NCBI GenBank assembly: GCA_023270155.1 | Contig: JAGLTB010000041.1 | Coordinates: forward strand, 1-39,623 | Reading direction: 5' to 3' | From: Candidatus Heimdallarchaeota archaeon | Lineage (GTDB): Archaea; Asgardarchaeota; Heimdallarchaeia; Heimdallarchaeales; Heimdallarchaeaceae | DNA length: 39,623 bases | Shown: positions 1 to 39,623 of the stretch, in pieces | Numbering within the stretch: position 1 is the stretch's first letter | How the letters are laid out: each line of letters begins with the position of its first letter | Translations under genes and position numbers: made by a program | Notes under the pieces: generated by a model | The model's input: the letters and a program-made list of their open reading frames with translations, nothing else | What the model was told of the DNA's origin: nothing | Database searches by the model: none

Positions 1-675
1 TTGTTTCTGGATATCGTTGCACATGATTTTAGAAACTTCCAGACAGCTTCAAGAGGGTTTGTTGATCAAGTTTTAGAAGATAAAGAAATTACACCAGATA
101 TGGAAAAGAAATTTCTAGAAAAAACAAGATCTTCGTTATTGAAATCTGAAACACTCTTTACTAATTTAACAATTCTAATGCAAAGAGATATTCAGAAAGA
201 GCATGAATTCAGACCAGTAAGTCTTCTAGAAAGTTTCGAAAATGCTGAAGAAGTATTACAAGATCTATTTATTGATAAAGAAATCAACCTTAATATCAAA
301 AATATCACTTCAGACAATAAGATAATAGCTGATATGCTTTTTGACCAGTTGATACTTAATCTTTTAACAAATGTAGTCAAGTTCGATGAGCGAAAGAAAG
401 TTGAAATCGAAATTTCTTATGAAGGAAAGAAAGATAATTCATGTGTCATCTCAATAAAAGATAAAGGCAAAGGTATTCATCCTGATGAGAGAGAGGGTAT
501 TTTCGAGAGATTTTCTCAATTTAAGAAATACGGAGAAGGGATGGGACTAGGCTTATTCATTGTTAAGACTCTTGTAGACAGATACAATGGAGAGATCTGG
601 ATAGAAAGTAGAGAAGAAAAGGATTATACTAAAGGTACTGTTTTCAGGATTAAACTTCCATGTGCTTTGAATTAG
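1..675 (+). CDS. Histidine kinase, C-terminal part (HisKA-like H-box plus HATPase_c); 5' end cut by window
   Basis: H-box-like 'DIVAHDFRNF', N-box 'QLILNLLTNVVKF', G-boxes 'DKGKGI' and 'GEGMGLGLFIVKTLVDRYNGEIWIES'. Confidence 0.85.
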   Translation: MFLDIVAHDFRNFQTASRGFVDQVLEDKEITPDMEKKFLEKTRSSLLKSETLFTNLTILMQRDIQKEHEFRPVSLLESFENAEEVLQDLFIDKEINLNIKNITSDNKIIADMLFDQLILNLLTNVVKFDERKKVEIEISYEGKKDNSCVISIKDKGKGIHPDEREGIFERFSQFKKYGEGMGLGLFIVKTLVDRYNGEIWIESREEKDYTKGTVFRIKLPCALN

Positions 676-825
676 ATTTCGGAATAATGGTAAGAATCTT
701 TTGTTTTTTTATCGAAATTTTATCTATGTTGTTCACTTTCAACAGAGTCTCTCTTCTGGTTTAAATACGAATTTCCCCCATATTCATTTGGAGTAGAGTA
801 CTTTGTTTAAAGAACTCTCTTCTAA

Positions 826-897
826 GGGGGGGTGGAAAAACCCCCTCCCAAACCTATCTTCTCTATTATCCACGGGGGGAGGAAATCCCCCACACCC
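826..897. repeat. Two adjacent G-run/C-run hairpin-like elements in AT-rich intergenic DNA
   Basis: GGGGGGGTGGAAAAACCCCCTCCC (826-849) and GGGGGGAGGAAATCCCCCACACCC (874-897). Confidence 0.6.
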
Positions 898-1015
898 TTC
901 TTTTCGTTTATCATTAAGAAGAATTAAATAAAATCATTCTGTACTTGAATTCTGATATACTCAAGCAAATTTATATAAAGGTTCTACATTCAAATTATCT
1001 AGAGGATTCTCTAAT

Positions 1016-1702
1016 ATGAAGAGCAGAATAGCTATCTATTTCATGCTTGTTTTAATTGTTCTCTATCCTTTTATCAATGATAGCTCAGCTTTTTATTCAA
1101 TTCAAGGTTCTCTAGTAACAGATAAATTACATGGTTTAGAAGAAATTATCATAGTAGAAGGGATCTATTTTTTGGTGATTGATAATACTGGGCTGGTATC
1201 AAAAAACTTTGAGAGAAATGATACATATGTTGAATATGCAATTATGTTCAATGCTACTTGGAATGAGGACATAACAGGTGAAGGTGTAATTCATAACGGA
1301 TCTTACCTAATGGTTCCATTCAGCTTTGAATACGAAGACGTATATGTTACTGAAATCACAATTACTTTCGATTCAACAAGTAGAGTCTCATCTTTTGTTA
1401 CAACTGATGCAGGTTTTACCCAATTTATTGCAGAACTAGCTGATTTGGAGCAAGAATCGATGAGACCTTTAATCATCTCTATTTCAGTTGTTGGGAGTGT
1501 TCTAGCAGTCTTAATTGTCTTCATTTCATTAAGAACAAGAAGAGTAACCCCCTTATCAAGAATTTTTAGACGACGACGACGACATCTACAACCAGTTAGA
1601 TGTGATAGTTGTGGAGAGGAAAATCCTCCAGGAACCACAATATGTGAATTTTGTGAGGCTAGAATTAAAGATACTGGTGAAAAAATTAGAAGTATTGGAT
1701 AA
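1016..1702 (+). CDS. Secreted/single-pass membrane protein with cytosolic C-terminal zinc ribbon
   Basis: N-terminal hydrophobic signal, internal TM 'PLIISISVVGSVLAVLIVFISL', Arg-rich stretch, then 'CDSCGEENPPGTTICEFC'; TATA-like 'tttatataaag' upstream. Confidence 0.8.
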   Translation: MKSRIAIYFMLVLIVLYPFINDSSAFYSIQGSLVTDKLHGLEEIIIVEGIYFLVIDNTGLVSKNFERNDTYVEYAIMFNATWNEDITGEGVIHNGSYLMVPFSFEYEDVYVTEITITFDSTSRVSSFVTTDAGFTQFIAELADLEQESMRPLIISISVVGSVLAVLIVFISLRTRRVTPLSRIFRRRRRHLQPVRCDSCGEENPPGTTICEFCEARIKDTGEKIRSIG

Positions 1703-1735
1703 TTAGAGAAAAAGAAAAAGGAAGAGGGAAAAGAT

Positions 1736-4204
1736 TTATACTTTTCTTCGTTTTCTAAACAGAATTACTGGGATAGCTATAATTGGTATAGTTATTAGAA
1801 GAATAAGTTTTGATAACTCATTTATAATTACATTATCAATTGTTATATCATACGCTAAACCAGCTACATTATCATTCCAATCTGTTGCGTTGATGATTAT
1901 TTGGTATGCGCCATTTTCATAGTTTGTTGAAACGATACTAAATAAAGCAGTATGCCAATTAGTAGACCAACTGTCAAACCATGTAGCATTTTTCAGAGTT
2001 AACTTTAGTTGTTTTATTCCTGCATAATCAGAGGCAACGACATTAATATCTCGTGTTCCTGATATTGTAAGAGAACCCATATCATCGATTATATCTGGAG
2101 CTATTACATCGAATGTTCTGTCATAGATATTTATTCCTTGAAAACTACCAACCCAGACTTCTCCTGTAGAGGGAACGTATAAAGCTCTTTTCACAAAAAG
2201 TGTTGAAAGCCCTTCAGCTTCTGATTCATATTTCAGTTCACCGTTTGTATAATTGTAAGCGTAGAGTCCAGAATTCGCTACAATGTATATTTCTTCTTCA
2301 GTGTCTAAATAATAGATATCATTGATTGATGGATAGAGTATTTCCGATGCTTTACCAAAGTTGGAAAAAGTCTCTGACACTGGGTTGAAAATTCTTACAT
2401 TTGGATATTGATCGAGTCCAAACCAGAGAAGACCATTTATCCATTCGAGAGAAGCAATGTTCCATAATCCTCCACCGAATCTGCTAATTTCAGTAAGGGT
2501 TGTTAAGTTATACAGGATTAAGTAATCATTTGTACCAACATAGAGAACTTCTCTAGTAGGATCTTGGAGGACACAATTAACTTCCAACACAGTTTTATCT
2601 GTAGTAAAATTTTCAACATGATATGTTCCTAAGTTCCAGTTATATATTACCAACGAACCATTTCCACCATTTCCAGCAAATTGAGCAGCTGTAGAATAAT
2701 ATATTAAACTTTCATTGTAAGAAGATGAAATATCTCTTACGTATCTATATTCACTCAGAGGTAGGATAGATTCCATGTTTGTTATGGTTGTTGTCACAAT
2801 ATCATACATATATCTATGATGATACATTTTCTGTGCAGTTACTAGTAATTCTCCAGCGGTATCTCCTCCTGCACCACCTATCCCTTCAATGAGGTGTTCA
2901 ACTGAAAGAGGATTCAATCTATCCAAGGCAGTTGGATCTACTCTGTCAAGACCTAGTAAAGATGAAACATACACATACCCATCTGTTGGATTATAATTCA
3001 CATCTGTAGCCATATTGTGTGCTAAACCAAATATTGGGCTTTGTTCTGTAATAGCTGTGGCTGGAGGTGAATAATTCATTTTTTGGATTCGTTGGACAGT
3101 TCCAATGATTAATTTCCCATCAATTGAATCTAATCTGATTGTAGCCAACAAGCTTTCAATTGGATAAGGAGCTCCAGTTACGGTAGGAACAGGATAACCT
3201 CCAGGTAATGAACCATACAATGATTTTGCTATTGCTGCTAAACTTGTTGTATTGAAAACTAATAATCCAGCTTCAGCGTTTGTTGTATAAGGGGAAACAA
3301 TGAAACCCAATTCGTTAACAGGATCGCAAACAAGATCTAATATAGCTCTTGAATAGTAAGTACCTTGAGTATAGTTGAAAGTCATGATAGTATCATTTTC
3401 AAATAACACTGAGAGACCATCACAAACTGCAGTTGGTTCATCATATGTTACAATGAATGTCATTCCAAGAGAAGGATAGAACTTTACAAGTTTTGTATAG
3501 TCATGCAGAAGTCCTTGACTGGTTGTAAACCATTCTGTAGTATTATCTGAAGTGTCAATTTTATATACACCCACAGAAGTCCCGATAAAAGCAAAACTTT
3601 CCGAGGAATTAACATCAACAGTCAGCATTTTTACAGAAGGGGAAGGTGGGTTATAACCACTTATATCAGCAAATGTATCCTTGATAGGATCATATACATA
3701 CAATCCATGAGATTGAGTAACAATCCAAACTAGATGATTCACTGGGTCAACATCAATAAAATCCCCTAACTCAAAATTGGTTGCAACTCCTGTAAGAAGT
3801 GGAGTAGCTGAATAGGGTTCCTCAGAATAGTTGAGAATATCAACTCCTTGAACAGATCCGATGTAAAGTAATTTTAGATCTTTATCTATTTCCAGATTTT
3901 GAATTTGCACATCTGTTAGACCTATCTCATCAGTGTAAACAGTTTGATTTGATAAATCATCTCTTTGGATTACAGCTAAACCTTCAGGAGCATTTGTGAA
4001 AATGAGGTTGTCTTCTTCACTTACTGCTAAACCAACATGACCAGGTGGACCATATATGTGTTCAAAAGCGTCATCTCCGTTTTGTTCAAATTGGAATTGG
4101 TTACTTTGATCATCTATTGTTGCATTAATAATATTTATTCCTGAAAGAAAACTCGAAAAAACTAACAAGGTTAGTACACTAAGTACTGTTATTTTTCCTT
4201 TCAT
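1736..4204 (-). CDS. Secreted membrane-anchored beta-propeller-like protein
   Basis: Signal peptide, repeated propeller-like blades ('LLYIGSVQGVDILNYS', 'VWVGSFQGINIYDRT'), C-terminal TM plus 'RKRRKV'. Confidence 0.75.
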   Translation of the reverse strand: MKGKITVLSVLTLLVFSSFLSGINIINATIDDQSNQFQFEQNGDDAFEHIYGPPGHVGLAVSEEDNLIFTNAPEGLAVIQRDDLSNQTVYTDEIGLTDVQIQNLEIDKDLKLLYIGSVQGVDILNYSEEPYSATPLLTGVATNFELGDFIDVDPVNHLVWIVTQSHGLYVYDPIKDTFADISGYNPPSPSVKMLTVDVNSSESFAFIGTSVGVYKIDTSDNTTEWFTTSQGLLHDYTKLVKFYPSLGMTFIVTYDEPTAVCDGLSVLFENDTIMTFNYTQGTYYSRAILDLVCDPVNELGFIVSPYTTNAEAGLLVFNTTSLAAIAKSLYGSLPGGYPVPTVTGAPYPIESLLATIRLDSIDGKLIIGTVQRIQKMNYSPPATAITEQSPIFGLAHNMATDVNYNPTDGYVYVSSLLGLDRVDPTALDRLNPLSVEHLIEGIGGAGGDTAGELLVTAQKMYHHRYMYDIVTTTITNMESILPLSEYRYVRDISSSYNESLIYYSTAAQFAGNGGNGSLVIYNWNLGTYHVENFTTDKTVLEVNCVLQDPTREVLYVGTNDYLILYNLTTLTEISRFGGGLWNIASLEWINGLLWFGLDQYPNVRIFNPVSETFSNFGKASEILYPSINDIYYLDTEEEIYIVANSGLYAYNYTNGELKYESEAEGLSTLFVKRALYVPSTGEVWVGSFQGINIYDRTFDVIAPDIIDDMGSLTISGTRDINVVASDYAGIKQLKLTLKNATWFDSWSTNWHTALFSIVSTNYENGAYQIIINATDWNDNVAGLAYDITIDNVIINELSKLILLITIPIIAIPVILFRKRRKV

Positions 4205-4280
4205 ATTTTTCTAATGTAGCTAGAATATTTTAAACCTATCTTATATCGGCAAAAAAGGAGAAAATGAAAGGATTAACGCT

Positions 4281-5510
4281 TTAATCCTTAAAAATTCTTG
4301 CTGCATTTTCTACAAATGCTTTGATGATTCTATCTCTTTTCAGCATTGTTTGTTCTAGATTGAAATGTATCCATCTTTTACTACCGAAGATTGGTTTCTT
4401 GATTTCAATTACCCTATGGGGAAGAATCAATATTAAATCCTCTGTTGGAAAATCATCTTTCATTTGAAGAGTTTTTCGAAAATCTTCTTCTACTAGTTTT
4501 TCTCTTTCTGCAAGATCTAAGAATCTATTGGCTTTTAGTTCAATCTTGGATAGTTTTTGCAGACTCACATGGAGATCATATTTTTCTTTCATACGTGGAG
4601 TTAGTCTCTTGGGTTTTCGAATCTCATTTAAGATTGCACCATATCGTGAGAATTCGACATTGATTTCTCTCTTTAACACCATTTGTTTAAGAACAAAGAT
4701 ACATTCTTCCAAACTCATACCTAATTCGAGAGAAACCGTTGTTAAATTGACATCCTTTTCATAATCCAAGCTTTCAATTATCAGATTTCGTTTTGATCTC
4801 TTTATTAATGATTTCCTAAGGAAAGGATGGTAGAATAACCATACAAATTGAAGTAAGAATATCCCTGATATTATTGCTAAATATCCTGATGTTGTATTAT
4901 ATTTTCTCCACTCTAATTCTGAGGGAGATCCAGCTATTGCTTTTCTGAATAGAGTGTCTTTTATCATCTTATCGTTTGTTATGAGATATATTTTCAATAT
5001 GAATTGAGATAAGAAAGCATAGATTAATATGAAATAGGTTCCGAAAGCAAAACCTTCATTGTAATAGTAATATCCATCAGGAATTCTCAGAGAAATTGAA
5101 AATACAATTATCAGGATAGTGCCTAGAAGTCTTAGAGCAAAACCATACAATCTGTATTTAGGTTGAAGTTTGAATATAAAGAGATAAGTGTTAAGAATAA
5201 CTAAAGAAGCTATAGGTAAGATGAAGGTAAAAACCCAAGAATCAATCGTCCAATACAATTCTGATCCTATATATCTTGAAGCAAGATAAAAGAATCTATT
5301 AGGTTCGATTAAAGCAATTGAAAATCCAACTATTGCTAATACAAGCATTGCTATTTCTGATATAAAATAATAAAACGGAAATCTACTTTTGTCATCAAGA
5401 ACAGTAGCTTCTTTTTTTTCTGTAGGTTGTTTTTTTTCAACAACTACTTTTGCCTTCTCCATCTCTCTTAATTTTTCACTAGGAATAGAATCTTCCCCTT
5501 CTGAAGACAT
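4281..5510 (-). CDS. Multi-pass membrane protein of unknown function with long cytosolic C-terminal region
   Basis: Long ORF, several hydrophobic segments, charged N- and C-termini; 'TTTAAATA'-like promoter upstream on the minus strand. Confidence 0.7.
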   Translation of the reverse strand: MSSEGEDSIPSEKLREMEKAKVVVEKKQPTEKKEATVLDDKSRFPFYYFISEIAMLVLAIVGFSIALIEPNRFFYLASRYIGSELYWTIDSWVFTFILPIASLVILNTYLFIFKLQPKYRLYGFALRLLGTILIIVFSISLRIPDGYYYYNEGFAFGTYFILIYAFLSQFILKIYLITNDKMIKDTLFRKAIAGSPSELEWRKYNTTSGYLAIISGIFLLQFVWLFYHPFLRKSLIKRSKRNLIIESLDYEKDVNLTTVSLELGMSLEECIFVLKQMVLKREINVEFSRYGAILNEIRKPKRLTPRMKEKYDLHVSLQKLSKIELKANRFLDLAEREKLVEEDFRKTLQMKDDFPTEDLILILPHRVIEIKKPIFGSKRWIHFNLEQTMLKRDRIIKAFVENAARIFKD

Positions 5511-5643
5511 GCTATAAAAGACACAGCATAATATTTAAAGTAATTCAAATACCTTATAAAAGAGAAATAAAATCCGACAATAACTTTCGTTTAAGTTTTA
5601 GCTAGTTTAAAAACCAATTTCTGGATTCATCTATTGAGCAGAC

Positions 5644-7482
5644 ATGCGCTTACATCTCACCCGTATAATGTTGATGATCATATTGGTCACTTGCATCACT
5701 CTCGATAATGTTACATGGGTGGGATTAGGCTTAAATCTGCCCAATTCAGAACCCTACTCAACACACAAAAGTGGGGAGCTTTCAGGGACATTGGGAGATA
5801 ACATCACGTTTGAATACAATGAAACATTTAAAGAAAGCTCCCTAAACCTTTCTTTAGATATAACGAGTATAAACCGTTTCTGTGAAATCCGTTTTTACTT
5901 CTTAGTGGAAGGTGATAAATCACTCAGATCTGATCTAATAGTTGGATTCGAATTCGAAACAGAGAATCTGGAATTTATAATCGGAAGTCATATGCAAGAT
6001 ACTTTTGAACATGAATTGATACAAGGATTTTCGCTGTCAAACGAAGTTAATTCCAACTTGAATTTAACGCTCAATTTCCAGGGTCAAGCATCCTATGCCC
6101 AGAATGGGAGTATAACTGTTCTAGCTCATACTGCTTTCGTTAATCTTCCAATTCCAGAAATAACGGAAATACAACAGAGTTTTGAAATCACACCTGAGTC
6201 GATGAGTTTTGAAGGAGAAGTTTTAGGTGTCAAGAGAGTATATGCATTGTCTGTTCTAAATAACTCATTTGACGCGAATTATAGTCTTCTTTTACAACTT
6301 TCATTTACAACAAACGATTTTTTCTCTTTTAAGAGAGAACTAAGAATAGTAGTCAATTCAGAAGAACAGGAATTTCTGAATTTTGATTCTGATGGAGTAA
6401 ATTCTATAGAACTGGAACTCAACCTAGATTTAGGTATTAATGCAATAATATTTGATTTTAGAATTGAGATGTCGATTAATCTCATAGAAATTAGTAATAT
6501 AGCGATTGATGGTTATGCTGCTGTAGATTCTTCTGATGAAGATGTCTATTATGAAATTTTATGGAATGATGAAATTAACGAAACAATCAATCTTTCTCCC
6601 TTTAAACCTTCGTTAAGCATTGCAGAACAAATTCTTAATATCTCAATATGTATTAGTTTCGAGGGTACAAAAGTATATGATGGGATAGGATATACAGTTT
6701 TCCAAGGCTTAGTTCAACTTACTTCTGGTACAATACAGTCAGCAGCTCAAATAAATGAAAAATCATTTTTAGAAATTCATACTTTCACATATAATTATCT
6801 AGATCAAATTATGATAGAATTTAATGCTGCAGGAGCAGGAGTTGGAGTAATTTATATTTACAACACAACTACAATCCACACCCGAGCATTAAGTCATATT
6901 AACAAGCAAACATATCAGATAACTATAGAAGAATTCATAGAAATCGAAACACCAACTATTGGTTCTGTAAGTAGAGAATATTATGATGTGATTTTTATAG
7001 AGAACAATACAGTAGGATTTAGAACAAATCTTTCCTTAACTCTCTCATCTCAAGATTCAAATTTTGGTGGTTTGAACATCTATTTTATTGTAAATGATGA
7101 ACTCATTTTTACGAAAAGTATAGCAGATCTTGGTTCGGAAGAATTTTCAGAACATGTAGTTTTTCGTGAAGGTTATAATGAGATAAGAATCATCTTTTCA
7201 ATATCAGGAAACGGAGCAATTGTCAGATTAGAAGACATCAAATTTTCTTTATATCAATCAGACGAGGAAACACCATTTGAACAAAATCAGGAATTTACAG
7301 AAATACCTTTGTTCAAGAGTCCAAAGACCATTTTGGTTGGAATTTTTGTGCTATTTGATTGCTGGTTAATTATGGGGATTATTCTTAGAATTTACAGAGG
7401 AAGAAAGTTTAGTAAAAAGCAACAAACAGAGAATGATGAATTCATTTTAGAGATTGCACAGATTTCCCAAGATAATCCCTGA
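5644..7482 (+). CDS. Secreted/membrane-anchored protein of unknown function
   Basis: Signal peptide, N-glycosylation-type Asn-rich ectodomain, C-terminal TM 'ILVGIFVLFDCWLIMGIIL'; TATA-like 'agtttaaaaacc' upstream. Confidence 0.75.
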   Translation: MRLHLTRIMLMIILVTCITLDNVTWVGLGLNLPNSEPYSTHKSGELSGTLGDNITFEYNETFKESSLNLSLDITSINRFCEIRFYFLVEGDKSLRSDLIVGFEFETENLEFIIGSHMQDTFEHELIQGFSLSNEVNSNLNLTLNFQGQASYAQNGSITVLAHTAFVNLPIPEITEIQQSFEITPESMSFEGEVLGVKRVYALSVLNNSFDANYSLLLQLSFTTNDFFSFKRELRIVVNSEEQEFLNFDSDGVNSIELELNLDLGINAIIFDFRIEMSINLIEISNIAIDGYAAVDSSDEDVYYEILWNDEINETINLSPFKPSLSIAEQILNISICISFEGTKVYDGIGYTVFQGLVQLTSGTIQSAAQINEKSFLEIHTFTYNYLDQIMIEFNAAGAGVGVIYIYNTTTIHTRALSHINKQTYQITIEEFIEIETPTIGSVSREYYDVIFIENNTVGFRTNLSLTLSSQDSNFGGLNIYFIVNDELIFTKSIADLGSEEFSEHVVFREGYNEIRIIFSISGNGAIVRLEDIKFSLYQSDEETPFEQNQEFTEIPLFKSPKTILVGIFVLFDCWLIMGIILRIYRGRKFSKKQQTENDEFILEIAQISQDNP

Positions 7483-7504
7483 TCTCATTTTCATTTTTCT
7501 CCTA

Positions 7505-7526
7505 CCTTAAAAAGTAATTCACATAT
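7505..7526 (+). promoter_or_regulatory. TATA/palindrome promoter element, variant copy
   Basis: CCTTAAAAAGTAATTCACATAT, 34 bp before ATG 7539; aligns with copies at 10574 and 18366. Confidence 0.6.
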
Positions 7527-7538
7527 ATTTTAGTGAAC

Positions 7539-8936
7539 ATGGCTACATCTACATTATTTGACAAACTAAAAACTGTGAGTCAAAATCAAAAGAAGAATAT
7601 AAAGGAAAATTTACAAACCAGAGGAGAGCTTCCCTGGAAATATCAGATTCTGATAGTTTTAGGATTCTGGTTCCTCTTGTTTCTAGTTATGTTTGTACTC
7701 TGGAATCCAAATTCCCAATGGGGAGTCATAATAATTGCAAGTGTAGGTTCTGTGATTGCAGTTGAAGGAGTAAATTATTTTATTAGAAGGGTAACTGCTA
7801 AATCAAGATCAATTGAAGAAGAGTTGGAAGAGGGAGATGTTGATCAAGTTGATTTGAAAAAGCAATCGATTCTAATTGGAGATTCTTACAAGAGAGGATT
7901 TGCAGTTCTTGCTCAAAGAAGAAAAAATACTTACACACTTACACCTTTGATTGTATTGGAAGTTCATTTAGTCTCTTCATCCTCTTTATCTGTACTAAGT
8001 TCTCTTTCAAAGGTATCGTTACAAAAAATCAGTCTACAGTATAATTGCAGTATTGTAGATACATCAAGATATGAAGTCTTATTGCTTAAAGGAAATAATC
8101 AAAGCTGCAAACAAATTTCTTTACTTAGTACAATTAAGAACCTGGAAAATACATTTTTCCTGGATGCGATTGAGTTAGTAAACGAGCTAAAAAGAGAAAA
8201 AAGAATTGAATTTGAATGTCCAAAGCAAGAGATTCTAAAAGAATTGTTCCCATCCCATGGTCTTATAGTAAATTTTGAAACTCACACTAAAGAAGAAATC
8301 AATAGTGTAGAAGTAACAGCTATAGAGATTAAGACAGAAGAAACGTTTCCTTTGGATGAAGATGATGTGTTTAGTGAAGAAGAAATCAAATATCTTCAAG
8401 AAGATCTAAATCAAGAAGCTCTATCTTTAGAAGAAAGTGAGGAAGATAAAATCCAAAAATCAATGATAAAAGAAGTCCTTCTCAAAGAACTAGATTTCTC
8501 CATAGATTCATTTCTTACAACAGCTAGGGAATATTATAAGAAGGCAATAGAAAGGAATTTGGAGAGTAGCTTTGCTGTAAAAACAAATACTTTCCTCAAA
8601 TTTGTGCATCTCTTTTGTGATAAAAATGACATGCCATTTTTTTATCCCTCTTACTCTTATTTACTCAAAATAATCGAATTCTTGGATGTTGAAATGCCTT
8701 CATCCACAGATATTGAGAATTTCATTAATAAATTAGCGAACGAGTTTGTTGAAGTAGCTATTCCAGATGAGATTAAAGAAGAACTTTACGAAGCTTTGAA
8801 TAAGAAATTTAACAACAACGGTTCTTCCAATCAAGTTATTGAAGATGTTATAGATTCAAAAATCTCATCTATTCCATTACCCCCCGAAAAGAATACTAAA
8901 AATACAAAAATCGAGAGAGGTACTCAAGATGATTGA
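7539..8936 (+). CDS. Membrane protein with two N-terminal TM segments and large acidic cytosolic region
   Basis: Track ORF starts at GTG 7533, but ATG 7539 (MATSTLFDK) fits the promoter spacing; hydrophobic 'ILIVLGFWFLLFLVMFVLW'. Confidence 0.75.
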   Translation: MATSTLFDKLKTVSQNQKKNIKENLQTRGELPWKYQILIVLGFWFLLFLVMFVLWNPNSQWGVIIIASVGSVIAVEGVNYFIRRVTAKSRSIEEELEEGDVDQVDLKKQSILIGDSYKRGFAVLAQRRKNTYTLTPLIVLEVHLVSSSSLSVLSSLSKVSLQKISLQYNCSIVDTSRYEVLLLKGNNQSCKQISLLSTIKNLENTFFLDAIELVNELKREKRIEFECPKQEILKELFPSHGLIVNFETHTKEEINSVEVTAIEIKTEETFPLDEDDVFSEEEIKYLQEDLNQEALSLEESEEDKIQKSMIKEVLLKELDFSIDSFLTTAREYYKKAIERNLESSFAVKTNTFLKFVHLFCDKNDMPFFYPSYSYLLKIIEFLDVEMPSSTDIENFINKLANEFVEVAIPDEIKEELYEALNKKFNNNGSSNQVIEDVIDSKISSIPLPPEKNTKNTKIERGTQDD

Positions 8937-9585
8937 AGACATGTTTTTCTTGAACATTATTGAATTCTATCTGAAATTCTGGCTGATTTCCTTGCTTCTA
9001 AGATGGATAATTTCCTTTCTACCAGGAAAAATATCAGATGTTGTAAGATTTGTAGGTAATCTAATTAGATTTCCCATAAAGAGATTCTTCTATTGGGTTT
9101 ATGGAGTTTCGATTATAGAAACAGATTTTGAGAAATCAATTTTCGAAACTGAAGAACTAAGGGATTTTGATTGTAGAATTACTTCTAATATTCTTGCTCC
9201 ATTATTTATTCAATCCTATATTGGATCATTCATATATTACTGGGCTCAGTATCTGTATGTAGAAAACTATCTATGGGTAAGTATAATCCTATTTGTTTTA
9301 GCTTTTGCCATCATTCTTATGGCGGCTCCTGATTATCACGAATGTGAAGATATTCTCAAAGTAAGTGTAAAATCAATTTTTAAATGGATGGGGAAACTAC
9401 TCGTACTTTCACTACCTGTTTACTTCTTAGTACACTTTCTTGCAGGTAATGAAGCTCTCGCACAAGGACTTTTCATAATCACTTTGTTAATTCCTTTTTA
9501 TCATCATTCATTTCAAGAAAGGGAAGAACCTATGATTAAATCGAAAAAAGCTAAGATTTTAGAGGCTGATCCTTTTGGAGAGTAA
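8929..9585 (+). CDS. Multi-pass membrane protein
   Basis: Overlaps previous ORF by 8 bp; several hydrophobic helices. Confidence 0.75.
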   Translation: MIEDMFFLNIIEFYLKFWLISLLLRWIISFLPGKISDVVRFVGNLIRFPIKRFFYWVYGVSIIETDFEKSIFETEELRDFDCRITSNILAPLFIQSYIGSFIYYWAQYLYVENYLWVSIILFVLAFAIILMAAPDYHECEDILKVSVKSIFKWMGKLLVLSLPVYFLVHFLAGNEALAQGLFIITLLIPFYHHSFQEREEPMIKSKKAKILEADPFGE

Positions 9586-9601
9586 ATACGAACTCAATAA
9601 G

Positions 9602-10558
9602 ATGATTGATAAAATCGTTGAAAATGTCGAATCAGCTTTGGAAAAGCTTGAAGGGAGTATATCTAAAGAAGATAAAATTAAATCTGAAAAACAGAGTACA
9701 CCAGATTCAAAACTCCCATTTCCAAGTATTAGATATCCCATTCCAAAAGACTCTATCGAAGAGGAAAATATCAAAGAAGAAACTATTGAGATAATTAAAC
9801 AAGAGAGCATTCCAGAGCCACCTAAATTTAGAATAGAAAAAGAGGAAAAGGCAGAAGTCAAACCAGAAATTTCTTCAAATTTAAATGAAGAAGTTCTAGT
9901 TTATCAAGAGAATGATGAAGACATTTCACATGATTCTGAGATTAATTTTATTGACATAAAAAAAGAGGTAAGATTAATACATCTTTATGGTCCTCCCAGT
10001 GGAGGTAAAACAACATTAGCACTTCAATCAGCAATTGAAATTTTACCAAAAGAGACTTTCTACATAATCACTAGTCATTCCACATCAATTCTAAAACGGA
10101 TTAAACAAATGGTAATTGATGACAGATGGAAGGATTACCCTGACCTTAAACAATATTTCTTCCCAATCCAGATTCAGAGTCTAAAGGAATTGCAACATCA
10201 AATCGAGCAGATTATTAATTTCAGTTCTCAGGAAATTGGAATGGTTGTAATTGATCATATAACAGATTATATTCGAGGAGAGACGCATAAAGAGGAGAAC
10301 AGAGAGATTCTAAGAAGCATCTTTGAAGATCTTTATATGTTAACAAATAAGAAAAAATGCAAAGTATTAATCGTCAATGGGTATGCTTACAAAGGTTCTG
10401 CACCTGCTGAAGACTTGATTGAATCATTTTGTGATATGACGATAAAAATAACAAATGAAAGAAAGGATTTTGATATTGAAATTGATGATCAAATAATCAG
10501 TACTTTTCAGATTGATAATTCAGGTTTCGAAAATATACATCTTAACATCTATTTTTAG
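9602..10558 (+). CDS. RecA/RadB/KaiC-type P-loop ATPase with acidic N-terminal extension
   Basis: Walker A 'LYGPPSGGKTTLAL', Walker B-like 'IGMVVIDHITDYIRG'. ATG 9602 is an in-frame alternative to the track start at 9575. Confidence 0.75.
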   Translation: MIDKIVENVESALEKLEGSISKEDKIKSEKQSTPDSKLPFPSIRYPIPKDSIEEENIKEETIEIIKQESIPEPPKFRIEKEEKAEVKPEISSNLNEEVLVYQENDEDISHDSEINFIDIKKEVRLIHLYGPPSGGKTTLALQSAIEILPKETFYIITSHSTSILKRIKQMVIDDRWKDYPDLKQYFFPIQIQSLKELQHQIEQIINFSSQEIGMVVIDHITDYIRGETHKEENREILRSIFEDLYMLTNKKKCKVLIVNGYAYKGSAPAEDLIESFCDMTIKITNERKDFDIEIDDQIISTFQIDNSGFENIHLNIYF

Positions 10559-10573
10559 TTGATAATTTATCCT

Positions 10574-10596
10574 CCTTTAAAAAGTAAATTACATAT
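10574..10596 (+). promoter_or_regulatory. TATA plus palindromic operator-like element
   Basis: CCTTTAAAAAGTAAATTACATAT, 36 bp before ATG 10610; contains perfect GTAA-A-TTAC palindrome. Confidence 0.7.
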
Positions 10597-10609
10597 TATT
10601 CTAATAGAC

Positions 10610-11098
10610 ATGGCTTACATAACAGAAGGACAAATAGTTGATTTACTTGCTGACAAATGGAAGGAAGATAATAAGTTAGTAGCTAAAGAATTGGTTGTTC
10701 CTGTAATTGATCAAGTTTACTATGATAATTTTCTTGAAGGTAGAGAACAAGTTAGAATCGATCTTGCAGCTTATGATACCGTTACTGATCAAGTAATTTT
10801 CGTTGAAGCGGAGAATGGGTTATATTTACAACATCCTCAAATTTATTTGCCTTTCTGCAATATTCTCTATATTTTGTGTCCAGAAGATCAATCCTCTTTC
10901 AGGGAAGAACAATTCAAGTGGAGCAAAGAAAGGGGAATTGGGATTATAGAAGTAAGCAAATCAGGTCTACTCAGTTACTCGCTAGATCCCAAAATTAGGC
11001 AGATATTCCCTAAAGTTCAAGCTTTTGTCAAATCAAGATTATTCAAAAGAATCAAGAAGGAGAGTGGAAAAGATTCTACGATTACTATCAAACAATAA
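10610..11098 (+). CDS. Small protein, possibly PD-(D/E)XK nuclease-like fold
   Basis: In-frame ATG 10610 preceded by conserved promoter element; 'RIDLAAYD...VIFVEAENGL' resembles the D-x(n)-ExK core, with Glu in place of Lys. Confidence 0.6.
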   Translation: MAYITEGQIVDLLADKWKEDNKLVAKELVVPVIDQVYYDNFLEGREQVRIDLAAYDTVTDQVIFVEAENGLYLQHPQIYLPFCNILYILCPEDQSSFREEQFKWSKERGIGIIEVSKSGLLSYSLDPKIRQIFPKVQAFVKSRLFKRIKKESGKDSTITIKQ

Positions 11099-11099
11099 A

Positions 11100-14000
11100 A
11101 TGCAGAAATTCGTTGGTTCGAATAAATCAATATATACTATAAAGCAAAAAAAGGATTTTACAGTTTATGCATCTTTTATTATCAAACCTTTCAAACAAAT
11201 TGAAGAAGATATAAAGCAAAAAAGAAAATGGTCTTATTCAAACAAAGAGGAAAAAGAGAAAACTAATCCCCTTTTATCAGTTCTAAACGAAGTTAAAATG
11301 CTAAATATCTCATTGCATAGAATGTTTATTCCAGGAAATGTTAAGAAAAAGAAAAACGTAGAGAACGCAAAGAATCAAAAGAACTCTTCATCTTCACTTC
11401 TCAATGAATTATTCGAAAGTGATGATCAGGATATGGACGTTTCGCTTTCCTTTTTTATACTAAAAGTATGGAAGAGTTATGATTTATCTTCAACTTTTGA
11501 AACAGAAAGTAATCTAGTTGATGACTTTGTTTCACATTTGAGAAGTGAATTAAAACAGAAACTAGAAGGTGTAGGGAAAGTTGGTAGAGTATTAGGAGAT
11601 ACATTAGAGGAACTTGTAAGATTCAGCACTCTAAATCATAGTAACTTTCTAAGTAAGGGAAATAAAGTTTTTAGTGAGCTAACAAAAGATTTCGCATTTA
11701 TAGAAAAGAGTGAAGAATTTCAACGCTCTTTTCAACCTGGTCCTTCAGTAGATAAGAGACCTGATAGTATCTTTTCATTCCCGTCAGGTATTGAAACGAA
11801 TAGTAGTCTACTTGTAGGTTTAACGGAATCTGATATTCCAGTAGGATTACCTAAAGATCCTTCATTCCCCATTCTAATTGCAGGAGACAATAAAACAAGA
11901 GAAATAATCACTAGCAAATTGTTAGAACAAAATGGGAAATTTATCATTTTAGATCCAAGGACAAATTTAGAATTTGAAAACAGAATCAAGACTGATTTTA
12001 CATCTTTGAAATTAGGAGAGAATTTCTCTTTCAACGTTCTAACTCCAGTGACGAACAAGAACTATATCTCTGAACAAGTTTCTAATCAGTATCTTGGTAA
12101 TTTTATTGAAATAATTCGCTCAATAACAGATGTTCGAAGCGATGCAGCTGCTTTGCTACGTGATTTAATTGATTTCTACATCAACGAATATCAAGAGGAA
12201 CAAGAAGATGTTCTGTTTCCTAGACATGATACGCCTGTATCATTAGATGATCTTTATTCAATGCTAACAATCGAACCAGGTGGATTAGTGATCACAGACT
12301 ATCAACTGTCAACAGTCCGCTCATTAATTAACGACATCAGAGATCCGAGTATAAGTGAAAATACAAGAATCAACGATGTTAGAGGTATAGAAGAGTTATT
12401 TACAAATAACATGATAATCAATTTCAGCTCCCAAGGTTACAAGGTACAAAAACTGTTTATCTATTCTTTTCTGCTCCAACTAACAATCATTGATCAAGTT
12501 ATGAACATCGATGAAGACATCCTGATTTATATTGATGATGCAGAGCTTTTCTTCTCAAGAGATATAGATAAAACCATTCTCTCACATATTCTGAAAAAAC
12601 TTGAAAATAGTCCTTTCAAGATAATATTTTCTACTCCTTATCCTTCTCATCTTTCTTCTCAAATATTTGATTTAACGTATAACAGAATCATTGGCAATCT
12701 CAAATCAGCTAATTGTCTTAAGCTCATCTCTAGATCCCATGGTTTGGATAAAGGGCAGTTTGAATTCATCAGACGATTACCAAAAAACAATCTTCTTCTG
12801 GTGAGAGAGGATCTAATGGAAAAACCACTTTTACTTAGATTCTTCCCAGAGGATTCGGAAAGATATGAAACTCAACCGATTAGAAATAAGCAGGAATTTC
12901 ACAAAAATCCCAAAATTCTGAAAACTGAAGATGAAATCCTAACTGTAAATATAGATGACTTTTCAAGTTTGCATCCAATTATGCTTGAAATTCTAAATAA
13001 GCTCTCTACCAAAGTAAATAGAGGGATTAACTCTGAATCTTTGAGTAATCTTTTCACTAATTGGGAAAAAAGCAAAGTAAAAGAAGCAATTTCAGTATTG
13101 GAAACGTTTGGATATATTTTCTTTGAAACTGTTGATAAACAAGGTAAGAAGGGAGAATACTGGACAAAAATTACTCCAAGGGGAAAAAGATTCCTTGAAA
13201 AGCTTAAGTTTACAAAGGTAATTGAGGTTAAGAATAAGGAAGCAGAAGACGATTCTGATCCTAAAGAAACGAATAGAAGAAATTCTTTAGAAGTGGAAAC
13301 TGTTTCAGATTTCATCGAATCTCCTAGTATAGAAATCACTTCAGATAATTCTTCTTTAATTGTAAAAAAACTTCAGAAGCAAAGAAAGAAAGTAAGAGAA
13401 ACAAGAGATTCAGAGAAGAAACAGAAACAAAAACTGGAAACTCTTAACTCAACCTTATTACAAGTAAAATCATTACTTAATAATGAATTTGAAGAAGAAG
13501 TAAATAGGTTGAACATTTTTCTTACTGCACTTTCAGGATATCTAGAGGAAGATAATTCTCTCAAAGAATTACCTAGAGAAATCTTGGAATCAATTTTTCG
13601 GAAAGCACTCTCTCTGATTGATGCGATACAGATAAAATCTACATTTGGTGAATCTTCAACTAATTCTACTGACGATGAATTTATTGAGAAAGTTATAGAA
13701 AAGGAATTGAATTCAGATAAATGGCAAGACTTTGATAGAGAAGTCTTCTTAACAGAGATTCCAGAATTATCTTCGTTAAGCAAGAATCAGAAGAAGATCA
13801 CTAAAAAGCTCTCATCAGAATTACCCGATGATATCCTGCAAGGATTAGAATTAGGTTTGGATCTTAGTAAAGAGGAATTTGTTAAACTCGTTAGAAAAGC
13901 AATTGCTTCTTTATTACAAATTAAAACAATGTTCTATCCTAATATGGATTCAGAGAAGTATCTGGAAGAAGTAAATACATTTTTTGAAGAAGTAGGTTAT

Positions 14001-14222
14001 TCTGAACCATTTGAGAAATCTAAGCAATTATTATGGGAATATACAGCTAAGAAAAAGAAAAAAGAGAAAAAATCATTGTCAACTTATCTGGAAAGGAGAG
14101 AGATAATCGATAGGATTCAAGAAGAAAGTGGATCCTTTGAATTTGATTTAGAAGGTAAAAGCAAGGATTCACTTGTTAGTCAACTTATACAAACCATTCG
14201 GAAAAAGATCAAAAATGACTGA
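11100..14222 (+). CDS. HerA/FtsK-like ATPase-fold protein with degenerate P-loop, winged-helix-like segment and long helical C-terminus
   Basis: In-frame ATG 11100 one base after upstream stop; 'PILIAGDNKTREIITSKLLEQNGKFIILDPRTNLEF' at Walker A position, 'DILIYIDDAELFFS' at Walker B, wHTH-like 'ESLSNLFTNWEKSKVKEAISVLETFGYIFFE'. Confidence 0.65.
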   Translation: MQKFVGSNKSIYTIKQKKDFTVYASFIIKPFKQIEEDIKQKRKWSYSNKEEKEKTNPLLSVLNEVKMLNISLHRMFIPGNVKKKKNVENAKNQKNSSSSLLNELFESDDQDMDVSLSFFILKVWKSYDLSSTFETESNLVDDFVSHLRSELKQKLEGVGKVGRVLGDTLEELVRFSTLNHSNFLSKGNKVFSELTKDFAFIEKSEEFQRSFQPGPSVDKRPDSIFSFPSGIETNSSLLVGLTESDIPVGLPKDPSFPILIAGDNKTREIITSKLLEQNGKFIILDPRTNLEFENRIKTDFTSLKLGENFSFNVLTPVTNKNYISEQVSNQYLGNFIEIIRSITDVRSDAAALLRDLIDFYINEYQEEQEDVLFPRHDTPVSLDDLYSMLTIEPGGLVITDYQLSTVRSLINDIRDPSISENTRINDVRGIEELFTNNMIINFSSQGYKVQKLFIYSFLLQLTIIDQVMNIDEDILIYIDDAELFFSRDIDKTILSHILKKLENSPFKIIFSTPYPSHLSSQIFDLTYNRIIGNLKSANCLKLISRSHGLDKGQFEFIRRLPKNNLLLVREDLMEKPLLLRFFPEDSERYETQPIRNKQEFHKNPKILKTEDEILTVNIDDFSSLHPIMLEILNKLSTKVNRGINSESLSNLFTNWEKSKVKEAISVLETFGYIFFETVDKQGKKGEYWTKITPRGKRFLEKLKFTKVIEVKNKEAEDDSDPKETNRRNSLEVETVSDFIESPSIEITSDNSSLIVKKLQKQRKKVRETRDSEKKQKQKLETLNSTLLQVKSLLNNEFEEEVNRLNIFLTALSGYLEEDNSLKELPREILESIFRKALSLIDAIQIKSTFGESSTNSTDDEFIEKVIEKELNSDKWQDFDREVFLTEIPELSSLSKNQKKITKKLSSELPDDILQGLELGLDLSKEEFVKLVRKAIASLLQIKTMFYPNMDSEKYLEEVNTFFEEVGYSEPFEKSKQLLWEYTAKKKKKEKKSLSTYLERREIIDRIQEESGSFEFDLEGKSKDSLVSQLIQTIRKKIKND

Positions 14223-16401
14223 AAGTAACTTTACTCCCTACAACTTAACAGACTTTCAAGAAAGGTGTCTTGATGAATTTGAAGCAGGAAAGGATGTCCT
14301 TGCTGTAGCTCCAAGTTCTGCAGGGAAGACATTTATAACTGAACAATACATTCTGGATTATTTTCAGCAAAATTATGGTAAATTTCTTGTTTCTCCAAGA
14401 AGAATGAAAGTTGCTTTCGTTTTACCCTACAAATCGCTAGCAATTCAAGAGTTCAACCATTTTTCCACTTTAGTAGATAAACGAGGAATCAAGCTTCTTC
14501 TTGCAGTTGGAGGAGTGGACATCAAAGAAGAAGAACTAGCAGATGCAAATATCATAATAGGCACGTATGAGAAGATCTTAGTCCTTTTCAAGCGACATCA
14601 AACCCTTCGTAAATATCTCAAAGTTCTGGTCATTGATGAATTCCATTTTATTAGTACTAACAGAGGGACAGTATTAGAAGAAATAGTCTTAGAATGGATA
14701 AAAAATAGAAACAAAACTCAATTAATATTACTTTCATCATCAGTATCAAATCCTTTAGAGATTTCTGATTGGTTAAATGTTGTTCCAGTTATAGCAACAA
14801 AAAGGCCAATCCCTATTACATATTCAGTTGAAGTATCATCGAATTTCAAGCAATTTATCAAACAACTGAAGAGCACTGGAAAGCAAATTATGGTTTTCTG
14901 TCATTCAAGATCTGAAGCTGAAAATCTTGCAGATAAACTCAGTAAAGAATTTCCAATAAAAATGGAAACGCAGATTGATCAAATCATCTATAGTTCTCTT
15001 GCAAATATAGATGATGACAAAGTTCGGGAAACCATACAAAATGCATTTTTCCCAGTTCTACTAAAGAATGCAACACAAAGAGGTGTTGCATATCATCATG
15101 CCGGTTTATCAGGAATTGTGCGATTACTGATTGAAAATATGTTCCTTCAAAATGAGTTGGATATCTTAGTCTCAACTTCGACTCTAGCTGCTGGAATAAA
15201 TCTTCCTGCTGATATAGCAGTCTACACCATAAAACACAAGAAAATAGATGCGGAAAATAATCTAGTTTTCCAAACTTTAGGTAGAGCTGGAAGATTGGGT
15301 TATCGAAGCAAAGGAGAAGGATTAGTAGTTGTTACAAATGAAAGAATGAAAGCTAAAACTGAAAAAAGATTATTTGAGGATGAAGGAGGGAAAATCAAAC
15401 CTATTTTTCATTCAATAGAGAGTAAATTAGGAGATTATGACTTTTTAATCAAATTCTATCTTGAAAGTTTGCATTATTCCGAAAAACCTTATTCAAGTAA
15501 TTTAGCTCATCTTATTGAACCTATTAATGATTCGCTCTGGTTCTATCAGAATAAAACAAAATTAATGAGACATTTGATGGATTATGAAATTCTGCATGCA
15601 TTTTTTTCTTCAACTGAATCTAATTTTAATCCAGAAGAGATTATTGACTTTTACCAACGATTTGATAAGACTCGTAAAATTAAAAAAACAAGAATGGAGA
15701 TCCAATCTATAGAAGGACTGAACAAGGCTGCAATAGTTGCGAACATAAGAGAACAGTCAAGATTATTTCAAATCTACTTATCTCCTTCAAGACGAAGTTG
15801 CACGTGTCAAAGTAAACATTCCAATTTTATCTGTAAGCATCAAAGATTTCTATTGAAAGAGTACCCAGAGGCTCAAGAAAGATGGTTAAGTACATATGGA
15901 ATATTCGATTTTCTAATCAAAGAAGGGTTTGTAGTTAAATCAGCAGGAGAAAATTTCAACTTAACATATATGGGTCAAATAGCAGCACAGTACTTTATTC
16001 ACCCATATGATTTTCTGGATTATCTAGAATTCTGCGGTACGAACAAAAATATAACTATCTCACAATATTTGAAACAATTCATTACTCGTGATAAGAATAT
16101 TAAGCAAGAAATCAAAGCTAATGAATTATCCTCTCTACAAGCAATAAAATTAGCTCAAAGCATAGTTAATGGAGATAATATTAAGCAAATGTGTGAGAGA
16201 TATAATGTAAGTGATAGTTTCATTGAAGATTGGAAAGAAACTATCTATAGATTCATGAGAATGTTTCAATCAATTCATTATTTTACAGGAAATAAAGAAG
16301 AAGCAGAAAGAATCGTAAAATGGATAGAAAATAGCATAGCCTTTAGAGAAAAAGAGGTTGTAAAAACTAAAAGAAAAGAAATGAGTACAGACGCTACCTA
16401 G
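14215..16401 (+). CDS. SF2 (Ski2/Hel308-like) helicase with C-terminal SWIM-type zinc motif
   Basis: Motif I 'APSSAGKTF', DExH-type 'VLVIDEFHFI', motif VI 'QTLGRAGRLGYRSKGEG', 'CTCQSKHSNFICKH'; overlaps upstream stop in ATGACTGA. Confidence 0.85.
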   Translation: MTESNFTPYNLTDFQERCLDEFEAGKDVLAVAPSSAGKTFITEQYILDYFQQNYGKFLVSPRRMKVAFVLPYKSLAIQEFNHFSTLVDKRGIKLLLAVGGVDIKEEELADANIIIGTYEKILVLFKRHQTLRKYLKVLVIDEFHFISTNRGTVLEEIVLEWIKNRNKTQLILLSSSVSNPLEISDWLNVVPVIATKRPIPITYSVEVSSNFKQFIKQLKSTGKQIMVFCHSRSEAENLADKLSKEFPIKMETQIDQIIYSSLANIDDDKVRETIQNAFFPVLLKNATQRGVAYHHAGLSGIVRLLIENMFLQNELDILVSTSTLAAGINLPADIAVYTIKHKKIDAENNLVFQTLGRAGRLGYRSKGEGLVVVTNERMKAKTEKRLFEDEGGKIKPIFHSIESKLGDYDFLIKFYLESLHYSEKPYSSNLAHLIEPINDSLWFYQNKTKLMRHLMDYEILHAFFSSTESNFNPEEIIDFYQRFDKTRKIKKTRMEIQSIEGLNKAAIVANIREQSRLFQIYLSPSRRSCTCQSKHSNFICKHQRFLLKEYPEAQERWLSTYGIFDFLIKEGFVVKSAGENFNLTYMGQIAAQYFIHPYDFLDYLEFCGTNKNITISQYLKQFITRDKNIKQEIKANELSSLQAIKLAQSIVNGDNIKQMCERYNVSDSFIEDWKETIYRFMRMFQSIHYFTGNKEEAERIVKWIENSIAFREKEVVKTKRKEMSTDAT

Positions 16402-16416
16402 AAGAATAAGAGAAAT

Positions 16417-17214
16417 TTACTTTCTCTCAAGTGTTTTACCACAACTAATACAGAATTTCGACTTAGGATCAGCTTTATACCCACAATACGAACAGTATTC
16501 TCCAATCAACGGAATCGTTTTTTCCTGTTTCAGTTTCTTAATAGTTTCTTGTTTTTCTATTATAGGTTTGAATGAAGATTTTTCAACCAACTGTTGTTTG
16601 GGTTGTGGTACATAATCAGGTGTGGGTTTCATATAGAATCTATAACTGAAGAAAATTATTACTCCAAAGAGAGCTAAGATACCAACAACAATCAAACCAA
16701 TATACAATCCCCAAGGAGTTGGTCTCTCAGTAGTCTGATTAGAAGCAGGATAAAGATCAACGAAACTAAACCATCCTGTATCCATTACAGTGCTAGTATA
16801 GAGAGGTCTCTGATAGATAAATTTGATTTTCAGATACAAAGTTACGTCCCCCCAATAATCTTGATACATAAAGGTCGTATTTGCAAAGCCTGAAGCTTGA
16901 GCAGGAGTAAAGTTTCCCATGTATTGTGATGTGGAATATACTTCAACTGAATCTCTTAAGCTAAGTTCAATTACTGTACTATTGATTGAAGTACCTCCAC
17001 CAAAATCAGCAACAATTAATTCAAGAAGAATTTCATGATCTCCAGTTTCAAGTTCTGTATCAAGAATATCAATTGTTAGATCAAACCATGTTCCTAATGG
17101 TCCGTTCATATTTTGAGAGTACTCAAGAGCATTACTGCTATAGAGTGAATAGAATAAAACTAGGAAAACAAACAAAATGTAGAGTTTAGCTTTTCTCTTT
17201 GGCATTTTCGTCAA
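16417..17214 (-). CDS. Secreted/single-pass membrane protein with C-terminal cytosolic zinc ribbon
   Basis: Signal peptide, TM 'LYIGLIVVGILALFGVIIFFSY', 'YCSYCGYKADPKSKFCISCGKTLE'. Confidence 0.8.
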   Translation of the reverse strand: MTKMPKRKAKLYILFVFLVLFYSLYSSNALEYSQNMNGPLGTWFDLTIDILDTELETGDHEILLELIVADFGGGTSINSTVIELSLRDSVEVYSTSQYMGNFTPAQASGFANTTFMYQDYWGDVTLYLKIKFIYQRPLYTSTVMDTGWFSFVDLYPASNQTTERPTPWGLYIGLIVVGILALFGVIIFFSYRFYMKPTPDYVPQPKQQLVEKSSFKPIIEKQETIKKLKQEKTIPLIGEYCSYCGYKADPKSKFCISCGKTLERK

Positions 17215-17285
17215 GATTCTATTTATTTAACAAGATTATAAAACAGTTTTGGGGCAAGGAAAAGAAGAAGGAAGTAGGAGATGGA

Positions 17286-18293
17286 CTATTTTTTCTTTCT
17301 TTTGATTCGAATCGTGATTGCTATTAGTGCTGCGGATGAGATTATTGATAGAAACAAAATTTGCTGGAACTCACTTATATCAGGTAAATTAGTTGCGTTA
17401 GCTAGGAAAAAATTGACAAGATTGTTAACAAACATCTGACCATAGTGTAAATATCCAGTATCTGTAAATTGATCATACATGTGTTTAAAGTCGGCAAAGA
17501 CAACTTCCCCTGCAACAATTATATAACTTATCTTATCACCAAAAATAACTTTCTCACAAGCTAAGGCAGGATAATATCCTGTATCAGAAGAATAAGCATA
17601 AAAATCATAATCGGTATTGCTTAAATCCGTATCTGCAGATGTAGCGTTTTCATCATAGAATATTAAGACCTCTACGTTAGGTAAATCTTCTTTTCTTAAA
17701 TCGATGATCTCAGTTCCATTATAACCTAAAACAGACGTTGATCCGTGAAAATATATCCCATCTAAACAACCTGCTTTTGTTATGTTTGCAATAGAGCCAT
17801 TTCCATATCCTGTGGCTAAGAGTCTATACCATGCACCAAGTGAGTCAGCTGAATCCTGCATATGATCTGCTCCCATGCGAAGCGAAGAATTTAAGAAATC
17901 AAGTAAATCGTTTACATGACTTGGAGACCAAAAACCCCCATAATCGCTATCTCCAGTAACAAAAAGAGTGCGATTACCTAATTGTAGAAAATTCTTTATA
18001 ACGTTTTTTTCAGCTATTGTATAGCCAGTATCTGGTTGAGAGATAAAGAATCCTGATCTGCTCTCTAAACTAGTTATTGAATCATTGTTAATTTCGACTG
18101 TATTTCCAGAAAACGTCATATTACCTTTAAAATTGAAGAATTTATTATGATATGCTCCTCTTGAAATATCTATCATTACTTTAACATTTGATATATCAAT
18201 TTCAGTAAAATAACCTTCTATTTTAGTATTGCAAATAGAGAAGAAGAAAGTAAGAATAAGAGAGAAAGCGAGTAGTTGTTTCTTAGTCAACAT
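17286..18293 (-). CDS. Secreted membrane-anchored protein, possibly GATase1/DUF4350-like
   Basis: Signal peptide, alpha/beta-like ectodomain ('VIKNFLQLGNRTLFVTGDSDYGGF'), C-terminal TM plus basic tail. Confidence 0.6.
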   Translation of the reverse strand: MLTKKQLLAFSLILTFFFSICNTKIEGYFTEIDISNVKVMIDISRGAYHNKFFNFKGNMTFSGNTVEINNDSITSLESRSGFFISQPDTGYTIAEKNVIKNFLQLGNRTLFVTGDSDYGGFWSPSHVNDLLDFLNSSLRMGADHMQDSADSLGAWYRLLATGYGNGSIANITKAGCLDGIYFHGSTSVLGYNGTEIIDLRKEDLPNVEVLIFYDENATSADTDLSNTDYDFYAYSSDTGYYPALACEKVIFGDKISYIIVAGEVVFADFKHMYDQFTDTGYLHYGQMFVNNLVNFFLANATNLPDISEFQQILFLSIISSAALIAITIRIKRKKK

Positions 18294-18365
18294 AGTATTT
18301 TCTCTTACTTAGAATTAATAAACTTTTGCTGAGGAATTTGATTGGTGTTTTCAAGCTCGTTACCA

Positions 18366-18388
18366 CCTTTATAAAGTAAATTACGTAT
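18366..18388 (+). promoter_or_regulatory. TATA plus palindromic operator-like element upstream of radA
   Basis: CCTTTATAAAGTAAATTACGTAT, 21/23 identical to the 10574 copy; 38 bp before ATG 18404. Confidence 0.7.
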
Positions 18389-18403
18389 AAATTATTGAAA
18401 GAC

Positions 18404-19591
18404 ATGGCGTCCAAAGAAAGTGAAATAGAATCCAATGATTCAGCTCCTAGTAAAAAAGGAGCTAAGAAAACATCAACCGATTCTTTAATGGAATTTCTAA
18501 AAGGAATTAAGGGTCTCTCGGAGTCTATGCAAAAGAGAGTTCATAAGGTTCTTACAACTGAAGGGATAGTTGATCCTAGGGGTATAAGAGCTTTTACTCA
18601 AAAAGAACTTGAGAATCTTCCAGGTATAACAGATGCCACCGCTAGCCTTCTCTTCGGGCAATTTGAAAGCAAGAGAGACGGGAGTATTTTCTTATCGCTT
18701 GAGGAAAGAGAACAACTAGAGCTAGTTAGATCAAAAATTCTGACTGGAGCTAAGGAGCTAGATACATTACTTCAAGGCGGAATACCAACTGGAACTTTTG
18801 TCGAACTTTACGGAGCACCCCAGAGCGGGAAGTCTCAGATGTGTTATTCTATCAGTGTAAACTGCCTTCTGCCAAAAGATTTTGGTGGTTTAGAAGCAGG
18901 AGTAATTTGGTTGGACACTGAAGGTTCATTTAATTCTCAGAGATTAAAACAAGTTCTATCCTACTATGAATATACTTACAACATCCCAAAAGGGAAACTA
19001 AACACAGACAAATTCATGGTAGCTGCTACACGTACTCTAGCTCAAATTGAACTTGCTATAAAAGAAGCTGGAAAAATTATTCCAAAGAACAATGTTAAGC
19101 TATTAATTGTAGACAGTTTGATGGATCCATTCAGGAGTGAATACGGAGGATTAGGTGAATTAGCGAGCAGACAAAAACATCTGAATAGAGTTCTGCATAA
19201 TCTCATGAGAATCGCTGAAGCTTACGATTTAGCCGTTGTTTATACGAATCAAGTTATGGCGAATCCTGATCCATTTGCTACTGCGATGGACAAGGTTCAA
19301 CCTACAGGAGGTTTTATTCTCGGGCATGCTTCTGATATTCGCTTGTGGTTAAGAAGAGCAACTTCAAAGATTCGCAACCAATTTGATGCACCTAATGCTC
19401 GAAGAGCTCTTATTACAGATTGTGGTTGGTTACCTCAAGCTGAGTGTCATTTTAGTTTAGGGCCTTTTGGAATATGTGATGTTGCAGAAGAAGCTAAACA
19501 CAGAGAGTTAGCTTTAGAAATCGGATTTGATGTTAAGGAAGAAGCTAGTCAAGAAGAGGAGGTTCAAACAGAATTTGCTACAGTAGAGTGA
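18404..19591 (+). CDS. radA: RadA-family recombinase
   Basis: N-terminal HhH region 'ELENLPGITDATA', 'ILTGAKELDTLLQGGIPTGTFVELYGAPQSGKSQMCY', 'VVYTNQVMANPDPF...GGFILGHASDIRLWLRR'; ATG 18404 preferred over TTG 18395. Confidence 0.85.
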   Translation: MASKESEIESNDSAPSKKGAKKTSTDSLMEFLKGIKGLSESMQKRVHKVLTTEGIVDPRGIRAFTQKELENLPGITDATASLLFGQFESKRDGSIFLSLEEREQLELVRSKILTGAKELDTLLQGGIPTGTFVELYGAPQSGKSQMCYSISVNCLLPKDFGGLEAGVIWLDTEGSFNSQRLKQVLSYYEYTYNIPKGKLNTDKFMVAATRTLAQIELAIKEAGKIIPKNNVKLLIVDSLMDPFRSEYGGLGELASRQKHLNRVLHNLMRIAEAYDLAVVYTNQVMANPDPFATAMDKVQPTGGFILGHASDIRLWLRRATSKIRNQFDAPNARRALITDCGWLPQAECHFSLGPFGICDVAEEAKHRELALEIGFDVKEEASQEEEVQTEFATVE

Positions 19592-19601
19592 GGGGAGTAT
19601 T

Positions 19602-22600
19602 ATGCATAAATCTTGTTTCTTTCTTCTTATAATATTACTTTTTCCACTTCCTATTACACAATTGATAGTAGAAAATGTAAAAACGCCATCGATAGTTGTT
19701 AATGATTATTCTTATACAATTCAAGTTCAAGATAATGAAGATTCAACCAGTTTTCAACATCAGATAATTCGAATAATATCTGATTCTGATTCAGAACTAT
19801 TAGGTCAGTCAGCAGATCAATCCAATCTTCCATCATTAGCCCCAGCAGTTTACCCAAGTTATTCAAGCATTTCTAGCAACGTTTCCTCTATCCAAAGAGG
19901 AGAAAAGGTTGAAGCAACTGCAACAACTAAATTTGAGTTAATAGGAATGATGCCAGTTGATAGAGGTACTCATTACTGGTATGATTTAGAAGAGGTTTTA
20001 AGCGATTCTGAAGCATTTTCTAATACTATTTCATCCAATCTGCTAGCTATTGAGTTTTCCATTCCTGTAACGATTGGAATGATGGCCTTTGCCTTTAATC
20101 TTTCACAGATATCTTCACTTACTACTAATCAAATTGACTTCTATCTTACTGATAATATTTCAAGCTTTCAATCCGATTATCTTATGAAGTATGAAATTTC
20201 ATTTAATAATTATAATTTTCATAAGGATAACGCTGATTCTCCTCTGTTATTTGCTTTCTGGGATCATCCACTTTCCATTCAAGTGGATAACATTCTAGTA
20301 GCAGATACTAGTTATTATGTTATACTCTCGTCATCAAGTAGTTTTTCTCTTCAATGTTCTAATGACACAACAGGTGCGGATAACAACAGAGTTTATTCAT
20401 ACGAAAGTAGTAATTGGATTGAGCAATCTGGAGTAGATTTTCAATTCAATGTTTATTCAGGTTCATTTCTTACAAGCAGTTCTGTTGATTCCAGTGGTGA
20501 AACATCAACTATGTATGATTCAACAGGCTCTTCTGGTTTGTTTCATCTTTTTACTGCTTCATATTATGATAACAGTGCCCTATATGATTGTTCAGCAAAT
20601 TATGTTAGGATTAGCATATTAGATTCAGGTTATCCAGATTTTCTTATTCTCTCTTCCCCTCCCTCTGCTGAATATTCAGATTACATTGATTTAGTTGCAA
20701 AAGTTGAAAATCTGTTTCATCAACCTCTGCAAGATATCAATGTTAGTTACTATTATTCTAGTGATAATCAATCTTGGAGTTATCTGGATTCCGCACTGAG
20801 TAATCAGAATGGTTTTGCAACTCTACAACATACTATTAATCAACCCTCAGGTTTTGTTTATTTCAAAGCAATTGTCAATCTGATAGCAGCATATTCACAA
20901 ACGGAACAACATAAAGAAGGGATTGTTATCTCTATTCCTAGAGTCAATAGTGTTTATGGAAGTGTTGTAGGTTCTGCTACTTTCTCTGAGTACGTATTGA
21001 ATGCAGAGATTAAAGATAATGACTGGGATCCGTTAGAGGGATTAATCGTTCTGTTCTATATGCAAGGCATATTTGACCCAGTTGTTTCAGCTACAGATGA
21101 AACAGGATGGTCGAAAACTCCAATAGGACTGATAGAATGGGATGCAGGATATCATCCCAATTCATTCTGGATAGTTATTGATTTGGATTCAAACCTCTAT
21201 GATTTCCAAGCTACAACCTATGGGGATATAGATATAGGACCAAATAAAATAACGCTTCAAGCTTCTCAAACCTTCGAAAATCTCTGGAATGAACCAACAA
21301 TCATTGATTTTGGCTTTTCAGATCAGGAAGGAGATTCAATCCCCAATTTGAATTACGAAGCATTAGTTTACAGTGAACAAACAGGGATTAATACTTCTCT
21401 AGGAATTTATCAATCAGATCAAAACGGAAATGACACTATTTCTTTCCCTGCTGATTTTTTTGATCCTGGAAATTATATCTTTTACATAAAAGTCAGTTCA
21501 TATAATTATTATCATTTCGAGCATCCTCTAAATGTAGCAATTCAAAGTGATCAAGCAAAAATTAGTGTAGATTTAACCTCAAATATCACCTATGAATACA
21601 ACTCGAATTTAGAGGTAGTAGTTTATGTTGATGACCATTTAGGAAATCCATTAAGTGGTGTTTCAGTAGTAGTATATGTCTCCCTACCAAATTTCTACGA
21701 TTTCTGGAATGAGATATATACATTTCAAACTAATTCATCTGGTTATGCATCTATAGATTTGAATCTCAAAATGCAAGTTGGAGATCTACTAAATATACTG
21801 ATAACAACAGAAGATTATTACGATAATGGAATTTGTTATTATTCAAGTGCTGAATCGTCAATTATTTATGTTGAGTGCATCAAGGCTTCAAGTTCTTTTC
21901 AAGAATTGAGTGATATAAATTGTACAAATCAGGAGACAGTTACAATTTCAGGAAGATTAATGTCAAATGGAATAGCTATTGCTGGAGAAACTATCACAAT
22001 AACTATTTTAGGCCAGGAATACAATGTAATTACAGATTCTAATGGATATTTTACCTTAGATTATCTTGTTTCTAGTGGTGGAATAATAAATGTTGATTTT
22101 ATTTTTAACAGTTCGACTAATTATTTTGATGCTAATGGCTCTATATCATTAACCAGCTCTCCAGGAGATTTAGCTATCGAAAATTATGACATTCATCAGA
22201 ATACAACAAATCCAGTTGTATTTGAAGCAACATTACAATCAAACTTTGGTACCAATCCAGAAGGGGTTTTGGTTGATTTCTATTGGTATAACGGTGTGAG
22301 TTGGATTCTTATTGACTCTGCTTATACCGATAGCTCTGGATTGGCAACATTAGTCACAACAATCACATTCCCACTAGGTGAGTTTCTATGGAAAGCTGTA
22401 GTTAGCTCTTCTTCTGATTGGTATGGGACAGAAAGCATCAGAAACTTGAAAATAGGTTTTAACACAAATCTTCAGATCTCTTCAGTTTCAGAAATTGAAT
22501 ATCATTCAACTCTTCAAATTATAGTAGAAATTAGGGATGAATACAATAATCCGATACTTGTGGAAATAGCTTTCTATCTAAATGGGAGTTATATTGGATC

Positions 22601-25600
22601 AGCTTTTTCAAATCTTTCAGGAATAGCGATTTTTGAATATCTTATTGACTTCTCTCCTGGAAACTACAATCTTACAGCTGAGATGATACAAACAGGAATG
22701 TACCTAACTAGTTCAGACAGCAGTCCACTAAAAATAATTAAGACAAACAGCGTTATTTCAAGTTCAGATATATTCATTTACTATAATCAAACAGCTTCAA
22801 TAGCTGTTTATCTGTATTCTACATCAGGAGGTATAGCTTCAGAATATGTTACATTGAACATATCAGGAATCATAGAATTACAACTTCTTACAAACTCCTC
22901 AGGATGGGCAGAATGGCAAATACCGTCAATATCACCAGGAGTTTACAACGTCTATATTAGTTTCGAGGGGAATAATTTCTTCTTTGAAACAGAGCTCACA
23001 ATTACTTTAGATATCGATAAGATGTCTACAGAGATTACTCTGAATGCTCAAAATCAGTACTATGACTCAACTTACCAAATAGATGGTTATCTTCAGGATC
23101 AGTTCTTTCAACCAATAGCTGGAGAAGCTATAATCCTATACATCAATGGTAGTGAATTTCAAACTACAAATACTGACATATATGGTCATTATGAATTTTC
23201 TATCTCTCTTGAACCAGGAGTATATTTGATAGACATTGTATTCAGCGGAAACGATAATTATTTCGCATCAAGCTCAGAAAAAACTGTTTACATCTGGCAG
23301 TTAATTACTTCAATCCAAGGCACAGTTTCATGGGAAAATCTTACACTAACACTTGAAGCCATACTGGAGGATGGAAGTGGAAATCCTATAGTTGGTGAAA
23401 GTATACTCTTCTTTCTAAATGGAACTTTGGTAGGACAGAATATTACAGATGTAACAGGATTAGCTATACTAGTATTAGAAGATCAAATCCCTGGAATTTA
23501 TGAGATAGAGATTTTCTTTGCAGGAACTTCAATATATGAACAATCACAACAAATCATAGTTCTTCAGCAAGAAAAACTCCAAACTGAAGTTAGTGTTTAT
23601 GTTGGAGAAGGGATATATGCAACAACTAATACTTGGATTTTAGTACATCTTACATCAGCTGGCATTCCTCTTTCAAATAAGGATGTTCGAATATTGATCG
23701 ATGGAGTAGAATATTTCAGTTTGACCAACAGCTCTGGTTATGCACAGGTCTTTCTGGGCATATTATCTGATGCAAAGGACTATGATTTAGAAGTTATTTT
23801 TGATGGAGATGTTCTTTATTCTTCAGTTAATTACATAGCAATTTTTACGATAATGAAAGCTGAGTCATCAATCATTCTAGATTTCTCTTATGAAAATTAT
23901 CTACCTAAGCTAGATGGAAGTTTAAATGGACAAACTATGATGAGTGGAGAATATATCCATATATTCGTAAATGGAACAGAATATTTCATCCTTACGACTG
24001 ATTTTGAAGGTAAATTCTTAACTTCCCTTGATTTGGAAGCAGGAATCTATGAGATAACAGCTAGTTATTTTGGGAACTCTAACTATCTGGCTACAAATAA
24101 AATAGTAATTATTGAGATAGCAAAAACACCTACACAAATCGTGTCTTCAGCTTTCTTTAATCAAACTTATGGAATTGAGTATTCTTTCGAAATACAACTT
24201 TTTGATGCACTAAACAATCCATTAAAAGCAAATATTATCATCTCATTAGATGGAAATTATTATGCTACAATAACAACTGATGCTTTAGGATATGCAATAG
24301 TCATTCTTTCGGATTTAATATCTGAGGGAGCACATAGTCTCACTCTGGAATATCAAGGAAATTCTGTTTACTACCAAACATCTCTGAACATTGTATTCTA
24401 TACAAAATTCCTGATCGAAATAGAAGATATTCAGATGAATCCAGAATCCTTTGGAATTGTTGGTTCTCTTGAGGGAAGGATAAACACCTATGGAGGAACC
24501 TTGAATCAATTAGCATTTATTATTACTTTAGATGGAATTGATTATTTAATTGAAACAAATAGCACAGGACACTTTTCTTTTATTATAGACAAGTATCTCG
24601 ATGCAGGCACCTATTCCATTGCGTTTAGAGTTTATGAAACCATGAAAATTTTCTATTTTGAAACATCCTATATTATTGTAAAAGAAACTGGAGAATATAG
24701 TATTTCTCTAGATAGTCATCAGAGTATTTACAATCAAGCTGAAAATGTCTATGGAAGTGTTACATTTCTTGGCTCTCTACAAAATAACATAGATGTTGAG
24801 ATCTTCATTGATGGGATTTTCATAGGAATCATATCAACCAATTCTTTGGGTGAATTTACTATTCTATATTCCTGGTTGGATCTAACACCCGGTAGCTATA
24901 ATCTTACATTGATGGTAGTTTCAAATGATTCCAACCTAAAGGATACTTCTAAGGTATTCATGTTCGAAATAGGTAAGGATTCTGTCACACTACTAATTGA
25001 TTATGAAAATAATGTTGTTGAAAGCGACATGACTATCAGTATCTTTTTCCTAGATACTAATAACAATCTAATTCCTATGTTTTCCTTTACAATCAATATT
25101 GACGGTTTAATTATGAACGGAATCACAGATATCAATGGTTATGCAACATTAAGATTCAGATTGAATCAAGCTGGTTCTCTTCAGTTGATACTCTCAGCAG
25201 AAGAATCTGCATATTACCATGAATTCACTGATGCGGTTGTAATCAATGTTGAGAAATGTGATTCAAAGTTTGAAATAGAGAATAATACAGTTGCATATAA
25301 TAACTCAACAGGTTTAGCAATTTATCTCTATTCAATGAATAATAATCCTTTGAGTAACATGCCAATTTTTGTGGATTTCAACAATCAAACTTTAAGTAGA
25401 TATACAGATAGTGAAGGAAGAATAGTTCTTGATATTTCTGACATTACGACTGGATTTTACACATTAAAAATACTATTCAGTGGATCAGTAAACTACAATA
25501 GCTTAGAAATAGAGTATACAATCGAAATTGTTCCTCAACTGACATTTATCGAAATTATCGAAGAGGACCATGAAGTTCGAATCTATCTCTATGATAGCGA

Positions 25601-25940
25601 GAACAGGACCTTACCTTATAGAGAGATTGAAATCCATTATGTAAGTGAAAACGGAACTAATATTTTTTGGAAGGGATTTAGAACAAATTCTAAAGGTTAT
25701 ATATCGGTCGATTTAGATTCAAAAGATTTACCAGAAAAAGTAAACAAACTTCAATTAATATTCAATGGAGAAACTTTGTATAAGAATAGTTGGATTTTAG
25801 TAGACATTTCGAAACTAGTGGAATTTGGAAGAGGTGTTCTTGCTAATATGACTTGGCAAGCATTATTAGGAATTGCAAGTGTTTTGGGGCTAGTATCTTT
25901 CCTAGTAATCAGAAGAAGAAAGAAGATAAAACCACTCTAA
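19602..25940 (+). CDS. Giant (2112 aa) secreted Ig-like repeat surface protein with C-terminal TM anchor
   Basis: Signal peptide; many ~90-aa repeats with 'NPLxG..V.(I/V)..NG...TN.SGYA' pattern; C-term 'LLGIASVLGLVSFLVIRRRKK'; SD-like AGGGGAG before ATG. Confidence 0.85.
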   Translation: MHKSCFFLLIILLFPLPITQLIVENVKTPSIVVNDYSYTIQVQDNEDSTSFQHQIIRIISDSDSELLGQSADQSNLPSLAPAVYPSYSSISSNVSSIQRGEKVEATATTKFELIGMMPVDRGTHYWYDLEEVLSDSEAFSNTISSNLLAIEFSIPVTIGMMAFAFNLSQISSLTTNQIDFYLTDNISSFQSDYLMKYEISFNNYNFHKDNADSPLLFAFWDHPLSIQVDNILVADTSYYVILSSSSSFSLQCSNDTTGADNNRVYSYESSNWIEQSGVDFQFNVYSGSFLTSSSVDSSGETSTMYDSTGSSGLFHLFTASYYDNSALYDCSANYVRISILDSGYPDFLILSSPPSAEYSDYIDLVAKVENLFHQPLQDINVSYYYSSDNQSWSYLDSALSNQNGFATLQHTINQPSGFVYFKAIVNLIAAYSQTEQHKEGIVISIPRVNSVYGSVVGSATFSEYVLNAEIKDNDWDPLEGLIVLFYMQGIFDPVVSATDETGWSKTPIGLIEWDAGYHPNSFWIVIDLDSNLYDFQATTYGDIDIGPNKITLQASQTFENLWNEPTIIDFGFSDQEGDSIPNLNYEALVYSEQTGINTSLGIYQSDQNGNDTISFPADFFDPGNYIFYIKVSSYNYYHFEHPLNVAIQSDQAKISVDLTSNITYEYNSNLEVVVYVDDHLGNPLSGVSVVVYVSLPNFYDFWNEIYTFQTNSSGYASIDLNLKMQVGDLLNILITTEDYYDNGICYYSSAESSIIYVECIKASSSFQELSDINCTNQETVTISGRLMSNGIAIAGETITITILGQEYNVITDSNGYFTLDYLVSSGGIINVDFIFNSSTNYFDANGSISLTSSPGDLAIENYDIHQNTTNPVVFEATLQSNFGTNPEGVLVDFYWYNGVSWILIDSAYTDSSGLATLVTTITFPLGEFLWKAVVSSSSDWYGTESIRNLKIGFNTNLQISSVSEIEYHSTLQIIVEIRDEYNNPILVEIAFYLNGSYIGSAFSNLSGIAIFEYLIDFSPGNYNLTAEMIQTGMYLTSSDSSPLKIIKTNSVISSSDIFIYYNQTASIAVYLYSTSGGIASEYVTLNISGIIELQLLTNSSGWAEWQIPSISPGVYNVYISFEGNNFFFETELTITLDIDKMSTEITLNAQNQYYDSTYQIDGYLQDQFFQPIAGEAIILYINGSEFQTTNTDIYGHYEFSISLEPGVYLIDIVFSGNDNYFASSSEKTVYIWQLITSIQGTVSWENLTLTLEAILEDGSGNPIVGESILFFLNGTLVGQNITDVTGLAILVLEDQIPGIYEIEIFFAGTSIYEQSQQIIVLQQEKLQTEVSVYVGEGIYATTNTWILVHLTSAGIPLSNKDVRILIDGVEYFSLTNSSGYAQVFLGILSDAKDYDLEVIFDGDVLYSSVNYIAIFTIMKAESSIILDFSYENYLPKLDGSLNGQTMMSGEYIHIFVNGTEYFILTTDFEGKFLTSLDLEAGIYEITASYFGNSNYLATNKIVIIEIAKTPTQIVSSAFFNQTYGIEYSFEIQLFDALNNPLKANIIISLDGNYYATITTDALGYAIVILSDLISEGAHSLTLEYQGNSVYYQTSLNIVFYTKFLIEIEDIQMNPESFGIVGSLEGRINTYGGTLNQLAFIITLDGIDYLIETNSTGHFSFIIDKYLDAGTYSIAFRVYETMKIFYFETSYIIVKETGEYSISLDSHQSIYNQAENVYGSVTFLGSLQNNIDVEIFIDGIFIGIISTNSLGEFTILYSWLDLTPGSYNLTLMVVSNDSNLKDTSKVFMFEIGKDSVTLLIDYENNVVESDMTISIFFLDTNNNLIPMFSFTINIDGLIMNGITDINGYATLRFRLNQAGSLQLILSAEESAYYHEFTDAVVINVEKCDSKFEIENNTVAYNNSTGLAIYLYSMNNNPLSNMPIFVDFNNQTLSRYTDSEGRIVLDISDITTGFYTLKILFSGSVNYNSLEIEYTIEIVPQLTFIEIIEEDHEVRIYLYDSENRTLPYREIEIHYVSENGTNIFWKGFRTNSKGYISVDLDSKDLPEKVNKLQLIFNGETLYKNSWILVDISKLVEFGRGVLANMTWQALLGIASVLGLVSFLVIRRRKKIKPL

Positions 25941-26006
25941 AATCAAGCATAAACTTTTTATTAATCGAATCATAAATTGATATAGCATATTTCTGTGGGA
26001 TTAAAT

Positions 26007-26162
26007 ATGAGTGAAGAAGAAGAACAAGAGAAGAAAAGATTACCAGATGATGTTACAAAAGAGCTTCTGCAAAAAGCGGAGGACAAAATGTCTGATGTGA
26101 GTGAAGTTGCAGAAAAATTAGAAGGAAAGATTCCTACTAAACCCAAAGAAGAGGAAGAGTAG
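26007..26162 (+). CDS. Small acidic protein (51 aa)
   Basis: MSEEEEQEKKRLPDDVTKELLQKAEDKMSDVSEVAEKLEGKIPTKPKEEEE; not in the ORF track, which lists only the antisense ORF. Confidence 0.5.
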   Translation: MSEEEEQEKKRLPDDVTKELLQKAEDKMSDVSEVAEKLEGKIPTKPKEEEE

Positions 26163-26289
26163 AAATACAATTACTTCCTCTAGTCTTATTTTATGTTATT
26201 TTTTTATAAATTTAGATTTGAATTTTTTAACGGTTTTTCAAAGCTGAATAGAGAGATTTAATAAATGAGTAATTTGGTTTTATTTGAAG

Positions 26290-27483
26290 ATGATTCCAGA
26301 TACGAGCTTTACAGATATGATAACTGCAAACAAAGCTGTTGCTATTGCTGTAGTAAGAGCAAAGCCCAAAGTGATTGCAGCATATCCCATATGTCCTCAA
26401 ACTGAAATAGTAGAGTATGTTGCAGAATTCGTTTCACAAGGTGATCTTAATGCGGAATATGTCAGAGTTGAAAGCGAAAATAGTGCTATAACTATTGTAG
26501 CAGCTGCTGAAGGAACTGGTGTGAGAACATTCACTGCTACAGCTTCACAAGGACTAGCTAACATGCATGAAGTTGTTGCTGCAGCAGGTGGAATGCGTTT
26601 ACCAATTGTCATGTTCGTCGCTAACCGTACGCTTATGTCTCCGGGCGGAATCTGGCCAGAGTATAGTGATTCAATGCCTGAAAGAGATTCTTGTTGGATG
26701 CAAGTTTATGTTCAAAATAATCAAGAAGCATTCGATATGATAATTCAGGCTTACAAGATCGCTGAAGATTCTAGAATACTTCTCCCAATTATGATATGTG
26801 GAGATGGTTACACTCTAACTCATACAACAGATACTGTTGATATTCCAAGCGAAAAAGAGGTTGATGAATTTCTCCCTCCATATGTAGCTAAACATGCTTT
26901 TCTGGATATAGAAAATCCAATTGCCCAAGGCGTAATTGTTCCTCCTTCATACCATATGGAGGCGAAATGGCAAATGCATCAAGCTATGAAAAAAGCCAAG
27001 GAAGTTATCAAAGAAGTGAATGATGATTTTGCATCAAAATTTGGTCGAGATTATGGAGGTTTAATCAGACAATATAAAATGGAAGATGCTGAATATGCAT
27101 TAGTTGTAACAGGTTCAACATCTAGTACAGCTAGAGTTGTTGTTGATGAGTTAAGATCAAAAGGAGAGAAAGTAGGTTTAGTTATTCTTAGATTTTTCAG
27201 ACCATTCCCTGTAACTGAAATTCAAGAAGCTTTGAAAGATATAAAGTCTGCAGGAATCTTCGACCGAAGTATCTCATACGGTTCTACTGGACAATGTTTC
27301 ATAGAAGTAAGAAACGCACTGTATGGAACTAGTACTCCATTAATTAATTTGATTGCGGGTTTAGGTGGTAGAGATATTACAGAGAAGGATATCTCCTTTA
27401 TGTTTGATAAAATTAAAGAGAATGAAACAGTCAAGGTAAAAGAACCGGTTATCTTCGTAAATACTAGGGGAGTTACTGTATGA
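26290..27483 (+). CDS. porA: 2-oxoacid (pyruvate):ferredoxin oxidoreductase alpha subunit
   Basis: 'EYVAEFVSQGDLNAEYVRVESENSAITIVAAAEGTGVRTFTATASQGLANMHEVV'; in-frame ATG 26290. Confidence 0.9.
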   Translation: MIPDTSFTDMITANKAVAIAVVRAKPKVIAAYPICPQTEIVEYVAEFVSQGDLNAEYVRVESENSAITIVAAAEGTGVRTFTATASQGLANMHEVVAAAGGMRLPIVMFVANRTLMSPGGIWPEYSDSMPERDSCWMQVYVQNNQEAFDMIIQAYKIAEDSRILLPIMICGDGYTLTHTTDTVDIPSEKEVDEFLPPYVAKHAFLDIENPIAQGVIVPPSYHMEAKWQMHQAMKKAKEVIKEVNDDFASKFGRDYGGLIRQYKMEDAEYALVVTGSTSSTARVVVDELRSKGEKVGLVILRFFRPFPVTEIQEALKDIKSAGIFDRSISYGSTGQCFIEVRNALYGTSTPLINLIAGLGGRDITEKDISFMFDKIKENETVKVKEPVIFVNTRGVTV

Positions 27484-28358
27484 GATTAAAGGATTTACCT
27501 CATAAAAGCCATTTTACAGAAGGAGATCGAGCTTGTGCTGGTTGTATGGGATCAAATATAGCTATTAATGTTATGAGGATTCTTGGAAAAAGAACTATTG
27601 TTAGTGTCCCTCCTTCATGTATGAGTGTTTTTGGTGGAACCTTCCCAAATATCAACTGGGATGTTCCTTATTTCCACATGCAGTTTGCAAATACTGCTTC
27701 AACCATAACTGGTATTGCTCGAGCATTGAAAGCTCAAGGAAAGGAGGATATAGTAGTACTAGGTATGGCAGGGGATGGAGCAACAGCAGACATGGGATTA
27801 GCTTCTTTATCAGGAGCAGCTCACAGAGATGAGGATATACTCTATATCTGCTATAATAACGAGGCATACGAAAATACAGGAATTCAAGCTTCTGGTGTTT
27901 CTCCTATTGGTGTCTGGTCTTCAACTACTCCAAAAGGCAATCAATATGCACCAAAAGATATTCCTAGAATCCTAATCGCACATGATGTAACTTATTGTGC
28001 AACTGCGTCTACTTCTCATATTCAAGATTTTATAAACAAAGTCGAGAAAGCAAAGAATCTCAGAGGTTTCAGGTATATTGAAGTTTTATCAGCTTGTACC
28101 CCAGGTTGGAAAATTGATTCTCATCTTGGTCCTGATTTGGTGAAGGAAGCTGTTGAAAGTGGATATTGGTTGTTAATAGAATATGAGAACAGAATTCTAA
28201 AAATGAATGTTCAACCCAAATTTACTGGTTTGAAAGAGTTTCTTTCCAAACAAGGAAGATTCAAAGATATTACTGATGAACAGACAGAGAATTTGAGAAA
28301 ACAGATTGAGAGAAAATATCGTATCTATAAAAATATGGAAAATAACAACCACCTATAA
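27480..28358 (+). CDS. porB: 2-oxoacid (pyruvate):ferredoxin oxidoreductase beta subunit
   Basis: 'GDRACAGCMGSNIAINV', TPP-binding 'GMAGDGATADMGLASLSGAAHRDEDILYICYNNEAYENTGIQ'; ATGA overlap with porA. Confidence 0.92.
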   Translation: MRLKDLPHKSHFTEGDRACAGCMGSNIAINVMRILGKRTIVSVPPSCMSVFGGTFPNINWDVPYFHMQFANTASTITGIARALKAQGKEDIVVLGMAGDGATADMGLASLSGAAHRDEDILYICYNNEAYENTGIQASGVSPIGVWSSTTPKGNQYAPKDIPRILIAHDVTYCATASTSHIQDFINKVEKAKNLRGFRYIEVLSACTPGWKIDSHLGPDLVKEAVESGYWLLIEYENRILKMNVQPKFTGLKEFLSKQGRFKDITDEQTENLRKQIERKYRIYKNMENNNHL

Positions 28359-28396
28359 TTTCAGGTTTTTTTCTTTCTAATTCCTCCCTTGCATAT

Positions 28397-28440
28397 CCAA
28401 TAAGATTTAAATATCTGGAAGCGAAATTTAATCCACTATG
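28397..28440 (+). repeat. Promoter-region repeat, copy 1
   Basis: CCAATAAGATTTAAATATCTGGAAGCGAAATTTAATCCACTATG; 39/44 identical to 28994-29037. Confidence 0.8.
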
Positions 28441-28893
28441 GCAAGCTTAAAAGTTTGGACAAGTGGCGTAGGAATAATAGCCATGCTTATGTATGTAGCT
28501 GGTGCAGTAGGAGGATTCTTCAGTGGTTTCTTCTTCTGGTTACCTCTATATCAGGCATATGCAGAAACAATATTCTTGATACTAATGATTGCAATGTTCG
28601 CGGTAGCTGGATTTTGCTTGATTGCTCTCGTAATTTCGCTTTTTGGACTTCCAAAAGCATTATGGATTATCTTTGCATTTCTTTCACTCGCATGTGTTGT
28701 AACAGTAGCTTTACTAATGTTTCTGTTAACTGATTTAGCAACAGCTTTGGGCATCTCTGGATTTGTATACTTCGATCTAGGTTGGTACAATTTGAGTCCT
28801 GAAGCAATGTGGGATTTCATTGGTTTCTGGCTAGCTGCTGGTGGATCATTCTTAGCACTCGTATTCGGATTCTTTATACCAAAGAAAATCTGA
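28438..28893 (+). CDS. Four-TM membrane protein, tandem paralogue 1
   Basis: 'GAVGGFFSGFFFWLPLYQ', 'MWDFIGFWLAAGGSFLALVFGFFIPKKI'; paralogous to next gene. Confidence 0.8.
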   Translation: MASLKVWTSGVGIIAMLMYVAGAVGGFFSGFFFWLPLYQAYAETIFLILMIAMFAVAGFCLIALVISLFGLPKALWIIFAFLSLACVVTVALLMFLLTDLATALGISGFVYFDLGWYNLSPEAMWDFIGFWLAAGGSFLALVFGFFIPKKI

Positions 28894-28993
28894 GAAAGCA
28901 AATTGAAAAAATATATCTCATCTACTAAAATATGGGAATTGAAAACCATTTGATATAGTATATTTTTTTTGCAAAAATTTCTCTCTTGCTGCT

Positions 28994-29037
28994 CCAACAA
29001 GATTTAAATATCTGAAACCGAAATTTTATCTACTATG
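28994..29037 (+). repeat. Promoter-region repeat, copy 2
   Basis: CCAACAAGATTTAAATATCTGAAACCGAAATTTTATCTACTATG. Confidence 0.8.
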
Positions 29038-29457
29038 GCTAGTGCTAAAATCTTTACTTCAGGTCTAGGTTTAATATCTCTGCTATTTTATTTAGCAGGA
29101 GCTGTCGGTGGTTTCCTAGATGGATACTTCTTCTGGTTACCTCTTTATCAATTAACAGGAGAGACTATGCATCTTATCGCTATGATACTACTATTTGCTG
29201 TTGCAGGACTATGCGTTATTGCTTTAATAATAGCCGTTTTCGGCATTCCAAAAGTAATGTGGATAATCTTAGCATTCCTGTCCCTTGCATGCGTAGTAGT
29301 TCCAATGCTTATCTCCGTAATTCAAGGAGATCCATTTCTATACTTTGATCTCGCATGGTATAATCTATTTATGTGGGATTTCATAGGCTTCTGGTTAGCA
29401 GCTGGTGGTTCATTCTTAGCTTTTGTATTTGGATTCTTCGTACCAAAGAAGATTTAA
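29035..29457 (+). CDS. Four-TM membrane protein, tandem paralogue 2
   Basis: 'GAVGGFLDGYFFWLPLYQ', 'MWDFIGFWLAAGGSFLAFVFGFFVPKKI'. Confidence 0.8.
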   Translation: MASAKIFTSGLGLISLLFYLAGAVGGFLDGYFFWLPLYQLTGETMHLIAMILLFAVAGLCVIALIIAVFGIPKVMWIILAFLSLACVVVPMLISVIQGDPFLYFDLAWYNLFMWDFIGFWLAAGGSFLAFVFGFFVPKKI

Positions 29458-29664
29458 TTACAAAAAAAGAAAATCTACGACCAATTAAAACAAAACAGAT
29501 AAAATTCGAGGAGACGGATAACAATCCCACACTCCATTATTTTTTCACATCTTTATGTTTACAGCGTTATGTTTTCACATATACATTTCTCCAAATTCCG
29601 ACAAAATATTGCATATTGGCCTTTCTCTCAAAGTTTAAATATAACTATTAACACACTTAAATCT

Positions 29665-29688
29665 GATAACTTAAAACAAAGTGTTATC
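29665..29688 (+). promoter_or_regulatory. 5' leader inverted repeat of histone gene 1
   Basis: GATAAC-N12-GTTATC ending 2 nt before ATG 29691. Confidence 0.65.
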
Positions 29689-29690
29689 TA

Positions 29691-29891
29691 ATGTCCAAGA
29701 AAAAGAAGGAGAATGTTGAGATGTTAATCGTCAAAGCTAAACTTAAGGAATATATCAAAAGTCTAGGAGAGTTCAATGTTTCCGCTGATTTCTATGAAGA
29801 ATTTAACAAGAAAGTTGCAAAACTAGCTAAACTTGCTGCTGGTAGAACTAAAGCTAATGGCAGAAAAACAGTTGCAGCTAAAGATGTATAA
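29691..29891 (+). CDS. Short histone-fold protein (66 aa)
   Basis: 'VKAKLKEYIKSLGEFNVSADFYEEFNKKVAKLAKLAAGRTKANGRKTVAAKDV' matches the prokaryotic single-histone-fold pattern ending NGRKTV.A.D. Confidence 0.75.
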   Translation: MSKKKKENVEMLIVKAKLKEYIKSLGEFNVSADFYEEFNKKVAKLAKLAAGRTKANGRKTVAAKDV

Positions 29892-30080
29892 TCTAATTAA
29901 TTCATAAGAGATCAAAAGAAAATTAATCTTCTTGAAAGCTAAATGACTAAAAATCTAGTCAATATTTACAATTTCCAATTTTTTTTTATTTTTTTACAAT
30001 TCTATTCAAATACCGACAATATATGCTTAGAATGGGTGTAGCCTCAAACTTTAAATACTACTAGAGGTCTATATTCAGTT

Positions 30081-30100
30081 GATAACCAAGGGGGGTTATC
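30081..30100 (+). promoter_or_regulatory. 5' leader inverted repeat of histone gene 2
   Basis: GATAAC-CAAGGGGG-GTTATC ending 3 nt before ATG 30104. Confidence 0.65.
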
Positions 30101-30103
30101 CAT

Positions 30104-30295
30104 ATGGGTAAAGAAGTTAAGGAAAGCTTAATCGTAAAATCCAAAGTTCGTGAATATGTTAAAAGCCTTGGAGACTTCAATGTTTCAGGAGACTTTCTAG
30201 AAACACTGAATGTTAAAGTAGCTAAACTCCTCAAGCACGCAGCTAAGAGAACAGCGGCTAATTCTCGTAAAACAGTTGCAGCAAGAGACGTATAA
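30104..30295 (+). CDS. Short histone-fold protein (63 aa), paralogue
   Basis: 'VKSKVREYVKSLGDFNVSGDFLETLNVKVAKLLKHAAKRTAANSRKTVAARDV'. Confidence 0.75.
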   Translation: MGKEVKESLIVKSKVREYVKSLGDFNVSGDFLETLNVKVAKLLKHAAKRTAANSRKTVAARDV

Positions 30296-30560
30296 GCACG
30301 ACAAAAGAAAAAGCCGGAGAACCAGAGACCTCTAAGCCAGTTTTCTCTTATGTTCTTCCGGTAATAATAATCTAAACTTTCCCTCTTTTATTTTTTTTCT
30401 TACATTTTTTTTAATTCAATTCAATATTGCTTTTGTTAAATATTCTCTTACGTATTTTCTACGCAAGTAAAAGTAGCTCCTACTATGATTTTAGAAAAAA
30501 TCGATGAGTAAAATTGTTCATACAATAAAGAAAAATAGTACGTTTGTTCTGCATTACTAA

Positions 30561-31265
30561 ATGAAACTTTCTGGAGCATTTTGTAAAGCAAGATTCATTA
30601 GAAGACCTAATCGATTTCTCTCATTTGTTCGTCTAGAAGAATCAAATAAGGAAGTCAAAGCACACGTTCCAGATCCAGGGAGATTACAAGAACTTTTCAT
30701 TCCTGAAGCTGAATTAATGGTTAGAAAGGAAAACAAAGATGATCGTAAAACAGCATTTACTGTTGTTGGTATAAAAACAGGTGACATCTGGGTCAATATT
30801 GAATCTACTTTCACAAATCGAATCTTTGAAGAGGAATTTGAGAAACTTACAGAATTCAAAGATTACACTATAGAGAAAGCTGAATTTACTTTTGGATCAA
30901 GCAGAATTGATTTCTTGCTTAAAAACAATAAAACTGGAAAGAAAGCTCTGGTTGAGATAAAAGGAGCAACGCTTGTAGTTGATGGTTTAGCTCTTTTTCC
31001 TGATGCTCCAACAATCAGGGGATCAAAACATTTACGAGAGTTAAGAGTCGCTTTAGAATCTGGTTACGAGTCTTTTATTGTATTCATAATCAAAAGAGAA
31101 GATGCTACTATTTTTTCTCCAAACCAAAAAACAGATCCAACATTCACAGAAGAACTCCTTCAAGCAAAGGAAAAGGGAGTAAGGATTGTAGCAATGAAAT
31201 GCTCCTATGATCCTATAGAAAGCAAGGAGATAAATATTTTAGGAAATATTCCCGTTTCTATCTAA
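30561..31265 (+). CDS. sfsA: SfsA family protein (DNA-binding/nuclease-like)
   Basis: 'VPDPGRLQELFIP', 'FGSSRIDFLL', 'LVEIKGATLV..GLALFPDAPTIRGSKHLREL'. Confidence 0.92.
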   Translation: MKLSGAFCKARFIRRPNRFLSFVRLEESNKEVKAHVPDPGRLQELFIPEAELMVRKENKDDRKTAFTVVGIKTGDIWVNIESTFTNRIFEEEFEKLTEFKDYTIEKAEFTFGSSRIDFLLKNNKTGKKALVEIKGATLVVDGLALFPDAPTIRGSKHLRELRVALESGYESFIVFIIKREDATIFSPNQKTDPTFTEELLQAKEKGVRIVAMKCSYDPIESKEINILGNIPVSI

Positions 31266-33330
31266 GATAACTGTTAAGTAGAAAATCACTTTTATTATCT
31301 TGTTTTAAATCACTATTCAAAGCATTCTGATACGTTTCAGAACTAACAGCAGTCGGATAATCAACGAAATATTTTCTTCTTTGTAAACCATAGGATTTCA
31401 ATTTCCTCTTATTGTAATAAATCGTTTCCAAACATACTAACAAACAGGTTGCTAAAATATAAAGAGATGATCTGAACGTATATGAAAAGATAGATTCATT
31501 CTCTGCTGCATAAAAACCAGCAGCTCTTAACCATTCGCTTGCTTTATCTAGATCAAATCCATATTTTATCAGATCATCATTAAACCAAGGTGATAAGAGA
31601 GGAGGTAAAGGATGATCAACTATCAGGTATTCGTTGTCATATAGTATTTGGTTAATTTCACTACGATTTATCGCATAGCAAATTGCCTTCCTAACAGCAC
31701 AAGCTAAAGTATATTCTTCACTTCCGATATCTGATAACCAGAAGCTATTTTCCTCTCCACCAATAAATGGTCTCCCAAGGTTGAAAAGCATACAATCGAA
31801 GGAATTTAATTGCCCTTCATGAATTATATATGATTGTTGCTCCATCTCCTTTCTTTCATGAGGGAATGGAGTTATGTCACAGAAATCAATCGTTCCCTGT
31901 TTAAATTCCTGTAAAACACCTTCAACGTCCCTATGGAATTTAACCTTAAAAGTTTCAACAAAAGGTTGTAGACCTGATTGCCCATCTATTGCTCCTACAC
32001 CATACCAATTATGATTTCTTTGTAAAACCGTTACATTTCTTCGTTCAAAATAATCGATCATATATTTACCACAATAGAAAGCAGATTCTTCGAATGATTC
32101 CCATTCTGGTGTATAATCTATATTAGAATATAATCCTGTGCATTCAATCCCTCCTGAAGTTAAACTTTTTTCATAAGAAGTTGAGTTTAGGAAGAATTCA
32201 GGGAGACATGCAATTCCTAATCTGGAGAATATTGGTACAAATGGTTCTTTTTTCAACGTTTCAGAATCTCCATCTACCGCGATGTAAAAAACTAAATCAT
32301 CTACGTGGTCAACCCAAATTTTCTCTATCCACTCATATAAATGTGAATCATCACTAGTAATATCGTTAGCCCAACACAGTAAAGTAAACACAGCATCTTT
32401 AGCTGTAAATCGTTGGTTGCTTCCATTACTGCTTTCACCTTTCAATCCTTTCATAAGAGGAGCATTAAACAATTCTGTGGATTCTGAATTTCTCTCGGAA
32501 ATATTATAAGATGGATTCCAAAAAATCCCATCACGAACTTGAAATTCGTAATGGTAATCATCTAACTGTACCCAATTCTCAATCAATCCAGTTGTTGTTG
32601 GAAATCCACTATTGTTGGTCTGTATCAGAGGTTCTGACAGTAACTGAATCATGAAACCGCTCGATTTATCTTTCGAAATAAGAGGATTCAAACCATTCCA
32701 GCTATAACCCCCAATTGAAAACATATCGGTTGATTCTTGACCCAAGTGTAAACCATTAAAGCTCATATAAGGTAAGTTGTCAATTAATCCATAGTTAGGA
32801 TTATAACCACGAGTATTTTCCCAAACAATCTCGTATCTGTGTCTTGAAAAAAGAGGGTAAATTGGGAGAATTTTATCCATAAATAATTGCTGCCAAATGT
32901 CGTAGATACTTTTTCGAAGAGTAAAATCCGACATATATAATCCTGTCTTAAGAAGATCTTCACTTTCATTAACAAAAGGTACTTGAGCATTTAAATTAGA
33001 AAACTGAAGTAACCCATTCGTGCTAAAAGCATGTGAAGGATCAGGATCATTATATTGGAATTGTATATGAACAAATCTTATATCATAATCAACAGGAATC
33101 AACTCACCAACAAAAACACCCCATTCGTTAACCTTTACTTCAACTTCAATTCCAATCTCTCTTAGAAACTGACCAACAAATAAAGCGTAATCTGGCCTTA
33201 TACCTCCTCCAGAGGTGTCTACTTTTAGAGTCATGAAAGGTAAGTTACTGTTTCCAGAAACAAAATTAGTTAAACTAGGAGATATAACTACGATCATTAG
33301 TATTATTGTCCAACAAACCTTCCTTTTCAT
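31258..33330 (-). CDS. Family-5 extracellular solute-binding protein with permuted domain order, membrane-associated
   Basis: SBP_bac_5-like segments 'NPLISKDKSSGFMIQLLSEPLIQ', 'FQVRDGIFWNPSYN', 'AVRKAICYAINRSEI'; 8-bp convergent overlap with sfsA. Confidence 0.8.
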   Translation of the reverse strand: MKRKVCWTIILMIVVISPSLTNFVSGNSNLPFMTLKVDTSGGGIRPDYALFVGQFLREIGIEVEVKVNEWGVFVGELIPVDYDIRFVHIQFQYNDPDPSHAFSTNGLLQFSNLNAQVPFVNESEDLLKTGLYMSDFTLRKSIYDIWQQLFMDKILPIYPLFSRHRYEIVWENTRGYNPNYGLIDNLPYMSFNGLHLGQESTDMFSIGGYSWNGLNPLISKDKSSGFMIQLLSEPLIQTNNSGFPTTTGLIENWVQLDDYHYEFQVRDGIFWNPSYNISERNSESTELFNAPLMKGLKGESSNGSNQRFTAKDAVFTLLCWANDITSDDSHLYEWIEKIWVDHVDDLVFYIAVDGDSETLKKEPFVPIFSRLGIACLPEFFLNSTSYEKSLTSGGIECTGLYSNIDYTPEWESFEESAFYCGKYMIDYFERRNVTVLQRNHNWYGVGAIDGQSGLQPFVETFKVKFHRDVEGVLQEFKQGTIDFCDITPFPHERKEMEQQSYIIHEGQLNSFDCMLFNLGRPFIGGEENSFWLSDIGSEEYTLACAVRKAICYAINRSEINQILYDNEYLIVDHPLPPLLSPWFNDDLIKYGFDLDKASEWLRAAGFYAAENESIFSYTFRSSLYILATCLLVCLETIYYNKRKLKSYGLQRRKYFVDYPTAVSSETYQNALNSDLKQDNKSDFLLNSYLR

Positions 33331-33411
33331 ATCATCATCTTCACAAAGAAGAATCGAATGTACGAATGCAGAAGCACTTATAATTATTCTTAAAATTGGA
33401 ATTTTCTTTCT

Positions 33412-33948
33412 TTAAGAAACTATTCCTTCCAAGCAAAATACAGACAAGACCTCACCCTCAGGACAACTTTCAGTTAAATCACATTGTAGACAAAGTGTGG
33501 ATATGTTGTCCTCTGAGAGTGTTCCTCTTACTTGATGTAGTTCGTAGAGGAGTTTGAGATATTTTCCTTCTATATTTCTTGGTATATCTTCTAGGTTATC
33601 TACTCCATACCATTGATATAGTCCCTTATTTCCTTTTGAAGAATTACAACCTTTACACAAAAACAAATGATATTCTCTATTATCTGATAATTCGGAAACA
33701 GAAGGAATCATTTTTTCTAAGGATAGCTTTCTAACCTCCCCACAGAAGGCACAGCTTTGAGTTGTTTCCACTGTAGATTTGAATTCCTTTAATGCTATTT
33801 CCCAAGTGATTTCCTCATTTCGCAGTCGTTGATAATAATTTTCTATAAACTGCATATTACTCCTTCCATAACCTGAAGAGTGAGAAATTACTTTTGCATA
33901 TTGCCAGAAAATAAGATCTTTAACACTTTTTACAGTTTGGGGAAGCAT
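33412..33948 (-). CDS. HNH-like zinc-binding protein
   Basis: 'CAFCGEVRKLSLEKMIPSVSEL..NREYHLFLCKGCNSSKGNKG' matches HNH/treble-clef spacing; further Cys at the C-terminus. Confidence 0.55.
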   Translation of the reverse strand: MLPQTVKSVKDLIFWQYAKVISHSSGYGRSNMQFIENYYQRLRNEEITWEIALKEFKSTVETTQSCAFCGEVRKLSLEKMIPSVSELSDNREYHLFLCKGCNSSKGNKGLYQWYGVDNLEDIPRNIEGKYLKLLYELHQVRGTLSEDNISTLCLQCDLTESCPEGEVLSVFCLEGIVS

Positions 33949-34029
33949 TTATCTCCAAAATAGTATACTGATCTAATCAGTTATTACTTTTTTGCTTTTA
34001 TGAGAAAAAAAAAGAAAAAAAGAAAGATG

Positions 34030-36123
34030 CTATTTCTTACGTTTTTGAATTGCTTTTAGCCCTACTGTAAACAATGTTATAACTACAAGTGGAATGATTG
34101 CTATTAGAGGATAAACAACTGTTTTTGTTGTGGGAGGTCCTGTAACTGTTACTGTTGTTATTTCCGTAACTGGATCAGCAGTTATTGTTTCTGTGGTAAA
34201 GTCTGTGGTATATTCAGTTTCTGTTGTAATTGAGGTTTCAGTTGTATCTGGATCAGTTAATGTTATTCCTGATTCCAACATTGATTGACTATATCCTGCA
34301 GCTTCCATCCATTCCCATGCAGTTGATAAACTATGAGTGTACTTGATTATACCATCATAGTACCAGAAGTCTGCTAATGGGTAGATGGGACTGTCATAAA
34401 TGAAATGTTCCCCTTCATGCATAATGTTATTTAGCTCTATTTTGTCTATTGCATAACTGATTGCCTTACGAACAGCAACTCCTTTTGTGTACTCCTCTTT
34501 TCCAGTTTCAGTTAAAAATATGTAACTATCTAATCCTCCGATAAATGGTCGTTGTACATTGAAACCCATGAATTGTTGATAGTTTGTTATACTGCTCTGA
34601 ACATCGAATCTGGAGTCCATTTGCATATTTCTCCTCTCAATTGTGAACTGAGAGACATCAAAGATATCCAAATTTCCAGCTTTAAATTCAGAAAGAGCTG
34701 CTTCAGGATCAGGTATTACTCGAACATTTATCGTTTGGATATCCAAATCCTGAGTTGTTCCCATTTTAATCCCAATCTCCATCCAGAACGGACTCTTTTG
34801 AAGTACAGTTATGGAGTGCGGTACATAGTAATCTAACATGTACTTACCGCATCCAAATGCAGATGTACTATATGTTATCCATTGAGGAGTATTTACTATA
34901 TCGTTATATAATCCGACTGTTGGCACACCACCACCACTGTAAGTGACAGATAGATCTGTAGAATTCAAGAAAAATTCAGGAAGAATATCTAGTTCTAAGT
35001 TAAGGAAAGCATTTGCAAAAGGTTCAATTTCGGGTGTATCAGGATCACCATCAATAAACACATGGAAAGCTAAATCATTTACAGGATCAATATAGATATC
35101 AGAAACGAACTCTGTTAACCCAGGATCTTCAGCAATATTTAGATTACCCCAAGTTAGGATTGAGAATACAAAATCCTTAGCGGTTACTTGTTTGTTGGTA
35201 CCATCACTGTATGTACCATCTTTTAAACCAATCATCAATTCTCCTATTGGGATTGTATCTAATGGACCTGAACTGGGAGTTCTTTCTGTAACATTATATG
35301 ATGGATTCCAGTAGATACTATCTCTAACGTAGTATTTTATGTGAGTATCGCTTATTATGTCCCAATCATAAACAAGACCTGTTTTAAAAGGAGCAAAACC
35401 TGGATTTAAAGGACACATATCTTCGCTTACTAGTGAGATGATTTGCCTACTACTATAATCATCTGAGAACACTGGATTTAATTCAGACCACATATTATTA
35501 TGAATATTTAATTCATCGACTGAGCTTTGACCTTCATGTAGTCCAGAAAATTCCATATAAGGTAGAGAGTCAAGTAATCCCCAGTATTGATCAAAGCCTT
35601 GCAAATTTGACCAAGTAGAAACATAGTTTCTTGATACGGTTAATGGTACAAACGGAACTATTTTGTCCATTAGTAATTGTTGCCAATCAAAGTAAAGTTG
35701 TTGTCTGTCAAAAACATCCATTGTTGCTGCGGCTAATTCTTGCATATCTTCGCTTTCGGTTTCATATGGCATATCCCTTGTTAGATTCCAGATATTCAAG
35801 GAACCATCCTCTGTGTAAACAGATCTAGAATCTGGATCTTCTGCACCGCCAGAAAGCGCTACTATTAAGAGATCATAATCATGTGTGTAGACTAGTTGTC
35901 CAACAAATATTCCCCATATTTCTACTTTCAATGTTACTTTTATTCCTATTTCTTCAAGCTGGTCTGCAATGATTAAAGCATAATTAGGTCTTACTCCCCC
36001 TCCATTGGTTTTTAAGGTCAACTCAAAGAAATATTGACTATACGACTCATTCATTCCTGAATGGAGACTTATCCCTACAATACAGGCTATCAGTAAAAGA
36101 GCTATCGAATACTTAAATCTCAT
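34030..36123 (-). CDS. Family-5 extracellular solute-binding protein with permuted domain order, Thr-rich stalk and C-terminal TM anchor
   Basis: 'NPVFSDDYSSRQIISLVSEDM', 'YYVRDSIYWNPSYN', 'AVRKAISYAIDKIELNNI', C-term 'TETSITTETEYTTDFTTE...PLIAIIPLVVITLFTVGL'. Confidence 0.85.
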   Translation of the reverse strand: MRFKYSIALLLIACIVGISLHSGMNESYSQYFFELTLKTNGGGVRPNYALIIADQLEEIGIKVTLKVEIWGIFVGQLVYTHDYDLLIVALSGGAEDPDSRSVYTEDGSLNIWNLTRDMPYETESEDMQELAAATMDVFDRQQLYFDWQQLLMDKIVPFVPLTVSRNYVSTWSNLQGFDQYWGLLDSLPYMEFSGLHEGQSSVDELNIHNNMWSELNPVFSDDYSSRQIISLVSEDMCPLNPGFAPFKTGLVYDWDIISDTHIKYYVRDSIYWNPSYNVTERTPSSGPLDTIPIGELMIGLKDGTYSDGTNKQVTAKDFVFSILTWGNLNIAEDPGLTEFVSDIYIDPVNDLAFHVFIDGDPDTPEIEPFANAFLNLELDILPEFFLNSTDLSVTYSGGGVPTVGLYNDIVNTPQWITYSTSAFGCGKYMLDYYVPHSITVLQKSPFWMEIGIKMGTTQDLDIQTINVRVIPDPEAALSEFKAGNLDIFDVSQFTIERRNMQMDSRFDVQSSITNYQQFMGFNVQRPFIGGLDSYIFLTETGKEEYTKGVAVRKAISYAIDKIELNNIMHEGEHFIYDSPIYPLADFWYYDGIIKYTHSLSTAWEWMEAAGYSQSMLESGITLTDPDTTETSITTETEYTTDFTTETITADPVTEITTVTVTGPPTTKTVVYPLIAIIPLVVITLFTVGLKAIQKRKK

Positions 36124-37373
36124 CTTTTATTCCCTCCTTTTATTTTTATTCTTAGAAGGTTAATAAAACAGATAGAGATAAAAGCTATGATTATTACTGA
36201 TATCTGTGGGAAGGAAGCTTCATTCTCTCCAGGAACTGTTGTCGTTGTCGTTATTACTGTAGTTGGAGTCGTTGTGTAATCTGTTGTTATAACAGTTGTC
36301 TCTGTGGTTACTTCTGTTATATATGTAGTTTCAGTCGCATCAGTTTCTACAAAGATATCCAAAACTGTTGAACATATTTCTAATGTCGGGAAATAAGTAT
36401 CGAAGAAATAAACAAGGAAATCTTCTGGTTTGGTACTTACCGCACAGATATAGATGTAATTATGGTCATTGTGTAGTTGTTGAGGTGCGTTTGCAAATGG
36501 ATTGTCATTTACCCACCATTTGGTTTCACCATTACCTACACGTGTGAAATGGGCATATCCCATACTTCCATCAGACGCCTCGAAATTGTCATCTGTTGAG
36601 ACATTATAATCGTATATGACAATAGGTGCAGTTGGATCTGCAAGAATGACATCAGAGATTTTGACATTCGGGTGTTCATATGGTATACCATTTGAGATTT
36701 CAAAAATCTCCGAATAAGGATTTGCAATAGTTGATAGATAGATGTCATTGTTTGTTACTGTTGGCAGAGGATCACCTGCGTCTTCAATTACGTAGAAGAC
36801 GTGTTGATCTATCTCCCAAAGAAGTTGAACTTCATCAATTGTATCCCCCACAGCTGGGAGTTGATATTCTGCAGCTATGACTGTCAGATAGTGTACTCCT
36901 TTTTCTAAAGAGAGAGTAAAGGATTGATTAGTATCTGAAGTAGAATCAGGCATGAAACTAGAAAGTCCTAATGGCATATCATCAATATAAACACACAGTG
37001 ATCCATAAAGTCTAGTTTCAAGAAAATGCTCCTCAAGATCCCCATACTTTCCAAAATCAACTTCTCTTGAATCCCACCAAAATTGTGGTTGTCTTCCAAG
37101 TCCATAACATTGATAATTATATCCATAAAAATTTTCAACAAAACACACATTATGATAGAAAGCAAAATGAAAAGTTGGATCTTCATTAAGAACAACGGTG
37201 GTATTAGTATTATCTAAATCGATTTCAACATCGAATTCATCTAAGTAAGAAGATTTTATCATGAAATCAAGTTCAATCTCATACAAAGGTTCAACATCCG
37301 TTTGTTGTGTTGGTAGAAAAGAAATAGCAGTAATTAATATTAAGAGTGATAGAAAAAGTATTTTTCTACTCAT
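36120..37373 (-). CDS. Secreted membrane-anchored protein with Thr-rich stalk, likely co-expressed with the downstream solute-binding protein
   Basis: Start at ATG 37373 (MSRKILFLSLLILITAISFLP) with GGTGA SD-like upstream; ORF extends to 37391; 'TTTPTTVITTTTTVPG' then TM; 4-bp overlap with next gene. Confidence 0.75.
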   Translation of the reverse strand: MSRKILFLSLLILITAISFLPTQQTDVEPLYEIELDFMIKSSYLDEFDVEIDLDNTNTTVVLNEDPTFHFAFYHNVCFVENFYGYNYQCYGLGRQPQFWWDSREVDFGKYGDLEEHFLETRLYGSLCVYIDDMPLGLSSFMPDSTSDTNQSFTLSLEKGVHYLTVIAAEYQLPAVGDTIDEVQLLWEIDQHVFYVIEDAGDPLPTVTNNDIYLSTIANPYSEIFEISNGIPYEHPNVKISDVILADPTAPIVIYDYNVSTDDNFEASDGSMGYAHFTRVGNGETKWWVNDNPFANAPQQLHNDHNYIYICAVSTKPEDFLVYFFDTYFPTLEICSTVLDIFVETDATETTYITEVTTETTVITTDYTTTPTTVITTTTTVPGENEASFPQISVIIIAFISICFINLLRIKIKGGNKR

Positions 37374-37498
37374 ATTGTCACCTTTTAGCATACTTCGAAT
37401 AGTATACTAGAGTAGCTTTCTTATTCCAATATTTGAGTTTTGCTATCAAAAATATTTCAATAAAATGGAATTAAAAAAGAATGAAAATCAGAGAAAAA

Positions 37499-37786
37499 TC
37501 AAATCAAATCTTTTGATACCATAGAAATTACTTCTTTTGCTTCTTCCGATAATTGCTTTCTTTTTGGTGTTAAAGCAGCATTTACCAGATTGTTCAAGAT
37601 TTTTTCTCTGTTTCTATTAACAACTTCTAAAAGCGTCAAATCATCTACTGAAGTTTGTTCTTCATAGAGTTCTACTATCTCATTAGCTAAATCTTTGGTT
37701 GTGACTTTCATTGCTTTGATTATTCTTCTTTCTGAAGCAGTAATTTTTCCATCTTTCCCACAATAAGTTTTTATTGTTTCAACCAT
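37499..37786 (-). CDS. Small helical protein; reading frame continues upstream past an in-frame TGA (see findings)
   Basis: MVETIKTYCGKDGKITASERRIIKAMK... Confidence 0.55.
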   Translation of the reverse strand: MVETIKTYCGKDGKITASERRIIKAMKVTTKDLANEIVELYEEQTSVDDLTLLEVVNRNREKILNNLVNAALTPKRKQLSEEAKEVISMVSKDLI

Positions 37787-37967
37787 TTGATCTAAAACTT
37801 TTCAAAGTTCTATTTCCTCTTCTTCTGTAAGAGTATCTATCTCTGCATCTATATCATTGGACAATTTGTCCACCCCTTTCCAAAATTATAATGGTATAAT
37901 TGATATTTAAACTTGAACTTTTGCATTACATTGAGAACAATTAGTAGAAAAAAGCTATTGAGACGAA

Positions 37968-38972
37968 CTAAACTGTTCCATTTGCTATGTCGGAATAATC
38001 GCCAACTTTAAGGGAATGTGCTTTTAAACCCTTAACGATACTATTTGTTCCTATTACTGAATCTCTTATAACAGATCGATTGATAGTAGACTTCTCTAAA
38101 ACTACTGAGTTAATAATCTCACTGTCAGATATTTCTACTCCTTCTTCAATCATAGCGTAGGGACCAATTACTGAATTAACAACTTTGCTCCCTTTGGCTA
38201 TATACACAGGAGGATTTATTTGTGAGGTTTGCACATCGCCTTTAACTGCGTGAGTCACATCTGATAAATAGTGTTTGTTAACTGATAAGAGATCTTCAGG
38301 ATAACCAATATCTTGACGCCAACCTTCTATTTGAGCAGCTTTTACAGAATAATTGTTATTTATTAATTCCTGAATAGCATCAGAAAGCTCATATTCTCCT
38401 CTTGCAGATGGCTTAAGCCCTGAAATCATGTTGAATATTGTAGGTGAGAAAACGTAAAAACCAGTAATCACATAATTGCTCTTAGGATTAGCTGGTTTTT
38501 CTTCTACAGAGATTACATTATCTCCATCAATTTCAACAACTCCAAACCTTTGAGGATTGGGATGTTCCTCTATATGCAGTGTTCCTGTAGCATTAGTTTC
38601 AAAATGTAAATCAATAACTTTTTTCAAATTTGCGGAAAAAAGATTATCGCCTAATAGAAGAGCAAAGTCTGTATTTATTTGGTTCTCAACTAAACTAACA
38701 GCAGCAGCTAAACCTCTTGGATGGTTTGTATGTTGGACAACATAAGATACATCTAGACCTAAATCCTCTCCTGTTTTGAAGTAATCCATGATTGCTGAAC
38801 GCTGATATCCAACAACTATAATTATCTCATTTATATCTAGAACATCTCTAATGTATTCCAAAGAATGCATAAGTATTGGTTTGCCTGCAACGGGGAGTAA
38901 ATGCTTGGGACGAAAACTTGTAAATGGCAATAGTCTAGACCCATAACCAGCTGCTAAAACTACCCCTTTCAT
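37968..38972 (-). CDS. Sugar-1-phosphate nucleotidyltransferase with left-handed beta-helix C-terminus
   Basis: 'MKGVVLAAGYGSRLLPFTSFRPKHLLPVAGKPILMHSLEYI', C-terminal hexapeptide-like repeats. Confidence 0.9.
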   Translation of the reverse strand: MKGVVLAAGYGSRLLPFTSFRPKHLLPVAGKPILMHSLEYIRDVLDINEIIIVVGYQRSAIMDYFKTGEDLGLDVSYVVQHTNHPRGLAAAVSLVENQINTDFALLLGDNLFSANLKKVIDLHFETNATGTLHIEEHPNPQRFGVVEIDGDNVISVEEKPANPKSNYVITGFYVFSPTIFNMISGLKPSARGEYELSDAIQELINNNYSVKAAQIEGWRQDIGYPEDLLSVNKHYLSDVTHAVKGDVQTSQINPPVYIAKGSKVVNSVIGPYAMIEEGVEISDSEIINSVVLEKSTINRSVIRDSVIGTNSIVKGLKAHSLKVGDYSDIANGTV

Positions 38973-39077
38973 TCAGACACCTTTTCTGCCACCTTGCTTT
39001 TGAATTCTATATGTTATAAACCTAGCGAAATTGGCTGTTTTCAAATGTATATTTATGAAAGAAACCTTTTAAGAATT

Positions 39078-39170
39078 ATGCTCGAAAAAATTGGAGTTTA
39101 CCTTTTTCCAACAATAACTTTTAAAATCATTAAAAGAATTCCTTCTGAACTAGAAAATCTTGGTGTTTAA
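39078..39170 (+). CDS. Possible 30-aa small protein directly before glycosyltransferase gene
   Basis: MLEKIGVYLFPTITFKIIKRIPSELENLGV; stop TAA abuts ATG 39171. Confidence 0.3.
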   Translation: MLEKIGVYLFPTITFKIIKRIPSELENLGV

Positions 39171-39623
39171 ATGGTTTATAATTTCTTTAAGAAAATTGGT
39201 CTAACTTTAACATTTCTTATGTTCTCATCAGCTGTAGTCTTGATACTTGCCTACCTTATCAAAGGATTTTTTGAATCTATCATTGACTGGATAGAAACAC
39301 TTCAGACTATAGAAGGAAATATCACTGTTCATGTTGCGAGTATCACAATTTTGATGATTTTTACTTTTGGAATCTTACTGTATATTTTTGGAGAGTTATT
39401 TGAATTTGCTTTTGGCAGATTTCCAACAATTCTTCTTGAAAGACAAAATTATGAGTTAACAGCAGAAGATAAAGAAAAGATCACCGTTATTATTCCAGCT
39501 TACAATGAGGAAGCTACAATCAAAAAAGCAATAGAAAAAGTAAAACCCTACTGTAAAAACGTAATTGTTGTCAATGATGGTTCAGAAGATAAGACTGGTG
39601 AGATTGCAGCTGCATGTGGTGCA
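39171..39623 (+). CDS. GT2-type glycosyltransferase with N-terminal TM segments; 3' end cut by window
   Basis: Two hydrophobic helices then 'ITVIIPAYNEEATIKKAIEKVKPYCKNVIVVNDGSEDKTGEIA'. Confidence 0.85.
   Translation, partial: MVYNFFKKIGLTLTFLMFSSAVVLILAYLIKGFFESIIDWIETLQTIEGNITVHVASITILMIFTFGILLYIFGELFEFAFGRFPTILLERQNYELTAEDKEKITVIIPAYNEEATIKKAIEKVKPYCKNVIVVNDGSEDKTGEIAAACGA

Follow-up and report, generated by a model that had tools for sequence, protein, structure and literature searches.

The DNA element at positions 18366 to 18388, upstream of a radA paralogue, can be read as a member of a distinct class of core promoters in a Heimdallarchaeal genus, at which a dedicated initiation factor would act and through which a recombination-linked gene cluster would be co-expressed; going by the sequences, we judge this reading somewhat probable. 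Heimdallarchaeota are microbial relatives of the ancestors of complex cells. With a compact, rare motif that marks the whole cluster, both gene regulation in the lineage closest to eukaryotes and the role of its extra TFBs become accessible to testing. The class also predicts which unknown genes share the expression of the cluster. Positions refer to the window, that is, the whole stretch of 39,623 nucleotides that was analyzed, and genes are named by their first position.

A rare element shared by three promoters of the window

Near-identical elements of 22 to 23 bp are located upstream of genes 7539, 10610, and 18404, the last of these being the radA paralogue. An earlier note on this DNA had reported that CCTTTAAAAAGTAAATTACATAT (10574) and CCTTTATAAAGTAAATTACGTAT (18366) are identical at 21 of 23 positions, which was confirmed by comparison, and the variant CCTTAAAAAGTAATTCACATAT that it placed at 7505 is present as well (7505 to 7526). 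Counted from the first base of each element, the ATGGC starts follow after 36 (10610), 38 (18404), and 34 (7539) bp, within the 34 to 38 bp given in the note. With up to two mismatches, the full 22-mer is found in the 2.58-Mb draft genome only at the three sites of the window; at three mismatches, four further scattered sites appear in the 2.58 Mb. A reversed-pattern control gave two matches. With one mismatch allowed, the palindrome (a 9-mer) occurs in the window 24 times versus 19.4 expected. This is no enrichment over chance, and the palindrome alone was therefore rejected as the signal.

Conservation of the promoter across the genus

For radA, 10610, and 7539, the orthologues in the same genus, sampled at about 17 species, were lined up at their start codons. 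The same 35-mer is common to the orthologous promoters of the three genes in up to 17 species. In the 39 aligned promoters, which are related and hence nonindependent observations from draft metagenome-assembled genomes with start sites predicted from sequence, a T/C tract precedes the TATA box, which is followed directly by an AATT-like block, an AT-rich, ATNAT-like stretch, and then, usually, GACATGGC or a close variant. The TATA-plus-downstream promoter element described in the earlier note is real.

The palindrome, at which a repressor could act according to the note, fares differently. Among the ∼17 species, GTAANTTAC is confined to the genome of the window (G000) and its nearest relative (G003), whereas the other species carry another AATT-containing block at this position, for example, GAAATT or CAATT. 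In the window, the palindrome GTAAATTAC lies on the forward strand at 10584 to 10592 in the promoter of gene 10610 and at 18376 to 18384 in the radA promoter, where it is the form that the conserved AATT block downstream of the TATA box takes in this lineage; other species lack it. Dyad symmetry, sought across the orthologues as the hallmark of a palindromic operator, is not conserved. The conserved unit is instead an asymmetric 35-bp promoter that consists of a T/C tract, a non-A-rich BRE position, a TATA box, SAATTT, and NMKGATTAT.

These observations bear on the proposal, made in the earlier note, that a repressor, presumably a dimer, binds GTAANTTAC just downstream of the TATA box and so prevents initiation at the cluster and at radA. 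The palindrome is perfect at two promoters, with a variant at the third, and in the G000/G003 lineage, the three promoters resemble each other beyond shuffled labels (P = 0.029 for all genomes). However, this covariation disappears without G000 and G003 (P = 0.36), the other species lack the palindrome although they keep the AATT block in its place, and the conserved motif also reaches upstream of the TATA box and to about −10, so that we consider repression through the palindrome unlikely. A motif conserved on both sides of the TATA box resembles a core promoter and would favor an initiation factor; by the sequence pattern, a dedicated factor of this kind would be a better fit than a repressor bound to the palindrome. 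For the three promoters, concerted evolution across all species was also considered and rejected, the signal being confined to the G000/G003 lineage, where gene conversion, or a binding factor that has changed locally, may account for the raised similarity.

A promoter class distinct from generic promoters

An initial sequence-only model, derived from the cluster promoters with G000 and G003 left out, detected dozens of other sites in every genome of the same genus and was far weaker in most other families. After addition of these sites, the model became a 26.6-bit 35-mer, TTTTYYYYNMS-TTTATAAAT-SAATTT-NMKGATTAT, the first base of which is usually located 40 to 50 bp from the start codon. Members of the class have a TATA-like box at a fixed short distance upstream of the start but lack the A-rich BRE directly upstream of it, with YYYNMS at positions 5 to 10, whereas the generic TATA promoters (45 to 53 examined) possess an A-rich BRE and no downstream motif. 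Elsewhere in the window, the neighboring genes at 28438 and 29035 have near-identical promoters of another type (gatttaaataTCTGRAA.CGAAATTT.ATC.A).

Against a background of sampled stretches and whole-genome model scans, the class is rare. In 289 kb of G000, a position weight matrix (PWM) trained without the G000 and G003 cluster promoters yielded 8 sites of ≥16 bits versus 0.2 expected, and four of these are the window sites 5595, 7495, 10565, and 18357. In 400 kb of another genome of the genus, G001 (317 ORFs), 11 such sites were found versus 0 expected; 8 are upstream of genes, including the four of the cluster, three of which were themselves among the roughly 68 sequences used to train the PWM. 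When the 68 TATA promoters of G001 were scored by their flanks only, the four cluster promoters reached +13.7 to +22.7, and all others stayed at −0.6 or less. A refined model (R2; E ≤ 0.05) yielded 9 to 37 sites per genome of the genus (f1), 6 in the f2 genome, and 0 to 2 in f3 and f4.

The rarity in both scans and the bimodal flank scores bear out the contention of the earlier note that the element is not a generic promoter. An ordinary promoter in its strongest form, with no dedicated factor, would account for elements at the canonical BRE, TATA, and −10 positions, but the wide gap in the flank scores and a BRE-side composition opposite to the generic A-rich BRE of the genus make it very unlikely. 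As judged from its sequence, the 35-mer is a distinct promoter class; searches of the open-access literature returned no account of a second class of promoters in Asgard archaea.

Four class promoters are located on the forward strand of the window. The one before radA (18357 to 18391), which contains 18366 to 18388, scores 21.1 bits with the held-out PWM (R1 E = 3.3e-7) and is conserved in 13 genomes. The promoter of gene 10610 (10565 to 10599; 22.4 bits, held-out genome) contains the copy at 10574 and is conserved in the orthologues except in two species (G005 and G008), in which gene 10610 lacks it and appears translationally coupled to its neighbor. The promoter of gene 7539 (7495 to 7529; 17.5 bits, held-out genome) contains the variant at 7505 to 7526 and is kept in the orthologues. 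A fourth related promoter, GTTTTAGCTAGTTTAAAAACCAATTTCTGGATTCA, overlooked in the earlier note, precedes gene 5644 (5595 to 5629; 17.2 bits with the held-out PWM and 15 bits with R2), and its G001 orthologue (C15:89066) scores 20.7 bits. That the cluster carries four promoters similar to each other, of a type both rare and conserved, suggests control of the cluster as a single unit by a putative factor.

Genes of the cluster

All genes of the cluster are on the forward strand. Gene 5644 (5644 to 7482) encodes a predicted secreted or transmembrane protein that belongs, by BLAST, to the same family as a RING-finger surface protein under the same promoter class. The latter (L163:5145-7832, reverse strand) is itself a predicted secreted or transmembrane protein with a C-terminal RING finger (PF13639), which suggests that the genus may possess membrane-bound ubiquitin-ligase-like proteins. 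Next come membrane protein A (7539 to 8936; 465 aa), which among 30 relatives is restricted to the same genus; a 218-aa membrane protein (8929 to 9585); and an ORF of 327 aa for a RecA/RadB-like ATPase (9575 to 10558; TIGR02237, 1.6e-13, under the curated cutoff). Gene 10610 (10610 to 11098) encodes protein B, 162 aa, with a predicted PD-(D/E)XK-like nuclease fold and an invariant E..D..ExE pattern (E27, D51, E66, and E68); its structure model (pLDDT 78) has 3dnx as the best PDB match (E = 1.1e-5).

The large product of gene 11100 (11100 to 14222) contains a degenerate P-loop and a winged-helix-like region (PADLOC mad8, 2.6e-4; alignment A4) and is possibly, if weakly, FtsK/HerA-like. The name HerA was not assigned, the structure model having a pLDDT of only 37, and a search of solved structures with this protein returned chance matches only. 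It is followed by a 728-aa Hel308/Ski2-type helicase (14215 to 16401; NF040935, 1.3e-50, under the cutoff, with Ski2-like PDB matches), the 395-aa radA paralogue (18404 to 19591; Rad51, 3.8e-56, with RadA equivalogs below the cutoff), and, directly 3′ of radA, a 2,112-aa Ig-like surface protein (19602 to 25940) that is syntenic in G001, G003, G004, G010, and G017. The radA and 19602 genes are probably on one transcript. A second, decayed radA copy in G004 (C119:23124-23675) has two in-frame TGA stops, with the class promoter still upstream.

G001 retains the order 5644-7539-8929-9575-10610-11100-14215-radA-19602, and G003, G004, G010, and G017 retain most of it; radA and the gene for the surface protein still adjoin within about 4 kb in Ca. 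Heimdallarchaeum endolithica. The named relatives are Heimdallarchaeota/Asgard metagenome-assembled genomes. The cluster is syntenic across the genus, and the link between radA and the cluster that the earlier note drew from the element holds. Several genes of the cluster are predicted to function in DNA handling, among them the RadA-type recombinase.

Genes behind class promoters elsewhere

In five genomes, the first gene behind each of 58 sites was surveyed, with only family representatives scanned. The products are structured RNAs and proteins of several kinds: TPR proteins, TnpB/Cas12f-like proteins, archaeal actin-like, LuxC-like, and AMP-binding proteins, families of 270 and 100 aa of unknown function, and surface proteins that carry signal sequences, one of which, when tested, had a RING finger. 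Among the annotated first genes at these 58 sites, none outside the cluster was recognized as a canonical repair gene, and the other radA paralogues of three genomes score 1.7 bits or less and so lack the class promoter. Because of this membership and the missing element at the other radA paralogues, the DNA-metabolism regulon proposed in the earlier note is unsupported genome-wide; the genome-wide motif scan that the note suggested found the element to be specific and rare but not enriched before repair genes. The unity of the cluster holds even though a repair regulon is not supported across the genome.

Several class members have features of their own. PADLOC called no defense system for the promoter-class proteins other than the Cas12f-like ones. 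A conserved structured RNA (CCCCTCAACGCACGTGAGGGG...AACGTGCG) overlaps and runs past the 3′ end of TnpB/Cas12f-like genes, like guide-type omega/re-RNAs (L172:236-331, reverse strand; L268:2278-2372, forward; L270:1077-1172, reverse). It also occurs as standalone elements of ∼250 nt (L256, L286, L264, and L274), some with the same promoter class, is found in the f1 genus only, with up to at least 26 matches per genome, and has no match in Rfam. Genes for a LuxC-like acyl-CoA reductase and an AMP-binding, possibly LuxE-like protein (L285:282-1745 and L171:1007-2158, both forward) each have a class promoter.

In Sulfolobales, UV- and DNA-damage-responsive promoters carry the motif A(N)TTTC, the Orc1-2-bound DDRE (PMC5817253, PMC9738581); in Sulfolobus, it lies at −44 to −39 above a weak BRE and is proposed to aid TFB recruitment (PMC5817253). 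An activator could likewise read the T/C tract upstream of the TATA box as an element for DNA damage or DNA exchange. Around the equivalent position, 17 of the 39 cluster promoters contain ANTTTC versus 1.7 expected from shuffled segments, a count that yields no probability because the promoters are related, and the cluster brings together recombinase, helicase, nuclease-fold, and surface or membrane proteins. Nevertheless, the exact hexamer is absent there from the promoters of the window itself, the other class members are not recognizable repair genes, and the other radA paralogues lack the class promoter; we regard a DDRE-like element as rather unlikely.

A candidate initiation factor

The favored reading of a dedicated initiation factor would work as follows. 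The class comprises about 10 to 40 promoters per genome, and the four in the window would drive the units 5644, 7539-8929-9575, 10610-11100-14215, and radA-19602 (predicted operon limits). Given a start codon 40 to 50 bp from the first base of the element, the transcripts would be short-leadered or leaderless. Because these promoters lack an A-rich BRE, recruitment would be expected to depend on another TFB or on an activator, so the dedicated factor would replace or aid the usual TFB. TFB and RNA polymerase contact both sides of the TATA box and the region near −10 (PMC7289017), and the conserved bases of the class are found on both sides of the TATA box and near −10. The putative factor could be a divergent TFB paralogue that reads both flanks of the TATA box or an activator that recruits TFB; in response to a presumed signal, the whole cluster would thereby be expressed together.

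Three types of TFB were identified in the genus (L323, L324, and L314 to L316), one of which, TFBb, is divergent and, among the TFBs aligned, present in f1 only and not in f2 to f4; in the region of the recognition helix (TEVTLRNRYKE), it nonetheless stays close to the canonical sequence. TFBb was not found in the f2 genome G019, an 85% complete draft, though a few class promoters are present there, and given this imperfect co-occurrence, TFBb was rejected as the proven reader of the class. A broader scenario, which we put forward tentatively and hold to be rather improbable, is that a second promoter class is defined by TFBb, as a general transcription factor paralogue specific to Asgard archaea, or by an activator, and that this class coordinates a surface-linked machine for DNA exchange or recombination. 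Such a system would be a functional counterpart of the UV-induced Ups/Ced DNA-transfer regulon of Sulfolobales. The parts of such a machine would be the surface Ig protein, the membrane proteins, the nuclease, the P-loop protein, the Hel308-like helicase, and the RadA paralogue.

Comparison with known promoter systems

Like the canonical archaeal BRE/TATA core promoter, the class has a −10-like AT element and a TATA box that precedes a short-leadered or leaderless start at the expected distance; unlike it, the class has pyrimidine or C/G at the BRE position where the canonical promoter is A-rich, a conserved SAATTT directly behind the TATA box, and NMKGATTAT. With the DDRE promoters of Sulfolobales, it shares a T-rich, TTTC-like element just upstream of a noncanonical BRE and TATA box and associated genes that cover DNA handling and cell-surface functions. 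It differs from them in that the hexamer is limited to 17 of the 39 cluster promoters, none of them in the window, in its additional downstream elements, and in that most other class members, recognized here from sequence, are not repair genes; enrichment for repair or transfer genes, a DDRE hallmark, is not seen among class members. Alternative TFBs with promoters of their own are represented by the haloarchaeal multi-TFB systems and by TFB3 of Sulfolobus (reviewed in PMC7289017), and as in those systems, a promoter subclass is found here in an organism with several TFB paralogues, to one of which it may be paired.
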